Assembly: GCF_022808715.1 (NCBI RefSeq)
Contig: NZ_JAKZKX010000003.1
Span: forward strand, 124,001 to 188,000
Length of the DNA: 64,000 nucleotides
Direction: 5' to 3'
DNA from: Fundidesulfovibrio agrisoli
GTDB lineage: Bacteria > Desulfobacterota > Desulfovibrionia > Desulfovibrionales > Desulfovibrionaceae
Below, in pieces: positions 1 through 64,000 of this stretch. Position numbers and translations under genes: made by a program. The stretch's first letter is position 1, and every line of letters begins with the position of its first letter. A model generated the notes under the pieces. The model made no database searches. It was not told the origin of the DNA and saw only the letters and a program-made list of their open reading frames with translations.

Positions 1-1246
1 CGGGGTCGATCCCCGGGGCCAGGATGCCCAGGCCCGCCCGGGATGGGTTGAGGATGGCTGCGGCCAGCTCGCGCACGTCCTCCAGGGTCACGGCCTCGAA
101 GCGGGAGGCCGTCTCCTCCGGGGAGACGAAGCGGCCCAGCAGCAGGTGGTTGCGGGCCAGGCGGGACATGCGGTCCTCGCTGGACTCCAGCGAAAGATAC
201 AGCACGGAGAGCAAATGGTCGCGGGCGTGCTCCAGCTCGGCGGGCGTCACGTCGCCGCCGGCCAGGCGCGTAAGCTCCCCGCGCAGGGCCTCCAGCAGTT
301 CGCCGGTGCGCTCCGGCTCCACGGCGGCGTAGAGCTGGAGGATGCCCTGGCTGCGCATGGTGTTGGCGAAGGAGTAGACCGTGTAGGCCAGGCCCCGGCG
401 TTCGCGGATCTCCTGGAAGAGGCGGGAGGACATGTTGCCGCCCAGGATGGCGTTGAGCACGCCCAGGGTGAAGCGGCGCTCGTCGGTGGCGCCCATGGCC
501 TCGAAGCTCAAGGTCACGTGGCTCTGCTCGCAGTCGCGCTCCTTGAGGGAGCGTACCGGGGCGAACGTCCCGGCCGGGGGAGCCTCGGGCGCGGCCCCGC
601 GCTCGAGGGAGCCGAACAGCCGGGCCGCGAGCTCGTGGAAGGCCTCGTGGTCGATGCCCCCGGCGGCGGCCACCAGCATGCTCTGCGGGCGGTAGTGGTC
701 CGCGCGCCAGGCGTCCAGCTCCTTCAGGGAGAAGCCGCGCACCGTCTCGGGGCGGCCCAGGATGGAGTGGGATTCGCTGCCGCCCGGCCAGGTGGCCTGC
801 CAGAAGGACTCCATGAGGCTGTCCTCCGGGTCGTCCTCCACCATGGCGATCTCCTGGAGCACCACGTCCTTCTCCTTGGCCAGGTCGTCCTCGGAGGGCG
901 TGGGGGCCAGCGCCAGTTCCGCCAGGATCTCCAGGGCCTCGGGGAGGTGCCTGTCCACCACGCGGGCGTGGAAGCAGGTGTGCTCCCGGCTGGTGAAAGC
1001 GTTGGACTGGCCGCCGAAGAGGTCCAGGGCCTTGGCGATGTCCAGGGCGCTGCGGCTCCGGGTGCCCTTGAAGGCCAGGTGCTCCCAGAGGTGGGCCATG
1101 CCCTCCTGCTCCGGGGTCTCGTTGCGGGAGCCGGACTCGATCCAGATGCCGAAGCTCACGCTCTTGGAATCCGGCAGACGCTCGGTGGCCAGGCGCAGGC
1201 CGTTGTCCAGCACGCGCAGGCGGTGGTCGTAGGGGAGGGGTGTCAT
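1..1246 (-). CDS. M16 family zinc peptidase (pitrilysin/insulinase type), 3' end outside window
   Basis: The visible 415 residues form an M16 metallopeptidase. The inverted zinc motif HLWEH lies at residues 52-56 and the third ligand, Glu132, lies in VLQEIAMVEDD, the expected distance away. No signal peptide is seen, so it is probably cytoplasmic. These enzymes degrade peptides inside a clamshell made of two homologous halves; the catalytic half is complete here and the second half runs off the window edge. The start codon overlaps the stop of the upstream ABC permease as TGATG, so it is translated as the last visible cistron of the nucleoside-transporter operon. Family assignment is firm; the substrate is unknown. 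Confidence 0.92.
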   Translation of the reverse strand, partial: MTPLPYDHRLRVLDNGLRLATERLPDSKSVSFGIWIESGSRNETPEQEGMAHLWEHLAFKGTRSRSALDIAKALDLFGGQSNAFTSREHTCFHARVVDRHLPEALEILAELALAPTPSEDDLAKEKDVVLQEIAMVEDDPEDSLMESFWQATWPGGSESHSILGRPETVRGFSLKELDAWRADHYRPQSMLVAAAGGIDHEAFHELAARLFGSLERGAAPEAPPAGTFAPVRSLKERDCEQSHVTLSFEAMGATDERRFTLGVLNAILGGNMSSRLFQEIRERRGLAYTVYSFANTMRSQGILQLYAAVEPERTGELLEALRGELTRLAGGDVTPAELEHARDHLLSVLYLSLESSEDRMSRLARNHLLLGRFVSPEETASRFEAVTLEDVRELAAAILNPSRAGLGILAPGIDP

Positions 1247-2163
1247 CAGTGCTCGCGGAAGAAGGGTTTGCCGAGCCCGGCGGGCGCGCGGCCCCGGCGG
1301 CCCAGGGCGGCGGCGAAGCTCAGGGTCAGGATGGTCAGCACGTAGGGCAGGATGCGCAGTATGTACAGCGGCACCACGTTGTTGCCCGTGGCCTGCGAGA
1401 AGAACTGCAGCGCCGAGAGAAACCCGAAGAACAGCGATCCGGCCAGCGCGCCCAGGGGACGCCAGCCCGAGAAGATGACGATGGCCACGGCGATCCAGCC
1501 CTGTCCGGCGGAGATGCCCTCCTTCCAGCCGGGGGTGAACACCAGCGAGAGGTAGGCCCCGGCCATGCCGGAGAGGAATCCGCCCAGGGCCACGGCCGTG
1601 AAGCGCGTGCGGATCACGGGCGCGCCCATGGCGTCGGCGGCGGTGGGGTTCTCGCCGCAGGCGCGCACGGTGAGGCCCCAGCGCGTGCGGGAGAGCGCGA
1701 ACCACATGGCCACGGTGACGAGCACGGCCACGTAGACCAGCGCGTTCTGGCCGAACACCGCCTTGCCCACCATTGGCAGGTCGGAGAGCACGGGGATGGG
1801 CCATTCGCCCACGCGCAGCCCGGGCTTGCCGATGAAGCCCCGGCCCATGAAGTTGGCCAGGCCCGCGCCCAGGATGGAGAGCGCGATGCCCGAGAGCAGC
1901 TGGTTGGCCCCCAGGCGGATGGCGAAGAAGCCGTGCAGCAAGGCCAGCAGGGAGCCCACGAGCCCGGCGGCGGCGAAGGCCAGGGCCGCGTTGCCCGTGA
2001 GGTAGCCCACCAGGTAGCCGATGAAGGCCCCCATGAGCATCATGCCCTCCTGCCCCAGGTTGATGACCCCGGCGCGCTCCGAGAGCACCTCGCCCTGGGC
2101 TGCCAGCAGCACGGCCATGGAGGATTTGAGGGTCAGCGAGAGCAGGAAAGCGAAGTCGTTCAT
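1246..2163 (-). CDS. ABC transporter permease, nucleoside/BMP type (NupQ-like)
   Basis: This 305-residue, highly hydrophobic inner-membrane protein has the layout of the branched-chain amino acid/RbsC permease superfamily. The motif LSERAGVINLGQEGMM near residue 27 is typical of the second permease of purine-nucleoside transporters that use BMP-type binding proteins. I chose the ATG at 2163 (MNDFAFLLSL) because it begins directly before the first membrane segment; an in-frame ATG at 2202 would add 13 polar residues. A degenerate repeat copy lies in the gap upstream. The end overlaps the M16 peptidase start. The substrate is inferred from family and from the adjacent phosphoribosyltransferase. 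Confidence 0.9.
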   Translation of the reverse strand: MNDFAFLLSLTLKSSMAVLLAAQGEVLSERAGVINLGQEGMMLMGAFIGYLVGYLTGNAALAFAAAGLVGSLLALLHGFFAIRLGANQLLSGIALSILGAGLANFMGRGFIGKPGLRVGEWPIPVLSDLPMVGKAVFGQNALVYVAVLVTVAMWFALSRTRWGLTVRACGENPTAADAMGAPVIRTRFTAVALGGFLSGMAGAYLSLVFTPGWKEGISAGQGWIAVAIVIFSGWRPLGALAGSLFFGFLSALQFFSQATGNNVVPLYILRILPYVLTILTLSFAAALGRRGRAPAGLGKPFFREH

Positions 2164-2260
2164 TGTTTGGTGCCTGTTATCACGCCGTGGCGTCGTTTCC
2201 AAGTTCCGGCGGCCGCGCCAACTGGCCGCGGCTTGGGATCAGCCGTCCGTGCCGGGGACA

Positions 2261-2352
2261 CGCTGGCAAGGCGCGGTAGAAAACCGGGCCGACGCGTATC
2301 CGGTATACGCGAGGGTGTGGCTTTAGCCCGCAACGCAGCCAGCGGGAAGTCC
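2261..2352. repeat. Degenerate copy of nested-palindrome intergenic repeat
   Basis: This stretch shares GCTGGCAAGGCGC near its start, a core GCGTAT..GGTATACGCGAGGGT, and CAACGCAGCCAGCGGG at its end with two better copies at 9455-9581 and 10826-10950. The outer terminal repeats present in the other copies are not recognisable here. It sits between the two permease genes, which makes this the only junction of the operon that is not tightly coupled. Confidence 0.7.
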
Positions 2353-2363
2353 GGCGCGGGCGG

Positions 2364-3389
2364 TCAGCGCTTCTTCCTGGCCTGGAGCCAGAGCAGGCTC
2401 AAGAGCAGGGCCGCCTCGATGACCAGGCTGGCCGCCGAGGGCAGGCGCATCTTCGTCTGCAGGTATTCGCCGCCGACCAGCACCGCCGCCAGCACGATGG
2501 CCGCCGGAGGGGCCAGGGCCGGATGCAGCCGGGCCAGGCAGGCCACGATCACGCCGTCGTAGCCGTAGCCCACGGCCACGCCCTGCTGCAGGCGGTAATG
2601 GATGCCCGTGACCTCGGCCATGCCCGCCAGCCCGGCGATGGCCCCGGAGGCCATCAGCACCCAGAGGCCCCGGCGCGCGGCGTCCATGCCCGCGTAGGAG
2701 GCCGCCTTGGGCCCCAGGCCCATGACGGTCAGCTCGTAGCCCCAGCGGGTCTTGGCCAGGGCCCAGGCCAGCAGGATAGCGCCCGCGATCCCGGCCAGCA
2801 GGCCCGGGTGCACGCGGGTGCCCGCCAGGCGCGGCAGCCGTGCGGCCTCGGCGAACATGGCCGTGCCGGGGAAGCCGAAGCCCGCCGGGTCGCGCCAGAT
2901 GCCGAAATAGAGGTGCTCCATGAGCGCGATGGCCACGTAGTTGAGCAAAAGCGTGGTGATGATCTCGCTCACGCCCAGGCGGGAGCGCAGCCAGGCCGGG
3001 CCGGAGGCCCACAGCGCGCCGCCAGCCATGCCGCACAGGGCCGCGCAAGGCAGCATCAAGGCGGCGGGCAGGGTGTCGCCCAGGTGCAGGGCTGCGGCCG
3101 TGGCGAACACCGCGCCCATGACCAGCTGGCCCTCGCAGCCGATGTTCCAGAGGTTCATGCGCGCCGCCAGGATCACGGCCAGGCCCGTGAGCGAGAGCGC
3201 CGAGGCCTTGACCAGCACCTCGGAGAAGCGCCCCCAGGAGCCGAAGGCCCCCTGGAACATCACGGAATAGGCGGCCAGCGGGTCCGAGCCCATGACGGCG
3301 AACACGGCGGCCCCGGCCAGCAGGGGCACTGCCAGGGCGAAGGCCCACAGGGCGATGGCTCGAGAATGAATGGTACGCTGGCTGCTCAT
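2364..3389 (-). CDS. ABC transporter permease, nucleoside/BMP type (NupP-like)
   Basis: This 341-residue inner-membrane permease is the first of the pair. After a short cytoplasmic N-terminus it has repeated hydrophobic helices and the family motif ILAARMNLWNIGCEGQLVMG around residues 75-94, equivalent to the NxxxEGQ motif of YufP/NupP-type permeases. Its start overlaps the ATPase stop as ATGA (3386-3389), showing translational coupling. It would form the heterodimeric channel with the downstream permease. A long overlapping open frame on the same strand (2323-3348) has a composition not expected of a protein and is rejected. Confidence 0.92.
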   Translation of the reverse strand: MSSQRTIHSRAIALWAFALAVPLLAGAAVFAVMGSDPLAAYSVMFQGAFGSWGRFSEVLVKASALSLTGLAVILAARMNLWNIGCEGQLVMGAVFATAAALHLGDTLPAALMLPCAALCGMAGGALWASGPAWLRSRLGVSEIITTLLLNYVAIALMEHLYFGIWRDPAGFGFPGTAMFAEAARLPRLAGTRVHPGLLAGIAGAILLAWALAKTRWGYELTVMGLGPKAASYAGMDAARRGLWVLMASGAIAGLAGMAEVTGIHYRLQQGVAVGYGYDGVIVACLARLHPALAPPAAIVLAAVLVGGEYLQTKMRLPSAASLVIEAALLLSLLWLQARKKR

Positions 3390-4885
3390 TGGCGCACCCC
3401 CGCCATCATGGGGCTGATGCGGGCCACCTGGTCCGGGTCGGAGACGTCGGCCACGCCGAGTATCCGCCCGGCGAAGATCACGGCCACCCTGTCCGCCAGG
3501 GTCAGGGCCTCGGTGAGGTCGCCGGTGACGAGCAGCACCCCGGCGTGCTCGCGGGCCTCCAGCAGGCTCTTCCAGACGTCTTCGGACGCCCCGATGTCCA
3601 GCCCCTGGGTGGGCTGCTGCACCACGAGCACGCTCGGCAGGCGGCTCAGTTCGCGCGCCAGCAGCAGCTTCTGCAAGTTGCCGCCGGAGAGCTCGCCCGA
3701 GGGCTGGTGCGGCCCTTCGGCCTTGATGGCGAAGCGCTCGATGGCCTTTCGGGTGGCCTCGGCCCCCCCGGTCCAGTCCAGGAGCAGGCCGCGCGTGAAG
3801 GCCGAAAGCCGGGTGAGCAGGTAATTGTGGGTCATGGAAAGCTCGGGCACGCTGCCCTCGTGGTGGCGGTCCTCCGGCACGTAGGCCAGGGCGTCTTTCG
3901 GCGCGGCGGCCCAGGCCTTGGCCTCGTGGCGCGCGCCTTCGAAGCTCACGCTCCCGGCGGTGAGCGGAGCCAGCCCGGCCAGGGCCTCGGCCAGCTCGGT
4001 CTGCCCGTTGCCCGCCACGCCCACCACGGCCAACACCTCGCCGCGCCTGAGCGCCAGGTCCACGCCGGAGAAGGCCGGGCGGGCCGGGTCGCCGCCGCCG
4101 GTGAGGCCCTCCAGGCGCAGCACCTCGGGGCCGGGCTCCACGGCGGGCTTGTCGATGGCGAAGATCACCTCGCGGCCCACCATCATGCGCGCCAGGTTGC
4201 GCTTGCCTCCCGCTTCGGCGGGCGTGGTATGGGCCACCAGCCTGCCCCGGCGCAGGATGGAGATACGGTCGGAGAGCTCCAGGGCCTCCTCCAGCTTGTG
4301 GGTGATGAAGACGATGGCCCGGCCTTCCTGGCGCAGGGTCTTGAGCACCTGGCAGAAGCGCTCGATCTCCGTCGGGGTCAGCACGGAGGTGGGCTCGTCG
4401 AAGATGAGCACCCGCGCGCCCAGGCGCAGGAGCTTGAGTATCTCCACGCGCTGGCGCTCGCCCATGGAGAGGGTGTGCACGGGGCGGTCCGGGTCGGCGT
4501 CCAGGCCGAAGCGGTCGGAGAGCTCGCGGATGCGCGCGGCCTCGGCCTTGAGGTCCAGCAGGGGGGAGCCCCCGGCGGCCAGGCAGACGTTCTCGGCCAC
4601 GGTGAAGGCGTCCACCAGCATGAAGCGCTGGTGCACCATGCCAACGCCCCTGGCCAGGGCGTGCGCCGGGGAGGTGAAGCGCACCGGCTCCCCGGAGAGG
4701 CGTATCTCGCCCACGTCGGGCTGGTAGCGCCCCGAGAGGATGGACATCAGCGTGGATTTGCCCGCCCCGTTCTCGCCCAGGAGGGCGTGGATCTCCCCGC
4801 CGTGGGCGGTGATGCTCACGTGGTCGTTGGCCAGGGTGGGGCCGAAGCGTTTGGTGATGTTCACCAGTTCCAGGTTCAGGCTCAT
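3386..4885 (-). CDS. ABC transporter ATPase with two nucleotide-binding domains (NupO/RbsA type)
   Basis: The 499-residue protein carries two ABC ATPase domains in tandem, as in sugar and nucleoside importers. The N-terminal domain has Walker A LLGENGAGKST (about residues 35-45), signature LSMGERQR and Walker B VLIFDEPTSVL. The C-terminal domain has a degenerate Walker A (VVGVAGNGQTE) and signature LSGGNLQK, the usual asymmetry of this family. It would power the two adjacent permeases. Both ends overlap neighbours by four bases (ATGA), so the block from the phosphoribosyltransferase to this gene is one coupled operon. Confidence 0.95.
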   Translation of the reverse strand: MSLNLELVNITKRFGPTLANDHVSITAHGGEIHALLGENGAGKSTLMSILSGRYQPDVGEIRLSGEPVRFTSPAHALARGVGMVHQRFMLVDAFTVAENVCLAAGGSPLLDLKAEAARIRELSDRFGLDADPDRPVHTLSMGERQRVEILKLLRLGARVLIFDEPTSVLTPTEIERFCQVLKTLRQEGRAIVFITHKLEEALELSDRISILRRGRLVAHTTPAEAGGKRNLARMMVGREVIFAIDKPAVEPGPEVLRLEGLTGGGDPARPAFSGVDLALRRGEVLAVVGVAGNGQTELAEALAGLAPLTAGSVSFEGARHEAKAWAAAPKDALAYVPEDRHHEGSVPELSMTHNYLLTRLSAFTRGLLLDWTGGAEATRKAIERFAIKAEGPHQPSGELSGGNLQKLLLARELSRLPSVLVVQQPTQGLDIGASEDVWKSLLEAREHAGVLLVTGDLTEALTLADRVAVIFAGRILGVADVSDPDQVARISPMMAGVRQ

Positions 4886-5532
4886 GAGGCCTCGCGCTTC
4901 ACGGGGGTGGGCAGGCTGGTCAGGTAGACCAGGGGGCGCAGGGCGGGCGTGCCCTCCACGGCCGCGCAGGCCATGGCCAGGATGGGCGGAGCCTCGGGCA
5001 TGCGGGCGAAGCGGGCGGCCTGCTCCACCAGGGCCTCCATGGCCAGCATGGTGGAGCCGGAGGAGATCACGTCGTCGAAGAGGATGATGCCGTCCACCGC
5101 CTCGGTGACGATGGAGAGCGAGCGCTCGTAGAGCGCCAGGAACTTGTCGCCGCTGGTGATGGAGTCCGCCCCCACCTGGATCACGGGGCGCTTGCCCGGC
5201 TCCATGTGGGGCTTCACGCGGTTGTGGGCCACGGCGATCTCGTCCAGGCCCAGCTCCTGGGCGGTGACCTGGGCCAGCTGCAGGGCCTTTTCCACGGCGG
5301 CGAGCATGGCCACCTTCTTTTTGCCCGCCAGCAGCGGGCGCAGCTTGTCCGCCAGGAGGCGGCCCATGTCCTGGTTGAGGCGGGTCTGGCCCACCAGGTC
5401 AAGCGAGGCGATGCGCACCTCGCCGCCGTCGGCTGGCAGCCAGACGTAGGGCAGCAGAATGTCGTAATCCAGGCCTTCCACGCGAAGCGTGTACTTCTCG
5501 CCGGATTCGCGCACGGGGCGTTCGTATTGCAT
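4882..5532 (-). CDS. Phosphoribosyltransferase (adenine/xanthine PRTase-like)
   Basis: This 216-residue cytoplasmic protein has the PRPP-binding signature ILFDDVISSGSTM at about residues 150-162, diagnostic of type I phosphoribosyltransferases. An N-terminal extension of about 60 residues precedes the core. Start choice: ATG at 5532 is preceded by a GAGAG Shine-Dalgarno; the open frame continues upstream to 5925, but that stretch has no protein-like composition. It is the first gene of the coupled transporter operon, so it probably traps imported nucleobases as nucleotides. The exact base specificity cannot be read from the sequence. Confidence 0.88.
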   Translation of the reverse strand: MQYERPVRESGEKYTLRVEGLDYDILLPYVWLPADGGEVRIASLDLVGQTRLNQDMGRLLADKLRPLLAGKKKVAMLAAVEKALQLAQVTAQELGLDEIAVAHNRVKPHMEPGKRPVIQVGADSITSGDKFLALYERSLSIVTEAVDGIILFDDVISSGSTMLAMEALVEQAARFARMPEAPPILAMACAAVEGTPALRPLVYLTSLPTPVKREAS

Positions 5533-5863
5533 GCGGGCCTCTCTCGGTAAGCGCGTGCTTGAGGGCTGGCGCGCGGGGGCGCGCAAGGTCCTGCCGGGTC
5601 CTATGAAACGGCGGGGAGGATGTAAAGGGGATAGGGGGCGCTGGGGGCGGGCTGGCGAGAAAATTTTGGGGCGGCGGGGGGGAGGCAAGGTGAAGGAGGG
5701 GCGAGCGGGGTGACTGCCCTGACTGAGAGTGTTGTGGTTGTTGCGATAAATTATGCGAAACGGTATAGGTGGATTCGTACTGCGCGTTACCGCGCAACCA
5801 GTTCCGGCCTCCCGGACGGGGCTTGGAAGGTCTAGGCTTATCCTGTGACTCGTGAGGTGTGCA
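5533..5863. other. Divergent intergenic region
   Basis: About 330 bases lie between the minus-strand transporter operon and the plus-strand microproteins. The part near 5600-5710 is very purine-rich on the plus strand. A candidate plus-strand promoter lies at 5741-5769. I looked for a purine riboswitch upstream of the phosphoribosyltransferase and could not support one. Confidence 0.6.
5741..5769 (+). promoter_or_regulatory. Candidate sigma-70 promoter for the microprotein cluster
   Basis: A -35 box TTGCGA (5741-5746) and a -10 box TATAGG (5764-5769) are separated by exactly 17 bases. Each matches consensus at four of six positions. The first microprotein starts about 95 bases downstream. 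Confidence 0.4.
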
Positions 5864-5983
5864 ATGAACCGTCGCGCTTTGCGCCATGCGCTAGCTATTG
5901 AAGGGGTGAAGCTGCTGATCGCCAATGCGGTGATTGCGGCTGTCTACTTAACATTGACCTTGTTGGGTGGTTCACATGTTTAA
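5864..5983 (+). CDS. Unrecognised 39-residue membrane microprotein (first of three)
   Basis: The frame starts at an ATG preceded by GTGAGG about nine bases upstream and encodes a basic N-terminus (MNRRALRHALAIEG) followed by a single hydrophobic stretch at about residues 15-36. The stop overlaps the start of the next frame (ATG at 5976), which suggests coupled translation. Base composition here is clearly more AT-rich than the flanking operons, in line with acquired DNA. I do not recognise a family. Support comes from the ribosome-binding site, the membrane segment and the tandem arrangement; it could still be chance. Confidence 0.5.
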   Translation: MNRRALRHALAIEGVKLLIANAVIAAVYLTLTLLGGSHV

Positions 5984-6110
5984 TCGGTTGATTAGTCCCG
6001 GAGAAGACGTGGAGAAATATTGCCATGTAATACGTGGAACCATAGGGTGTGTCATGGCGATAACATGGATTTTTATGGGTCTTGTGTATCCAGGTTGTTT
6101 TATCCAGTAA
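5976..6110 (+). CDS. Unrecognised 44-residue membrane microprotein (second of three)
   Basis: The frame begins MFNRLISPGEDVEKYCHVIR and continues into one hydrophobic helix (about residues 21-43) with a Cys near each end. It overlaps the preceding microprotein by eight bases. The PG motif just before a polar stretch and membrane helix is shared with the third microprotein (LTPGKRFWYD), so the two may be distant paralogues. No family is recognised. Confidence 0.5.
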   Translation: MFNRLISPGEDVEKYCHVIRGTIGCVMAITWIFMGLVYPGCFIQ

Positions 6111-6132
6111 TAGTCAAGTATAAGGACTTGTT

Positions 6133-6252
6133 GTGGACAGAAATACACTGACACCTGGGAAGAGATTTTGGTATGATGTGTTCACGTACCTGTGGATGTC
6201 CACGATATTCTGGGGCAGTATAAATATTCTTATTAACGGCAAGTGCAAATAA
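6133..6252 (+). CDS. Unrecognised 39-residue membrane microprotein (third of three)
   Basis: This frame starts at GTG with AAGGA nine bases upstream and encodes MDRNTLTPGKRFWYDVF followed by an aromatic-rich membrane segment and a short basic tail ending GKCK. It stops just before a minus-strand terminator that closes the convergent gene at 6295. It resembles the second microprotein in its PG-then-helix layout. Function unknown. Confidence 0.5.
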   Translation: MDRNTLTPGKRFWYDVFTYLWMSTIFWGSINILINGKCK

Positions 6253-6276
6253 AAAGAGGGCATGGTCTACCATGCC
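6247..6276 (-). terminator. Intrinsic terminator of the 6295-7041 gene
   Basis: Reading the minus strand, a perfect 9-bp stem (GGGCATGGT/ACCATGCCC, 6258-6276) with a 2-base loop is followed by a short T-rich tract at 6247-6255. It lies 19 bases beyond the stop codon. Confidence 0.85.
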
Positions 6277-6294
6277 CCCATGCTTCTAGTTGAA

Positions 6295-7041
6295 CTAGTC
6301 CCAATAGGGCTTGTTGTTCTCCTCCCGGATTGAATCCACACGGGAATTGTTCGTAATTCTGTCCTGCTCGGATCGTTGCAAGTCCGATCTGCGGATATAG
6401 AAATCCTTCGGTGTCTCTGTGTGTTTCAACACCCACGGTGCGGCGAGGTCTTCGACTGCCGTCTGGACTATTCCGCCTTTCCCGATGCTGCCCGTCCCAA
6501 CTGTTGTCAGGGCATTTGCCCACAACCCGGCGTGAGCGGCCCCTCGGGCAATCTCTTGGGGAGTGTTGGGGCGCCATTCAACTTCAGCATCGCTGTCGAT
6601 GACTTTGATGTCTCCTGGCTCAGCATCCGTTACCGGTGTGGTCATCTTGTTGTACGAATTGACTAGAGAACTCGCTGTCTTAATCCATCCGCCCAGTTTG
6701 AAGCCCGCATCCCAAGGAGACGCTTTCATCTTCTCCCACGCCTCCCCCACCTTGTCCTTGATCGCGCCCATGTCCAATCCGTTCTGCTGCCCTGCCTGTC
6801 CACCAAGCAGCGCCATTCCGAACATGGCCTGGTCAGGAGTGAAGCCTTTGCTTCCGCCCTCGCCACTCTGTTGCCCGTGAGGGGCATTCTGCTCCGGCTG
6901 CTGATTCGGCGCGACCGGCTGCGGCGTCTGCCCGTCCTGCGGGTCGGGGGTGGCGATCTGCGTTCCCTCCAGTGTGAAAGGGTTCTTAAATTCAATGGCG
7001 TCCGCCATTGTATTCAGTTCGGGATTCCAATCGTCTGACAT
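6295..7041 (-). CDS. Unrecognised hydrophilic protein, Pro/Gln-rich N-terminus
   Basis: This 248-residue protein starts at ATG 7041 behind an excellent GGGAGGTAA ribosome-binding site; the longer frame to 7137 lacks one. Residues 1-60 are acidic and rich in Pro, Gln and Gly, like a disordered linker. A more ordered middle follows (GQQNGLDMGAIKDKVGEAWE, then WDAGFKLGGWIKTASSLVNS), and the tail is charged and ends NNKPYWD. There is no signal peptide or membrane helix. It is closed by its own terminator and preceded by a hairpin. I do not recognise a family; the modular look is compatible with a secreted or phage-derived protein, but that is speculation. Confidence 0.75.
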   Translation of the reverse strand: MSDDWNPELNTMADAIEFKNPFTLEGTQIATPDPQDGQTPQPVAPNQQPEQNAPHGQQSGEGGSKGFTPDQAMFGMALLGGQAGQQNGLDMGAIKDKVGEAWEKMKASPWDAGFKLGGWIKTASSLVNSYNKMTTPVTDAEPGDIKVIDSDAEVEWRPNTPQEIARGAAHAGLWANALTTVGTGSIGKGGIVQTAVEDLAAPWVLKHTETPKDFYIRRSDLQRSEQDRITNNSRVDSIREENNKPYWD

Positions 7042-7079
7042 GGTTACCTCCCATGTATTTGCGGTGAGTGTTCCGTGTG

Positions 7080-7107
7080 CCGCCCGGCGGGTTTTCCCGC
7101 CGGGCGG
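7080..7107. repeat. Perfect 12-bp inverted repeat between two islet genes
   Basis: CCGCCCGGCGGG and its complement flank a TTTT loop. No T-tract follows on the minus strand, so it is more likely an mRNA-processing or attenuating hairpin between the genes at 7145 and 6295 than a strong terminator. Confidence 0.6.
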
Positions 7108-7144
7108 AATCCAAACCAAGGACGCAGGAGCTTTCACCTGGCGG

Positions 7145-7810
7145 TTATTTGTCCATCATCAGCTCGATGTAGCGCAGCAGGTCGCCGTCGCGGGCCTTGC
7201 CCGACCTGGCGCGCGCCTTGAGCTCGGCCAGTTCGCCTCCGCGCGTGGCGGCAGGCTGGCGGTCGTCGATGCTGCCCGCGCTCTCCAGGTGCGGCGGCCT
7301 GGGACGTGAGGCGCTGTCAGGCCGGAACACGTGGCCGGAGTTCGCTCCCGAGGGCGGGGCCGTCTTGTGGGCGCAAGCCATCTGGGCGGTTTCGGCGAAG
7401 TCGCGGATGTGCTCGTAGAGCTCCAGGAACATGCCCGGGTGCGTGTCCGCAGCCGCGAGCATGTGCTGCGCGAGCATGCCGGGAAGATGGCGGATGTACT
7501 CCTTGACGAGCGGGTACACGCGTTCGAACAGCGGGTCGGTGGCGGCCAGAGTGCGCAGGAGCGTGGCGTTCTTCCTGCGAACGCGATGCGCACGCGCGGC
7601 GCGATGCTGCCCCCGCCCGTTCAATGGCGGCTGGCTGAATCCGGCGAAGGGCGCGCCTGGTTGGGGAACGAAGAAATCCGGCTGGCCATCGGCGTCCAGG
7701 TCGATGCCGCAAAGATGCTCCGCCATGCCGGGCATGGCCATGAGTCCTTGCTTGATCGCCTTGAAGCTCTGCCGGTGTCTTCCGGCGTCGGTCGATACGG
7801 AAGAATGCAT
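7145..7810 (-). CDS. Unrecognised 221-residue protein
   Basis: The start at 7810 is chosen because GAGGAGG lies about ten bases upstream; the frame also extends to 7858 without support. The N-terminal part contains GIDLDADGQPDFFVPQPG, which resembles a short acidic calcium-loop sequence. The centre is predicted helical (TDPLFERVYPLVKEYIRHLP), and the C-terminal third is Pro/Arg-rich before ending LLRYIELMMDK. No signal peptide or membrane segment is visible. It is followed on the same strand by the 6295-7041 gene after 103 bases with a hairpin, so the two are probably co-transcribed. No family is recognised. Confidence 0.7.
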   Translation of the reverse strand: MHSSVSTDAGRHRQSFKAIKQGLMAMPGMAEHLCGIDLDADGQPDFFVPQPGAPFAGFSQPPLNGRGQHRAARAHRVRRKNATLLRTLAATDPLFERVYPLVKEYIRHLPGMLAQHMLAAADTHPGMFLELYEHIRDFAETAQMACAHKTAPPSGANSGHVFRPDSASRPRPPHLESAGSIDDRQPAATRGGELAELKARARSGKARDGDLLRYIELMMDK

Positions 7811-7926
7811 TCGGGGGCCTCCTCTGAGGGTGGTTTGTTTCCTGGCGTCCAGCGCCAAGATTCCCCGAATTGTATGCAGACGGTTTTAAATTTCACCCCA
7901 TATAGGGCTATGTGGGAAAAAAGTCG

Positions 7927-7953
7927 AAAAAAAGGAGGCCCCGGAGGGCCTCC
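7927..7953 (-). terminator. Intrinsic terminator of the BMP binding-protein gene
   Basis: On the minus strand, the stem GGAGGCCC/GGGCCTCC with a 4-base loop (7934-7953) is followed by seven T (7927-7933). It separates the binding-protein gene from the unknown islet downstream. Confidence 0.9.
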
Positions 7954-7985
7954 CTTGGAAGTCACTAGCAGACGACGGGCGGCCG

Positions 7986-9077
7986 CTATTCCGGCAGCTT
8001 GCCGTTCACGCCCTTGGAGAGCCAGCGCATGGTGTAGAGCTCCTTGTCCGTGGCGCGCTGCCCGGCGGGGATCATCACCTTGCCCTCCTGGTCGGTCATG
8101 GGGCCGAGGAAGGAGTCATCCACGCCCTTCTTCATCTTCTCCATCTCGGCCAGCACCTTCTCGCGCACGGGGGCGGGCACCTTCTCGTTGAAGGCGGAGA
8201 GGCGCAGGGCGTCCTGGTCGAAGCCGGCGTACCACTCCTGGGGCTTCCAGGTGCCGTCCAGCTTGGCCTTCACGGCCTTCTCGTAATAGACGCCCCAGTT
8301 CCAGATGGTGGAGACCAGCACGCACTTGGCGCCGAACTCCACGGCGTCCGCGCCGTAGCCGATGGCGGGCACGCCCTTGGCGCAGGCGGCCAGGGAGGCG
8401 TCGGGGGTGTCGGCCATCTGGCGGATCAGGGTGGAGCCGCGCTGCACCAGGGCCTCGCTCATGGCGGTCTCGCCGATGGGGTCGCGCCAGCTCTTGAGCC
8501 AGACCACGGTGTTCAGGGTGGCGGGGTCGTACTTGGTGCCGGATTCGTCCAGGCCGCGCATCAGGCCGTGGGTGAAGGCGTTGATGCCGCGGATGGGCTC
8601 GGGGATGGGGTTGGTGGCCACGGTGCCCACCTTGGTGTAGCCCATCAGGCCGGCCATATAGCCGACAAGATACTCGCCCTGCTCGATGCGGGCCATGTAG
8701 TTGCCCATGTTGGGGGCGGTCTTGTAGCCGGAGCAGTGCTCGAAGGAGACGTCGGGGAAGTCCTTGGCGACCTGGAGCATGGGGTCCATGTGCTCGAAGG
8801 TGGTGCCGAAGATCAGTTTGTAGCCGTCCTGGGCGTACTGGCGGAACACGCGCTCGGCGTCGGCAGCGCCCACGTTCTCGGTGTAGCTGACCTCGATCTG
8901 GTCGCCGAACTGCTTCTTGAGCTTCTCGATGCCCACGTAGTGGGCGTAGTTCCAGCCCTGGTCGTTGACGGTGCCGACCAGCGCGAACGCAACCTTCAGC
9001 TTGGCGGCCATGGCCGTGCCGGGCAGCACGGCGAGAATCGCCAGACAGCAAAGAACACTCAGAAAACGCCTGCTCAT
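7986..9077 (-). CDS. BMP-family periplasmic nucleoside-binding protein
   Basis: This 363-residue exported protein has a signal peptide ending about TAMA-AKLKVAF. The mature part is a basic-membrane-protein/PnrA-type binding protein, recognisable from FALVGTVNDQGWNYAHYVG near its start and YKLIFGTTFEHMDPMLQVA further on. No lipobox cysteine is present at the cleavage site, so it should be soluble in the periplasm. The start at 9077 has GAGGAG about six bases upstream; the frame continues to 9170 without support. It is the expected substrate-binding partner of the ABC system at 1246-4885 but is separated from it by unrelated genes and has its own terminator. Confidence 0.92.
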   Translation of the reverse strand: MSRRFLSVLCCLAILAVLPGTAMAAKLKVAFALVGTVNDQGWNYAHYVGIEKLKKQFGDQIEVSYTENVGAADAERVFRQYAQDGYKLIFGTTFEHMDPMLQVAKDFPDVSFEHCSGYKTAPNMGNYMARIEQGEYLVGYMAGLMGYTKVGTVATNPIPEPIRGINAFTHGLMRGLDESGTKYDPATLNTVVWLKSWRDPIGETAMSEALVQRGSTLIRQMADTPDASLAACAKGVPAIGYGADAVEFGAKCVLVSTIWNWGVYYEKAVKAKLDGTWKPQEWYAGFDQDALRLSAFNEKVPAPVREKVLAEMEKMKKGVDDSFLGPMTDQEGKVMIPAGQRATDKELYTMRWLSKGVNGKLPE

Positions 9078-9169
9078 GGAGCCTCCTCGAACATGGATGT
9101 CGGATTGTAACAAACCAACCCTGGATGCCGGATTTCCACGGGGTTGTAAATCCCGCACGGATGGAATCA

Positions 9170-9421
9170 CTACCTCTCCAACACCTCGTCGAAGGCCTCC
9201 TGCAACTTGAACTCGTTATAATACGCGCACTCCACGTCGGAGAGGATCTCCATCACTTTCGACGCTTGCTCCTCGCAGCCGGGGGCGGGGTTTTCCTTGA
9301 AGTGGGCGCCGAGAGCGGCGCGCAGGGCATCGAAGATGTGGGCCGTGGAGGTCTTCACCACCTCCTTGGCCACGAACTGGGCGTACTGCCGGGAATAGGA
9401 CTCGCAACTGTTCTCTGTCAT
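9170..9421 (-). CDS. Small conserved-looking cytoplasmic protein, unknown function
   Basis: An 83-residue acidic protein (MTENSCESYSRQYAQF...) predicted to be almost entirely helical, with two or three amphipathic helices and three cysteines. It lacks a signal peptide and membrane helix. It lies directly downstream of a palindromic repeat copy, which would sit in its 5' leader. I do not recognise a family. The codon pattern and helical periodicity support a real gene. Confidence 0.6.
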   Translation of the reverse strand: MTENSCESYSRQYAQFVAKEVVKTSTAHIFDALRAALGAHFKENPAPGCEEQASKVMEILSDVECAYYNEFKLQEAFDEVLER

Positions 9422-9454
9422 GTCTCTAACAACCCGTTTATAAAGTTGGATTTC

Positions 9455-9581
9455 GCAGCCTGTTCAAAAAACTTGCTGGCAAGGCGCAAGAAAAAGTCAA
9501 GGCCGAAGCGTACTTGGCATACACGAGGGTTTGACTTTTTTGCAGCAACGCAGCCAGCGAGGATTTTTCAACAGGCTGCTA
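9455..9581. repeat. Nested-palindrome repeat element, full copy
   Basis: The 127-bp element has terminal inverted repeats CAGCCTGTTCAAAAA and TTTTTCAACAGGCTG. Nested inside are GCTGGCAAGGCGC facing GCAGCCAGC and AAAAAGTCAA facing TTGACTTTTT. The whole unit can therefore fold into one long hairpin. Its right end supplies the stop codon of the histidine kinase gene. Confidence 0.88.
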
Positions 9582-10763
9582 GGCGTCCAGCCGGATGGGG
9601 TCCCCGGCGTCGAAGGTTTGGGGTTCCAGGGGCAGCTTCACGGTGCATACCACCTCCGCCCCTGCCTGGGCCAGATTCACCTGCCCACGGCACTTGCGCG
9701 CCGCCAGCAGGGCGATGGGCAGGCCGAAGCCGGTGCCCTGGGGCTTGGTGGAGTTGAAGGGCAGAAAGAGCGCGTCCACGTCCTGGTCCTGCGGGAGCGC
9801 GCCCGGGCCGCTGACCACGATGCTCAGGTGCGAGGGGGTGGCGGCGTCCACGCGGGTGGCCACGCGCAGGGCCGGGGCCTCCGGCGGCATGGCCTCCAGG
9901 GCGTTGACCAGCACCTGCTTGAGTATCTCCCGCAGCAGGGACGCATCGGCCTGGAGCGTGGGATGGGCCGGGTCCAGGCTGTTCTCGGGCGTGAGCCCTT
10001 GCGGCCACAGGGGGCCGGAGCGCAGGCCCTCCAGGGCCTCGCCGATCATGGCTGATGCGTCCAGCGTGGCGATGGAAGGCTCGGACAGGCCGATGGAGTT
10101 GAGCGTCGAGATGTCGCGCGTCATGCGCTCCAGGCGCAGAGCCTCGTCCAGGATGGCGTGCGCGCTCTCGCGTACCGCCGGGTCAGCGTTGCGGGCCAGG
10201 CGCGTGGCCATGCCGCCGATCACGGTGAGGGGGTTGCGGGTCTGGTGGAAGATGCCCTGCATCAGGGACTGGTCCACGTGGGAGCGGTGGTACACGTGGC
10301 CCTTGGAGCGCACGATCAGGCACAGGTCCAGCAGATCGTTCACGGCCAGGACGACAGGGGCGCGCATCTCCATGGCGATCTCGTCGCGGATGGCCCGCAG
10401 GAAGATCTGGCGGCTCTTGACCTCGCCCAGCATAACGTACTGCAGGTCTATGCCCATGCGCGCGGAGGTGACGCCCTGGCGCCAGAGTTCCGCCAGGAAG
10501 TCCTCGTCCCAGGGCCTGTCCCACAGGCGGGAGTACCAGCGGAACCAGAAATCCTGCAGGGTGCCGCCGAAATACTCGGCGATGATCTCCATCTGGGGCT
10601 TGGGGATGACCATGCGGTAGAGCTCGCCCAGATAGGAACCGGCGGCTTCGCTGTGGGCGGTCAGCATGGCGGCGTAGGGGCGGATGGCCGCCAGGCGGGA
10701 TTCGTCCAGCCCGATCTCGTTGCGGAAATAGCTCAGCTGGGAGAGGGGGAGGTACTCGTCCAT
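9579..10763 (-). CDS. Cytoplasmic sensor histidine kinase with globin-fold-like sensor domain
   Basis: This 394-residue protein has no membrane segments. Residues 1-150 resemble a protoglobin/globin-coupled sensor domain (aromatic DFWFRWYSRLW, then TSARMGIDLQYVMLGEV). The kinase core follows, with H-box FHQTRNPLTVIGG (His173), an N-box region LVNALEAMPP, and a late G-rich region TGFGLPIAL. In globin-coupled sensors the haem-ligating His sits three residues before the IG pair; by my alignment the equivalent here is Ser100, so haem binding is doubtful. No response regulator is adjacent. The stop codon lies in a repeat element. Confidence 0.8.
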   Translation of the reverse strand: MDEYLPLSQLSYFRNEIGLDESRLAAIRPYAAMLTAHSEAAGSYLGELYRMVIPKPQMEIIAEYFGGTLQDFWFRWYSRLWDRPWDEDFLAELWRQGVTSARMGIDLQYVMLGEVKSRQIFLRAIRDEIAMEMRAPVVLAVNDLLDLCLIVRSKGHVYHRSHVDQSLMQGIFHQTRNPLTVIGGMATRLARNADPAVRESAHAILDEALRLERMTRDISTLNSIGLSEPSIATLDASAMIGEALEGLRSGPLWPQGLTPENSLDPAHPTLQADASLLREILKQVLVNALEAMPPEAPALRVATRVDAATPSHLSIVVSGPGALPQDQDVDALFLPFNSTKPQGTGFGLPIALLAARKCRGQVNLAQAGAEVVCTVKLPLEPQTFDAGDPIRLDA

Positions 10764-10825
10764 GGGTCCTCCGGGGCGCTGAGGCGGCCGCCCGGCTTAG
10801 CTGCCTGTTGCAAAAATCGGCTTTT

Positions 10826-10950
10826 GCAGACTGTTCAAAAAGCCCGCTGGCAAGGCGCACGAAAAAGTCAAGGCCGATGCGTATTTGGCATACGCGAGGG
10901 TTTGGCTTTTTCGGGGCAACGCAGCCGGCGGGAATTTTTCAACAGGCTGT
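10826..10950. repeat. Nested-palindrome repeat element, full copy
   Basis: This copy shares with 9455-9581 the left end CTGTTCAAAAA, the motif CTGGCAAGGCGCA, the core AAAAAGTCAAGGCCGA, GGCATACGCGAGGGTTTG, and the right end TTTTTCAACAGGCTGTTA. Its right end supplies the TAA stop of the flavoprotein gene, just as the other copy does for the kinase gene. Confidence 0.88.
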
Positions 10951-12131
10951 TAGAGGGCCTGCCCGGCGGCGTGGGCCGAGGCCCAGGCCCAGTGCAGGTT
11001 GTAGCCGCCCAGGTGGCCGGTGACGTCCACGATTTCGCCGATGAAGAACAGCCCCGGGCAGGAGAGGCTCTCCATGGTCTTGGAGGAGAGGCCCCTGGTG
11101 TCCACGCCGCCGCCCGTCACCTCGGCCTTCTTGTAGCCGTCGAGTTCCTTTGGGGTCACCTCCCAGTTGCCGATGCGCCTGGCGAGCATGGCGGCCTCCT
11201 CCTTGCGCAACTGGGCCACGGGCTTGGCCGAGAGCTCCGGCGGCACCACGGCCGCGGCCAGCCGGGAGGGCAGCAGCCGCGCGACCACCGTCTTCACCTG
11301 GGACTTGGTGGTGCGCGCCTCGGCCAGGGCCTCGTCCACGGGCCTGCCCGGCGAGAGGTCGACCTGGATCGGCTTGCCGGGCTGCCAGTAGTTGGAGATC
11401 TGGAGGATGGCCGGGCCGGAGAGGCCCTTGTGCGTGAACAGCATGGCCTCCTCGAAGGACTGCCCCCCGCAGCTCACCCGCACCGGCAGGGAGAGCCCCG
11501 ACAGCGAGGAGAGCGCCCAGTTGGAGCCCATGGTCAGGGGCGTGAGCGCGGGGCGCGGCTCCACCAGCTGGAGCCCGAAATTCTCGGCCACGCCGTAGCC
11601 GAAGCAGGAGGAGCCCACCTGCGGCCAGGCCAGGCCGCCCGCCGCCACCACCAGCTTCTTGCCGGGGATGGTGCCGCCGGGGTGCGTGACGCGGAAATCC
11701 CCGTTACGCTCGATGTTCTTGATGCGCACGCCCATGAAGAAGCAGACGCCCGCCGCGCGGCAGAGCGTCTCCAGCAGGTCGGCCACGGCTACCGCGCCCT
11801 CGCGGCAGAACATCTGGCCGTGGTTCTCCTCCACGGAGCGCAGGCCGTTCTCCTCCAGGAATTCCTTGAAGGCCAGGGGGCCGAAGCGGCTGATGGCGGA
11901 GACGCAGAAGCGCGGGTTCTCGCTGATGAAGTTCTCTGGGCCCACCCGGGTGTTGCCGAAGTTGCAGCGGCCGCCGCCGGTGACCTTGAGCTTTTTCCCG
12001 GATTGGTTGTTGTGGTCGATGACGGCCACGGACAGACCCTTGCGGGCCGCGGTGAGGGCGCAGAACAGGCCGGAGGCCCCGGCGCCGATGATGACAACGT
12101 CGTATCCGAGCATCCGGCCCTGATACGCCAT
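10950..12131 (-). CDS. HI0933/YhiN-family NAD(P)/FAD-dependent oxidoreductase
   Basis: The 393-residue flavoprotein begins with the dinucleotide-binding motif YDVVIIGAGASGLFCALTAA, has the family hallmark KLKVTGGGRCNFGN around residue 52, and ends with FFIGEIVDVTGHLGGYNLHW, the FAD-anchoring C-terminal motif. It should be a soluble flavin-dependent oxidoreductase; the physiological substrate of this family is not known. ATG codons at 12131 and 12113 are both possible, and neither has a decisive ribosome-binding site. It is probably monocistronic; a repeat element supplies its stop codon. Confidence 0.93.
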   Translation of the reverse strand: MAYQGRMLGYDVVIIGAGASGLFCALTAARKGLSVAVIDHNNQSGKKLKVTGGGRCNFGNTRVGPENFISENPRFCVSAISRFGPLAFKEFLEENGLRSVEENHGQMFCREGAVAVADLLETLCRAAGVCFFMGVRIKNIERNGDFRVTHPGGTIPGKKLVVAAGGLAWPQVGSSCFGYGVAENFGLQLVEPRPALTPLTMGSNWALSSLSGLSLPVRVSCGGQSFEEAMLFTHKGLSGPAILQISNYWQPGKPIQVDLSPGRPVDEALAEARTTKSQVKTVVARLLPSRLAAAVVPPELSAKPVAQLRKEEAAMLARRIGNWEVTPKELDGYKKAEVTGGGVDTRGLSSKTMESLSCPGLFFIGEIVDVTGHLGGYNLHWAWASAHAAGQAL

Positions 12132-12174
12132 CGCCGCCCGGCGGGCAAGGGGAGGAAGAAGCCGGGAGGCGGCT

Positions 12175-13062
12175 TCAGAGCAGGCGGCGCGCGCCCGCGT
12201 ACTGGCTCTTCCAGACCGGTTCGTCCAGGGAGCTCACCTTGACGCTCTTGCCCGAGGAGGCCGAGTGGATGAAGCGGCCGTCCTCCAGGTAGATGCCCAC
12301 GTGGTGCACGCCTTTCTTCCCGAAGAACACCAGGTCGCCCTTGCGCAGGTCCTCCCGGTTCACGGGCTGGCCCTGGCGGAACTGCTCACGGGAGCTGCGG
12401 GGCAGCTCCACGCCGCCCTGGTTGTAGACGTAGCTGGTCAGGCCGGAGCAGTCGAAGCCGCGCCCGGGGCTCTCGCCGCCCGCGGCGTAACGCTTGCCCA
12501 ACTGGGCGGAGGCGGTCTCGGCCAGGCTCTCGGGGCTGGCGCTCACGGCCCTTGCCACCTGGGAGGGCGGGTCCGACAGCGGCGGTTCATTGACGCCCTT
12601 GGCGCCGGTTGACAGGGGGCGGTCCTGGTTTTGGCGCTGCGCGCGGGGCTTGGCCCGAAGGGATGCGCCCCAGGCCGAGAGGGCGGCTTCGTCCGCCTCG
12701 CTGAACTGGTCCGGGGCCGCGCATTGCGGGGCGGGGGGCTTGCGCTCGATGACGGTGCGCACCTGGTTGTTGCGGATGCGCGTGGTGACGGTTGGGGACT
12801 CGGGCTGCGCCGCGGAGGCGGCCAGCTCCGGCGCCGGCTTGGGGAGCGGGCTCCCTGGCAGGTGGCTGGGCATGGGGGCCTGGAGCAGCAGGGGTGCGGG
12901 CGGCGGGACGAACTCAGCCTGGCCGTCGGCGGCCTGGGGGGGCGGTTCGGGCTGCGCGAGGCTCTCTGCAAGGGCCTGGGCGAAGCCGCGCACCGCCACG
13001 GGCCTGGGCTGCAGCCTGGGCTGGAAGGGTGCGTGGGCCGCCTGGGTCTTTTCCACTGCCAT
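12175..13062 (-). CDS. NlpC/P60 (C40) cysteine peptidase with Pro-rich N-terminal region
   Basis: The C-terminal third of this 295-residue protein is a C40 peptidase domain that cleaves peptidoglycan stem peptides. It has catalytic Cys205 in GFDCSGLTSY, a His at 253-254 in VHHVGIYL, and a third polar residue at His266 in RFIHSASSG. The first 180 residues are rich in Pro, Ala and Gln and look disordered. The ATG at 13062 has GGAGG nine bases upstream, yet no signal peptide follows it, which is odd for a cell-wall enzyme. It may use a non-classical export route or act in the cytoplasm on recycled fragments. Confidence 0.88.
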   Translation of the reverse strand: MAVEKTQAAHAPFQPRLQPRPVAVRGFAQALAESLAQPEPPPQAADGQAEFVPPPAPLLLQAPMPSHLPGSPLPKPAPELAASAAQPESPTVTTRIRNNQVRTVIERKPPAPQCAAPDQFSEADEAALSAWGASLRAKPRAQRQNQDRPLSTGAKGVNEPPLSDPPSQVARAVSASPESLAETASAQLGKRYAAGGESPGRGFDCSGLTSYVYNQGGVELPRSSREQFRQGQPVNREDLRKGDLVFFGKKGVHHVGIYLEDGRFIHSASSGKSVKVSSLDEPVWKSQYAGARRLL

Positions 13063-13099
13063 GCCGGGTCCTCCGCATGGCGTTAAGCAAACCCCGTGC

Positions 13100-13861
13100 C
13101 TAGACGTCCAGCTCCAGGCCCACGGGGCAGTGGTCCGAGCCCATGACCCCGTCGTCGATCCAGGCCCGCTTCACCAGGGGGCGCAGCTCCTCCGAGACGA
13201 AGAAGTAGTCGATGCGCCAGCCCACGTTGCGGCTGCGGGCCTGGAAACGGTAGTCCCACCAGGTGTAGTGGCCGCCGCCCTGTTCGAACATGCGGAAGGT
13301 GTCCACGTATCCGGCCGCGACGAAGCGGTCCAGCCAGGCGCGCTCCTCGGGCAGGAAGCCGGAGGTCTTCTCGTTGGATTTGGCGTTCTTGAGGTCCAGC
13401 TCGGTGTGGGCGGTGTTGAAGTCCCCGCAGGCAACGATGGGCTTGCTGGCGCGCAGGGCCTGGGCGTGGGCCAGGAAGGCCTCGTAGTAGCCCATCTTGA
13501 ACTCCAGGCGGCCCGCGCCGTTCTGCCCGTTGGGGAAGTACACGTTGAGGAAGTGGAAATCAGGGTATTCCAGGTGCAGCAGCCGCCCCTCCGCGTTGTA
13601 GAGCGGGTCCGGCAGCTCCATGTTGACGGCCAGGTGCCCGCCCCGGTGGAACACGCCCACCCCGGAGTAGCCCTTGCGCGTGGTGCAGGAGGAGAACACC
13701 CCCTGGTATCCGGCCACGTTGGCGAAGTCCGCCTCGTGCCCGGCCTGGATCTTGGTCTCCTGCAGGCCCACCGCGTCCGCGCGGCTGGCCTCCAGCCAGT
13801 CGGCGAAGCCCTTGCCGGAAACGGCCCGCAGGCCGTTGACGTTCCAAGAATAGAGGATCAC
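13100..13861 (-). CDS. xth: Exodeoxyribonuclease III (AP endonuclease family)
   Basis: This 253-residue enzyme belongs to the ExoIII/EEP nuclease family. Visible motifs are the N-terminal MILYSWNVNGLRAV, QETKIQ (metal-binding Glu), the central CGDFNTAH, WRIDYFFVS, and the C-terminal SDHCPVGLEL with the catalytic His. It repairs abasic sites and removes 3' blocking groups. It starts with GTG that overlaps the stop of the upstream phosphoesterase (GTGA), so the two are coupled. Length is normal for the family. Confidence 0.95.
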   Translation of the reverse strand: MILYSWNVNGLRAVSGKGFADWLEASRADAVGLQETKIQAGHEADFANVAGYQGVFSSCTTRKGYSGVGVFHRGGHLAVNMELPDPLYNAEGRLLHLEYPDFHFLNVYFPNGQNGAGRLEFKMGYYEAFLAHAQALRASKPIVACGDFNTAHTELDLKNAKSNEKTSGFLPEERAWLDRFVAAGYVDTFRMFEQGGGHYTWWDYRFQARSRNVGWRIDYFFVSEELRPLVKRAWIDDGVMGSDHCPVGLELDV

Positions 13862-14544
13862 GAACGCCCCCCGCCGATGGTTTTCAGCTCCGCCGTGAGG
13901 CCGTCCGCTCCCAGGCGCAGCAGCACGTAGCCTCCGGCCGCCATCTCGCCCGGGTTGACGATCACGGTGCGGCCCAGGCGGTCCGTGCAGCGGGCCTCGT
14001 GGATGTGGCCGGTGATGCAGACTTCGGGCTGCACCCGCTCGATGAACTCGCGCACCGCCGGGGAGCCCACGTGCGCGCCGCTTCCGATCACGTCCGCCAG
14101 GGTGCCGAAGGGCGGCGTGTGCGAGATGAGCGCCAGGTGCGCGTAGCCCCTGGCCTGCTCGTAGCCCTCAACGAGCCACTGCGCGATTTGGGCCTCCGGG
14201 GCCTCGGCCGGGGTGCCGAAGGGCGTCGGGGGGGACCAGCCCACCCCCATGATCCCCACCCCGGGGGCAAGCTCCACGGCGCGGGCGTGGATGCCCTGGC
14301 CGCGCCCGTCCAGCCAGGCCTGCACCGGGGGTTTGTCCATGTTGCCGATCTGGGCCAGCACGCGCGGGTTGATGGCGGCCACGGCGTCCAGCACGGCGCT
14401 GGCCTCGGGCACGCCGCCGCGAACGGTCATGTCTCCGGTGACGATGACGCCCGCCGCGCCGGGCAGTTCCGGTATGGAGGCCAGGGGGGCGGTGTGGCCG
14501 TGGATGTCGCCGACGGCTATCCAGTAGAGGTCGTGTGCGCTCAT
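13858..14544 (-). CDS. Calcineurin-like metallophosphoesterase
   Basis: A 228-residue soluble protein with the metallophosphoesterase motifs in order: VGDIHGH near residue 10, VTGDMTVRG near 37, GNMDKPP near 66, SHTPPFG near 140 and GHIHEA near 183. These supply the two-metal site. The start at 14544 (MSAHDLYW) is chosen because it directly precedes the first motif and has GGAG upstream; the frame reaches 14631. It is coupled to exonuclease III. The substrate is unknown; YfcE-like or nucleotide phosphodiesterase activity is possible. Confidence 0.88.
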   Translation of the reverse strand: MSAHDLYWIAVGDIHGHTAPLASIPELPGAAGVIVTGDMTVRGGVPEASAVLDAVAAINPRVLAQIGNMDKPPVQAWLDGRGQGIHARAVELAPGVGIMGVGWSPPTPFGTPAEAPEAQIAQWLVEGYEQARGYAHLALISHTPPFGTLADVIGSGAHVGSPAVREFIERVQPEVCITGHIHEARCTDRLGRTVIVNPGEMAAGGYVLLRLGADGLTAELKTIGGGRS

Positions 14545-14605
14545 GGGTGTGACTCCGGCGGGGGATTCTTTGCTCCCGCCGGGTTTCATGCTAGCACGGT
14601 TCGCC

Positions 14606-15223
14606 ATGCCCGACAACGCGAACGCCCGCAAACCCCTTCAGGCCGTTGACAAGCCCGCCCTGCGCAAGGCCATGCTGGCCCGCCGCAAGGCCCTGGCCCC
14701 GGAGGCCGTGCTGCGGGCGGGGCGGTCCGCGAACGCTTTGCTGGACACGCTGCCGCGCTGGCGCGAGGCCCGCGAGGTGCTTGTGTACCTCGACTTCGGC
14801 GGCGAGGTGGCCACCGGCCCCGTGATAGAGGCCCTGCTGGCGCGCGGCGTGCGCGTGCTGGCCCCGCGCTGCCGCCCCGGCGAGGCCGGGGTGCTGGACG
14901 TGGCCTGCCTGACATGCCTCTCGGAACTTTCGCCCGGGGCCTACGGCATCCTGGAGCCGGACCCGGCGCGCTGCCCGGCCCTGGAGTGCGTCCGCCCCGA
15001 CGCCGCCCTGATCCCGGCCGTGGCCTTCGACCTGCGCGGCGGCAGGCTGGGTTTCGGCCAGGGCTACTACGACCGGCTGCTGGCCTCCCCCGGGTTCGAG
15101 CACACCTTCCTGGCCGGGCTGGCCCACGCCTTCCAGGTGGTGGAGGCCCTGCCCCTGGACCCCTGGGACAGGCCCGTGCACGCCGTTGTCACCGAAAAGG
15201 AAATCCTATGGCCCATCCCATAA
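14606..15223 (+). CDS. 5-formyltetrahydrofolate cyclo-ligase
   Basis: The 205-residue protein has the family layout: N-terminal KPALRKAMLARRKAL, a central VLVYLDFGGEVAT, and the C-terminal signature GRLGFGQGYYDRLLA that binds ATP and folate. It converts 5-formyl-THF to 5,10-methenyl-THF in one-carbon metabolism. The ATG at 14606 is followed by polar sequence; ATG 14588 is an alternative, and neither has a strong Shine-Dalgarno. It overlaps pgeF by 16 bases and is divergent from the phosphoesterase, so the promoter must lie in the short region near 14545-14600. Confidence 0.93.
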   Translation: MPDNANARKPLQAVDKPALRKAMLARRKALAPEAVLRAGRSANALLDTLPRWREAREVLVYLDFGGEVATGPVIEALLARGVRVLAPRCRPGEAGVLDVACLTCLSELSPGAYGILEPDPARCPALECVRPDAALIPAVAFDLRGGRLGFGQGYYDRLLASPGFEHTFLAGLAHAFQVVEALPLDPWDRPVHAVVTEKEILWPIP

Positions 15224-15942
15224 TACACACCACGATCCCCTTCGCCTTCCCGGGCCTGCCCCAGGTGGGCGTGGCCTTCACCACGGCGCTCACCGGCAAC
15301 GTCTCCCACGCCGTGGGGGACGACCCCGAAGGGGTGGACGCCGCGCGCGAGGCCCTGGGCGAGGCCCTGGGCTTCGACACCTGGCACTCGCTCAAGCAGG
15401 TGCACGGCGTGGACATGGCCTTCGACGCGCCCGAATCCCCCGTGGGGGAGCCCTCGGCAGTGGTGGCCGACGGCCAGGGCACGGACCGCCCCGGGCGCGC
15501 CCTGGTGGTCAAGACGGCGGATTGCCAGCCCATCCTGCTGGCGCACGAGAGCGGCAGGTACGTGGCCGGGCTGCACGTGGGCTGGCGCGGCAACGTGCAG
15601 GAGTTCCCCCAGGCCGGGGTGAAAGCCTTCTGCGAGCGCTACGGCCTGCGCCCGCAGGAGCTGTTGGCCGTGCGCGGCCCGAGCCTGGGCCCCGGAGCCT
15701 CGGAGTTCACCAACTTCGAGATGGAGTTCGGCGACCGCTTCAGACCCTTCCACGACCCGGCCACCGGCAGGGTGAACCTCTGGCGGCTGGCGGCGGCGCA
15801 ACTGGAGGAGGCGGGCCTGCTGCCCGAACGCATCTTCGGGCTGGATCTGTGCACCTTTGATTTGCCGCTGTTCTTCTCCTACCGGCGGGAAAAGAACCTG
15901 GGCCGCCAGGCCAGCCTGATCTGGATTAGAAACCGGCCCTGA
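15208..15942 (+). CDS. pgeF: PgeF/YfiH (LACC1-type) peptidoglycan-editing or purine-nucleoside enzyme
   Basis: The 244-residue protein has the three metal-site motifs of the DUF152/YfiH family: HSLKQVHG, KTADCQPILLA (Cys) and GLHVGWRG (His). Homologues have been described as removing mis-incorporated L-Ser from peptidoglycan precursors and as purine nucleoside phosphorylase/adenosine deaminase enzymes. The start overlaps the end of the folate ligase, implying coupled translation. Length is normal. Which activity dominates here cannot be decided from sequence. Confidence 0.92.
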   Translation: MAHPIIHTTIPFAFPGLPQVGVAFTTALTGNVSHAVGDDPEGVDAAREALGEALGFDTWHSLKQVHGVDMAFDAPESPVGEPSAVVADGQGTDRPGRALVVKTADCQPILLAHESGRYVAGLHVGWRGNVQEFPQAGVKAFCERYGLRPQELLAVRGPSLGPGASEFTNFEMEFGDRFRPFHDPATGRVNLWRLAAAQLEEAGLLPERIFGLDLCTFDLPLFFSYRREKNLGRQASLIWIRNRP

Positions 15943-15982
15943 AGCGCTTGCCCATGGGGCGGGAAAGCTGCATAAGGTCGTC

Positions 15983-16498
15983 ATGAACACCACACGCCGC
16001 TCCATCATCGCAGCGCTCTTCACGGCCGCCGTGCTCCTCCCGGCCACGGGCGGGTTCGCCCAGACCGGTTCGTCCTCCGGCTCCGGCCCGGTGCTCACCC
16101 TGGAGCAGCAGGTCTCCATCTGGGACTCCGTGCTGCAGGACGTGCAGTCCGGCAAGACGCCCACCGCCGCGCAGATCACCTCCCTGCTGCCGCAGTACGG
16201 CAACTGGTGCGGGCTGCAGCCCACGGCCGCCGGGGCCATCCCCGTGGACTGCCTGGACGGGGCCTGCATGCAGCACGACCTCTCCCCGGGCTACAGCTCG
16301 GCCAACCCCACGCTCGCGCAGGTGGTGGCGGCGGACCGCAATTTCATCTGGCAACTCAGCAACATCCACGCCTCCACGCCTTACGGCGAACTTTACAGGA
16401 TCGAGGCCATCGACCTCTTCACCTCCAAGACCACCTACGAGCAGGCCAACAGCACCACCCTGATCACCGGCTGCTCGGACTGCCTCAAGACGCCGTAA
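15983..16498 (+). CDS. Exported phospholipase A2-like protein
   Basis: This 171-residue protein has a clear signal peptide (RRSIIAALFTAAVLL, cleavage near FAQ-TG). Residues 72-99 match the secreted phospholipase A2 core: YGNWCG for the calcium loop, then PVDCLDGACMQHD with the helix Cys and the His98-Asp99 pair. A second helix AADRNFIWQL carries Asp118, a candidate for the structural Asp. Four more Cys could form disulfides. It should act in the periplasm or outside the cell as a Ca-dependent lipid hydrolase. The call rests on motif recognition; function has not been tested. Confidence 0.75.
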   Translation: MNTTRRSIIAALFTAAVLLPATGGFAQTGSSSGSGPVLTLEQQVSIWDSVLQDVQSGKTPTAAQITSLLPQYGNWCGLQPTAAGAIPVDCLDGACMQHDLSPGYSSANPTLAQVVAADRNFIWQLSNIHASTPYGELYRIEAIDLFTSKTTYEQANSTTLITGCSDCLKTP

Positions 16499-16570
16499 CA
16501 GTCCTTTCGCTTGTCAAGAGGCATTTCGGTCCGTATGGAGGTGCTCCCAATTCATCAAGAGAGCACCCGT

Positions 16571-18415
<1,845 letters not shown>

Positions 18416-18443
18416 GCTGCGGAACGCAATAAACGATTGATAA

Positions 18444-18481
18444 GCCCCCGGCTGCGCAGTGAGCGCTGCCGGGGGCTTTTT
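18444..18481 (+). terminator. Intrinsic terminator of typA
   Basis: A stem of GCCCCCGGC facing GCCGGGGGC (with GC extensions inside) is followed by TTTTT. It begins 28 bases after the typA stop. Confidence 0.93.
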
Positions 18482-18679
18482 CGTGGGGGAGGGGGGCCGC
18501 TTTCGTTCGCGCCTGCGAGCGCGGCCGGTCGCGCCGTTCGATGCGATTGATCGCCTCGTGCGGTTCGGATACGAGGGCGGAGGCCCCGGAGATGCTGGCG
18601 TTCGTGGAGGGTCCCTTCATGCGGCGTCGGGCTTCCTTCGGCGCGGCAATATTTTGATATGGAGACACACCCCGCTCAC

Positions 18680-19405
18680 ATGAGACAAATCATATTCGCA
18701 TTGATGTTCCTGCTCGCCACGGCCCCGGCCTCCGCCGCCGACCTCACCGCCAAGGCGGACCAACTCCTTGGCATCCCCTACCGCCCCGACGGCGTGCGCG
18801 ACCCCTCCGGCCGCTGGACCACCTTCGAGCACCCGGAGCAGGCCTTTGCCGCGCCGGGCCTGAACTGCTCGGGGCTGGACTACACCCTCATGCGCCTGCT
18901 GGGGGCCACCACGGTGGACCCGCGCCAGGCCGCGCGCGACCGCCTGGGCGACTCCGGCCCCGGCGCGCCCAAAGGCCAGGACTGGGACTTCGGGTTCGAC
19001 ATCATCCTCAACCTCACGGACCAGCTCAAAAGGCGCTGGCTGCTGCCCCAGGCCAGGGCCGTGTCCCCGGCTGACACCGGCGAGGCCATGCGCGGCTTCC
19101 CCGTGGAGGACCGTGCCGCCTGGAAGGCCGCGCTCAGCCAGATCGCCCCCAACCAGGCGGCGCCCAGCCAGGCCGCCCTGGTCAGCTTCAGCCAGCCGGG
19201 CCGCCGCAAGGGCTACGGCCTGCAGCACTACCACGTGGGCCTGATCCTGCCGGACGCCTCGGGCGGGCGCTGGCTCTACCAGGCCACGCCCAAATCCGGC
19301 GCGCACAAGCTGAACCTGGCCTCGCCCGAGGGCATGGACCGCTTCCAACGCTTCTTCGCCGGTCCGGACAGGCGGGCGCTGCTGCTGGGCGTCACGCTGC
19401 CGTAG
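18680..19405 (+). CDS. Exported NlpC/P60-like cysteine peptidase
   Basis: A signal peptide (MRQIIFALMFLLATAPASA) precedes a 220-residue domain with the NlpC/P60 layout: ADQLLGIPYRPDG, then Cys63 in PGLNCSGLDYTLM, and LQHYHVGLILPD supplying the His late in the protein. Between the two catalytic elements is a long insertion (about 110 residues, including DFGFDIILNLTDQL) compared with small C40 enzymes, so it may belong to a divergent subfamily. Start 18680 places the signal peptide at the N-terminus; ATG 18659 is an alternative. Likely a periplasmic cell-wall hydrolase. Confidence 0.75.
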   Translation: MRQIIFALMFLLATAPASAADLTAKADQLLGIPYRPDGVRDPSGRWTTFEHPEQAFAAPGLNCSGLDYTLMRLLGATTVDPRQAARDRLGDSGPGAPKGQDWDFGFDIILNLTDQLKRRWLLPQARAVSPADTGEAMRGFPVEDRAAWKAALSQIAPNQAAPSQAALVSFSQPGRRKGYGLQHYHVGLILPDASGGRWLYQATPKSGAHKLNLASPEGMDRFQRFFAGPDRRALLLGVTLP

Positions 19406-19482
19406 CCCTTCGGCGGAGATTGCCCCCGGAGCCCAAACAGGCTACATCCCCCGCCACCGCAATCCCTCGCAAGGAGCATCCC

Positions 19483-20028
19483 GTGGGCAAGGAAAACATG
19501 AGCCTGGACAAGATCCAGACCCAACCCGAGTTCGACCTGGAATATTACATGGAAATCAGCGGGCTCATGCGCATCGAGCATGAGCTGGCCGAACTGCTGG
19601 AGAAGTACTGGACCACCTGGGAGAAGGAGCTCAAATCCTTCCGCATGGAGCCCACCAAGGCCGACGCGGACGACGGCTTCCTGTTGGTCTACCTGGACGA
19701 GGACACCGAGAACGCGGTGCAGCGCGCCTTCGAGGAGAACACCAAGTTCGGCTTCGCCTTCCACAACCTGGCCATCACCCTGGTGATGAGCGCCGCCCAG
19801 AGCGTGATGCCCGAGCTCATCGGGGCCTGCGTGCCCCTGCCCACCCCCTCGCGCGAGGCCAAGAAGAAGTTCAAGAAGCTCGGCCTGGAATGGGACGACT
19901 CGGGCAAGATGAACCGCAACTACGCAGTGTTCACGCCCTACCCCTACAAGGGCGGGTGCGAGGTCTGCCATTCCTGCGACACCTGCCCCTCCAGCCAGAT
20001 GCGCGAGATCGGCAAGACCCCAGAATAA
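19483..20028 (+). CDS. Conserved-type protein with Cys-rich C-terminus, unknown function
   Basis: A 181-residue soluble protein starting at GTG 19483 behind AAGGAG; ATG 19498 is an alternative. It is acidic and helical at first (EFDLEYYMEISGLMRIEHEL), has a mixed middle, and ends with GGCEVCHSCDTCPSSQ, a CxxCxxCxxC array that could bind iron or zinc. It lacks a signal peptide. It stands alone between an exported peptidase and the sulfur-relay cluster, with a terminator after it. I do not recognise a named family. Confidence 0.7.
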   Translation: MGKENMSLDKIQTQPEFDLEYYMEISGLMRIEHELAELLEKYWTTWEKELKSFRMEPTKADADDGFLLVYLDEDTENAVQRAFEENTKFGFAFHNLAITLVMSAAQSVMPELIGACVPLPTPSREAKKKFKKLGLEWDDSGKMNRNYAVFTPYPYKGGCEVCHSCDTCPSSQMREIGKTPE

Positions 20029-20053
20029 TCCAGGTTCACACTCGTTTCCTCAG

Positions 20054-20092
20054 GCCCGCGCGGCGTCCTCCCCAGGATGCGCGCGGGCTTTC
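20054..20092 (+). terminator. Probable intrinsic terminator after the Cys-rich gene
   Basis: GCCCGCGC (20054-20061) pairs with GCGCGGGC (20081-20088), followed by TTTCGCTT. The U-tract is imperfect. Confidence 0.65.
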
Positions 20093-20247
20093 GCTTGTCC
20101 GGCCTCCCTCAGTGCGCGCTGCTTCATCTATCGGTCGGATTTGAATCCATAATAATAAACGATTTGTCCTTTCCCTGCGCATGGATTCCAATGCCCGATC
20201 ATCATTGATTGAATCCGGCGTCAGGCCGGGCGGAGCGAACAGGAACG

Positions 20248-20523
20248 ATGCGTGCGAACATGCCCCAGCACTGGGTTTTCGACGACGAATTCGACGGCGG
20301 CGAAGAGACCTGCGGCCGCGTCATCATCAATTTGCACACCTACGTGCGGGAAATGCCTCCGGGCACGCACATCGTGCTCATCTCGGAAGACCCGGCCGCG
20401 CCCGTGGAATTCCCGGCCTGGTGCCGCATGACCAGAAACGCCCTGCTGGACATGGCCCACCCCTATTACCTGGTTGAGCTCAAACCCCATCTCGTTCCCG
20501 AGGGCAGCCTCGGTGACAACTAA
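20248..20523 (+). CDS. TusA/SirA-like sulfur-relay protein
   Basis: A 91-residue protein matching the TusA fold: a short strand (WVFDDEFDGGE), the active-site Cys followed by a helix (ETCGRVIINLHTYVREMPPG), then THIVLISEDPAAPVEFPAWCRMT. In typical TusA the motif is Cys-Pro; here it is Cys-Gly, as in the second TusA-like protein at 21042. The start at 20248 has AGGA upstream. It is followed after 11 bases by a DsrE-like gene. By family it would accept and pass on persulfide sulfur; the partner is unknown. Confidence 0.78.
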   Translation: MRANMPQHWVFDDEFDGGEETCGRVIINLHTYVREMPPGTHIVLISEDPAAPVEFPAWCRMTRNALLDMAHPYYLVELKPHLVPEGSLGDN

Positions 20524-20534
20524 GGAGACCCCAC

Positions 20535-20900
20535 ATGGCTGATACGTTCTGCGTGACCATCACCCACTGCCGCACCGACGGCGACAAGGCCACACTGGGC
20601 TTCGTGGTGGCCAACGCCGCCCTGGGCAGCGAGAAGGATACCATGATCTTCCTGAGCACCGACGGCGTGTACTGCGCCGTGAAGGGCGAGGCCGAGAAGA
20701 TCGACGAGGGCGCGCCCTTCGCCCCCCTCAAGGAGCTCATCAACAAGTTCGTGGGCGCGGGCGGCAAGATCTACGTCTGCACCCCGTGCCTCAAGAAGCG
20801 CGGCCTCTCCGAGGCGGATCTCATCGAAGGCGCGACACCGGCTGGCGGCGCGGTGCTGGTGGAGTGGCTGAGCAACGGCTCCCCCTGCGTGGCCTATTAG
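20535..20900 (+). CDS. DsrE/DsrF-like sulfur-relay protein
   Basis: The 121-residue protein has the DsrE fold: an N-terminal strand FCVTITHC, ATLGFVVANAALGSEKDTMI, a loop with STDGVYCAVKGE, and GGKIYVCTPCLKKRGLSEADL, whose CTPC is at the position of the sulfur-carrying Cys of this family. A strong AAGGAG precedes the ATG. Its position between two TusA-like genes suggests the three exchange persulfide. A palindromic repeat lies in the gap before the next gene. Confidence 0.82.
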   Translation: MADTFCVTITHCRTDGDKATLGFVVANAALGSEKDTMIFLSTDGVYCAVKGEAEKIDEGAPFAPLKELINKFVGAGGKIYVCTPCLKKRGLSEADLIEGATPAGGAVLVEWLSNGSPCVAY

Positions 20901-20943
20901 CGGCGGGGTGGCATGTGGCCGCTGGGGGGAAGGCCTCCGGCGG

Positions 20944-20964
20944 CCAAAGGGCAGTGCCCTTTGG
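20944..20964. repeat. Short perfect palindrome in the sulfur-relay operon
   Basis: CCAAAGGGC and GCCCTTTGG flank a 3-base loop, within the context AGGCCTCCGGCGG on the left and AATCCC on the right. It resembles the short REP-like palindromes common between genes in Desulfovibrio genomes (from memory). No T-tract follows on either strand. Confidence 0.55.
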
Positions 20965-21041
20965 AATCCCTTACCCGTATTGGGTGGCGGCGGACCGTTT
21001 TGTACCGGCGCACAGCAGGATCAAAGCGAGAACGAAACTTC

Positions 21042-21805
21042 ATGAGCACGATTGAAGCGAACCTGGCCGACCTCAAACCGGACCGTGTGTTCGACGGCGG
21101 CGACCTGGACTGCGGCTCGGGCCTGGCCCTGATGATCCGCGAGCACATGCTGGAAGTGCCCCCCGGCGGCGTGCTGGAGATGGTCAGCCGCGAACCCACC
21201 GTGGCCGACGATCTGCCGCCCTGGTGCAGGCTCTCCGGCCACGAGTACCTGGGCAGCCTGCCCGGCGAGGCCGGCGCGCGCTACTTCCTGCGCAGGGGGG
21301 GGCCGCCGGTTCCGGTGACGCCGCCGAGGCCGAGAAGAAAGCCCTGGAGCAGGACAAGCAGCGCGCCAAGGCCTACGAGTGGCGGCTGCGGGTGCGCGCC
21401 GGGGCCAACCTCTCAAGCACCGCCTACTGCCGCAACTTCTCCTGGAAGCTGGGCCAGCCCGCCAGCTTCGAGGAGCGCGACGAGCACCCCAGCGCCGTGG
21501 AGGCCCTGCTGGGCGCGCTGGGCGGGGCGCTTGCCACGGGATACGCCACGGAGTGCTCCCGCGACGGGCTGGAGATGGACGACATCGAGATCACCGTCAA
21601 AGGCAGGCTGGGCAACATCCTGGCGCACCTGGGCCTGGAGGAGGGCGACCCCTCCTTCAGCTCCATCGAGGTGCGCTGTTTCGCCTCCACCCTGGAAGAG
21701 GAATCACGGGCCCGCGCCGCCTGGGACCGGGCCGTGGCCCGCTCCCCCCTGGCGGCCACCCTGGCCAAGGCGCTGGACCTCAAAACGAGCTTCACAACGG
21801 TATGA
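21042..21805 (+). CDS. TusA-OsmC fusion protein, reading frame interrupted at a run of eight G
   Basis: Residues 1-85 in the first frame are TusA-like (DLDCGSGLALMIREHMLEVP, then DDLPPWCRLSGHEYLG). At 21295-21302 a run of eight G ends the match, and the OsmC-like part continues in another frame to 21805 (RVRAGANLSSTAYCRNFSWK, then DDIEITVKGRLGNILAHLG). Nine G would restore one protein of about 254 residues. The OsmC part lacks both usual redox Cys: Ala in LGALGGALATGY and Ser in AVARSPLAATLAK. Its stop overlaps the core-MetE start (ATGA). A true mutation, a sequencing error and programmed slippage are all possible. Confidence 0.75.
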
Positions 21806-22983
21806 CCACCTTCACCACCACCCAAGTGGGCAGCTGGCCCCGCTCCAAGAGGATGCTGCGCGCCCTGCGCGACCGCCGCACCGGCGCGATGACCCGAGAG
21901 GCCTTCGAGGCCGTGGCCGAGGAGGAGATCCGCCGCACCGTGCGCCTCCAGGAGGGGGCCGGGCTGGACGTGCTGGTGGACGGCGAGCACCGCCGCGACA
22001 ATTTCTATTCCTTCATCACGGACAAGGTGGAAGGCACGCGGCTCATGTCGCTGGCTGAGATGCTCGACGAGATGGAGGACAAGTCCGGGTTCGAGGAGAT
22101 GCTCACCACCCTGGACGTGCCCGCCTCGGCCATCCGCAACCCCACCTGCATCGGCAGGCTCTCGCGCCGCGAGCCCCTGGCCGTGGACGACCTGCGCTTC
22201 ATGCGCACCCTCACGGACAAGCCCGTGAAGATCACCCTGCCCGGGCCGTACCTTCTCACCCGCTCAATGTGGGTGTGGGCCTACACCGGCAAGGTCTACG
22301 CCAGCCAGCGCGAGATGGGCGACGACGTGGTGCGCCTGCTGCGCGAGGAGCTGCTGGAGCTGGCCGCCGAGGGCTGCGAGTTCGTGCAGTTCGACGAGCC
22401 CGTGCTCACCGAGGTGGTCATGAGCGGGGAGTGCGGCCGACGAACGTTCATGTGAGCGACGCTCGCCACCCGCCGTGACGTGGGTGAAGAACTTGGCTAC
22501 GCAGCGGAGCTCATCAACCGGGTGGTTGAGGGCGTGGAAGGCACGCGCACCGGCCTGCACATCTGCCGGGGCAACTGGAGCACCCGGGAAGAGGTGCTGC
22601 TCACGGGCGACTATCGGCCCCTGCTGCCCGCGCTGACCAACATGCGCGTGCGGCAGTTCGTGTTGGAGTACGCCACCCCGCGCGCCGGGGAGATCGAGGT
22701 GGTGGGAGCGGCCTTGTCGGGCGCTGTCCCCGGGTCGCAGACGCCCCGCGAGTTGGGGCTGGGGGTGGTCAACCCCCGCACCGTGGAGGTGGAGACCCCG
22801 GAGGAGATCGCCGCCCGCGCCGAGGAGGCGCTGCGCTTCTACAGGCCGGAGCAGCTCTTCCTGAACACGGACTGCGGCTTCGGCTGCTTCGCCAACCGCT
22901 GCGTCAACGTGGAGGAAATCGCGGCCGCCAAGATAGCCTCCATCGCCCGGGCCGCCAGGCTGCTCCGGGAGCGCCACGGCTGA
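21802..22983 (+). CDS. Core (single-barrel) MetE-type methionine synthase with in-frame TGA; candidate selenoprotein
   Basis: The frame encodes 393 residues, about half the length of full MetE, so only the catalytic barrel is present, as in the corrinoid-linked core MetE proteins of anaerobes. Zinc ligands are visible: GLHICRGNW (His, Cys), VLEYATPRAGE (Glu) and LNTDCGFGC (Cys). A TGA at 22453-22455 falls at codon 218, after GECGRRTFM and before ATLATRRD; the frame is otherwise uninterrupted, and related proteins as I recall them have Cys there. Codons around the TGA are unlike the rest of the gene. It could instead be a nonsense mutation. The upstream frame overlaps by ATGA. Confidence 0.8.
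22456..22490 (+). promoter_or_regulatory. Candidate bacterial SECIS hairpin downstream of the TGA
   Basis: Bases 22467-22473 (CACCCGC when shifted one base, seven in all) can pair with 22480-22486 (GTGGGTG) with one G-U pair, leaving a six-base apical loop CGTGAC at 22474-22479. The loop begins 18 bases after the TGA and has G at its second position, within the ranges I recall for bacterial SECIS elements. The helix is short and was drawn by eye. Confidence 0.4.
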
Positions 22984-23026
22984 TCCGGCCGGGCGCCGCC
23001 CCATCCCCTTCCCCAGGCTTTCGCAA

Positions 23027-23070
23027 GTAAAAAACAAGCCCCGGCGGACCCGAAGGTCCGGCGGGGCTTG
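23027..23070 (-). terminator. Intrinsic terminator of the Lys-rich small protein gene
   Basis: On the minus strand a 16-bp stem with one mismatch (CAAGCCCC at the base) and a 4-base loop spans 23035-23070 and is followed by TTTTTT. The stem may also serve the convergent core-MetE gene. Confidence 0.88.
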
Positions 23071-23122
23071 CCAGCGATCAAGGGAACCGATGCGGTTCCC
23101 TATGAAAGCTCTTCAAAAAGAA

Positions 23123-23278
23123 CTAGGCGGTCTTGGGGGCCTTTTTCTTTTTCTTCTTCTTGGCCATCTGTTCGATGTGGGAGCCCTTCTCGGAAGAGGT
23201 GGAAGGGGTCTCGAAAGCGAAGGCGACGGAGGTCATCAGCAGGCAGGAAGCCACAGCCATCAGAACGGCTTTCTTCAT
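23123..23278 (-). CDS. Small secreted Lys-rich protein
   Basis: A 51-residue precursor starting at ATG 23278 with AAGGAG upstream. Residues 1-21 (MKKAVLMAVASCLLMTSVAFA) are a classic signal peptide. The mature peptide of about 30 residues is polar and ends with AKKKKKKKAPKTA. It is divergent from the two-component regulator at 23490, so that system may control it. The Lys run could bind nucleic acid, phosphate-rich surface polymers or membranes; this is speculation. It resembles no named family that I can recall. Confidence 0.8.
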   Translation of the reverse strand: MKKAVLMAVASCLLMTSVAFAFETPSTSSEKGSHIEQMAKKKKKKKAPKTA

Positions 23279-23489
23279 TGTAATCTCCTTGGGGTTGTTG
23301 CCATGTCGTAATGCGTTGAACTCCGCGAGGCGAAGCGCGTGGTGGGGACGCATCGCATCGCGTGGAAAGTGGCTACGCCGTCCTGCATTACCGCTCCCTT
23401 TCGCTCGGGTTACAGAACTGAAAGGCAAGCCCGGCAATGAAACCTCCGGCGCATTGACACCCGCACAGGCGAGGACTAATTTGCCTGTC

Positions 23490-24173
23490 ATGCGCATCCT
23501 GCTCGTCGAAGACGACCCAAAAATCGCCGCGTTCATCTCCCAGGGCCTCAAACAGAACGGTTATGCGGTGGACCAGTGCGCCACCGGCACCGACGGCCTG
23601 CATCTGGCCCTGACGGAATCCTACGCGGCCGCCGTGGTGGACGTGATGCTCCCCGAACTCGACGGGCTGAGGCTCATCGAGGAGATGCGCAAACAGCGCG
23701 TGAACACCCCGGTCATCATCCTCTCGGCCAAGCGCTCCGTTGACGACAGGGTGAAGGGCCTGCAATCCGGCGGGGACGACTACCTGCCCAAGCCGTTCTC
23801 CTTCGCGGAGCTGCTGGCCAGGCTCCAGGCGCTCATCCGGCGCTCCACCAGCACCGCCGAGACCACCCACCTGAGCGTGGGCGCCCTGAGCATGAACCTG
23901 CTCACCCGCGACGTGACCCGTGACGGCGCGGCCATCAGCCTGCAGCCGCGCGAGTTCTCCCTGCTGGAGTTCTTCATGCGAAACCCGGGCAAGGTGCTCT
24001 CCAAGACCATGATCATGGAGCACGTCTGGAACTACAACTTCGACCCGCAGACCAACGTGGTGGACGTGCTGGTCTGCCGCCTGCGCAACAAGATCGACCG
24101 CGACTTCAATCCCAAGATGCTCTCCACGCTGCGGGGGGTGGGCTATGTCCTCAAGCCTCCTCGCAACGATTAG
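23490..24173 (+). CDS. OmpR-family response regulator (CusR-like)
   Basis: The 227-residue protein has a receiver domain (LLVEDDPKIAAFI, phospho-acceptor Asp in AAVVDVMLPELDG, and ILSAKRSVDDRVKGL with the conserved switch region) and an OmpR/PhoB winged-helix domain (LQPREFSLLEFFMRNPGKVL, then VVDVLVCRLRNKID). The start is the ATG at 23490; GAGGA lies 14 bases upstream, so TTG 23481 is possible. It overlaps the kinase gene by 29 bases. By family it would respond to metal or envelope stress. The nearest divergent gene encodes the Lys-rich secreted peptide. Confidence 0.95.
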   Translation: MRILLVEDDPKIAAFISQGLKQNGYAVDQCATGTDGLHLALTESYAAAVVDVMLPELDGLRLIEEMRKQRVNTPVIILSAKRSVDDRVKGLQSGGDDYLPKPFSFAELLARLQALIRRSTSTAETTHLSVGALSMNLLTRDVTRDGAAISLQPREFSLLEFFMRNPGKVLSKTMIMEHVWNYNFDPQTNVVDVLVCRLRNKIDRDFNPKMLSTLRGVGYVLKPPRND

Positions 24174-25542
24174 GCGCAGCACCGGCTTTCGCCTCACAGT
24201 CCGCTACGCCGTCGTCTTCATCCTGAGCTCCCTGGTGCTCTTCGTGCTGGCCTACATGCTGTTGGCCAACGCCGTGCGCACGCAAGACCAGAAGCTCATC
24301 ACGGAAAAACTGAACGAATACAGTTATATCGAACGCACAAAGGGCCTTGCCGCGCTGGTGGAGCTGGTGCGCCGCGACGTGGAGGACTACGAGGAGCCCG
24401 ACTCTTTCGTGCGGATTTTGGACCCGTCCGGCGCGGAGATGCTCACCCTGGCCCCGCAGAGCTGGCGCGGCGTCCCGTCCAGGGAACTCGTGGCGCGGCT
24501 CAAGGAGGGCGGCCAGTGGCTGCTCTGGAAGTCCGACGAGACGGGCGACGCCTACGAGTTCGGGCTGCGCAGGCTCTCAAGCGGCGCGGCCATCATCGTG
24601 GGCGGCGACGCCAGGTCGCGCGAGGCCCTGCTGAGCGAGTTCCAGCGCATCTTCCTGGGCATCACGGTCACTGTTGTGGCGCTGGGCGTCGCCGCGGGCA
24701 CGGTGCTCTCCTACCGCAGCCTGGCGCCCATCCGCGACCTCATCGCCACGGTGAAGTCCATCGAGCAGGGCAGCCTGGGCGCCCGGGTGCTCACGCGCGG
24801 CAGCGGCGACGAGCTGGACGAGCTGGCCAGCCTGTTCAACTCCATGCTGGGGCGCATCTCCACGCTCATCCAGGGCATGCGCGACGCGCTGGACAACGTG
24901 GCCCACGACCTGCGCACCCCCCTGACCAGGGCCAAGGCCGTCATCGAGACCGCGCTGCAGTCCGACCTGGACGAGACCGGCCTGCGCGAAGCCCTCATGG
25001 ACTGCGCCGAGGAGAACGAGCGCATCCGCACCACGCTGAACACCCTCATGGACATCTCGGAGGCCGAGACGGGCACCATGCGCCTGGATATCCAGCGCGA
25101 GGACCTGGCCCTGCTCATCGAGGAGAGCGCCGAGGTCTACGAGTATCTGGCCATGGAGAAGGGCATCGCCCTGGTGACCGACGCGCCGCCCGGGCTCTAC
25201 GCCCTGGTGGACGGCGGGCGCGTGAGGCAGGTGCTGGCCAATCTGCTGGACAACGCGCTGAAGTATTCCAAGCCCGGCGGCAAGGTGCAACTGCGCGGCT
25301 GGAGCGAGGGGGGGCACGTGCGCGTGCTGGTGAGCGACGAGGGCGAGGGCATCCCCGCCAAGGACATGCCGAGAATCTTCGAGCGGCTCTACCGTGGCGA
25401 CAAGAGCCGCACCCACAGGGGCCTGGGGCTCGGGCTCTCGCTGGTGCGGGCGGTGCTCAAGGCCCACGGCGGGGACGTGAGCGTGCGAAGCGAAGTGGGC
25501 AAGGGCAGCGAGTTCGAGTTTACGTTGCCTGGGGCGGTGTAA
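24145..25542 (+). CDS. Membrane sensor histidine kinase, partner of the 23490 regulator
   Basis: A 465-residue kinase with two membrane segments (VFILSSLVLFVLAYMLLANA near 25 and IFLGITVTVVALGVAAGTVL near 170) framing a periplasmic domain of about 115 residues. A HAMP domain follows (SIEQGSLGARVLTRGSGDEL), then H-box NVAHDLRTPLTRAKAVIE, N-box NLLDNALKYS, and G-boxes DEGEGIPAKD and GLGLGLSLV. The start lies inside the regulator gene, as is usual for coupled pairs. Stimulus unknown; the periplasmic region has no recognised ligand motif. Confidence 0.95.
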   Translation: MSSSLLATIRRSTGFRLTVRYAVVFILSSLVLFVLAYMLLANAVRTQDQKLITEKLNEYSYIERTKGLAALVELVRRDVEDYEEPDSFVRILDPSGAEMLTLAPQSWRGVPSRELVARLKEGGQWLLWKSDETGDAYEFGLRRLSSGAAIIVGGDARSREALLSEFQRIFLGITVTVVALGVAAGTVLSYRSLAPIRDLIATVKSIEQGSLGARVLTRGSGDELDELASLFNSMLGRISTLIQGMRDALDNVAHDLRTPLTRAKAVIETALQSDLDETGLREALMDCAEENERIRTTLNTLMDISEAETGTMRLDIQREDLALLIEESAEVYEYLAMEKGIALVTDAPPGLYALVDGGRVRQVLANLLDNALKYSKPGGKVQLRGWSEGGHVRVLVSDEGEGIPAKDMPRIFERLYRGDKSRTHRGLGLGLSLVRAVLKAHGGDVSVRSEVGKGSEFEFTLPGAV

Positions 25543-25563
25543 TTTTTCCTCGCGGGGCCGGGC

Positions 25564-27027
25564 CTACTCGAACGGCCCCTTGGGCCAGTGTTCCGAGCGG
25601 TCCTTGAACACCTTCTCCAGGGCCGCGTATTCCTTCCTATCCTCGTCTGTGCGGGCGTAGCCCCGGGCCTTCTCCATCTGGAAGCGGGTCTGGCGGCGGT
25701 CGCCGGTGTAGACCGCGCTGTAGGCCAGGTTCAGGTGGGCGTGGAACAGGTCGCCCGCTTCGCCGTAGGTGCGCCCGATCTGTTGGCGCACATCGGGCGA
25801 TTCGGGCATGGCCATCACCACCCTGCGCATCAGGTCCAGCGATTCCTTGTAGCGGCGTTCCTGCGCCAGAATCTGCGAATACTCGGCCAGGGCCACCATG
25901 TCCCTGGGGTTGGCCTCCACGGCGCGGCGCAGCAGGCTCGAGGCCCGGTCGAAGTCCCGCACTTTCAGGAAGAACTGCCCGGCTTCGCGCAGCCAGAGCG
26001 CGTCGTTGCCGCCCTCCTTGAGCGCCGCCTCGAAGGCCTCGCGCGCCTTGTCGTTCTCGTTGGTGCGGCCAAGCGCCATGGCCAGGCCCAGGCGGTCCAG
26101 CTTGGTCATGGAGGCGCCCTTCTTGCCGTAGTAGCCGATTGCGAGGGCCGGGTCGCTGTAACGGCTGCGGATGATGGTCTGCACGCGCAGGAACCGCTCG
26201 TCGCGGTTGGGGCGGGCGGAGATGTCCTTGCTCATGCGGGCGATGCGTTCGGAGAGGTAGCCGATGCGCTCGGTGATGTCCGGGTGCGTGGAGAGGTAGG
26301 AGGGGATGGACCCGTACCCCTTGAAAATCTTCATGCGCTGCATGATCTCGAAGGCGTGGGGCAGGCCGTAGGGGGAATAGCCCGCGCCGACCAAGTAGTT
26401 CATGCCCACCTCGTCGGCCTCGCGCTCGTCGTCGCGGGAGTAGTTGAGCATGGCCTGCTGGGCCGCTGCCTGGCTTCCCATCATCATGGCGGCCCCGCCT
26501 TCCTTGGAGCCGCCCGCCATGCCCAGGGCGAAGCCCGCCAGCACGCCCACCAGCGAGGCGATGCTCATGGCGCGCCCCGTCTCGATGCGCTTGGCTATGT
26601 GGCGCTGGGTCACGTGGGCCAGCTCGTGCCCCAACACGCCCGCCACCTCGGACTCGTGCTCCATGTTCAGGATCAGGCCCGTGAACACGAACACATAGCC
26701 TGCCGGCGCTGCGAAGGCGTTGACGGCGTTGTCCTTGACCACGGCCACGGTGAACTTGAAGGGCTGGGGCGGCATCTGTCGCACCAGGCTGGCCACGATG
26801 TCGCGGGTGTACTCCACCACCTCGGAGTCGTCGATCATGGGCAGTTTGGAGCGGATGAGCACGTTGAACTTGTCGCCGAGCTCCTTCTCGTCCTTGATGC
26901 CGAAGCTGAAATAACCGGCCTGGGCCGTGGGCACGCCCAGCCAGGCGGGGAAGGCCGTCACCAGCGCCAGGGCGAGCGCCAGGGCGCGGCCGAACGGCCC
27001 GAAACGGCGGGAATTCGCGGAGTGCAT
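25564..27027 (-). CDS. Periplasmic M48 metalloprotease with TPR repeats (BepA-like)
   Basis: This 487-residue protein begins with a signal peptide (ALALALALVTAFPAWLGVPT). The M48 protease domain has the zinc motif HELAH at 134-138 and a third ligand in DDEREADEVGMNYL. Residues 310-480 consist of TPR-like helical repeats (FDRASSLLRRAVEANPRDMV, then YKESLDLMRRVVMAMPESP). This is the layout of BepA/YfgC, which degrades stalled outer-membrane proteins during LPS-transporter assembly. It is convergent with the histidine kinase gene. Confidence 0.93.
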   Translation of the reverse strand: MHSANSRRFGPFGRALALALALVTAFPAWLGVPTAQAGYFSFGIKDEKELGDKFNVLIRSKLPMIDDSEVVEYTRDIVASLVRQMPPQPFKFTVAVVKDNAVNAFAAPAGYVFVFTGLILNMEHESEVAGVLGHELAHVTQRHIAKRIETGRAMSIASLVGVLAGFALGMAGGSKEGGAAMMMGSQAAAQQAMLNYSRDDEREADEVGMNYLVGAGYSPYGLPHAFEIMQRMKIFKGYGSIPSYLSTHPDITERIGYLSERIARMSKDISARPNRDERFLRVQTIIRSRYSDPALAIGYYGKKGASMTKLDRLGLAMALGRTNENDKAREAFEAALKEGGNDALWLREAGQFFLKVRDFDRASSLLRRAVEANPRDMVALAEYSQILAQERRYKESLDLMRRVVMAMPESPDVRQQIGRTYGEAGDLFHAHLNLAYSAVYTGDRRQTRFQMEKARGYARTDEDRKEYAALEKVFKDRSEHWPKGPFE

Positions 27028-27197
27028 GGGAGGCTTATAAACCCTTTGCTGGCGTTGGCAACCTGTGAGCGTGCGCAGGATTCCGGGCGCACCGCATGCT
27101 AGTCGCGCCGGGGAAGGGGAAGGTTACCGGCGAAGCCGGAGTGGAGGAGGAAGAGGGCCGGCCCGGAGACGGTTTCGCCCCGGGCCGGAGGGGTGAG

Positions 27198-27407
27198 CTA
27201 GTCGGTGACGACCATGACGCTGGAGGCCTTGACCATGGCCTTGACCTTGCTGCCTTCCTTGAGGCCCAGGTTCTCCACGGAGTGCTTGGTGATGATGGAG
27301 ACCAGTTCCACGCCGGGGGCGATTTCCATGACGACTTCGGAGTTCACGGCTCCCTGGGTGATCTGCTTGATGGTGGCCGGAATGAGGTTGCGGGCGCTGA
27401 CTTTCAT
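27198..27407 (-). CDS. Molbindin (Mop/TOBE-type molybdate-binding protein)
   Basis: A 69-residue protein consisting of one Mop domain: MKVSARNLIPATIKQITQG, then VNSEVVMEIAPGVELVSIIT, and SVENLGLKEGSKVKAMVKAS. Such proteins assemble into hexamers that buffer molybdate or tungstate in the cytoplasm, which fits an organism with Mo/W formate dehydrogenases. ATG 27407 is preceded by AGGAGG. The leader upstream (27480-27600) is strikingly AT-rich and probably holds the promoter. Confidence 0.92.
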   Translation of the reverse strand: MKVSARNLIPATIKQITQGAVNSEVVMEIAPGVELVSIITKHSVENLGLKEGSKVKAMVKASSVMVVTD

Positions 27408-27884
27408 GCGGAATGCCTCCTGAGTTGGATGTGAAGGCGCTGCGGCCGGAGCGGCCGGGCATGCGCCGTTGAAGCGATGATATTTATATATGCGCAGCAT
27501 GATCCGCACGCAATTATTTTTATTCGTGACTCTACAGTTGTACGAATTGTCAGTCGCATGAATGATCGTTGACGATATTTATCGAATTACATTCGCTTGG
27601 CTGAACGCATGCCCTCTACTGCGCCCCCTCCTCACACAGGGCGACGCGCTCGGCCGCGCCGGGCTCTGGAAAGAAAAAGACCCTGATTAAGAGATGTTAT
27701 GGATGGGGTGTCCCGATTGCTCATCCTGAAGGAGTTGGCCCGCCATTCCCAGGCTGGTTCGCGCGCTTAGGCTGGCCTATGCGTCTGGGCGAAGTGTCCC
27801 ACATGAGGACGAAACCAGGTATCCTTCAACGTATATGCTTCGATTCTCATACTTTCTTCATGGGGAGCGGCAGCGCAAAAAAAA
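27408..27884. other. Intergenic region upstream of the molbindin gene
   Basis: About 480 bases without a supported gene. The part at 27475-27600 is AT-rich and likely carries the molbindin promoter on the minus strand. I looked for paired ModE-type boxes and could not support them. The rest up to the rho terminator shows nothing I can name. Confidence 0.5.
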
Positions 27885-27910
27885 TCCCCCCGGAGCGGGC
27901 TCCGGGGGGA
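27877..27910 (-). terminator. Intrinsic terminator of rho
   Basis: On the minus strand a near-perfect palindromic stem (27885-27910, TCCCCCCGGAG against CTCCGGGGGGA) is followed by eight T (27877-27884). It begins 28 bases after the rho stop. Confidence 0.93.
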
Positions 27911-27937
27911 TGGAAGGGACGAAGGGCGGATGCGAAC

Positions 27938-29185
27938 CTAGCGGTTCATCATGTCCAGGAATTCCTTGTTGCTCTTGGTGCCGCGCATCTTGTCCAGCAG
28001 GAACTCCATGGAGTCGATGGGGCTCATGGGGGCCAGGAACTTGCGCAGAATCCACACGCGGTTGAGCTGGTCCTCGGGGAGCAGCAGCTCCTCCTTGCGG
28101 GTGCCGGAGCGGTTCAGGTCGATGGCGGGGTAGACGCGCTTCTCGGAGAGGTGGCGGTCCAGGTAGAGCTCCATGTTGCCGGTGCCCTTGAACTCCTCGA
28201 AGATGACCTCGTCCATTCGCGAGCCGGTGTCGATGAGCGCGGTGGCGATGATGGTCAGGGAGCCGCCCTCCTCGATGTTGCGCGCCGCGCCGAAGAAGCG
28301 CTTGGGGCGCTGCAGGGCGTTGGCGTCCAGGCCGCCGGAGAGCACGCGGCCGGAGGAGGGGGTCACGGCGTTGTAGGCGCGGCCCAGGCGGGTGATGGAG
28401 TCCAACAGGACCACCACGTCGCGCTTGCGCTCGACCAGGCGCTTGGCCTTCTCCATGACCATCTCGGCCACCTGCACGTGGCGCTGGGGCGGCTCGTCGA
28501 AGGTGGAGCTGACAACCTCGGCGCGCACGGTGCGCTCCATGTCGGTCACTTCCTCGGGGCGCTCGTCGATGAGCAGCACGATGAGGTAGACGTCGGGGTT
28601 GTTGGCGTTGATGGAGTTGGCGATGGTCTGCAGCAGCATGGTCTTGCCGGTGCGGGGCGGGGCCACGATCAGGCCGCGCTGCCCGTGGCCGATGGGGGCC
28701 AGCAGGTCGATCACGCGGGAAGAGTAGTTCTTGTCCCCGTTCTCCATGACCAGGCGGCGGTTGGGGTAGAGCGGGGTCAGGTTGTCGAAGAGCACCAGGT
28801 TCTTGGAGGCCTCGGGGGGCTGGAAGCCGATCTCGGAGACGCGCAGCAGGGCGAAGTAGCGCTCGCCCTCCTTGGGGGGGCGGATCTGGCCCGAGACCAC
28901 GTCGCCCTTGCGCAGGCCGAAGCGGCGGATCTGCGAGGGCGAGACGTAGATGTCGTCCGGGCCCGGCATGTAGCTGTACATGGGGGAACGCAGGAAACCG
29001 AAGCCGTCGGGCAGGATTTCCAGCACGCCCTCCCCGAAGATGGAGCCGTTCTGCGAGGCGCAGTTCTGCAGGATGCCGAAAATGAGCTCCTGCTTGCGCA
29101 TGCCGCTGGGGTTTTCAACATTGAATTGGATGGCCAATTCCATGAGTTCGGGCATGCTTTTGAGCTTGAGATCGGAGAGATTCAT
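27938..29185 (-). CDS. rho: Transcription termination factor Rho
   Basis: The 415-residue protein has the N-terminal Rho domain ([20 protein letters not shown]), the RNA-binding cold-shock fold ([16 protein letters not shown]), and the hexameric ATPase with Walker [13 protein letters not shown], Walker [17 protein letters not shown], and the arginine-finger region near [20 protein letters not shown]. Length is normal. It has a leader of about 370 bases after a candidate promoter near 29574, compatible with Rho autoregulation. Confidence 0.97.
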
Positions 29186-29621
29186 CGAGAACTCCGTGCG
29201 GATGTGATTGGAGAGCTGAAGGCCGCCGCCAGGGGCACGAGCCCGGCGGAGAGGGTGTCTGCGTCAGTAATGTCGACGCGATACGACGTGGATACGGTCA
29301 AAGGCATAGATTGCGCTGATGGACGGATGCCGCCGATTGTTGTGGGGGTATTCCACCCTTCAACATAGAGGGGTGGAAATCAAGTCCTGCCTGTTCAACT
29401 ATGTGCAAGCTCCGCACATTTCGCGCCCGAAGGGGGACGCTTCATGCGCCACAGCCCGCCATGCAGAGTACCGCATATCGCAGTGTGTCTCTAAGGGTGC
29501 TGGATGCTTTATGTACGCGGTGTGAGTGAGTTTATGGCTTGCCCAAGACGGTCCATATATCATTTTGAAAAGGTGTCAAGGGCGGGCCGCTCTCCGTGTG
29601 AAAAATTGCTCAATTGCCGCT
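29186..29621. other. Rho leader region
   Basis: This 436-base gap lies between carD and rho, both on the minus strand. It contains a candidate promoter (29552-29579) and a long untranslated leader for rho. I see no supported gene. The leader is less GC-rich than the flanking genes. Confidence 0.55.
29552..29579 (-). promoter_or_regulatory. Candidate promoter of rho
   Basis: The minus strand has a perfect -35 TTGACA (29574-29579) and, 16 bases on, TATGGA (29552-29557) as a weak -10. It sits just after carD and reads toward rho. Confidence 0.45.
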
Positions 29622-30134
29622 TTATTCGGGAGTCTTGGGCTTCAGGACGTCCTCGAAGAGGGCGTTGATGTCGTCCTTGACGGAATCCTGTGCGATGTCC
29701 AGGGAGTAGGCGACTTCCAGGGTCAGCAGGCCGGTGGCCTGCTCGAGCAGCCTGCGCTCCCCGAAGGAGAGCTCCTTGCCGCCGCCGATGAGCAGCAGCT
29801 CCTTGAGGACGTAGGCGACATCGGCCAGGTTGCCGCTCTTGAGCTTTTCGGAATACTCGCGGTAGCGCCTGTTCCAGTTCTGGCCGGTGTAGCCCGTGAA
29901 GGTGGAGCGGTCCTTGAGGGACTCCATGATGGCCCTGGCCTCGTCGGGAGGGCAGACGTGGCGCAGGCCCACGTTCACGGCGTTCTTCACCGGGACCATC
30001 AGCGTGACGTTGTTGGTCAGGATTCGGACGATATAGAAGTCGACAGATTGGCCCCCCACGGTCTGGGACTCGATCCGCTCGACTTTGCCCACGCCCTGGG
30101 CAGGGTAAACCACCAACTCGTCCAGAGAAAACAC
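29622..30134 (-). CDS. carD: CarD-family transcriptional regulator
   Basis: The 170-residue protein has an N-terminal RNA-polymerase-interacting Tudor-like domain (FSLDELVVYPAQGVGKVERI, then YIVRILTNNVTLMVPV) and a helical C-terminal DNA-binding domain (NWNRRYREYSEKLKSGNLAD, then SFGERRLLEQATGLL). CarD binds the RNAP beta subunit and stabilises open complexes, notably at rRNA promoters. I prefer the GTG at 30134, giving the family-typical start FSLDELVVYPAQG, because AAGGAG lies ten bases before it; the frame extends to 30158. It belongs to the rho-carD-pth-rplY-prs block. Confidence 0.93.
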   Translation of the reverse strand: MFSLDELVVYPAQGVGKVERIESQTVGGQSVDFYIVRILTNNVTLMVPVKNAVNVGLRHVCPPDEARAIMESLKDRSTFTGYTGQNWNRRYREYSEKLKSGNLADVAYVLKELLLIGGGKELSFGERRLLEQATGLLTLEVAYSLDIAQDSVKDDINALFEDVLKPKTPE

Positions 30135-30325
30135 GTGGGCGAAACTCCTTGCTGTCACATGAGCCAGGGTATTGCTGAGGGATGCCCGGGGCGGATTGGC
30201 CAGACGCCGCCCCCGATGGGAACCACTGAGAAGGCGGCCTGTTCAAAGCGCGAGTCAGGACATCTCTTTTGTATCCCAACCGTCCCAAAGAGTCCAGTAT
30301 CCAGAGGTTCTGAGGGGCATTCTCG

Positions 30326-30916
30326 TCAGGGCGCGGGCTGGAAGGCTCCGGCCTCGCGCATGGCGGTCTCCAGGCCCTTCCCCAGATAGAGGCGCAGGGC
30401 CGCGGCTGCGGCGGGCAGCACGGCGCGCACGGCGGCCTCCTCCTGGGAGGAGAAATCCTGCAGGACATAGGCGGCCACGTCCATCTTGCCCTCGGGGCGG
30501 CCGATGCCCAGGCGCAGCCGGACGAAATCCTGAGATCCGGTTTCGGCCGCGATGGACTTGAGCCCGTTGTGCCCGGCCAGGCCCCCGCCCTTCTTCATCC
30601 GCATGCGCCCCAGGGGCAGGTCCAGCTCGTCGTGGACCACCACAAGGTCCTCCACGGTGAGCTTGTAGTAGCGCAGCGCGTGGGCCACGGCCCTGCCGGA
30701 GAGGTTCATGAAGGTCATGGGCTTGAGCACGAGCACCTCGCCCTCCACGCCCGGCAGGCGCAGGGCGTGGAGCACGCCGTCCTTGCCCAGGGAGAGCTCG
30801 CGGGCGGAGCCGGACTCCAGCAGGGCGTCCACGGCCATGAATCCGAAATTGTGGCGCGTGTCGCGGTATCTGGGGCCGGGGTTGCCGAGCCCCGCGATGA
30901 GGGTGTGCGCTGCCAT
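30326..30916 (-). CDS. pth: Peptidyl-tRNA hydrolase
   Basis: A 196-residue enzyme with the Pth signatures: LIAGLGNPGPRYRDTRHNFG (catalytic His), KPMTFMNLSGRAV, VVHDELDLPLGRMRMKKGGG and GHNGLKSI. It recycles peptidyl-tRNAs released from stalled ribosomes. It lies downstream of rplY, separated by that gene's terminator, and upstream of carD. Length and motifs are complete. Confidence 0.97.
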   Translation of the reverse strand: MAAHTLIAGLGNPGPRYRDTRHNFGFMAVDALLESGSARELSLGKDGVLHALRLPGVEGEVLVLKPMTFMNLSGRAVAHALRYYKLTVEDLVVVHDELDLPLGRMRMKKGGGLAGHNGLKSIAAETGSQDFVRLRLGIGRPEGKMDVAAYVLQDFSSQEEAAVRAVLPAAAAALRLYLGKGLETAMREAGAFQPAP

Positions 30917-30924
30917 GGGTCCTC

Positions 30925-30966
30925 AAAAAAATCTTGGCCGGGGCCACCGTCGGGGCCCCGGCCAAG
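30925..30966 (-). terminator. Intrinsic terminator of rplY
   Basis: On the minus strand CTTGGCCGGGGCC pairs with GGCCCCGGCCAAG around an 8-base loop (30933-30966), followed by seven T. It lies just before the pth start, so some read-through into pth is probably needed or pth has its own promoter. Confidence 0.92.
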
Positions 30967-30986
30967 GAGACGGAACTGAGGGAGGG

Positions 30987-31580
30987 TTATTTCCCGGCTT
31001 CGGCTTCGGCTTCGGCAGTGGGGGAGATGACGGCCACCACGGCGAAGTTGCTGTCGAACACGGCCTTGACGCCCTCGGGCAGGACCACGTCCTTGATCTG
31101 GATGGCCTGGTTGATCTCCAGCCCGGCCACGTCGATGATGATCTTGTCGGGGATGTTGGCGGGCAGGCAGACCACTTCCAGGTCTTCGTGGTACAGCTCA
31201 AGCTTGCCGCCGACCACGACGCCCTTGGGCTTGCCCTTGAGCTCCACCTCGACGTGGACGTGGATCTGCTTGGTGGGGTCGACGCCGTAGAAATCCACGT
31301 GGTCGATCTGGTTCTTGTAGGGGTGGGCGTCCACGACCCAGATCAGGCTGGGGTGGGTCTCGGTCTTGCCGTCGTGGTCGATGATAAGGTCGAACACGCG
31401 GGAGGAGCCAACCTTCTGGAAGACCTTGCGGAAGGGCAGGTCGGCCACCACCACGGGAATGTTCACGCCCTTGTCGTCATAGTAGACGCCGGGGACCATC
31501 TTCTGTGCGCGCAGGCGGCTGTTGGGGCCCTTGCCTCTTTCGGCGCGGCCCTGGACGGTGAGGCTCAGTTGTTCCTTCAT
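30987..31580 (-). CDS. rplY: 50S ribosomal protein L25, long (Ctc/TL5) form
   Basis: The 197-residue protein is the long L25 type. The N-terminal 5S-rRNA-binding domain (LTVQGRAERGKGPNSRLRAQ, then MVPGVYYDDKGVNIPVVV) is followed by a C-terminal beta domain (HVEVELKGKPKGVVVGGKLE). The tail after VAVISP is Ala/Glu-rich. It binds 5S rRNA. It is 34 bases downstream of prs and shares its operon, ending in a strong terminator. Confidence 0.96.
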   Translation of the reverse strand: MKEQLSLTVQGRAERGKGPNSRLRAQKMVPGVYYDDKGVNIPVVVADLPFRKVFQKVGSSRVFDLIIDHDGKTETHPSLIWVVDAHPYKNQIDHVDFYGVDPTKQIHVHVEVELKGKPKGVVVGGKLELYHEDLEVVCLPANIPDKIIIDVAGLEINQAIQIKDVVLPEGVKAVFDSNFAVVAVISPTAEAEAEAGK

Positions 31581-31614
31581 GTCGATATCTCCTTGTTCCG
31601 CCTGGCGGCGATGA

Positions 31615-32571
31615 CTAGCTGGTCTTGTTGAAAAGCACGCTCACCGAAGACTCGGTGTGGATGTTGTGGATGGCCTTGGCCAGCAACCCCGCCACGGAGA
31701 GCACCTTGATCTTGTCGCAGGCCTGGGCCTCGGCGGAGAGCGGGATGGTGTTGGTGACCACCACCTCCTTGAAGGGGGAGGCGCAGAGGCGGTCGATGGC
31801 CGGGCCGGAGAGCACGGGGTGCGTCACGCAGGCCATCACCTCGCGGGCGCCGTTCTCCAGGAGCACCTGAGCGCCCTGGACCATGGTGCCCGCGGTGTCG
31901 ATCATGTCGTCGATGAGCACGCAGGTCTTGCCCTCGACGTTGCCGATGACGTGCATGGCCTTGGCCTGGTTGGGCGCGTCGCGGCGCTTGTCCACGATGG
32001 CCAGGCCGCAGCCGAGGCGCTTGGCGAAGCTGCGGGCGCGCTCCACGCCGCCTGCGTCCGGGCTGACCACCAACACGTCGCCGTCCACGGCGTCGCGCAC
32101 GTACTCGGCCAGGATGCCCATGGCGTAGAGGTTGTCCACGGGCACGTTGAAGAAACCCTGGATCTGGCCCGCGTGCAGGTCCACCGTGAGCAGGCGGTGC
32201 ATGCCGGTGACCTGCAGGATGTCCGCCACGAGCTTGGCGCTGATGGGCGCGCGCGGCGAGACCTTGCGGTCCTGCCGGGCGTAGCCGTAGTAGGGCACCA
32301 CGGCGGTGACGCGCGAGGCGCTGGCGCGCTTGAGCGCGTCCAGGATCAGGGACAACTCCATGAGGTGGAAGTTCACCGGCAGGCACGTTGGCTGGATCAC
32401 GAAGACGTCGGATCCGCGCACGTTGGCGCCGATCTCAACGCGGATCTCGCCGTCGGAAAAGGTGCTGACCATGGAGGGCAGCAGGGTGCAGCCCAGATGG
32501 TCGCAAATGGCCCGGGCAAGCTCCGGGTTGGCGTTGCCGGTGAGAATTTTCAGATCCCCGTGGGTGGCCAT
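31615..32571 (-). CDS. prs: Ribose-phosphate pyrophosphokinase (PRPP synthase)
   Basis: A 318-residue cytoplasmic enzyme that makes PRPP from ribose-5-phosphate and ATP. Visible motifs include [43 protein letters not shown] (ATP-binding), [13 protein letters not shown], and the PRPP loop [17 protein letters not shown]. It supplies the co-substrate for salvage enzymes such as the PRTase at 4882. It is first in the prs-rplY operon and directly downstream of tRNA-Gln. Confidence 0.97.
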
Positions 32572-32593
32572 AATGATCCCGTATAGAAAGTTG

Positions 32594-32668
32594 TGGCTGG
32601 GGAGGAAGGACTTGAACCCTCGAATGCGGGGACCAAAACCCCGTGCCTTACCGCTTGGCGACTCCCCA
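32594..32668 (-). tRNA. tRNA-Gln (anticodon TTG)
   Basis: The minus strand folds as a standard tRNA: acceptor TGGGGAG pairs with CTCCCCA, the anticodon loop TTTTGGT gives TTG, the T loop is TTCAAGT, and CCA is encoded at the 3' end. It lies between ispE and prs, in the order I recall from Desulfovibrio genomes. Confidence 0.95.
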
Positions 32669-32678
32669 ACGTGTGCCG

Positions 32679-33545
32679 CTACAACCGCGACAGCCAGACC
32701 GAATGGCCTTCGCCGGCCAGCGCGTCACGGGCATCGCCCGCCTGCGGCTGGTTACGGAAAAGGCCGAAAACCGCGGAGCCGGACCCGCTCATGCAGCTCG
32801 CCGCGGCGCCCAGGACCGTCATGCGCTGCTTGAGGCGGCGCACGCCGGGGAAATCCCTGAAGACTGCGGACTCGAAACTGTTGGCTATAAAGGTGCCGGA
32901 AACGCAAAACGGTCGCATACTCGCAGGGCAGCCGCTTGTCAAGCGGGGTGTGCCCGATTGGGTGGCGTCGCCCAGGTGCATGGCGTCCCAGGCGCGGTAG
33001 GCCCAGGCCGTGTTCACCCGCTCGGGGGGCACCGCCAGCACCATGTACAGGCCGGTGAGCGCCGTCTCCACCGGTTCGAGTTTTTCGCCGATCCCCGTGG
33101 CCCAGGCCGGGCGGCCCAGCAGGAAGAAGGGCACGTCCGCGCCCAGGGAGGCCGCCAGGGCGGAAAGCTCCCCCCGCTCCAGGGCCGCCGCTCCGGCATG
33201 GTCGTTGAGCCAGCCGAGCATGGCCGCGGCGTCCGCGCTGCCGCCCCCCAGGCCCGCGCCCGAGGGGATGGCCTTCTCCAGGCGCGCCGTAAGCCCCGGG
33301 CGGCTCCCCGTGCGCCGGGCGAAGGCCTCGTAGGCCTTGGCCACCAGGTTGTCCGGCCCGGACAGGGCCGGGTCCGAACAGGCGAGGCGCAGCCCTGGTT
33401 CGCCGCCGGGGGTCAGCCGCAGCACGTCATGCGGTTCGGCGACCGGGTGGAACAGCGAGCGCAGCTCATGGTAGCCGTCGGGGCGCACCCCGGCGATCTC
33501 CAGGTAGATGTTGACCTTGCAGCCGATCCGCAGGGCGTCGCTCAT
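32679..33545 (-). CDS. ispE: 4-diphosphocytidyl-2-C-methyl-D-erythritol kinase
   Basis: The 288-residue GHMP kinase phosphorylates CDP-ME in the MEP isoprenoid pathway. It begins [20 protein letters not shown], has the ATP-binding glycine loop [15 protein letters not shown], and the late motif [12 protein letters not shown]. The start ATG overlaps the stop of htrA (ATGA at 33542-33545), so the two are coupled. The segment at about residues 200-230 ([19 protein letters not shown]) is family-consistent. tRNA-Gln follows 10 bases after the stop. Confidence 0.95.
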
Positions 33546-34966
33546 TGCTTGTCCGGCAGGGCCACAGCGCGGAAGAGGTTCTGCTGGCCGCGCTTGAGCA
33601 GCAGCAGGGCCACCCCTTTCTTGCGCGCGTCGCCCTCGATCACCTTGCTGAAGTCGGCCAGGCTGTTCACGGGGGTCTGGTTGGCCTCCAGGAGCACGTC
33701 GCCCGCCTTGACCTCGGCGTCGGCCGCCGGGGAGCCCGGCTCCACCTCGGCCACCAGCAGGCCCTTGCCGGCGGGCACGCCCACGGCGCGCGCCTCCTCG
33801 GCCTTGAGCGGGCGCAGCGTCATGCCCACCAGGGAGGCCGACTTGGATTCCGGCTCTGATTCGGTCTTGGCCGCCCCCAGCTTGGCCGCGTCCCGCTGGC
33901 CCAGGGTGGCGGTGACGGTCATGGCCTTGCCCTTGCGCCACACGCCCAACTCGGTCTTGCTGCCGGGCCTGTTGGCGGCCACCACGCGCAGCATGGCGGC
34001 GGCGTCCTTGACCTCGTGGCCGCCAACCGAGGTGATGACGTCGCCCACCTGCACCCCGGCCTTGGACGCGGGTTCGCCCTCCATGACGGAGGTGATGAGC
34101 GCGCCCTTGGGTTCTTCCATGCCCAGGGCCTTGGCCGCGTTCTCGTCCACGTCCTGGATGGAGACGCCCAGCCAGCCGCGCTGGATCTGCTTGTGCTCGC
34201 GCAGGTCCGCGATGACGGAGGCGGCCATGCTCGAGGGGATGGCGAAGCCGATGCCCTGGCCCGAGGCCACGATGGCCGTGTTGATGCCCACCACCTTGCC
34301 GTCGAGGTCGAGCAGGGGGCCGCCGGAGTTGCCGGGGTTGATGGAGGCGTCGGTCTGCAGGAAGTTGTCGAACGGCCCGGCCCCGATCACGCGGCCCTTG
34401 GCGCTCAGGATGCCTGCGGTGACGGTGTTGTTCAGGCCGAAGGGGTTGCCGATGGCCACCACCCAGGCCCCCACCTTGAGGACGTCGGAGTCGCCGAACT
34501 GCAGGAAGGGCAGGTCGCCGCCGTTCTCGATCTTGACCACGGCCAGGTCCAGCTCGGGGTCGCGCCCGATGACCTTGGCGGGCAGGGGCTTGTCCTTGCC
34601 GCGCAGTTGGACCTTGATCTCCTCGGCGTCCTCGACGACGTGGTTGTTGGTGACGATGAAGCCGTCCTTGGAGATGATGAACCCGGTACCCATGGAGCGC
34701 TGCCGCTTGGAAGGAGCCTCCTCCTTGAAGCGGCGCTGGAACTGGTCGAGGAAATCCTCGAACGGCCCGCCGCGCGGGTGGTTCTTGAGGAAGTCGCGCA
34801 GCTTGTCCTCGGTGTTCACCGAGCGCACGGTGCTCAGGTTGACCACGGCCGCCCCGGCGGTTTCGGCGAGCTCGGAGAAGTCGGGCAGGTTCACCCGGGC
34901 CTGGGCGGGGAGGCAGAGGCCCAGGCAGAGGACGATTAGGGCTGCTACGGCTGTCAACCGTGACAT
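33542..34966 (-). CDS. Periplasmic DegP/HtrA-type serine protease-chaperone
   Basis: The 474-residue protein has a signal peptide (LTAVAALIVLCLGLCLPAQA), a trypsin-like domain with the catalytic triad visible as IVTNNHVV (His), ELDLAVVKI (Asp) and PGNSGGPLLD (Ser), and two PDZ domains (starting near RGWLGVSIQDV and at SLVGMTLRPL). It degrades or refolds damaged envelope proteins. The ATG at 34966 has AGGAG upstream; the frame runs on to 35101 without support. It is coupled to ispE. Confidence 0.95.
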   Translation of the reverse strand: MSRLTAVAALIVLCLGLCLPAQARVNLPDFSELAETAGAAVVNLSTVRSVNTEDKLRDFLKNHPRGGPFEDFLDQFQRRFKEEAPSKRQRSMGTGFIISKDGFIVTNNHVVEDAEEIKVQLRGKDKPLPAKVIGRDPELDLAVVKIENGGDLPFLQFGDSDVLKVGAWVVAIGNPFGLNNTVTAGILSAKGRVIGAGPFDNFLQTDASINPGNSGGPLLDLDGKVVGINTAIVASGQGIGFAIPSSMAASVIADLREHKQIQRGWLGVSIQDVDENAAKALGMEEPKGALITSVMEGEPASKAGVQVGDVITSVGGHEVKDAAAMLRVVAANRPGSKTELGVWRKGKAMTVTATLGQRDAAKLGAAKTESEPESKSASLVGMTLRPLKAEEARAVGVPAGKGLLVAEVEPGSPAADAEVKAGDVLLEANQTPVNSLADFSKVIEGDARKKGVALLLLKRGQQNLFRAVALPDKQ

Positions 34967-35115
34967 GGGGGGCTCCTGGGGCGCGCGTGCGCGCGGAAGG
35001 TGGTTGCGGTCGGACAGTATACCCCTCCCGCGCGGAATGTAAACCGCCGGCGCGTCCGGGGCGGGCAGGGGCTTGACCCGGGGCCGCCCCTTGACTATCA
35101 AGGCGGTCCTTGCAC

Positions 35116-35192
<77 letters not shown>

Positions 35193-35238
35193 CATGCACT
35201 TCGGAGAGGTTCGCTGGCATAAGCAAACCTTTGAGATC

Positions 35239-35271
35239 AAAAAGAAGCCGGTCCAGAGATGGGCCGGCTTC
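35239..35271 (-). terminator. Intrinsic terminator of the kdp operon
   Basis: On the minus strand GAAGCCGG pairs with CCGGCTTC (35244-35271) and is followed by TTTTT. It closes kdpE. Confidence 0.88.
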
Positions 35272-35313
35272 CTGCGTTTGGGATCAGTGATGTCCGGGCC
35301 GCTCCGTCCAGCG

Positions 35314-36006
35314 TCACTCCTTGAACCTGTACCCCACCCCCGTCTCGGTGTGCAGGTGCTTGGGGCGGGCCGGATCCTTCTCGATCTTCTGGCGCAGCTT
35401 GTGCACGTGGATGCGCACGTAGTGCTCCTGGTCGCGGCTGTGCCTGCCCCAGACCTCCCGCAGGAGCTGCCCGTGGGTGACCACCTTGCCCGCGTGCAGC
35501 GCCAGAAATGCCAGCATCTTGAACTCCGTCGGGGTCAGGTGCACCTCCTCCCCTTCCAGGCTGACCGTGCGCCCGTCCAGGTCGATGAGCAGGTCGCCGA
35601 ACGCGTAGCGCGTGGGCCGCGGGGCCTCCCGGTCGGCCTCGTGCCGCAGGAGCACCCGTATCCTGGCGGCCAGCTCCCCCAGGCTGAAGGGTTTGGTCAG
35701 GTAGTCGCTGGCGCCCTTGTCCAGGGCGGAGACCTTGTCCTGCTCGTTGCCGCGCGCGGAAACCACGATGACCCGGGCCTTGGCCCAGGGGGGCAGGCTC
35801 CCGATGATCTCCTCGCCGTCCATGTCGGGCAGGCCCAGATCCAGGAGGATCACGTCCGGGTCGCGGGAGGAGGCCGTGGCAAGGGCGTCCCTGCCGTTTT
35901 CCGCCTCGAGCACGGAGTAGCCCTCCGCCTCGAGGAAGGGCTTGAGGAAGCGCCTGATGGCGGCCTCGTCGTCAACGACCAGTATGGTGGCTTTCTTCAT
36001 GCTCAT
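35314..36006 (-). CDS. kdpE: KdpE response regulator
   Basis: The 230-residue OmpR-type regulator has the phospho-acceptor Asp in DVILLDLGLPDMDGEEI, the switch Lys in GASDYLTKPFSLGEL, and a winged helix (LTPTEFKMLAFLALHAGKVV, then VRIHVHKLRQKIEKDP) ending in the KdpE-like HTETGVGYRF. It would activate kdpFABC when K+ is low. It overlaps the end of kdpD by 35 bases and has no ribosome-binding site of its own that I can see, so it is translationally coupled. Confidence 0.96.
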   Translation of the reverse strand: MSMKKATILVVDDEAAIRRFLKPFLEAEGYSVLEAENGRDALATASSRDPDVILLDLGLPDMDGEEIIGSLPPWAKARVIVVSARGNEQDKVSALDKGASDYLTKPFSLGELAARIRVLLRHEADREAPRPTRYAFGDLLIDLDGRTVSLEGEEVHLTPTEFKMLAFLALHAGKVVTHGQLLREVWGRHSRDQEHYVRIHVHKLRQKIEKDPARPKHLHTETGVGYRFKE

Positions 36007-38659
36007 GCAGGGGGAGGGTTATGGTGAACCGCGCGCCGGAGGGGGCGTTGTCCCGGGCGGTGATCTCGCCGCCGTGCGCCTTGACCACCGCCCGGCAGAT
36101 GGCCAGCCCCAGGCCGTAGCCTTCTGGCCCGCCCCGGTCGCCGCGCTGGAAGCGTTCGAAGAGCTTGTCGTGGTCGCCCGGGGGCAGCCCCGGCCCGTTG
36201 TCGCGCACCTCGATCACTACTGACTGTTTGCGCATGTGGGCCAGGATATCCACGCGCGCCCCGGGGGGCGAGTACTTGGCCGCGTTCTCCAGGAGGTTCA
36301 GGAACACCTGCTCCATGAGCACCTCGTCCATGGGGATGGGCGGGAGGTCGCCGGGCACTCGCAGCCCGACCTGATGCCCCGAGAGGGCGGACTCCAGCCG
36401 GGAGAGCGCGCTGCCGAGCACCTCCTCCAGGGGCACGGGCTTCAGGTCCGGGACGACCGCCCCGGATTCCAGGGCGGCGATGCGCAGCAGGTTGTCCACC
36501 AGGCGCTCCAGCCGGGCCGCCTCGCCCGCGATGTTTTCCTCCAGGGCGCGGCGGACGTCGGCGCCGGCCGCGTCCCCAAGGGCCAGGAGGCTCTGTGCGG
36601 AGCCTGAGATGGCCGCCAGCGGGGTCTTGAAGTCGTGGGTCACGGTGGAGAGGAGCGAGGCCCGGAGCTTCTCCCGCTCGGCCTCCACCAGGGTCGCCCG
36701 GGCCTTCTCCTCCAGCCTGTCCACGTCGAGGGCCAGGGCGGTCTGGTGGATGAAGACGTCCAGGAGCCTGCGCTTGTCCGGGAGCAGGATCGACTCCCTG
36801 GCTTCCTCGTCGAAGGGCTTGAGCCCGATCACTCCAAGGATCTCCTCGGACCCGGGCAGGGGCAGAAACAGCGCCTCGGATTCCGAGAGCGTCTGGGTGG
36901 TGAGCCCCGCGGGCTTGCCGTTGTCGAACACCCACTGGGCAACGCCCAGGTCCTTCTCGGGCAACACCTCGTCGCTGTCGGGCAGGAACACGGTCTCCAG
37001 CCTGCCCGGCGAACCCGGCGTGAACACCACGGCCCTGCAGCGGAAGACCCGGGCCAGATGCTCGCTGGCCACCTGCAGCAGGTTGGCCGTGCCGCGCGTG
37101 GAGGCCAGATGCCGCGAGAGCCCGGAGAGCTCGGAGGCCTGCCGCTCCAGTTGGCCGGCGCTGTCCGCCTGGGCCTTGATGCGGGAGGCCATGCCGGAGA
37201 GGACCAGGGCCACCAGGAACATCACCGCGAAGGTCACCAGATAGTCCACGTCGGACACGTTGAAGCTGAAGCGCGGCGGCACGAAGCAGAAGTCGAAGGC
37301 CAGCACCGAGAGCACCGAGGCCAGGGCCGAGGCCCGCCGGGACAGCCAGACCGCCACGGCCATGACCCCCACCAGGTAGACCATGATAAGGTTGGCCAGC
37401 GCCAGATAGGGGTACATGGCGAAGCAGGCGGCGGTGCACAGGCCCACGACGCCCACGGCGCAGGCGAGGTCCTTCCATTGGGGCTTGGGGGGCGCCTTGG
37501 CCCTGGCCGGGGAGGCGCCCTTGGGGTCCTGGCCTTTGATGACGTGGACGTCGATCTCCTCGGAGAGGCGCACCAGCTGGTCCACGGGGCTGCCGCGCAG
37601 CATGTCCAGGAGGGTGTGCTTGACGGGCTTGCCGATCACGATCCGGGTGACGTTGTGCTGCCGGGCGAAGCCCACGATGAGCCGGGCCACGTCCCCCCCG
37701 GCCAGCACGTGCGTCAGGGCGCCCAGCTCCTGGGCCAGGTTCAGGTTGGCCATGGCCCTGGCGGAGGCGTCCCCTTCGGGCTGCTGCTGGATGTACAGGG
37801 CGTGCCAGGGCGCGTGGAGCCCGTCCGCCAGCCTCTTGGCGGAGCGGACCAGGGTGGCGGAGGTGGGCGATGGCCCCACGCAGACCAGGATGCGCTCCGC
37901 CGTGGGCCAGGTGGTCTGGATGGCGTGGCCCTGGCGGTACACCAGCACCTCGGTGTTCACCCGGTTGGCCGTGGAGCGCAGCGCCAGCTCGCGCAGGGCG
38001 CTCAGATTGCCGGAGCGGAAGAAGTTCTCCCCGGCCCACTCGGCCTGCCTGGGCAGGTAGACCTTGCCCTCGCTCAGGCGCTGGCGCAGGTCCTCGGGCG
38101 GAAGGTCCACCAGAATCACGGATTCGGCCGTCTCCAGCATGGCGTCGGGCACGGTTTCGCGCACTCGCACGCCCGTGATCTGGGCCACCACGTCGTTGAG
38201 GCTCTCCAGGTGCTGGACGTTGAGCGTGGTCCAGACGTCCAGCCCGTGTTCCAGGAGCTCGTCCACGTCCTGCCAGCGCTTGGGGTGCCGCGAGCCCGGG
38301 ACGTTGGTGTGGGCCAGCTCGTCCACCAGGATCAGCGCAGGGCGGCGGGCCAGGGCGCCGTCCAGGTCGAACTCCTGGAGAGCGTGCCCTTTGTAGTCGA
38401 TGGCCTGGCGCGGCAGCGAGGGCATGCCGTACATGAGGGCCTCGGTGTCCTCGCGGCCGTGGGTCTCCACGATGCCGGCCAGCAGGTCGAGCCCCTCGGC
38501 CATCTTGAGGCGGGCCGCCTCCAGCATGGCGTAGGTCTTGCCCACGCCGGGGGCCATGCCGAGGAAAATCCTCAGCCGGCCGCGTCGTTTCTCGGCCTCC
38601 GCGCGCTGGACCATGGCCAGCAGGGCGTCGGGGTCGGGGCGCTGGTCCTCGTCTCTCAT
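35972..38659 (-). CDS. kdpD: KdpD sensor histidine kinase
   Basis: This 895-residue sensor has the full KdpD layout: the N-terminal KdpD domain with Walker A GMAPGVGKTYAML (about 33-45), a universal-stress-like domain (ERILVCVGPSPTSATLV), the four-helix DUF4118 membrane block (about 400-495), a GAF domain, H-box TVTHDFKTPLAAISG, and ATPase boxes LLENAAKYSPPG and DNGPGLPPGD. It senses K+ or turgor and controls KdpE. It follows kdpC after nine bases. Confidence 0.97.
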   Translation of the reverse strand: MRDEDQRPDPDALLAMVQRAEAEKRRGRLRIFLGMAPGVGKTYAMLEAARLKMAEGLDLLAGIVETHGREDTEALMYGMPSLPRQAIDYKGHALQEFDLDGALARRPALILVDELAHTNVPGSRHPKRWQDVDELLEHGLDVWTTLNVQHLESLNDVVAQITGVRVRETVPDAMLETAESVILVDLPPEDLRQRLSEGKVYLPRQAEWAGENFFRSGNLSALRELALRSTANRVNTEVLVYRQGHAIQTTWPTAERILVCVGPSPTSATLVRSAKRLADGLHAPWHALYIQQQPEGDASARAMANLNLAQELGALTHVLAGGDVARLIVGFARQHNVTRIVIGKPVKHTLLDMLRGSPVDQLVRLSEEIDVHVIKGQDPKGASPARAKAPPKPQWKDLACAVGVVGLCTAACFAMYPYLALANLIMVYLVGVMAVAVWLSRRASALASVLSVLAFDFCFVPPRFSFNVSDVDYLVTFAVMFLVALVLSGMASRIKAQADSAGQLERQASELSGLSRHLASTRGTANLLQVASEHLARVFRCRAVVFTPGSPGRLETVFLPDSDEVLPEKDLGVAQWVFDNGKPAGLTTQTLSESEALFLPLPGSEEILGVIGLKPFDEEARESILLPDKRRLLDVFIHQTALALDVDRLEEKARATLVEAEREKLRASLLSTVTHDFKTPLAAISGSAQSLLALGDAAGADVRRALEENIAGEAARLERLVDNLLRIAALESGAVVPDLKPVPLEEVLGSALSRLESALSGHQVGLRVPGDLPPIPMDEVLMEQVFLNLLENAAKYSPPGARVDILAHMRKQSVVIEVRDNGPGLPPGDHDKLFERFQRGDRGGPEGYGLGLAICRAVVKAHGGEITARDNAPSGARFTITLPLHEHEESHHTGR

Positions 38660-38668
38660 GGAAGCGCC

Positions 38669-39247
38669 TTACTCCTTCTTTCCCGCCGCATCCAGGGCCA
38701 GGTTGAGCTCCAGCACGTTCACCCTGGGCTCGCCCCAGAACCCGAACAGGCGGCCCTCGGTGTGCGCCGCGACCAGCGCGGCCACCGTTTCGGGCGGCAT
38801 GTTCCTGGCCCTGGCCACCCGGCCGAGCTGGCGGGCCGCGCCCTCGGGGCTGACGTGCGGGTCCAGCCCGCTGGCGGAGGCTGTCACCAGGTCCATGGGC
38901 GCGGGGCCGCCGCCGTCCAAGGCCGCCACCCTTCCGGCCACGGCCTCGGGGAGCGCCGGGTTGGACGGCCCCAGGTTCGAGCCCGAGGAGGCCCCGGCGT
39001 TGTATTCGTAGGGCGCGGTGGCCGAGGGCCTGCCGTGGAAGTATGCGTCGGAGGCGAAGGGCTGGCCGATCAGGGCCGAACCGGCCACGCCCCCGCCCGT
39101 GACGATCAGGCTGCCCCCGGCCTGCGCCGGGAACAGGGCCGCGCCCAGTCCGGTCATGGCCAGGGGGTAGGCCAGGCCGGTCAGCAGGGTCATCCAGAAG
39201 AGCATCAGGGCGGCGGGTCTGAGTTGCTGCATGAAGGTGGCGAACAT
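38669..39247 (-). CDS. kdpC: KdpC, K+-ATPase accessory subunit
   Basis: The 192-residue subunit has one N-terminal membrane helix ([20 protein letters not shown]) and a periplasmic domain with family motifs [20 protein letters not shown] and [17 protein letters not shown]. It stabilises the KdpFABC complex. Spacing to kdpB is nine bases. Confidence 0.97.
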
Positions 39248-39256
39248 GGAATGCTC

Positions 39257-41329
39257 CTACGCCCAGCCGAGGGCGGCAATGATGATGTCGATGAGCTTGA
39301 TGCCCGCGAAGGGCACCAGGAGCCCCCCCAGCCCGTAGATGAACAGGTTGCGGCGCAGGGCCACGGCCGCGGGGAGGGGCACGTACTTCACGCCCTTGAG
39401 GGCCAGGGGGATCAGGAACACGATGACCAGGGCGTTGAACACCACGGCCGAGAGGATGGCCGATTTCGGCGTGGCCAGGCCCATCACGTCCAGCACCCCG
39501 AGCTGCGGGTAGATGCCCGCGAACACGGCCGGGATGATGGCGAAGTACTTGGCGATGTCGTTGGAGATGCTGAAGGTGGTCAGGGAGCCGCGCGTCATGA
39601 GCAGCTGCTTGCCGATGGCCACCACTTCCAGGAGCTTGGTGGGGTTGGAGTCCAGGTCCACCATGTTCCCGGCCTCCTTGGCGGCCTGCGTGCCGGAGTT
39701 CATGGCCACGCCCACGTCCGCCTGGGCCAGGGCCGGGGCGTCGTTGGTGCCGTCGCCGGTCATGGCCACCATCTTGCCCTCGGCCTGGTATTGGCGGATG
39801 CGCGCCAGCTTGGCCTCCGGCGTGGCCTCGGCCAGGAAGTCGTCCACGCCCGCCTCGGCCGCGATGGCCGCCGCCGTGAGCGGGTTGTCGCCGGTGACCA
39901 TGATGGTCTTGATGCCCATGGAGCGCAGCTCGGCGAAGCGCTCCCGGATGCCGCCCTTCACGATGTCCTTGAGCCAGACCACGCCGAGGGGCCTGCCGTT
40001 TTCCGCCACCAGCAGCGGCGTGCCGCCGGACTTGGCCACCTCGTGGATGGCCTGGTCCAGCTCCTGCGGGATGCGCTCGCCGGACTGCTCGGCCAGGGCC
40101 TTGATGGCGTCGGGCGCGCCCTTGCGCAGGATGCGCCCGGGCAGGTTCACGCCGGAGAGCCTTGTCTGCGCGGTGAAGGGCACGAAGGTGGCCCCCAGGT
40201 CGTGCAGTTCGTGCCCCCTGATGCCGAAGCGCTCCTTGGCCAGCACCACGATGGAGCGGCCCTCGGGGGTCTCGTCCGCCAGGGAGGCCATCTGGGCGGT
40301 TTCGGCCAGCTCGCGCTCGTCCACGCCCTTCACGGGCAGGAAGGCCGAGGCCTGCCGGTTGCCCAGGGTGATGGTGCCGGTCTTGTCCAGCAGGAGCACG
40401 TCCACGTCACCCGCGGCCTCCACGGCGCGGCCCGAGGTGGCGATGACGCCCGACTGGATCAGGCGGTCCATGCCCGCGATGCCGATGGCGGAGAGCAGCC
40501 CGCCGATGGTGGTGGGGGCCAGGCACACGAACAGGGCGGTCAGGGCGGTGATGGTCACGGCGGCGCCCTGGCCGGACATGGCCACGGCGTAGGCGGACAT
40601 GGGCCGAAGCGTGGCGCACACCACCAGGAACACCAGCGTGAGCGAGGCCAGCAGGATGTTCAGGGCTATCTCGTTGGGCGTCTTGCGGCGCTTGGCCCCC
40701 TCCACCAGGGAGATCATCCTGTCCAGGAAGGTCTCGCCGGACTCGGCCGCCACCTTCACCACCAGCCAGTCGGAGAGCAGGCGCGTGCCGCCGGTGACGG
40801 CGCTGCGGTCGCCCCCGGCCTCCCGGATCACCGGGGCGCTCTCGCCGGTGATGGCCGCCTCGTCCACGGAGGCGATGCCTTCCACGATCTCGCCGTCCGA
40901 GGGGATGATGTCCCCGGCCTCCACCAGCACCAGGTCGCCCCGGTGCAGCGTCTTGGCCATGACGTTCTGGAACGGCGAGTCACGGCGGGGGTGCAGGAGC
41001 TTCCTGGCGCTCACGTCCTGGCGCAGGCCCCGCAGGGCCGCGGCCTGGGCCTTGCCCCGGCCCTCGGCCATGGCCTCGGCGAAGTTGGCGAAGAGCACCG
41101 TGGCCCACAGCCAGGCCGAGATGGAGGCCACGAACCCGAACGGGGCCTCGCCGTGGCCGAGGTACGCCTGCACCGCCAGGCAGGTGGTCAGGATGGAGCC
41201 CACGTACACCGTGAACATGACCGGGTTGCGGGCCTGGCTCGCGGGGGTGAGCTTGCGGAAGCACTCCATCCCGGCCTGGCGGACGATGGCCGGATCGAAG
41301 AGGGGGCGCGATGTGTCTTTCTTGGGCAT
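39257..41329 (-). CDS. kdpB: KdpB, P-type K+-ATPase catalytic subunit
   Basis: The 690-residue P-type ATPase has the phosphorylation motif [14 protein letters not shown], the actuator motif [11 protein letters not shown], and hinge [20 protein letters not shown], with membrane helices at both ends. It hydrolyses ATP to drive K+ uptake through KdpA. It is 13 bases downstream of kdpA. Very long antisense open frames over this gene are composition artefacts. Confidence 0.98.
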
Positions 41330-41342
41330 GACCGAAACCTCG

Positions 41343-43121
41343 TTATTTGAAGAGCGCCAGGTGCTCGGCCACGGGGCCCAGCGCCAGCGCGGGGACGAAG
41401 GTGAGCGCGCCGACCACCAGCACCACGGCCATGAGCAGGGCCACGAAGATGGGGCCGTGGGTGGGCAGGGTGCCGGGCCCCGCCTGCAGGCGCTTCTTGC
41501 CCGCCAGGGAGCCGGCCATGGCCAGCACCGGCACGATGAGCCAGTAGCGGGATACGAACATGGCCACGCCGCCCGCGATGGTCCAGAAGGGGGAGCTGGC
41601 CGTGAGCCCGGCGAAGGCGCTGCCGTTGTTGTTGCCCATGGAGGAGAAGGCGTAGAGCATCTGGCTGAACCCGTGCGGCCCGGGATTGGAGACGGCGTCC
41701 GGCGGCCCGGCCACCGCCGCCAGGGCGGTGCCCATCAGGGAGAGGAACGGCGGGATCAGGATGACCAGAGCGGCCATCTTGGTCTCGAATGGTTCGATCT
41801 TCTTGCCCAGGTATTCCGGCGTGCGCCCCACCATGAGCCCGGCCACGAACACGGCCACCACGGCGAACACCAGCATGCCGTAGAGGCCCGAACCCACGCC
41901 TCCGTAGACCACCTCGCCCAACTGCATGAGCAGCATGGGCCACATGCCGCCGAGCGGGGTGAAGCTGTCGTGCATGGCGTTCACCGAACCGTTGGAGGCG
42001 GCCGTGGTGGCGGCCGCCCACAGGGCGGACCCGGCCGCCCCGAAGCGGACCTCCTTGCCCTCCATGTTGGCAGCGGACGCCACTCCCGCCTTTTCCAGCA
42101 AGGGGTTGGGCGTGGCCTCGGCCTGGATGGTCAGGAAGGCGAAGCCCGCGAACAGTATGGTCATGGCCATGAACACGGCCCAGCCCTGCCTTCTGTCGCC
42201 CACCATGACCCCGAAGGCGTGGCAGAGCGCAGCCGGGATGAGCAGGATGGCCAGGAGCTCCAGCAGGTTGGTGAGCGGCGTCGGGTTCTCGAAGGGGTGG
42301 GCGGAGTTGACGTTGAAGAAGCCGCCGCCGTTGGTGCCCAACTGCTTGATGGCCACCTGGGAGGCCACGGGCCCCATGGCGATGACCTGCTCCGCCTGGG
42401 TGGCGGGTTCGGTCAGGGGCTTGCCCGCGGCGTCCAGCACGGGGTTTCCGGAGCCGTCGAGCACGGGCTTTTCGTAGGCGGTCGGCTCAACGAGCCTGGC
42501 CGTGGCCGAGCCGGCCAGCGTCTGGGGAACGCCCTGCCAGACCAGCGCCACGGCCAGAATCACGGAGAGGGGCAGCAGAACGTAGAGCGTCGAGCGGGTC
42601 AGGTCGCGCCAGAAGTTGCCCAGCAGGGAGGTCTCGCGCCGGGCGAGGCCACGGATGAGGGCGGCCATGACGGCCATGCCCGTGGCGGCGGAGACGAAGT
42701 TCTGCACAGTCAGGGCAAGCATCTGCGTGAGGTGGCTCATGGTGGTTTCGCCGCCGTAGGCCTGCCAGTTGGTGTTGGTGGCGAAGCTTACGGCGGTGTT
42801 GAAGGCCACGTACGGGTCCACCCCGGGGAGCCCGGCAGGGTTCAGGGGCAGCGCGCCCTGGAGCCTCTGTACGGCGTACACGGCCAGGATGCCCAGGGCG
42901 TTGCAGGCCACCACGGCCAGGGCGTAGGCCTTCCAGTCCATCTCCTTGGAGGCGTCGATCCCGCAGAGGCGGTAGAGGAGGCGCTCCACGGGGCCGAGGA
43001 TTCTGTCCAGGCCGCAGGGCCTGTCCTGATACACCCGGGCTATGTAGAGCCCCAGAGGCCAGGACGCCGCGACGAGCAGGGCCAGGTAGAACAGGTATTG
43101 CGTCAGGTCGTTCGCGTTCAT
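41343..43121 (-). CDS. kdpA: KdpA, K+-translocating subunit
   Basis: The 592-residue membrane protein contains the four selectivity-filter repeats of the KdpA/Trk superfamily; visible examples are [14 protein letters not shown] and [20 protein letters not shown], and later [13 protein letters not shown]. It forms the K+ path. I chose ATG 43121 ([11 protein letters not shown]), which overlaps the kdpF stop as ATGA; the frame reaches 43142. Confidence 0.97.
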
Positions 43122-43201
43122 TCGAACCACTCCGGTTTGCACAGGGCCGCCAGCAGATACACGAACAGGGCGGCCGCGATGGTGAGGGCCAGGGTATCCA
43201 C
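43118..43201 (-). CDS. kdpF: KdpF small membrane subunit
   Basis: A 27-residue peptide starting at GTG behind GGAGGGG: one membrane helix (TLALTIAAALFVYLLAALCK) ending in the KdpF-typical KPEWFE. It stabilises the KdpABC complex. It is coupled to kdpA by ATGA overlap. Confidence 0.9.
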   Translation of the reverse strand: MDTLALTIAAALFVYLLAALCKPEWFE

Positions 43202-43203
43202 GG

Positions 43204-43293
43204 TTATTTCCCCTCCAGGCTGGAGACCGCGCCGATCAGGCCGAAAAGGCCGCAGACCAGGGCCAGAATGAGGGTCGCAAAGAGGATGTCCAT
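43204..43293 (-). CDS. 29-residue membrane microprotein upstream of kdpF
   Basis: ATG 43293 follows a good CGGAGG site. The peptide is one helix (MDILFATLILALVCGLFGLI) with a short polar tail, and its stop is two bases before the kdpF GTG. It could be an additional Kdp subunit or a leader peptide setting kdpF translation. I do not recognise a named family. Confidence 0.65.
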   Translation of the reverse strand: MDILFATLILALVCGLFGLIGAVSSLEGK

Positions 43294-43337
43294 CAAAACC
43301 TCCGTCGAGAGTCGATGGGTATGCAATAGCCACTGTG

Positions 43338-43382
43338 GGGTAAAAATGGTGTAAAATGTGGCTGCAGATGGGTAAATAAGGC
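43338..43382 (-). promoter_or_regulatory. Candidate KdpE-binding/promoter region of the kdp operon
   Basis: The minus strand has three T-rich repeats reading TTTTTACCCC, TTTTACACC and TTATTTACCC, with near-helical spacing (about 10 and 22 bases). KdpE sites are known to be T-rich. This lies about 45-90 bases before the first kdp ORF. Confidence 0.4.
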
Positions 43383-43744
43383 GTTACTCAGCTTCTATGC
43401 CCGCTTGAGCCAGGGGCCTTTGCGGCCACCCATGGGGCATGCCCCGTCGGGTGGAATGCTCGATGCCCAAGCGCCCGGGTGCCGGGCTCGTGTCTTGGGG
43501 GGAAAGCTGAAGCGCGTCTAGGACGGGGACGGTGAGCGCCAGCGGTGAGTGCCGCCCGGATTCGGCTGCCGCCAGCGCCCCGAAGGCTTCCTGAGCCTGG
43601 AATAGCGGGCGGGGAAGTATACGGGCTTGGGGATGAGTTCGACGGCTGCCGGGACACGCGCGAAAGGGAGCCCGCGTAACGCCAGGCTCCCTCGTTTGTC
43701 TCCCTCGACCTATGCACCGCGTCGGCCGCCAGTCCGGCCGGGCG
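43383..43744. other. Intergenic region between kdp and the tad locus
   Basis: About 360 bases with no gene I can support. A minus-strand open frame covering 43388-43717 has Arg/Pro/Ser-rich composition without a ribosome-binding site and is not credible. A hairpin at 43666-43691 probably ends the tad operon. Confidence 0.6.
43666..43691 (-). terminator. Probable terminator of the tad locus
   Basis: On the minus strand GGGAGCC pairs with GGCTCCC around a 12-base loop, followed by TTTCG. The T-tract is short. Confidence 0.6.
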
Positions 43745-44911
43745 TCATCCCTTGCCGAAAAGCTTGCTCAAGAAGTTCCCCTGCTTGGGGGTCTGCATGG
43801 CCGAGAGGGGGGGGTGCGTCGAAGTCAGTTTTCCAACCATGTCATGGAACGCCTTGGTGATTTTCGCCTCGGCGTGATCCTCATACAGCAGAGACCCGTT
43901 CTGGCAGCAGGAACTGACTCGCTTGTAGTCGTTCGGAATCGTGTGGAACACGTCGACTCCGACGAATTTCGATACGTCGTCGAGGGTCAGTTTGGAGTTC
44001 GTGTCGTACCTGTTGACGATGAAGTGGATTTTCGAGGGGAAGGTCTCGTTGTAGTCGCTGAGGAATTTCATCAGCAACTTGGCGTTGCGCAGGGATTGAA
44101 CGTCCGCCTGAACGACGATCATGATGTAGTCGGAGGAGTTCAGGAGCGCGATGTCGATCTCGGTGAGGCCCGCGCCATGGTCGATGACGATGTACTGGTA
44201 ATATCCCCTGGCCACCTCGAGTATGGATGACATGGCCTCGATGGACGCGAGCGGGATTTCGTTGTGGTGCGAGATCGGCGGCAGGACGCTCAGCCCGGAG
44301 CGGTGCTTGGAGGTGACGTTGGTCAGCAGGGACGTGTCGAGCCTGTGCACTTCGCGCACGAGGTAGCCGATGGAATGCACCGGGGTCATGTCCAGGATGA
44401 CGTGGGCGTCCCCGAGGGGTTGGTGCAGGTCCATGAGCAGGGTGTTCTTGTCGCTGCGCTGCAGCAGGAGGGCCGTGTTGACGCAGATCGAGGTGGTGCC
44501 GACGCCGCCCTTGGCCCCCAGGAAGGACACGACGCGGCAGGGCATGTCGTTGCGGCTGCGATCCTTCTTGAACCGCTTGATGAAGACGTCGATGGAGGCC
44601 TCGAACTTGTTGGCCGAGAGCGGCAGCAGGAAATACCCGCGGGCGCCGGCGTTGACGAACTCCAGAATGCGCGATTGGCTGGCCTCCCCGGAGATGACGA
44701 AAATTTCAAGCGCCGGGTTCACCTCCAGGTAGTTGCGCAGGTCCATCAGCGCCTTGCCGAAGTCGTTGCCGATCTCGACGATGTAGATGTCGGCATAATA
44801 TGGGTAGGTGGTGATGATGGAGAATTCGGGATGCGAGGCCATGTATCCGTAAATGATGCGGGACGTGGCTTTGTCGGCGACTTCTATGCAAACCTTGATC
44901 TGAGTATCCAT
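43745..44911 (-). CDS. CpaE/TadZ-like pilus-localisation ATPase
   Basis: The 388-residue protein has an N-terminal receiver-like domain without an obvious phospho-Asp (YYADIYIVEIGNDFGKALMD) and a MinD/ParA-type ATPase domain. The deviant Walker A FLGAKGGVGTTSICVNTALL lies near residue 132, and VIDHGAGLTEIDIALLNSSD follows. TadZ proteins place the Flp pilus machine at its site in the cell. Here the gene is last in the operon, 21 bases after a HerA-like gene, rather than between secretin and TadA as is common. Confidence 0.9.
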   Translation of the reverse strand: MDTQIKVCIEVADKATSRIIYGYMASHPEFSIITTYPYYADIYIVEIGNDFGKALMDLRNYLEVNPALEIFVISGEASQSRILEFVNAGARGYFLLPLSANKFEASIDVFIKRFKKDRSRNDMPCRVVSFLGAKGGVGTTSICVNTALLLQRSDKNTLLMDLHQPLGDAHVILDMTPVHSIGYLVREVHRLDTSLLTNVTSKHRSGLSVLPPISHHNEIPLASIEAMSSILEVARGYYQYIVIDHGAGLTEIDIALLNSSDYIMIVVQADVQSLRNAKLLMKFLSDYNETFPSKIHFIVNRYDTNSKLTLDDVSKFVGVDVFHTIPNDYKRVSSCCQNGSLLYEDHAEAKITKAFHDMVGKLTSTHPPLSAMQTPKQGNFLSKLFGKG

Positions 44912-44932
44912 TGTGTCTCCTGGATTCTTTGA

Positions 44933-46570
44933 TTAGTCGCGGGCAGTGCAGCGCCAACGGTTGACGACGTCCGCTATGAAGTTTCTCCCGGTGATTTCCT
45001 TCTCCCAGGATTGTGAAACAGGGAGTGACTGCCTCTGCGGCATCTGGTTCGGCTGCAACATGTTGAAGCGGATCCGCATCGGCATCGAGACGGCGTCTCC
45101 AACCACCACGGCGTCGCGCGTCCTGAGTGACGGCAACATCCTGAAGAGGCTCAGGCCGTTTTCCGGGAGCGCCGTGTTGACGAAATCCTGGTCCGCCGAG
45201 GTGGTCAGCCGCAGACAGAACAGGGTGTTGCACTGCGAGATGATGCGCTGGGAGATGTCGGCCGGGCGCTGGGTGACGATGCCGAGGCCGATGCCGTACT
45301 TTCTGCCCTCCTGCGCGATGCGGGCGATGGCCCGCCCTGCCGGCAGCATGGATGACTCCTCGTCTTTCGAAACGTAGCGATGCGCCTCCTCGCAGACCAG
45401 CAGGACAGGCGGGGTTTTCGCGCCGCCGCTCCAGACGGCGAAGTCGAATATGATCCGGGCCATGAGGGATATGAGCACGTTGACGATTTCACCCGGAGCG
45501 CCCGCGAGGTTCAGTATGGTGATGGGCTTGCCGTTGGAGGGGATGCGCAGGATGCGCGCCAATATTTCCGCGAAGTTGTCATGCACGATGAAGTCCGAGA
45601 ACATGAAGTCGAACCGTTTGTCGCTCTTGAGCTGCTCGATGCGGGCGAGAATGGCCAGGTAGGGCAGGGAGCTGCCGGGCTTGTCCAGCCTCCCCATCTC
45701 CTCGTTGATCAGCTCCTGGACGCGGCTCAACCGGTAGGGGGTCGGGGTGTCGACAGTTATGTTCACCGGGCGGATGTCTGAACCGAAATATTCCAGCTTG
45801 GCGGCCGTGATGCAGCTGAACAGGATCTGGGATTGCAGGTCGACCTGAGACGAATCGCCATGGCAGAGCACGCGCGTGATTTCTTCGAAATTCAAGAGCC
45901 AGTACGGCAGTGAGATCGAACTGACGTCGATGTATTCGGATTTATCCTGGAACGCGCTTTTGTATTCATCATGCGGATCGATCAGGATGACATGCCCGTG
46001 GGGATACCTGTTCAGAATGGCTTGCAGCACCACCACGAGGGAGCATGACTTCCCGGCCCCGGTGGAGCCGAGGATGGCGAAATGCTTGCCGATCAGCTCG
46101 TCGACATCGACATTGATCGGGATGGTCTTGTTCTGGTGCAGCTTGCCTATCTCAACCGACCGGCGGAAAGGCATGCCGTAGATCTCATCCAGGTCGGCTC
46201 GCGATACGACGTGGATCGTCTGCCCGAATGTGGGATACCTGGATATGCCGCGCTTGAAACGCAGGTTCTCCGTGGCGGACAGAGCCGTTTCGCCGAACAA
46301 TTCGATCCGGAACTGGTAGCTGGCGCGGGGTTGTCCGCAGTGCTCCGGCTCGAGGGTGTGGCAATCGGCAATCATGCCGTAGACAACAGAGTCGTCAGTA
46401 GTGATCTTTACGATATTGCCGATTTGAATGTGCGCTGGGGTGGCGCCCTCATCCCGTTGGGTGAACAAGCCGATGATGGATGAGCTTGACACCGCGGTAA
46501 CGTACCCCAGCGGTTCATCTTCCCCCGGGGCATCTTTCTGTCGTGCTTCAGTGTTCATGGTCTCGTTCAT
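44933..46570 (-). CDS. HerA-type (DUF87) hexameric ATPase within the tad locus
   Basis: The 545-residue protein begins with a HAS-barrel-like domain (LGYVTAVSSSSIIGLF, then GNIVKITTDDSVVYGMIAD), then a FtsK/HerA RecA-fold ATPase: Walker A ILGSTGAGKSCSLVVVL, the HerA motif ILIDPHDEYKSAF, Walker B PVLLVCEEAHRYV, and a late IAQEGRKYGIGLGIVTQRPA. Such ATPases move DNA, often with NurA nuclease, or pump proteins. No NurA is nearby. It lies between tadD and cpaE on the same strand, suggesting a pilus- or DNA-uptake-related role. Confidence 0.9.
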   Translation of the reverse strand: MNETMNTEARQKDAPGEDEPLGYVTAVSSSSIIGLFTQRDEGATPAHIQIGNIVKITTDDSVVYGMIADCHTLEPEHCGQPRASYQFRIELFGETALSATENLRFKRGISRYPTFGQTIHVVSRADLDEIYGMPFRRSVEIGKLHQNKTIPINVDVDELIGKHFAILGSTGAGKSCSLVVVLQAILNRYPHGHVILIDPHDEYKSAFQDKSEYIDVSSISLPYWLLNFEEITRVLCHGDSSQVDLQSQILFSCITAAKLEYFGSDIRPVNITVDTPTPYRLSRVQELINEEMGRLDKPGSSLPYLAILARIEQLKSDKRFDFMFSDFIVHDNFAEILARILRIPSNGKPITILNLAGAPGEIVNVLISLMARIIFDFAVWSGGAKTPPVLLVCEEAHRYVSKDEESSMLPAGRAIARIAQEGRKYGIGLGIVTQRPADISQRIISQCNTLFCLRLTTSADQDFVNTALPENGLSLFRMLPSLRTRDAVVVGDAVSMPMRIRFNMLQPNQMPQRQSLPVSQSWEKEITGRNFIADVVNRWRCTARD

Positions 46571-46692
46571 GATGGGAAGGTGCGGGCGGCAATGCGCGAT
46601 TCGCCTTCAAGCGCCAGCGGCGCATGTTCTGGATAACTCCGTCCTGTAGTGGTGCACAAAGCTTTACCGGGCATTTTTCACCTGTCCTCGTG

Positions 46693-47838
46693 TCATTGCC
46701 CCGTCAGCGGCACAGGCGTTCTCGGCGGAGAAGGGGTCGCCGGCGCTCCTGCGTTCATGGACGGGGCCGCGCTTTGCGCGGCGGGGCCGGTGGGCCCTGC
46801 CGCCTGGGGGGGCGCGGCGGGGGCGGCGGGCCCTGCCGCCTGGGGAGTCGCGGTGGGGGCGATGGCCCCGGCTGCCTGGGGGGGCGCGGCGGGGGCTGGT
46901 TCCTCGGTGGGCATCTGCATGGGTTTGACGGACGCGGATTCCTGCTGGCCCCCGTAACGGATGATATTGTCGTGGGCAGGCTTGTAGATCGTTGGGCTTG
47001 CGTTGAGGGCCTTGTTGAACATCTCCATGGCCTTCTGCTGATCCCCCACGTCGATGAAGCAGCATCCCGTGTTGTTGAGCGCGAATGCTTCGCCGCCGCT
47101 GGCCTTGAAGGCCTTGTAGGCGTCGTCGAAACGCTTCATCCGGCAATACGTCAGAGCGAGGTTGTTCAAGGTGCGTTTGGAATGGCCAAAACTCAGGGAG
47201 CGAATGAACGAGTCCTTGGCGTTGTCGTACTGCCCGAGGATGAAGTACGAGATCCCAAGATTGTTGAGTATGTTCTGGTTGCCGCCGGTCTGGGCTATGA
47301 CCGCCTGGAATTCCTTCACGGCCAGGTTGGCCTTGCCGGTCTTGTTGTAGGTGGCGCCAAGAAGGTACCGGGCGTATCCGTTGCCCTGGTCTTTGGCTAT
47401 CAGCGCGGCCAGCCGCGTTTCCGCGGCCGCGTAATCACCCGCCAGGAAGGAGGAATAGCCGCTGAGCACGGCGGCCTCCTGATTGTCCGGGGCGATGCGC
47501 AGAACCTCCTCGAAGCTCTTGGCCGCATTGGCGTAGGCTCCAGCCGACAGATAGGCTTTGCCCTTGCGCAGCTCCGCGGCGTCCTTGGGGTATCCGGACT
47601 TTGCCGCCTGGTCCAAAAGCTCGATGGCCGCGTTCAACTGGCCGGCGGCCAGCGCCGCTTCGGCCTGGGTCACCAGTTGAGAGGCAGCCTGCCTGCTCTG
47701 TTCCGCCTTGGCTTTGTCGGAGTCCATCTTCCGCTGGAACTTTGAACATCCAGGCATCGCGATCAAGACGACCAGGAGCGCGAGGAACGGGATGTTGCTG
47801 CCCAGGCGCCACACGCCGGCGTTGTCGATTTTCGTCAT
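46693..47838 (-). CDS. TadD-like TPR lipoprotein
   Basis: A 381-residue probable lipoprotein: a hydrophobic N-terminal segment ending LIAMPGCSKF (lipobox Cys31), then seven or so TPR-like repeats from residue 50 to 280 (ANAAKSFEEVLRIAPDNQEA, then DNAKDSFIRSLSFGHSKRTL), and a Pro/Ala-rich tail made of APPQAAGP-type repeats. TadD anchors pilus assembly at the outer membrane. The tail is encoded by a 36-bp DNA repeat (46795-46900) with runs of seven G. Confidence 0.88.
   Translation of the reverse strand: MTKIDNAGVWRLGSNIPFLALLVVLIAMPGCSKFQRKMDSDKAKAEQSRQAASQLVTQAEAALAAGQLNAAIELLDQAAKSGYPKDAAELRKGKAYLSAGAYANAAKSFEEVLRIAPDNQEAAVLSGYSSFLAGDYAAAETRLAALIAKDQGNGYARYLLGATYNKTGKANLAVKEFQAVIAQTGGNQNILNNLGISYFILGQYDNAKDSFIRSLSFGHSKRTLNNLALTYCRMKRFDDAYKAFKASGGEAFALNNTGCCFIDVGDQQKAMEMFNKALNASPTIYKPAHDNIIRYGGQQESASVKPMQMPTEEPAPAAPPQAAGAIAPTATPQAAGPAAPAAPPQAAGPTGPAAQSAAPSMNAGAPATPSPPRTPVPLTGQ
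46795..46900. repeat. 36-bp tandem repeat inside tadD
   Basis: Three units share CCTGCCGCCTGGGG or a close variant, starting near 46795, 46831 and 46866. They encode the Ala/Pro/Gln-rich tail of the TPR lipoprotein. Copy number could vary between strains. Confidence 0.75.
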
Positions 47839-47848
47839 GAGTACAACC

Positions 47849-48805
47849 TTACTTCCCGAAAATTCTGGAAATTTGCACGACTGCAGGCCCCATTATGATG
47901 ATGAACAATGGCGGCAGGATGAACAGGACCAGTGGAAACAGAAGCTTCACAGGGAGTTTCATGGCTATTTCTTCAGCGCGCTGGAAACGTTGTGTGCGCA
48001 TGCTGTCGGAATAGGTCCTCAGGGACTGGGCCATGCTCGTGCCGAAGATGTCCGACTGGATTATCAGCGTGGCGAGGTTGTTCACTTCGAGCAAACCGAT
48101 CCTTCCGGAGAGCCTTTTCAGCGCATCGGCTCTCGCCTTGCCCGCCTGCAGCTCAAGGTTCATCTGCTTGAACTCGTCGCTCAACTCAGGATGCCCGACG
48201 TGCAGCTCCTGGCTGATCTTGTATATTGCCTGGTCAAGGCCCATCCCGGACTCGACGCAGACGACCAGCATGTCCAAAGCGTCGGGCAACGAGTGCAGTA
48301 TGTTCGTCTGGCGCCGTTTGGCGAGGTAGTCCAGCGCCAAAACCGGGAGATAGTACCCGAGAGCAGCCGGCACAAGATACAGCAGTATCAGAAAGTGCAG
48401 CTTGCCCGGGATCGGGAACGCGGAGTGCGCGAGAAAGGCGAGAAGGAGGCCGATGCCAAACAGCCCCAGCCTGCAGCCAATGAAGGTGGGCCGCGCGCTC
48501 GCTTTTCTGAACCCGGCCCGTATCAGCTTGAGGTCGATTTCGGAGCCCGTTTCCTCGTCAATGAGCTTGAGCGAGGTCCCGACCCTGCTGATGGTGTGCG
48601 CAACGAGCTGCGCCGCCGAAACCTGGGACGAATCGAGAATATGCAGTTCGTTGTCGATTTGCGTGTGCCTGTGCAGCCTTGAATTCAGCGCACGCTGTTG
48701 CTTGTTCTTGTGGGACGCGTAGTAGAGCATGATGAAGGAGACCATGACCAGAAGGAACGCCCCGGTCGCGAACATCAGCTCAGTGGGGTGAATTTCGTTA
48801 AACAC
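47849..48805 (-). CDS. tadC: TadC-like inner-membrane platform protein
   Basis: The 318-residue protein is a type II secretion F-domain protein. Membrane helices sit near the N-terminus (TGAFLLVMVSFIMLYYA), in the middle (LFGIGLLLAFLAHSA), and at the C-terminus (LLFPLVLFILPPLFIIIMG). The F-domain helices lie between (PDALDMLVVCVESGMGLDQA). It pairs with TadB, whose stop it overlaps. Together they form the membrane platform on which TadA works. Confidence 0.94.
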   Translation of the reverse strand: MFNEIHPTELMFATGAFLLVMVSFIMLYYASHKNKQQRALNSRLHRHTQIDNELHILDSSQVSAAQLVAHTISRVGTSLKLIDEETGSEIDLKLIRAGFRKASARPTFIGCRLGLFGIGLLLAFLAHSAFPIPGKLHFLILLYLVPAALGYYLPVLALDYLAKRRQTNILHSLPDALDMLVVCVESGMGLDQAIYKISQELHVGHPELSDEFKQMNLELQAGKARADALKRLSGRIGLLEVNNLATLIIQSDIFGTSMAQSLRTYSDSMRTQRFQRAEEIAMKLPVKLLFPLVLFILPPLFIIIMGPAVVQISRIFGK

Positions 48806-49763
48806 GGATGTTCACCATCCTGCTTATGGCCACCATTCCTGCCAGCAGCATCGCCCCTGCAGTGTACAGCATGTAATGGCCGATCTCCGTGTCGAACATG
48901 ACGGACATGTATTTCGGGTTCAGGAGCATGAGCACAACCAGCATCAGTGGCGGAAGCAGGAACATGACGTAGCCCGAGTATCTTCCTTCTGCGGAAAGCG
49001 CCGCGACCTTGCCCTTGAGCTTCATCCTTTCCCGGATCAGGTATGAGATGGACTCCATGATCTCGGTCAGCTTGCCGCCGGTTTCGCTCTGTATCTTCAC
49101 CGAGGCCACGAAGAACAGCAGGTCCGGCGTGTCGACCCTTTCCGCCAGGTTGTCCAGGGCGTCATGGAGATGGCCGCCGTAGTTTATCTCCTCGATGGTC
49201 TGCCGGAATTCCTCGCGGATGGGGTCGGCGAATTCCTGCGCCACCATGGTCATGCCGCTGGTAAAGGTGTGGCCCGCCTTGAGGGAGCGCCCTATCAGAT
49301 CGAGCGCTTCGGGGAACTGGTCCTCGAAGCGCGCCGCCCTTTTGGCCGCCTTCCTGCGCACCCACCAGGCCGGCGCGAACAGCAACGCGAGCGCGACGCC
49401 CGCCTGGGCCAGGTGGCCCCACCCGAGCACGCTGGCCAACAGGAGCCCAAACGCGCTCAGCGCCAGGGAAAGAAGAATGAACGTGCCGAGCGACATGTCG
49501 ACCTTGGCCTGGCGCATCATCTTCCAGAGTTTCTCGGCCCAGCCTTCCCGGAAGAGGAGCAGCTTTACCCACCAGCTGTGCTTGACCTGGTCGTTCTTCA
49601 GGAAGTTTTCCGCGCTTTGGGAAGCGTCCGCCGCGTTGAACGCATCGAGCCGGGCGCGCAATGCCTCCCTTTCCTTGTCCTGCAGCGCGGCGGCGATCTG
49701 GAAGACAAAATACCCCAGGGCCAGGCAGCCCACGAGTACCAAGAGTAAAATCCACGTCGGCAT
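48798..49763 (-). CDS. tadB: TadB-like inner-membrane platform protein
   Basis: The 321-residue T2SSF protein starts with a membrane helix (ILLLVLVGCLALGYFVFQI), then a cytoplasmic stretch, helices near 90-135, and the F-domain motif PEALDLIGRSLKAGHTFTSG. C-terminal helices end at ARNI-like ISRMVNIRV. It overlaps tadC by eight bases and follows tadA by ten, so the three are one translational unit. Confidence 0.95.
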   Translation of the reverse strand: MPTWILLLVLVGCLALGYFVFQIAAALQDKEREALRARLDAFNAADASQSAENFLKNDQVKHSWWVKLLLFREGWAEKLWKMMRQAKVDMSLGTFILLSLALSAFGLLLASVLGWGHLAQAGVALALLFAPAWWVRRKAAKRAARFEDQFPEALDLIGRSLKAGHTFTSGMTMVAQEFADPIREEFRQTIEEINYGGHLHDALDNLAERVDTPDLLFFVASVKIQSETGGKLTEIMESISYLIRERMKLKGKVAALSAEGRYSGYVMFLLPPLMLVVLMLLNPKYMSVMFDTEIGHYMLYTAGAMLLAGMVAISRMVNIRV

Positions 49764-49773
49764 GGTTCGGTCC

Positions 49774-51132
49774 CTATATGTCGAGCATGGTGCGCTGGAC
49801 GAAGAGGTTGCCAGGGAGCTTGATCCCCTTGGCCTCGATCCGCTCTGAGAAGCGCGGCCTGATGCCCCTGCTGACGTACCTGCCGCGCACCTTGCCGTCC
49901 GGCGCGAGGCCGAGTTGCTCGAAGGCGAAGATTTCCTGCATGGTGATGACCTCCCCCTCCATGCCGGTGATCTCCTGGAAGCTTATCATCTTGCGGCTGC
50001 CGTCCGAGAGGCGGGCGATCTGCACCACCACGTCGATGGCGGAGCTGATGTAGCGTTTCAGCGAAGAGGAGGTCATGTTGAAGCCCGCCATGTACATCAT
50101 GGTCTCCAGGCGCATCAGCGCGTCGCGGGGCGTGTTGGCGTGTATGGTCGCCAGGGAGCCGTCGTGGCCGGTGTTCATGGCCTGGAGCATGTCGAGGGCT
50201 TCCGAGCCGCGCACCTCGCCGACGATGATCCTGTCCGGGCGCATGCGCAGCGAGTTCCTGACCAGGTCGCGCTGGGCGACTTCGCCCTTTCCCTCCAGGT
50301 TGGCGGGCCGGGTTTCGAGCCGAACCACGTGTTCCTGCTTGAGCTGCAGCTCCGCCGCGTCCTCGATGGTGACGATGCGCTCGTCATTGGGGATGAAGCG
50401 CGAGAGGCAGTTGAGCAGGGTGGTTTTGCCGCTGCCCGTGCCGCCGGAGATGAGGATGTTCAGCCTGCCCCGAACGATGTTCTGGAGGATGTCGCCCAGC
50501 TCCATTGGAATGGACTTGAACCTGATAAGGTCGGAGAGCTCCAGCGGGTCCTTGGAGAATTTGCGGATGGAGAGCACCGGCCCGTCGAGGGACAGCGGAG
50601 GGATGATGACGTTGACGCGCGAGCCGTCCGGCAGGCGGGCGTCCACCATGGGGGTGGTCTCGTCGACGCGCCGGCCCACCCTGTTCACGATGCGGTCGAT
50701 GATCTTCTTGAGGTGCGAGTTGTCCTTGAAGCGGGCTTCGGTGAGTTCCAGCTTGCCGTTGCGCTCCACGTAGATGCGGTCGAAGGTGTTGACGAGTATG
50801 TCGTTGACGGTGGGGTCGTTCAGGAAGGGCTCCAACGGCCCGTGGCCCCGCATCTCGTCGTGGATTTCCCTGACGAGGCGCTCCCGCTCGCCCTGGTTCA
50901 GGGGCACGTCCTTGAACTCGTCGTTCAGCAGCTTCTCGGAGAGCTTGGCCACCTCCGTCCTGAACACTTCAGGCGGCATGGATTCAAGGCGCGTGAGGTC
51001 CATGAGCTCGATCAGCCTGTCATGCAGGCGCATCTTGACGTCGTGATACGTCTCCGCGTTCTTCAAGGATTCCGGGCGGGGCGGCATCCCCCCGGGGGAG
51101 GGTGAAGGGGCATGGTTGTTGATGAAGGCCAT
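49774..51132 (-). CDS. tadA: TadA/CpaF pilus-assembly ATPase
   Basis: The 452-residue secretion ATPase of the VirB11/CpaF family has an N-terminal helical domain, then Walker A ISGGTGSGKTTLLNCLSRF, the Asp box FIPNDERIVTIEDAAELQL, Walker B MRPDRIIVGEVRGSEALDML, and His box NTGHDGSLATIHANTPRDAL. It powers Flp pilus extension (and possibly retraction). GGAAGAG precedes the ATG. It lies between tadG and tadB. Confidence 0.97.
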   Translation of the reverse strand: MAFINNHAPSPSPGGMPPRPESLKNAETYHDVKMRLHDRLIELMDLTRLESMPPEVFRTEVAKLSEKLLNDEFKDVPLNQGERERLVREIHDEMRGHGPLEPFLNDPTVNDILVNTFDRIYVERNGKLELTEARFKDNSHLKKIIDRIVNRVGRRVDETTPMVDARLPDGSRVNVIIPPLSLDGPVLSIRKFSKDPLELSDLIRFKSIPMELGDILQNIVRGRLNILISGGTGSGKTTLLNCLSRFIPNDERIVTIEDAAELQLKQEHVVRLETRPANLEGKGEVAQRDLVRNSLRMRPDRIIVGEVRGSEALDMLQAMNTGHDGSLATIHANTPRDALMRLETMMYMAGFNMTSSSLKRYISSAIDVVVQIARLSDGSRKMISFQEITGMEGEVITMQEIFAFEQLGLAPDGKVRGRYVSRGIRPRFSERIEAKGIKLPGNLFVQRTMLDI

Positions 51133-51173
51133 GTGCTTGTACGCTCTTCCTGTTTTTCCTTTCGTTTGCGGGC

Positions 51174-52331
51174 CTAGCGGCTCGAATCCCTGATAAGGCC
51201 CACGCCGTACAACGTGCCGCAGGTGCCCGCAGGATCAGGTGCAGGGGAGGAGGCCATGGCCTTGATGAACCGTGCCGTCACGTCGCCCTTGCCGTCCATG
51301 CCTTCGATGAACACCGCGCCCAATTGATAGACCTTGACGCTGTCGCGACCCGAACTAGGAGATTCCCGAGGGTCATAGAAGGCTATCATGCCCACCCTGG
51401 GGCTGTTCAGTGGGTCTGGCCCGTATTTGCTATCAACTCCGACGATGGACTGCGTGGATGTGTCCCATTTCGCACTCGGGTCCGCTTTGATGAGATCCTC
51501 GATGCCTTGTTTTGTTGGGCCGGTCATGTTGCCGGGTTCCATTTGAAGAGTGTCGCCGACCGCCACGTCGGTGTTGCTGGAGCCCAAGCACCCCGAGATG
51601 TTTGTTCTGTATTCCGCGCCGCCGGGGATGGGGTTGCCCTTGTTGACAGGAGGAAAATCAATTGGGTTGTACACCCCAGGGGCGATGGTGTCCTTGCTGT
51701 CTCCATATTTTAGGACGATCTGAGTGCCGACATCAGACGCGGAATAACCCTGAACCTGTATGGAGGCCATCTCCGGGGCGCTCTTGGTGTCAAGCAAGCC
51801 GTTGTTTTTGTATTGCTTCACTGAGTCGGCTGCGTCGTTCCAAGTGAACTTGGTGGGAACCACCCATGGCTTGAGGCAGCGCGAATTGGTGACGCAATAC
51901 AGCGCCGCCCGGGCCGTGGCGGATACGTCGGCGAGGTTCTTGCCAAGCACCGGCCCGAGGAAGAGGGCGACCGGATTGCCCCTGTCGCCCGTGAGCCCGG
52001 CGGTCACCTCGACGAAGCCGTTCCCGACGGTGTTGACTGTCACGTCCTGGTCGCGCACGGCCATGCCGGGTTTGTCCGTGGTCAGGACGTTGGCCTGGCC
52101 GTAGGCGACTGCCTCAGCGGCAATTTTGGTCGTGTTGCTGCCGAAGGACAGAAGGGCCGCCGCGCCCGCAAGGGCCCCGGCGTCCGCGGCCGCCTGCATC
52201 TGGCCGCGCTTCCATTTGAGGTAGCCCAGATCGACGGCGAACGCGCCGAAGCCGGCGAGAACGACCAGAGAGATGGCTACGACCACTGCAACAGAGCCGC
52301 CCTGTCTTGGGAACTTCCGGGAATCCTTCAT
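51174..52331 (-). CDS. TadG-like pseudopilin (Tad domain) protein
   Basis: The 385-residue protein has the Tad motif at its N-terminus: a short polar leader (MKDSRKFPRQGGSVAVVVAI), one hydrophobic helix, then VDLGYLKWKRGQMQAAADAGALAGA. The rest is a large extracytoplasmic domain with repeated Gly/Asp/Ser-rich segments and two Cys pairs. It would be an accessory pilus or adhesin-anchoring component. Longer same-strand frames reaching 52811 use a different composition and overlap the TadE genes. Confidence 0.88.
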   Translation of the reverse strand: MKDSRKFPRQGGSVAVVVAISLVVLAGFGAFAVDLGYLKWKRGQMQAAADAGALAGAAALLSFGSNTTKIAAEAVAYGQANVLTTDKPGMAVRDQDVTVNTVGNGFVEVTAGLTGDRGNPVALFLGPVLGKNLADVSATARAALYCVTNSRCLKPWVVPTKFTWNDAADSVKQYKNNGLLDTKSAPEMASIQVQGYSASDVGTQIVLKYGDSKDTIAPGVYNPIDFPPVNKGNPIPGGAEYRTNISGCLGSSNTDVAVGDTLQMEPGNMTGPTKQGIEDLIKADPSAKWDTSTQSIVGVDSKYGPDPLNSPRVGMIAFYDPRESPSSGRDSVKVYQLGAVFIEGMDGKGDVTARFIKAMASSPAPDPAGTCGTLYGVGLIRDSSR

Positions 52332-52345
52332 GGGGTCTGCCCTCC

Positions 52346-52750
52346 TTAAAGGTGCCGGACCGTGGCTGTCGCCGAAGCGGTGGTGAGAGACGGCATGAAA
52401 TTCGGCCACGGGAAGAACTGCAATCCGGATAGGTTGTAGGAAACGGTCACCGAAACCAGCGACCCCTGGAGCCCGGTGATGGACCCGGCGGTGACGGCCG
52501 TGGTGCGCAGTGCCGGGTCGAGCCCGGCGCTGACGAGCACCGTGGCGACCACCGGATCGGGGGCCTTGGAGTTCCCGGCGGCCAGGGCTCCCTCCTCGGC
52601 GGCGCGGGTGATGATGTTGTGCACGTTGAGCACCTGGCCGAAGTCGATGATCATCGCCGTCAGCGGGCCGAGAATGAACAGGGCCGCCAGCACGAACTCG
52701 ATGGTGGCGGTGCCCCTCTCCCGGGCGCGGGTGTGGTTGGGCGCGTTCAT
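52346..52750 (-). CDS. TadE-like minor pseudopilin
   Basis: The 134-residue protein has the TadE signature: a basic leader (NHTRARERGTATIEFVLAA), a single helix with the conserved Glu, and the motif IDFGQVLNVHNIITRAAEEG. The C-terminal beta-rich part is short. Its start overlaps the previous TadE-like gene by four bases (ATGA). Confidence 0.93.
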   Translation of the reverse strand: MNAPNHTRARERGTATIEFVLAALFILGPLTAMIIDFGQVLNVHNIITRAAEEGALAAGNSKAPDPVVATVLVSAGLDPALRTTAVTAGSITGLQGSLVSVTVSYNLSGLQFFPWPNFMPSLTTASATATVRHL

Positions 52751-53148
52751 GGCTGCCCCACCATGACCGATGCGCCTGAGACCTGTGTGATGCCCAGCAT
52801 GGCCGGAACAAAGCCGCCCAGGGCGATCACCTGATAGGGCACGCTCACCGTGACGGTGATTGCCACCCCTGCGCTTCTGTCAGAGATGGAGTACGTCGGC
52901 GTGGCGCTGATCCCGCCGTTGCTGACGACCTGCTCGATGGTGGCGCCCACTTCGGCGTCGGTGACGTCGCTCAGGATGGCCATGCGGGCGCCCTCGGCGG
53001 CAGCGGAGCTCAGCACGTGCTGCGCCCAGAAGTACCTGCCGAATTCCATGCACCCCAGAAGGAGCAGCAGCATCGGCAGCAGCATCAGGGCGAACTCCAC
53101 TATGGTTGCGCCGCCCATGCCCTTCCGTTTTGCTTCAAGTGTCTTCAT
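52747..53148 (-). CDS. TadE/TadF-like minor pseudopilin
   Basis: The 133-residue protein begins KRKGMGGATIVEFALMLLPM, followed by the motif MEFGRYFWAQHVLSSAAAEG typical of TadE/TadF. It is a processed pseudopilin of the Flp pilus. It overlaps the next TadE by ATGA and follows the lipoprotein gene by 18 bases. Confidence 0.93.
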   Translation of the reverse strand: MKTLEAKRKGMGGATIVEFALMLLPMLLLLLGCMEFGRYFWAQHVLSSAAAEGARMAILSDVTDAEVGATIEQVVSNGGISATPTYSISDRSAGVAITVTVSVPYQVIALGGFVPAMLGITQVSGASVMVGQP

Positions 53149-53166
53149 AAGCCAGCACCCGGGGGC

Positions 53167-53460
53167 TCACTTTGAATCCTGCTTGGCCCCCCCGTACAGA
53201 TCGACCATGTTTTCCAGCACGCCTTGGGACTTCTTTTCCTCGCCGCGCTTCTCGTAGCGCTTGATGGCCTGCATGGCAGCGACGCCGTCCATACCGGTCA
53301 CGGGCTTGTCGCCTCCGGCTTCGGGGTTGAGCCGCTGCGCGTCCATGGTGGCCCTGACGCTCTCGCCGCATTTCCATTCGGCGTAGCGGTCGGAATCGGC
53401 GCAGGCGCAGAGCAGGGCCGAGGCCAGCACTATCGAGAGCACGGCTATCGCAACTTTCAT
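53167..53460 (-). CDS. Small lipoprotein in the tad locus
   Basis: A 97-residue precursor with a signal peptide and lipobox (VLASALLCACADS; the second Cys of CAC or the first could be lipidated). The mature part is charged and helical (YAEWKCGESVRATMDAQRLN, then AMQAIKRYEKRGEEKKSQGV). Its location directly after the secretin gene suggests a pilotin or accessory role like RcpB/TadD, but no family is recognised. Confidence 0.75.
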   Translation of the reverse strand: MKVAIAVLSIVLASALLCACADSDRYAEWKCGESVRATMDAQRLNPEAGGDKPVTGMDGVAAMQAIKRYEKRGEEKKSQGVLENMVDLYGGAKQDSK

Positions 53461-53464
53461 GGCA

Positions 53465-55015
53465 TCAGCCCCCCTGTTTCGTTGTGTTGGTGGTCGTGCC
53501 GGTGCCGCTCGGGGTGGAGGCCGGCGAATACGAGGGCGGAGGGGCGACCGACTGGCCGAATTCGCCTTCCAGGGAATCCTTGGTGACGCCCACCGGCCCG
53601 TTCTGGGCGGGCTGGGGGTTCTTCTTGAGCTTGTTCTTGTCGATGCCCAGGTAGAACTCCAGGTCGTCGGGCTCCTTGGGAAAGTGGTCCGTGGGGAGCT
53701 TTATGTTCTTGGCGTCCACCGGCTTGGCCAGCCTCGGGGTGACAACGATGACCAGCTCGGTCTGGTTCTTCTGGTACTCCGAGCTCTTGAAGAGCCCGCC
53801 CAGCACCGGCACGTCGCCCAGGGCCGGGAACTTCTTGGAGGCGTCCCTGGCGTCCTCGCGCAGCATGCCCGCGATGGCGAAGCTCTGGCCGTCGCCCAGC
53901 TCGACCACGGTGGAGGTGCTCCGCTTGAGGATGGAGGGGATTTGAAATGCGCCGATCTGGATGCTGCGGGTGTAGTCCAGGTCGGAGACGGAGGGCTGAA
54001 CCTTCATGCTGATCTTGTCGCCGCTGAGCACGTGCGGGGTGAAGCTCAACTCCACGCCGAACTTCTTCCACTCGATGGTCACGGTACCCAGGGCCTGGGG
54101 GATGGGCACGGGGATCTCGCCGCCTGCCAGGAAGTCCGCCGTCTGCCCGTTGAGGCAGACCAGGGTGGGTTCGGCCAGAATTTTGGCCAGGCCGTTGTCC
54201 TTGAGGATGTCGATGAAGCCGGTCCAGGTCACGGGCCGGTTGTTGATGGTGGTGTTGACGTTGAAGATGCCCTGGACCTTCTGGTCGATGGTCAGCGGGA
54301 CGTTGCCGAAGAACCGTGTGGGGTCGTTCACCGGGGTCCCGGTGTTCGAGATGACGTTCGCCAGCGCGGGCAGGTTGGTGAGTGCCCCCAGGAAGGTGTA
54401 GATGAAGTCGCCCTGGGAGAGGGCGTTGATGTTGATGCCCAGGCGCTTGATCAGCGCGCGCTGCATTTCGGCCACGCGGACTTCCAGCATGACCTGCTGC
54501 ACGCCGCCCACCTGCATGAGGTTGAGCACCTTGCCGTGGGCCTGGGCTATGGTCATGACCCGCTGCACGTTCAGCTCGTTCTTGACGGTGCCGGAGAGGG
54601 CGATAGCGTCGTTGGCCGAGCGCACCTCGATGCCGGGTTCGTCCGGCAGCACTTCCGCGATGAGCATCTTCAGACGCTGGATGTCCGGGCTGACCTCCAC
54701 GTCGTAGAGCCCCCGCACCTGGTTGTTGGCGTCCCACAGGGTCAGGGTGGTCACACCCGTGGCCTTGGCCGCCACATAGAGCTGGTTGGGGGGTATCAGC
54801 ACGTAGTCGGCCACGTTGGGGTCGGCCACGGAGACGCGCGCGATCTCCGCCGGGCAGCGGACGATGGTCGACTTGCCCGTGGTAACGCGGATGCGGTGCG
54901 CCCCCAGGCCCTTGGCCTCTGCGCCGTAAAGCTCGGGGCAGACGCCCAGCCCGGCGATGAACAGAAAGGCCGCCAACATGAGGAATCTGCTGTGTGTGCG
55001 CTGCATGTGGTTCAC
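53465..55015 (-). CDS. RcpA/CpaC outer-membrane secretin of the Flp pilus
   Basis: The 516-residue protein has a signal peptide, an N-terminal N0/BON-like pilus domain (VTTGKSTIVRCPAEIARVSV, then NELNVQRVMTIAQAHGKVLN), and the secretin domain (GVELSFTPHVLSGDKISMKV, then LGDGQSFAIAGMLREDARDA and VPVLGGLFKSSEYQKNQTEL). The tail is Pro/Ser/Thr-rich. It forms the outer-membrane pore. It starts with GTG overlapping the cpaB stop. Confidence 0.95.
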   Translation of the reverse strand: MNHMQRTHSRFLMLAAFLFIAGLGVCPELYGAEAKGLGAHRIRVTTGKSTIVRCPAEIARVSVADPNVADYVLIPPNQLYVAAKATGVTTLTLWDANNQVRGLYDVEVSPDIQRLKMLIAEVLPDEPGIEVRSANDAIALSGTVKNELNVQRVMTIAQAHGKVLNLMQVGGVQQVMLEVRVAEMQRALIKRLGININALSQGDFIYTFLGALTNLPALANVISNTGTPVNDPTRFFGNVPLTIDQKVQGIFNVNTTINNRPVTWTGFIDILKDNGLAKILAEPTLVCLNGQTADFLAGGEIPVPIPQALGTVTIEWKKFGVELSFTPHVLSGDKISMKVQPSVSDLDYTRSIQIGAFQIPSILKRSTSTVVELGDGQSFAIAGMLREDARDASKKFPALGDVPVLGGLFKSSEYQKNQTELVIVVTPRLAKPVDAKNIKLPTDHFPKEPDDLEFYLGIDKNKLKKNPQPAQNGPVGVTKDSLEGEFGQSVAPPPSYSPASTPSGTGTTTNTTKQGG

Positions 55016-55911
55016 TGCTTTTTCTTGAGGGTGGTGGTGGTGCCGTCCACGGTCAGCTTCTCCACGGTGGTCCCGCGGATGGTCTCGACCAGCCGTTCAG
55101 CCTTCACGCCAGGTTCCCTGTTTTCCTTGCTCTCCCTGAACGAGGCGAGGTTCGTCTTCACGTCGGCGCCCAGGGTGTTGACCACGGCCTTGTCCAGGGG
55201 GTTGCGCAGGGCGAAATTCAGTTGGCCCTGATGCCCTGCCAGGGCCAGCTTCTCGCCGTCCTCCGGGGACACTTCCAGGGTGTAGTGGTCGTAGGATGCC
55301 TCTTCGGGCTGGCCCTTGGCCGAGACCTTCTTCTCGGCTTCCGCGCCCGTGGCGAGCACCTTGACATTTTCAAGGACCACCTTGGTGACCTTGTTGTCCT
55401 GCCTGCCCTCGGTCTTGCCTTCGGCGGTCTCGGTGCCCGGCGGGGCGTCGACGGTCATGAGCACGTCCACCCGTGAGCCGGGCAGGATGAGCCCGCCCAT
55501 ACCCATCACCTTGTTGCCCTTAACCGCCACGGCGCGCATGCCCGGGCTTACCATGGCTTCCAGGCCGCCGGTCGTCCCCGGCGGGAAGAGCTTCGTGGAG
55601 GTGACGGGCTCGTTGCCGCCCAGGGGGACCATGACCACGCGGCCCTCCAGGTCCTTGAGGTCGGTGAAGCTGCCCTGGGGGACCGCATCGGCGAAGTAGG
55701 GGGCCATCTTGAGGTTGGAGGTCTCCAGCTTGGCGCCCCGGGGCAGGTCCGCCCCGGAGACAACGATGTCCGCCATGGGCTTCTGCGGCGGGGCTTCGGC
55801 CGTATGGATCTTGGCCGCCCTGTTCTGCATCCAGAGCAGGACGAGGAACCCGGCCGCGAGGGACACGACCAAGGCAATCGTGGCGTTGAGCAGGATGCGT
55901 CCTCGGTTCAT
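55012..55911 (-). CDS. CpaB/RcpC pilus-assembly protein
   Basis: A 299-residue protein with an N-terminal membrane anchor (LLNATIALVVSLAAGFLVLL) and an SAF-type domain (DIVVSGADLPRGAKLETSNL, then AVAVKGNKVMGMGGLILPGS). It acts in the periplasm beneath the secretin. The end is Lys-rich (TTTTLKKKQ). It overlaps the secretin start. Confidence 0.94.
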   Translation of the reverse strand: MNRGRILLNATIALVVSLAAGFLVLLWMQNRAAKIHTAEAPPQKPMADIVVSGADLPRGAKLETSNLKMAPYFADAVPQGSFTDLKDLEGRVVMVPLGGNEPVTSTKLFPPGTTGGLEAMVSPGMRAVAVKGNKVMGMGGLILPGSRVDVLMTVDAPPGTETAEGKTEGRQDNKVTKVVLENVKVLATGAEAEKKVSAKGQPEEASYDHYTLEVSPEDGEKLALAGHQGQLNFALRNPLDKAVVNTLGADVKTNLASFRESKENREPGVKAERLVETIRGTTVEKLTVDGTTTTLKKKQ

Positions 55912-55965
55912 GTCACGTCCCGTTTGGTTAGTGTTGCGGCCTGCGGCCGATACGCGCCCGGCGCC

Positions 55966-56472
55966 TTAAAACAGGCTGATGTACTCGTGCCCCATGGCGC
56001 GCCAGGCCAGCGTGCCCAGCGTGCCCGCCGCGATGGCTATTGCGTAGCAGGCCTTGCGCCCGCCGAGCAGCGTGCCCGTCGGCTCCGCGTCGCTCGTGGC
56101 CAGATAGGCCCTGAGCACGATCAACCCGGACTGGACCCCGCCCGCCAGAGCCACGAAGATCCAGACCGTGAGCAAAGCCCCCGCGCCCAGGGCCGCGCCC
56201 ACAACGCAGAGCAGCTTCACGTCTCCCGCACCCAACGCGCCCCAGACGAAAAGCAGGAAGTGCGCGGCGAAGGCGCACACGAGCCCGAGCAACGATGCAA
56301 TGAGGCCGTCCAGCGAACCGAAAGCATAGTTGAGGCCCAGCATGGCGATGGCCCCCGAGGCGGTGAGCGCGTTGGGGATGCGGCGGAATTTGATATCGAA
56401 AATTGCCGCAAGAACCACTGTCGCAGCGAGAACGACGGAAATAGGTGTTTCGGTTGCGAACATGCTTGACAT
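55966..56472 (-). CDS. tadV: TadV/CpaA prepilin peptidase
   Basis: The 168-residue polytopic protein carries the two catalytic Asp motifs of A24A peptidases: AAIFDIKFRRIPN and GALGAGDVKLL. It cleaves and may methylate Flp and TadE-type leaders. No cysteine methyltransferase domain is present, as in other TadV. The ATG at 56463 is an alternative start. A hairpin between flp and this gene probably attenuates transcription. Confidence 0.93.
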   Translation of the reverse strand: MSSMFATETPISVVLAATVVLAAIFDIKFRRIPNALTASGAIAMLGLNYAFGSLDGLIASLLGLVCAFAAHFLLFVWGALGAGDVKLLCVVGAALGAGALLTVWIFVALAGGVQSGLIVLRAYLATSDAEPTGTLLGGRKACYAIAIAAGTLGTLAWRAMGHEYISLF

Positions 56473-56573
56473 AATTAATCCAGATGCAGTGAGCTACTTT
56501 GTTATACCGAAGTATAATTTATGGTTTTCGTAGCGCAATTGTGTGCGATGTGGCTTTGTAGAATAATGCAGCA

Positions 56574-56603
56574 TGCCTGACGCAACCGCAGGAGTGTCAG
56601 GCA
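56574..56603 (-). terminator. Attenuator hairpin between flp and tadV
   Basis: On the minus strand TGCCTGAC pairs with GTCAGGCA around a 14-base loop. No T-tract follows closely, which suits partial termination that keeps pilin output above that of the assembly genes. Confidence 0.6.
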
Positions 56604-56666
56604 CGCCGCATTGTGTTGCACTTCTGTGATTTCCTGCTTATAATGTGTTACTCTCTTGCCCTAAGC

Positions 56667-56831
56667 CTAGGGCAGCTTGCCAGAAACAGTTTCAAAAGCA
56701 GTGTTGATCTGAGTTCCGAGTGTCTTCACAACAGTCACGATCACCGCAGCGATCAGAGCCACGAGCAGGCCGTATTCAACGGCACTCGCGCCATCCTCTT
56801 CCTTCACAAAACGCTTGAGCAGTTCCAGCAT
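56667..56831 (-). CDS. flp: Flp major pilin precursor
   Basis: A 54-residue prepilin: leader MLELLKRFVKEEDG, cleavage G-A, then SAVEYGLLVALIAAVIVTVV with the conserved Glu5 and Tyr6 of the Flp family, and a short tail ending SGKLP. GGGAGG precedes the ATG. It is the first gene of the tad locus. It is too short to stand out among the overlapping frames of this GC-rich DNA but is unambiguous. Confidence 0.95.
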   Translation of the reverse strand: MLELLKRFVKEEDGASAVEYGLLVALIAAVIVTVVKTLGTQINTAFETVSGKLP

Positions 56832-57252
56832 GATGCAAACCTCCCGCCCTGAATGGGCATGATTTGTTTTCAGAGCTGAAACACAAGCTCCGAGTACAAT
56901 GTATCTACGTGTATTCGTGAGGATGTACAGGTAGGGATTCCCCCATTCGGAGTAAGAATTTCTCTAGATTGAAGTTTGTGCGTAGGTTCGAGAACTTAGG
57001 AGTTTTTGCAGATAACATGCTGAAATTAAAGCTCTTATTGGTATTCCCGGTGAGGGTGGAGCCCAGGCCGACAGGCGCGACATGTATCGGAACAACATTA
57101 TGCCAAATTTGACATGTAATGAGTCGGCATCGGCGCTCCATCCAGCGGAGCGGTCGTCATGCCGTAACGCCCCAAGTTCATGAGGGTTTAAGGCTCCGGG
57201 CCTGAAGCGGAGTCAAGCGCGGCCTCGTCGCCCCGCCCGGCTCCTGCCGGAG
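56832..57252. other. Promoter region of the flp-tad locus
   Basis: About 420 bases without a supported gene; relatively AT-rich. It should hold the flp promoter (minus strand) and the end of the DUF362 gene. A 78-residue minus-strand frame at 56905-57141 lacks a ribosome-binding site and is rejected. I could not find a convincing sigma-54 box. Confidence 0.55.
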
Positions 57253-58233
57253 TCATCCGTCCGCCCGGACGCGCTGCGCTTCAATGAAATCAAGGAAGGC
57301 GAACGTCATGTACGTGTCGCGCAGCGTCTCGCCCCGCTGGGGGATGTAGGCTTCCGACAGCGGCCCGTAACGCTTGGCCAGCTTCAGGTAGGGTATCTTC
57401 CACGGGTCCGCGCCCATGATCCGGGCGCAGGTGGCGTCCACGCTGACAGGGCTCTCCCCCACGACGATCACCCCGGCCTGCTTGGGCGTGCCCATGATGG
57501 GGCCGTCGCCCTCCATGCCCACGATGCCGTCCACAATCGCCAGGTGGGGCTTCACCGTGGCGAAGATGTCCACGATGGACTGCGGGATGCCCTCCAAGTG
57601 GAGCACGTTCTTGGGCCAGCCGTAGACCGTGCCGGGCATGACGCCGAAGAGGTTCTTCATGGAGAGCGTCACCCCGGCCCAGTGGTGGGTCTTCATCTTG
57701 GCCACCGAGACGATCAGGTCGGCGGCCAGCAGCGGGGAGGGCAGGAAGAGCTTCTTGAGCGAGGTCAGGCCGCTGGCGTTCTGCACGGCGGAAATGGCGC
57801 AGGCGTTGAAATCCTGGAAGGGGATGCGGTCCTCGCGCAGGGCGTTGCCCAGCTCCGACAGCTCCAGCACCTCCTGGGTGTCGCGGCGGTGGCCCGCCGC
57901 CTCCGCGACCATGACCCGCCCGGCCCCCAGCGACAGGAAAACCTCGGCCGCTGCGGCGACCACCGCCGGGTGGGTGTTGATGTGGCCCGCGCCCAGGTGC
58001 GGCTCGACCAGGTTGGGCTTGAGCAGGACGGTCTTCCCGGCGATGCGCGCCGGGTCGAAGCGCAGCTCCGCCAGGGCCCTTTTGAGGATTCCGGCGATGT
58101 CGGCCTGGTAGCTTGCGGCCTTGCCGATGAACACCGGCGTCTCCGCGTGGGATTCGCGCCCCATGAAGGCGATCGCCCCGGCGGCGACGGCGGCTCCGGC
58201 CGCTGCGGCCTTGATGAACTCACGCCGCTCCAT
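57253..58233 (-). CDS. Tat-exported DUF362 protein
   Basis: The 326-residue protein begins with a twin-arginine signal (MERREFIKAAAAGAAVAAGA). The mature part is a DUF362 domain (LLKPNLVEPHLGAGHINTHP, then VSVAKMKTHHWAGVTLSMKN and VDATCARIMGADPWKIPYL). Tat export suggests it folds or binds a cofactor in the cytoplasm first. No ferredoxin domain, often fused to DUF362, is present. It overlaps the preceding toroid gene by 14 bases. The function of the family is not established. Confidence 0.9.
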   Translation of the reverse strand: MERREFIKAAAAGAAVAAGAIAFMGRESHAETPVFIGKAASYQADIAGILKRALAELRFDPARIAGKTVLLKPNLVEPHLGAGHINTHPAVVAAAAEVFLSLGAGRVMVAEAAGHRRDTQEVLELSELGNALREDRIPFQDFNACAISAVQNASGLTSLKKLFLPSPLLAADLIVSVAKMKTHHWAGVTLSMKNLFGVMPGTVYGWPKNVLHLEGIPQSIVDIFATVKPHLAIVDGIVGMEGDGPIMGTPKQAGVIVVGESPVSVDATCARIMGADPWKIPYLKLAKRYGPLSEAYIPQRGETLRDTYMTFAFLDFIEAQRVRADG

Positions 58234-59125
58234 GTGCGACCTCCGGGTTTTCGGCTGCCAGATGCTTCGCCAGGCCGCCCTCCGCCCGTGCGGCCAGCAG
58301 AAGCAAGGCCAGGTGCCAGGTCTCGAAGGGGCCGAGCTGCTCCTGCATCTCCAGGCAGCGGGCGATGAGCCCTGATGCGTCGTCCGGCCGCCTGCCCCAG
58401 GCGCTGAGCCCGAGCACAGCCCAGGAGAGCGCGAAGGGAGTCCGCAGGCCGGGCGTCTGCCGCTCCAGCCAGTCGAGGCTGTTCGAGACTTCGGCCGGGG
58501 GACAGCTCCCCGCCAGCGCCGCCAGGGCCTGCCCCGCGCATTCCGGGTTGGGGAGCAGCTCCTGCCCGTAGACCATGACGTTGCCGTAGTTCCAGCCCCC
58601 GGCGGGCAACTGGCGGTCCAGGATCATCCGGCGGCCTTCCTCCACACGGGGATGGCCGCCGCTTCCGGCTGCGGCCAGCGCCAGGATGGCCAGCGCCGTG
58701 GGCTCGATCCAGGAGTGCGTCTTGAGCGTCCAGGGCCAGCCCCTCAGGGCCGGGTCATGGCTGATCGGGGAGTCGGGCTTGCGCGGCCAATGCGCGCCGT
58801 TCGTTTGCAGCAGGTACGTTTGCGCGGAGCGCAGGTTCCCCTCGAAGCCCGGTGCGCCGAGCCAGGCGAACATGGCCAGCGGGGTGGGCCAGATGGCGTC
58901 GGGGGTGTCGGGCAGGAAGGGCACCGCTCCCTGGGCGGTCTGGCAGGAGGCGAGCCTGGCCCGGGCGGGCGGCAGGGAGGGCGCGCCGGGTTCGGCCGTG
59001 CGCAGGGCCGCTACGGCCCAGGCGGTGGCGTCCACCCGGAACCCCGTGTCGCCGGACAGGGCGAACCCTCCATCAGGCAGGGACCGCGCCTTGATGGCTG
59101 TTGTGAGTGCGTCCAGTTCCGGCAT
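58220..59125 (-). CDS. Alpha/alpha-toroid (prenyltransferase/cyclase-like) protein
   Basis: The 301-residue soluble protein is made of repeated helix pairs with DGGFALSGDTGFRVDATAWA, IEPTALAILALAAAG and LPAGGWNYGNVMVYGQELLP, the QxxxGxW-type pattern of the squalene-cyclase and prenyltransferase toroid fold. The catalytic DXDD of cyclases is not seen, so it may be a binding or scaffold protein. It overlaps the DUF362 gene, so the pair probably act together. Confidence 0.78.
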   Translation of the reverse strand: MPELDALTTAIKARSLPDGGFALSGDTGFRVDATAWAVAALRTAEPGAPSLPPARARLASCQTAQGAVPFLPDTPDAIWPTPLAMFAWLGAPGFEGNLRSAQTYLLQTNGAHWPRKPDSPISHDPALRGWPWTLKTHSWIEPTALAILALAAAGSGGHPRVEEGRRMILDRQLPAGGWNYGNVMVYGQELLPNPECAGQALAALAGSCPPAEVSNSLDWLERQTPGLRTPFALSWAVLGLSAWGRRPDDASGLIARCLEMQEQLGPFETWHLALLLLAARAEGGLAKHLAAENPEVAHGAA

Positions 59126-59518
59126 GCGTCTTCCCGTTCCCGCCCCGAGGAGGCGGAATGGACTGTTGTCCGTATATTACTGAATAGGAAGTTAGCAGAA
59201 CTCCCCGCATGGCAATATACGGGTTTCACCCATAAGAGTGTTCATGGATCAGGAAGTCAGGGATGAGGGCCGGAGACACGCTGTTCCAGAAGGGGGCAGA
59301 TTGGCACCCGCTCCGCCGTGAGGGGCGGTGGTGCTCGAGGCGCGATGCTCTGGGTGCTGGGTGGAGAACACGGGAACGAGAGGCGTGGGGCAAAGCAGCG
59401 GCCTGCGGCCCGAGTGGCTCAGGCGCTGGCGGGGCCGGTCCGGGTGCGGCGCCTGCAGGCAGCCCGGAGGGCAAGGCTGACCGGCAAGCCGCTCCGTAGC
59501 AGCGTCCTGCCGTGGGGC
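59126..59518. other. Intergenic region upstream of the toroid-DUF362 pair
   Basis: About 390 bases. The part at 59160-59250 is AT-rich and probably contains the promoter of the minus-strand pair. The remainder is GC-rich and is the 3' flank of the EAL/HDOD gene; a plus-strand frame at 59263-59499 is not credible by composition. Confidence 0.5.
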
Positions 59519-60805
59519 TCAGAACAGCACGACGTTGCCGTCGTCCGGCTGGCAGACGGGCGTCTCGCTCATGAGTTCGGAGGAGTGGCGGATGGCTTCG
59601 AGGTAGGCGTCCCCGACGTGCTTGACGTTGAGGCTCAGGGTGGAGGCGGCCTTCTCGGTCGCATCCCAGTCGCCGTCGTCGATGTGGTCCAGGAATTCGA
59701 GGATGTTGCGGCAGGGGTTGCCCGCATCCAGGATGGCGCGCTTGACGTTGCCGGCCAGGGGCAGCTCCGCGAGGATCGTGTCGATGGGCATGTCGAAGAT
59801 GGAGTCTATCTTGGAGAACAGGCCCGCGAGGAAGAGCTCGTCCGCCGTCAAGTTCAGATGGATCCTGTTGGACAGTATCTGGAGGAAGAACGCGCGCTGC
59901 ACGGCCAGCCAGGAGGCCTCCACGGCCTTGTTGGACTGCTTGGTGTCGGAGAGGATGGCCGCGGCGAGCCATTTTCTGAGCTTCTTGGTGCCGAGCACCG
60001 TTGCGGCGCGCTCGATGGACCCTATCTTGACGTTGTAGCCGAATGTCGCGGAATTGAGATAGCGCAGCAGGCGGTACGTGAGCGATACGTCGCTGCTGAT
60101 GATGCAGGTGATCCTGTCGAAGTTGATGTCGTCGTTGCATATTTCGGACAGGATGCGGATGCGTGAGCTCTCGTTGGAGGACATCTTCTTGCCGGAGATC
60201 ATCTCCGGGCGGGAAAAATAAAACCCCTGGAACAGTTTGAACCCCAGCGACTTGGCGTACTCCATCACCTCGGCGCTTTCCACCTTCTCGGCCAGCATGG
60301 TGATTTTCCTGCGCAGGAACGGCCGGGCCATTTCGTAGATTTCCTGGTTGGACTTCCCCAGCACGTCGAACTTGATGATGTCCACCACGTCCATGTAGGC
60401 CGCAAGCCTGGAATCGCCCACGTAGTCGTCTATGGCCAGGGTGTAGCCCTGGCTTTTCAGCTCCCTGCATTTCGCCAGCACCTTTTCCGTGGGTTCGATG
60501 CGCTCAAGGATCTCCACCACGGTCTTCTTCGGCGGCAGGGCGTAGGCGAAATCCTCCATGAGCAGTTGTTCGGTGAAATTGATGAAGAAGCGCGACGTGT
60601 TATGGAAAGGCCCCGTGTGGGCGAGCAGGAAACCGTCCGCGATCACCTTCTGGGTGGCCAGGTTGGCGTCCTTGTTGAAATAGCTGGTCGCCCCGACGTG
60701 GTGGCGGAAGAGGAGCTCGTAGCCGAAGACGTTGCCGTCCGCGTCGTAGATCGGCTGGCGTGCGACACAGATGGGGTCGGATACTTCGTTCGCGACTATG
60801 AGCAT
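59519..60805 (-). CDS. EAL/HDOD (YuxH-type) signalling protein
   Basis: The 428-residue protein has a degenerate EAL domain (YELLFRHHVG in place of EAL; TLAIDDYVGDSRLAAYMDVV; ITMLAEKVES) followed by an HDOD domain (RILSEICNDDINFDRITCII, then LRYLNSATFGYNVKIGSIER and LAGLFSKIDSIFDMPIDTIL). Such proteins bind rather than hydrolyse c-di-GMP and act in surface or stress signalling. AAGGA precedes the ATG. Confidence 0.93.
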   Translation of the reverse strand: MLIVANEVSDPICVARQPIYDADGNVFGYELLFRHHVGATSYFNKDANLATQKVIADGFLLAHTGPFHNTSRFFINFTEQLLMEDFAYALPPKKTVVEILERIEPTEKVLAKCRELKSQGYTLAIDDYVGDSRLAAYMDVVDIIKFDVLGKSNQEIYEMARPFLRRKITMLAEKVESAEVMEYAKSLGFKLFQGFYFSRPEMISGKKMSSNESSRIRILSEICNDDINFDRITCIISSDVSLTYRLLRYLNSATFGYNVKIGSIERAATVLGTKKLRKWLAAAILSDTKQSNKAVEASWLAVQRAFFLQILSNRIHLNLTADELFLAGLFSKIDSIFDMPIDTILAELPLAGNVKRAILDAGNPCRNILEFLDHIDDGDWDATEKAASTLSLNVKHVGDAYLEAIRHSSELMSETPVCQPDDGNVVLF

Positions 60806-60907
60806 ACATCAGTTCCTTGAATCGGCATAGGCTATGCCGGGCAACAGATACCAGGGGTGAGTCGGACCAGGCAAGGAAATAACGGGCGCAAACCAACCCC
60901 ACTGGTC

Positions 60908-60931
60908 GGGTCGGAAAGAGATTCCCGACCC
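60908..60931 (-). terminator. Possible weak terminator after the YbjQ gene
   Basis: GGGTCGG pairs with CCGACCC (60908-60931) on the minus strand downstream of the stop at 60952. No T-tract follows. Confidence 0.4.
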
Positions 60932-60951
60932 GCCGCACGTCCGCCTGGCCC

Positions 60952-61290
60952 TCAAGGCTGCCCGATCTTCTCGATGCGCACCGCGGTGCCGTAGCAAAGC
61001 ACTTCCGTGATGCCCGCCGCCACCTCGTTGGCGTCGTAGCGCATGCCGATGACGGCGTTGGCGCCCAACTCCATGGCGTGGGTGCGCATGAGGTCGTAGG
61101 CCTCCAGGCGCGATCGCTCGCACAGCTCCGTATACATGGATATCCTTCCGCCGATAATCGCCTCGAACATGGCCACCACGTTGCCGATGATGCTCCGGGA
61201 GCGCACGGTGATGCCCCGCACGACCCCGAGGCTCTCCGCCACACGGTAGCCTTCGAAACCGAAGGCGGTGGTCACGAACGCGTTTTTCAT
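60952..61290 (-). CDS. YbjQ/UPF0145 family protein
   Basis: The 112-residue protein matches the pentameric YbjQ family: FEGYRVAESLGVVRGITVRS, SIIGNVVAMFEAIIGGRISM, and HAMELGANAVIGMRYDANEV. These are often annotated as heavy-metal-binding, on limited evidence. ATG 61290 has GGAG about ten bases upstream; the frame extends further without support. It is divergent from the His-rich gene. Confidence 0.92.
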   Translation of the reverse strand: MKNAFVTTAFGFEGYRVAESLGVVRGITVRSRSIIGNVVAMFEAIIGGRISMYTELCERSRLEAYDLMRTHAMELGANAVIGMRYDANEVAAGITEVLCYGTAVRIEKIGQP

Positions 61291-61474
61291 CTCCGGCTCC
61301 TGTATGCCGTCCTTCCGGCTGGCGCGGGCGTGGGGCGGGGATGCCCGAAAGCGGCAACGCCGCGCCCGGCGGATGTACCCCGGCCCCGCGCGGGAGTCGA
61401 GCGCCAAGGTTTCCCGGCGGACACGCTTTACTTTTGCGCCCCACGGCGTAGGTGTGGGCATACGGAGGTGACCC

Positions 61475-61735
61475 ATGAAAGGAGACCACGAGCACAGCCA
61501 CGAGCACGCGCACGCCCACTGCCACGAGCATGAGCACGAGCACGAACACCCGGGCATCGGCAAGCACACGCACAAGCACGCGCACACCCACAGCCATGAA
61601 CACGGGCACGCTCACGCTCACCCCCATGAGCACAGCCACGGGGATCAGGTCCACGATCACGACCACGCCGGGGAGCACGGTCGGCACGACCACCAGCACG
61701 ATCTCTCCGGCGAGCCGCACGACCACGCCCATTGA
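61475..61735 (+). CDS. Histidine-rich metal-binding protein
   Basis: An 86-residue soluble protein in which about 34 residues are His, mostly as HX dipeptides with Glu, Ala or Thr between (HEHSHEHAHAHCHEHEHEHE). There is no signal peptide. A GGAGG lies eight bases before the ATG, supporting a real start. It should bind Ni, Zn, Co or Cu and act as a store or buffer, as in His-rich nickel stores. The divergent YbjQ gene may be linked to metals too. The repeat-rich DNA makes the assignment of any single homologue unsafe. Confidence 0.85.
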   Translation: MKGDHEHSHEHAHAHCHEHEHEHEHPGIGKHTHKHAHTHSHEHGHAHAHPHEHSHGDQVHDHDHAGEHGRHDHQHDLSGEPHDHAH

Positions 61736-62074
61736 GGCCGAAATGGGCATTGGCTGCCGGGCGGGAGCGGGGCGATTGCCGCGACCTGGCCCCCGCCCGG
61801 CGCGCCGCCTCAGCGAATTTTGGCAACACCCCAGAATGTCGATGTTTTCTCCGAAATCCGCGCGGGTTTGCTATTTCTTGAAACCAACTCCCCCCCAGGC
61901 ATCTCTAATCTGCTGGAAGGGTTCGGCCTGGAGCCCGCTTGTGCCGGGCAGGGGACATCTCCGGTTGGCGCGGGATATGCATTGTATTTACGGGGAAATA
62001 TTTTCCGCGTGATCCCTGGGAGGGCGGCTTCCAGGGAGCTTGGTGAAAACAAAACAATTCAAAGGTGTTGCGAA
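61736..62074. other. Leader of the ECF sigma gene
   Basis: About 340 bases without a gene. On the plus strand TGAAACC (61879-61885) followed 16 bases later by TCTCTAA resembles an ECF-type promoter, which could be autoregulatory. This is a weak call. Confidence 0.35.
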
Positions 62075-62650
62075 ATGTCCCGAGCGTGCAGCCCCACCGA
62101 AGCGATCGATGTCGCCAGCGTGGTGTCAGGCCGGAAAGCCGCCTGGGACCGCTTTGTGGAAAATTTTTCCGGCCTGTTGTTGGGTGCCGCCCTCAGGACG
62201 TTACGAACCCGCTGCCCGCACATGGCCGTGGAGGACGCCCGCGACGTGGTGCAGGACGTGTTCGTGCGCCTGCTGAAGGACGACTTCCGGCTGCTGCGCA
62301 GCTTCGACCCCGCCCGCGCCTCCCTGCCCACCTGGCTGACCGTCGTGGCCCGCTCCACCGCTGTGGATGCGTTGCGCCGCCAGGAGCGCCACCGCGACGC
62401 CGTGGAACTCGACGACACCATCCCCGCCTCCGCCTCGCCCCGGGACGCGGCCTTCGGCGGCAGGCTGGACCTGCCCCCCGGCCTGCTCTCGGAGCGCCAG
62501 CGGCAGATCCTGCGCATGCTCTTCGACGACGACCTGGACGTGGCCGAGATCGCGGGCATCCTGAAGGTGCAGGCCCAGACGGTGCGCAGCCTGAAGCACC
62601 AGGCCCTGTCCAGGCTGCGCGAGCACTACGCTCCCCCGCGCAGCGCCTGA
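62075..62650 (+). CDS. ECF-type RNA polymerase sigma factor
   Basis: The 191-residue protein has sigma region 2 (VEDARDVVQDVFVRLLKDDF, then FDPARASLPTWLTVVARSTA) and region 4 (ILRMLFDDDLDVAEIAGILK, then QTVRSLKHQALSRLREHYA) with a short linker. AAAGGTG precedes the ATG. It is followed by a zinc-finger anti-sigma-like gene, so the pair form a regulatory switch. The signal is unknown. Confidence 0.93.
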   Translation: MSRACSPTEAIDVASVVSGRKAAWDRFVENFSGLLLGAALRTLRTRCPHMAVEDARDVVQDVFVRLLKDDFRLLRSFDPARASLPTWLTVVARSTAVDALRRQERHRDAVELDDTIPASASPRDAAFGGRLDLPPGLLSERQRQILRMLFDDDLDVAEIAGILKVQAQTVRSLKHQALSRLREHYAPPRSA

Positions 62651-62777
62651 GCTTCCCCCTCCCTCTCCATTCCTCCGGACCGGGCGCGCCATCCTGCCCT
62701 TCTTGACCGCCGCATGTGTGCGGGCTATTGAGCCACAACGTATCGATAGCCAAGCGCACCCCGCGCCCGGGAGCAGC

Positions 62778-63074
62778 ATGTCCACGCAAGACGATCCCAC
62801 GGCCGCCCAGACGGAGGGTGGGGCCTCCACCCAGGCTTCCGGCCAGGCTTCCGGCGGCTGCCCGGACGAGCTCGCCCTGGCCTCCTACCTGGACGGGATG
62901 ATGCCCGCCGAAGATCGCGCGCGCCTGGAGGAGCACCTCTCCGGCTGCCGCAGGTGCTCCAGGGCCGTTGCAGAGCTGCGCGAGATTCTGGGCCATCTGG
63001 AGGCCGACGCGGAGGCTCATGCCGACGAGGCCCGCCAGGCGGCGGAGCGGGCCAAGAAGCTGGTGGAAGGGTAG
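62778..63074 (+). CDS. Zinc-finger (zf-HC2) anti-sigma-like protein
   Basis: The 98-residue protein has a Gly/Gln/Ser-rich start, then the HC2 zinc motif: DELALASYLDGMMPAEDRAR, HLSGCRRCSRAVAEL. The C-terminus is a charged helix (HADEARQAAERAKKLVEG) with no membrane segment, so it should be a soluble anti-sigma factor of the ZAS type. GGGAG precedes the ATG. It most likely controls the adjacent sigma factor. Confidence 0.82.
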   Translation: MSTQDDPTAAQTEGGASTQASGQASGGCPDELALASYLDGMMPAEDRARLEEHLSGCRRCSRAVAELREILGHLEADAEAHADEARQAAERAKKLVEG

Positions 63075-63090
63075 CTCCGCCGGTTCCATT

Positions 63091-63174
63091 CCATCCGGCC
63101 CGCACCATCCGGTTCGCACCATCCGGTTCGCTTTCTCCGGTACGCACCATCCGGCCAGTTCCATCCCATCCGTC
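63091..63174. repeat. 14-bp tandem repeat, six units
   Basis: CCATCCGG recurs at 63091, 63105, 63119 and 63147 with degenerate units at 63133 and 63161, an exact 14-bp period (unit CCATCCGGTTCGCA). It lies between the anti-sigma gene and the 3' end of fliD, both of which point toward it. Confidence 0.85.
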
Positions 63175-63224
63175 CCGCTGGGCTCGCGCGCCAGCCTCCC
63201 CGCATCGCGGAGCCCCCAGGCCCG

Positions 63225-64000
63225 TCAGTCGTCGAGCTTGGCGATTTCGGATTCAAGCGTGGTCTTGATCGATGAATACGTGCCGAGCAGCGAATCCAGC
63301 CGGGCGAACTTCTCCTTGAGGTGGGTGGCCATGGTGTTGATGCGCTTGTTTTCGTCGTCGATCTTCTTTTGGATGTTGTCAGAAATGGTGCTGTAGTTGT
63401 CCAGCAGCACGGCCAGCGGCCCCGTTTCCGAGTCGGTCAGGTCCGCCAGTTCGTCCACCAGCTCGCCCACCTTGCCCTGGCGCAGGTTGACGGTGTGGCT
63501 GTAGCTGCCGTCCGCCAGGTTGCCCACGGTGAGCACCAGGCCGGAGGTGTCGTAGCCCGCTCCGCCGGTGATGACGCCGGAGTTGGAGGAGAAGCTGGCC
63601 GGGTGCCCGCCGATGGAGGCCGAGACGATCTTGCCGCCGCTGACCGTGTAGCTGACGCTGTACGTGCCCGGCTTGGTGATGCCCTCGATGTAGGAGGTGT
63701 AGCTCACGTCGCCGCTGTTGGTGTCGCCGTCGAATTGGGCGGAGAATATCCTGGCCACCGCGTCGGCGTTGGAGGCCAGCACGTCGCTCAGCACGTCCTC
63801 GTCCAGTTGGAGCTGGCCGAAGGTGTCGGAGCCTTCGGTGGCGTCGGTGCTCAGGCCCAGGGTGGAGAGCGAGATGTAGGTGTCCCGCTTGGCGTCGAAG
63901 CCGGTCCCCGGCGAGGCCGTGATGTTCTTGAGCATGGAGTCGATCATCTGCAGGCCGTAGTTGCCGTTGAGGATGGCGGCCTGCTTGGTGGTGGAGTCGT
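63225..64000 (-). CDS. fliD: FliD flagellar hook-associated protein 2, C-terminal part (5' end outside window)
   Basis: The visible 258 residues are the C-terminal region of the flagellar cap protein: ILNGNYGLQMIDSMLKNITA, TLGLSTDATEGSDTFGQLQL, and the C-terminal coiled coil (DNIQKKIDDENKRINTMATH, then KEKFARLDSLLGTYSSIKTT) typical of FliD. A Gly/Ser/Thr-rich insert (DTNSGDVSYTSYIEGITKPG) forms the variable domain. The start is beyond the window. Confidence 0.92.
   Translation of the reverse strand, partial: DSTTKQAAILNGNYGLQMIDSMLKNITASPGTGFDAKRDTYISLSTLGLSTDATEGSDTFGQLQLDEDVLSDVLASNADAVARIFSAQFDGDTNSGDVSYTSYIEGITKPGTYSVSYTVSGGKIVSASIGGHPASFSSNSGVITGGAGYDTSGLVLTVGNLADGSYSHTVNLRQGKVGELVDELADLTDSETGPLAVLLDNYSTISDNIQKKIDDENKRINTMATHLKEKFARLDSLLGTYSSIKTTLESEIAKLDD

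What the first reader, a model, noticed from the sequence alone, without database searches (positions are those of the whole stretch)
22453..22490. In-frame TGA at a probable Cys position of core MetE: candidate new selenoprotein
The core-MetE gene is one continuous frame from 21802 to 22983 except for TGA at 22453. The bases before and after it encode GECGRRTFM and ATLATRRD; in related proteins, as I recall them, the next residue is Cys (motif TFMC). All zinc ligands lie downstream, so loss of the second half would destroy the enzyme, yet the downstream half shows no further damage. From about 22436 to 22506 the codons (CGA, CGA, ACG, GCG, ACG, CGT, GGT, GAA, CTT, GCA) differ sharply from the CGC/ACC/GCC/GGC/GAG/CTG used elsewhere in the gene, as expected if RNA structure constrains the sequence. 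A hairpin with an apical loop 18 bases after the TGA fits bacterial SECIS geometry. I know of no established MetE-type selenoprotein that I can cite.
Basis: partly seen in the sequence, partly recalled or inferred. Interest (0 to 1): 0.85.

Follow-up and report, generated by a model that had tools for sequence, protein, structure and literature searches.

The report
Selenium-containing relative of methionine synthase
A gene that looks cut in two by a stop signal is instead very probably read through with the rare amino acid selenocysteine, giving a zinc enzyme of the methionine synthase family that the latest published inventory of bacterial selenoproteins does not list and that travels with sulfur-carrier genes.

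Summary
The TGA at 22453-22455 is real and in frame, and is almost certainly a selenocysteine codon. Of 100 loci classified (a few held twice), 61 carry TGA at this codon, 17 TGC/TGT (motif TFM-U / TFM-C), 2 Arg; 20 are distant relatives or fragments. The genome has tRNA-Sec(UCA), selA, selB, selD; all 25 TGA-type genomes that I tested have tRNA-Sec. A hairpin after the TGA meets the published bacterial SECIS model in 53 of 57 distinct TGA sequences, 0 of 17 Cys homologues, and at that place in 4.6% of synonymous recodings. Divergence has coding shape on both sides of the TGA. The protein is a single-domain MetE-fold enzyme with all zinc and homocysteine residues. The 2026 selenoprotein inventory (Table 1 read in full) lists no MetE-type family. 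New here: a conserved operon TusA-DsrE-(TusA-OsmC)-MetE(U), partly shared by Cys forms, and two cysteines (116, 362) that go with selenocysteine. The genome also has a MetH-like protein, so the role is probably not routine methionine synthesis. What Sec does chemically is inferred; no protein-level selenium evidence was available.

The parts
21802..22983 (+). MetE-family single-domain enzyme, 393 aa when TGA218 is read as selenocysteine
   Evidence: PF01717, 108.9 bits, cut-off 21; best solved match 3rpd, Z 38.8, 2.3 A over 325 residues
22453..22455 (+). in-frame TGA, residue 218, predicted selenocysteine; Cys in distant homologues
22467..22486 (+). predicted bacterial SECIS hairpin: 7-bp stem, 6-nt loop CGTGAC (22474-22479), 18 nt after the TGA
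22558..22566 (+). His253 and Cys255, zinc ligands equivalent to E. coli MetE His641/Cys643 (equivalence by alignment)
22666..22668 (+). Glu289, zinc ligand equivalent to Glu665
22873..22875 (+). Cys358, zinc ligand equivalent to Cys726
22147..22149 (+). Cys116, in 56 of 56 Sec forms and 0 of 19 Cys/Arg forms
22885..22887 (+). Cys362, four residues after a zinc ligand; in 52 of 55 Sec forms that cover it, 0 of 19 Cys/Arg forms
21042..21805 (+). TusA-OsmC fusion gene, frame-shifted near a G run at about 21298 in this assembly, intact in relatives; its stop overlaps the MetE-like ATG (ATGA)
   Evidence: OsmC PF02566 41.4 bits over its cut-off, TusA half of the relative L004 23.5 bits under the 28.6 cut-off
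20535..20900 (+). DsrE-like protein
   Evidence: PF02635, 61.2 bits, cut-off 22.7
20209..20523 (+). TusA-like protein (start codon uncertain)
   Evidence: PF01206, 25.3 bits, just under the 28.6 cut-off

Best explanation
UGA at 22453 is decoded as selenocysteine by the cell's SelB/tRNA-Sec system, directed by the hairpin at 22467-22486. The product is a selenoprotein family not in the inventory read: a stand-alone MetE catalytic barrel that keeps the zinc site and the homocysteine-binding residues and carries Sec218 in a family-specific, probably mobile loop after the DEP strand. The recoding claim rests on comparative tool results, not on protein data. Function, inferred: an activated thiol (homocysteine or a close analogue) sits on zinc as in MetE. 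Sec218, the counterpart of Cys in the other forms, works at or near that site as the chalcogen that exchanges sulfur or redox equivalents with the TusA, DsrE and TusA-OsmC carriers encoded upstream; Cys116/Cys362 are candidate partners. I give about 0.4 to the sulfur-relay role as the main one; the confidence below is for the recoding claim.
For: Cys/Sec pairing at one column: 61 TGA, 17 Cys, 2 Arg of 100 loci classified. 14 of 14 strong hits among genus-, family- and order-level genomes, own included, have exactly one stop, TGA, at that codon. selA 603.9 bits, selB 366.8, selD 331.7, tRNA-Sec 79.1 with anticodon UCA. tRNA-Sec in 25 of 25 TGA-type genomes tested; anticodon checked in the six lowest-scoring and two others. 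SECIS model (PMC13188914, passage read) met by 53 of 57 distinct TGA sequences, 0 of 17 Cys, 1 of 2 Arg (elsewhere), versus 16.9% of 2480 synonymous recodings for any such hairpin and 4.6% for that exact one. Among well-conserved columns, T223, R224 and G228 have the lowest codon entropy of their residue type. Coding-type divergence by codon position, upstream 0.227/0.154/0.556, downstream 0.227/0.169/0.581. TGA forms are one clade, SH-aLRT 99. Zinc and homocysteine residues conserved in every Sec, Cys and Arg form that covers them. TusA/OsmC-type neighbours in 59 of 62 TGA and 12 of 17 Cys loci; DsrE in 52 of 62 and 5 of 17.
Against: No protein-level selenium data. Three Bacteroidota sequences (L088, L090, L091) do not meet the standard SECIS model and L113 just misses the energy limit; other hairpins fold in the three. 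The window's hairpin region is not unusually stable in energy. Covariation is modest: 12 cells changed on both sides against 5.3 in shuffles, 11 of them in the outermost pair. tRNA-Sec is also in 13 of 15 Cys-type and 2 of 2 Arg-type genomes, so its presence does not predict TGA. For function: the Sec loop has low model confidence (blocks 201-230: pLDDT 71, 57, 69) and no coordinates were available, so closeness to zinc is not shown. L093 and L094 have TGA but no such neighbours in the flank held. Cys116/362 may follow from single-clade ancestry.
Confidence: 0.94

Rival explanations
1. Pseudogene or sequencing error: the TGA is a recent nonsense mutation or a miscall.
For: The neighbouring TusA-OsmC gene in this assembly has a frame shift near a G run, so the assembly or strain is not flawless.
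Against: The same TGA in 61 other loci (56 with distinct sequence), from named isolates as well as metagenome bins; the 13 other strong hits have no second stop; coding-type divergence downstream.
Confidence: 0.01
2. UGA is a true stop: two proteins or domains are made, the second from a downstream start such as GTG 22480, perhaps as a regulated split.
For: An ORF of 167 aa starts at GTG 22480. Under selenium shortage termination at UGA is expected (recalled).
Against: TGC/TGT at this codon gives one continuous protein in 17 Cys loci. The SECIS-type hairpin is found with TGA and in no Cys sequence. All 25 TGA genomes tested have tRNA-Sec. The first half would lack all zinc ligands.
Confidence: 0.03
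3. UGA is read through as another amino acid (Trp, or Cys by near-cognate decoding) rather than Sec.
For: None found; not excluded by sequence alone.
Against: No Trp at the column in any locus that covers it; SECIS-like hairpin and tRNA-Sec go with TGA; the same gene ends in TGA at 22981.
Confidence: 0.02
4. Given Sec: Sec218 is a methyl relay or a redox switch (Se-S bond with Cys116/Cys362 or a zinc ligand) that protects or gates an otherwise ordinary folate-independent methionine synthase, with the sulfur-carrier genes only co-regulated. (This competes only with the functional half of the best explanation.)
For: All MetE zinc and homocysteine residues kept; Cys362 lies four residues from a zinc ligand and goes with Sec; closest solved structure is the single-domain synthase 3rpd.
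Against: The genome has a MetH-like protein, and the sulfur-carrier linkage is tight and extends to many Cys forms.
Confidence: 0.4

Closest known systems
Core (folate-independent) methionine synthases, MesA-MesD / core-MetE (PMC7857596 section 11 and passages; PMC7005905 passages)
   Same: Single catalytic barrel without the N-terminal folate domain; same zinc set (His, Cys, Glu, Cys) and homocysteine-binding Ser, Glu, Asp by alignment; best structural match is the MesD protein 3rpd.
   Different: Sec or Cys in a stretch that the solved enzymes lack in the three alignments shown; Cys116/Cys362 in Sec forms; operon with TusA, DsrE, TusA-OsmC; below the cut-off of all nine NCBIfam methionine synthase models that it matches (best 170.1 against 406). 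Placement among MesA-D not tested by a tree.
Bacterial selenoprotein families (119 families/subfamilies in Table 1 of PMC13188914)
   Same: In-frame TGA aligned with Cys, bSECIS hairpin, Sec machinery; DsrE-like and OsmC-like proteins are themselves on that list as other selenoproteins.
   Different: No listed family is a MetE or PF01717 protein. Most characterised ones have a thioredoxin-like fold with a redox motif (the paper's statement); this is a TIM-barrel zinc enzyme with motif TFMU.
Corrinoid/zinc methyltransferases of the UroD superfamily in type 1 mlp clusters, one linked to dimethyl-selenide use (PMC10418091, passages)
   Same: Same wider superfamily (that paper's statement), with links to selenium and methylated chalcogens.
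   Different: Different subfamily and no Sec in the enzyme in the passages read; the link to our operon is only an analogy.

Membership tests
Bacterial selenoprotein | in-frame TGA aligned with Cys in homologues from different organisms | tested here: met
Bacterial selenoprotein | TGA-containing homologues in other Sec-encoding genomes | tested here: met
   tRNA-Sec in 25 of 25 TGA-type genomes among the 42 given
Bacterial selenoprotein | bSECIS: loop 3-9 nt, stem 4-16 bp, G in first two loop positions, spacing 16-37 nt, MFE at most -7.5 | tested here: met
   window: 7 bp, loop CGUGAC, spacing 18, hairpin -10.5 kcal/mol (model from PMC13188914 Fig 2 legend); 53 of 57 distinct sequences, 4 not
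Bacterial selenoprotein | selA, selB, selC, selD in the genome | tested here: met
Bacterial selenoprotein | selenium in the protein | not testable with these tools
   needs 75Se labelling or MS
Any listed selenoprotein family | entry in the 2026 inventory | tested here: not met
   Table 1 read in full, no MetE/PF01717 family
MetE catalytic-domain superfamily (PF01717) | Pfam score above gathering cut-off | tested here: met
   108.9 bits against 21
MetE catalytic-domain superfamily (PF01717) | zinc ligands and homocysteine-binding residues | tested here: met
   conserved in all Sec, Cys and Arg forms covering them
NCBIfam methionine synthase models | score above the curated cut-off | tested here: not met
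   nine models matched, none reached its cut-off
MesA, MesB, MesC or MesD | phylogenetic placement in one of the four families | not tested
   no reference sequences of the four families were placed in the tree; best fold match is a MesD structure
Methionine synthase (function) | makes methionine from homocysteine | not testable with these tools
   genome has a MetH-like protein as an alternative

The most novel reading that the evidence does not exclude
A MetE-fold zinc enzyme that uses selenocysteine to take sulfane sulfur (or a methyl-sulfur group) from a dedicated TusA/DsrE/TusA-OsmC relay and pass it to or from zinc-bound homocysteine: an undescribed link between persulfide carriers and methyl/thiol metabolism, with Cys-based relatives and a single clade that uses Sec.
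Probability: 0.35. Interest if true: 0.85.

Novelty: new variant of a known kind. Interest (0 to 1): 0.72.

Why it matters
It adds a selenoprotein family with an unusual scaffold (a zinc methyltransferase barrel rather than a thioredoxin-like fold). Standard gene calling splits it in two, and no selenoprotein model of NCBIfam release 20.0 was among the matches. TGA forms span Thermodesulfobacteriota plus bins labelled Bacteroidota, Acidobacteriota, Armatimonadota, Chloroflexota and Pseudomonadota. The conserved operon gives a concrete way to ask why a methionine synthase relative needs sulfur carriers and selenium.

Tried and rejected
Pseudogene/sequencing error, true stop with restart, and UGA read as another residue were considered and rejected (see rivals). 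Fold energy alone gave no signal for the window, so I used conservation of one specific hairpin. A first pair count used a mistyped structure and was replaced. misread minus-strand loci as plus; one search corrected it. RNAalifold gave only the 5 inner pairs with a small covariation term. The Rfam scan of the window found two tRNAs and nothing else over the gathering scores. Paper searches: ('core-MetE' with 'selenocysteine') returned 0 papers; some searches returned listings, of which I read passages in PMC9751293, PMC13188914, PMC12013277, PMC8318568, PMC10418091, PMC9312934, PMC7435645, PMC2667541, PMC2398784, PMC10779653 and PMC5029168 and found no MetE-type selenoprotein; the other listed papers were seen as titles and abstract starts only. 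Haft and Gwadz 2023 (PMC9879109) is not held. The library lacks most subscription papers and supplements were not open. I could not measure the distance of residue 218 from zinc: no coordinates are given out. Rows dropped before counts: one search left out L001-L003, L116 (the window's own) and L029-L049 (tRNA and sel loci); L016 (fragment) was left out; SECIS counts use 57 distinct sequences of 62; the tree uses 75 distinct of 80; one search got 42 genomes that I chose, not every genome with a hit.

Full report
Observation. The frame 21802-22983 holds a single internal stop, TGA at 22453-22455. Read through, it matches Pfam PF01717, the MetE catalytic domain, at 108.9 bits. It matches nine NCBIfam methionine synthase models, all below their curated cut-offs.

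Homologues. In 59 genomes of the genus, family and order (own included), 14 strong matches were found and all 14 have exactly one stop, TGA, at the same codon in GRRTFM-U-ATLATRRD or close variants; 12 further weak matches (E 1e-17 to 2e-5) lie in long frames of 540-853 residues without a stop. A scan of the species-genome collection gave 66 loci, and a phylum sample gave 8 of 395 genomes at E <= 1e-30, own included. Of 100 loci classified at this column, 61 have TGA, 17 Cys (TGC/TGT), 2 Arg, 1 Gln, 1 Ala, 15 a gap (those 12 weak matches and 3 other distant relatives) and 3 do not cover it. A few genomes are held twice: the 62 TGA loci, window included, give 57 distinct sequences around the codon. 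The Cys forms are 11 Poribacteria, one Dehalococcoidia and five genomes of the window's phylum. The TGA forms are one clade (SH-aLRT 99; one change), so one origin of Sec is the simplest reading; the method was the quick tree, with long branches flagged.

Reading past the TGA. Among 56 distinct TGA genes, divergence at codon positions 1/2/3 is 0.227/0.154/0.556 before and 0.227/0.169/0.581 after the TGA. The second half shows about the same protein-level constraint as the first.

Machinery. The genome has selA (603.9 bits), selB (366.8), selD (331.7, itself with one in-frame TGA) and tRNA-Sec with anticodon UCA (79.1 bits). Of 42 genomes that I chose for a tRNA-Sec test, 40 pass the gathering score: 25 of 25 TGA-type, 13 of 15 Cys-type, 2 of 2 Arg-type. 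The six lowest-scoring TGA-type genomes were checked and have anticodon UCA. The two failures are Poribacteria bins whose fetched hits are ordinary tRNAs. The test does not separate Cys from Sec genomes; it shows only that no TGA genome tested lacks the tRNA.

SECIS. The hairpin is CACCCGC-CGUGAC-GUGGGUG, loop 18 nt after the UGA. The published model (PMC13188914, passages and Fig 2 legend) asks for loop 3-9, stem 4-16, G in the first two loop positions, spacing 16-37 and energy at most -7.5. I applied it by script, taking the energy of the hairpin itself. The window meets all. 53 of 57 distinct TGA sequences do so. The exact 18/6 geometry is in 53 too: 52 of these and L113, whose energy is -6.5; L016 passes with another geometry. 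None of 17 Cys sequences passes; one of two Arg sequences has an unrelated hairpin elsewhere. Synonymous recodings give any such hairpin in 16.9% and this one in 4.6% of 2480. Codon choice in the stem is extreme: ACC 60 of 62, CGC 59 of 62, GGT 50 of 60, each the lowest entropy of its residue type among columns with at least 90% one residue. Residue 227, Ala or Val in 61 of 62, ends in G in 59 of 61, whereas elsewhere in these genes 402 of 1953 Ala and 877 of 1942 Val codons do. Pair counts: 91% of cells pair, 12 cells changed on both sides against 5.3 in shuffles, slid versions 31-53% paired. Against: L088 keeps a 5-bp stem without G in the first two loop positions, and L090/L091 fold another hairpin.

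Enzyme. The AlphaFold2 model (pLDDT 88.2, pTM 0.90) matches single-domain synthase 3rpd best (Z 38.8, 2.3 A, 325 residues) and the catalytic half of MetE next (Z about 36). Ser11, Glu62, Asp198, His253, Cys255, Glu289 and Cys358 correspond by alignment to the binding and zinc residues listed in PMC7857596 section 11 and are invariant wherever covered. Sec218 lies in a stretch that the solved structures lack in the three alignments shown and that is modelled with low confidence. Cys116 is in 56 of 56 Sec forms and none of 19 others; Cys362 in 52 of 55 covering Sec forms and none of 19 others. These are candidate partners, but one ancestry could explain them.

Operon. Upstream on the same strand lie TusA-like, DsrE-like and TusA-OsmC genes (both TusA matches are slightly under Pfam's cut-off), the last overlapping the MetE-like start by ATGA. 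Members of the TusA/OsmC cluster neighbour 59 of 62 TGA loci and 12 of 17 Cys loci, and DsrE 52 of 62 and 5 of 17 (flanks were short in some loci, and in some Cys loci the neighbours lie downstream or some kilobases away). L093 and L094, and both Arg loci, lack them in the flank held. The association with Cys forms suggests that it does not depend on Sec. The genome also has a MetH-like protein of 800 aa, well below the family cut-off (465.6 against 1010.85), and no other PF01717 gene (one search finds only this one). I infer a special role tied to sulfur carriers rather than the housekeeping synthase.

Known or new. The 2026 inventory of 119 prokaryotic selenoprotein families/subfamilies (PMC13188914, section 7 parts 1 and 2 of 3, Table 1 read in full) has no MetE entry. 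The deep-Sep paper (PMC12013277, passages incl. Table 3) and PMC9312934 (passages) show none either. PMC2398784 and PMC5029168 hold none of the words methionine synthase, MetE or homocysteine. PMC7857596 mentions only selenomethionine, and PMC7005905 holds no word beginning with 'seleno'. Database annotation of RefSeq records could not be checked, so an unpublished annotation may exist.

Noticed in passing
window about 21298: The TusA-OsmC gene is frame-shifted near a run of G in this assembly; relatives have an intact single gene (assembly error or recent mutation).
   Followed up: partly
L046 (own genome C26:15306-16214): selD itself has one in-frame TGA; SelD is a known selenoprotein family.
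   Followed up: no
L137:396-2798 (minus strand): The own MetH-like protein is 800 aa and scores under the NCBIfam metH cut-off, probably lacking the reactivation domain; the TAG reported inside is its own stop.
   Followed up: partly
sequences (L004, L050, L073, L088 against L100, L112, L118): OsmC beside Sec forms has no Cys where OsmC beside Cys forms has G(A/S)CL: the OsmC cysteine seems lost when the enzyme has Sec. Read by eye from seven printed sequences only.
   Followed up: no
L107 and L108: Two bacterial bins have Arg instead of Cys/Sec at the column, with zinc ligands kept and no sulfur-carrier neighbours in the flank held, perhaps a different function.
   Followed up: no
L093 and L094: TGA forms in bins labelled Betaproteobacteria and Rhodospirillales, without the operon in the flank held; L093 has five extra residues before the Sec and an unusually strong hairpin (z -4.69).
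   Followed up: partly
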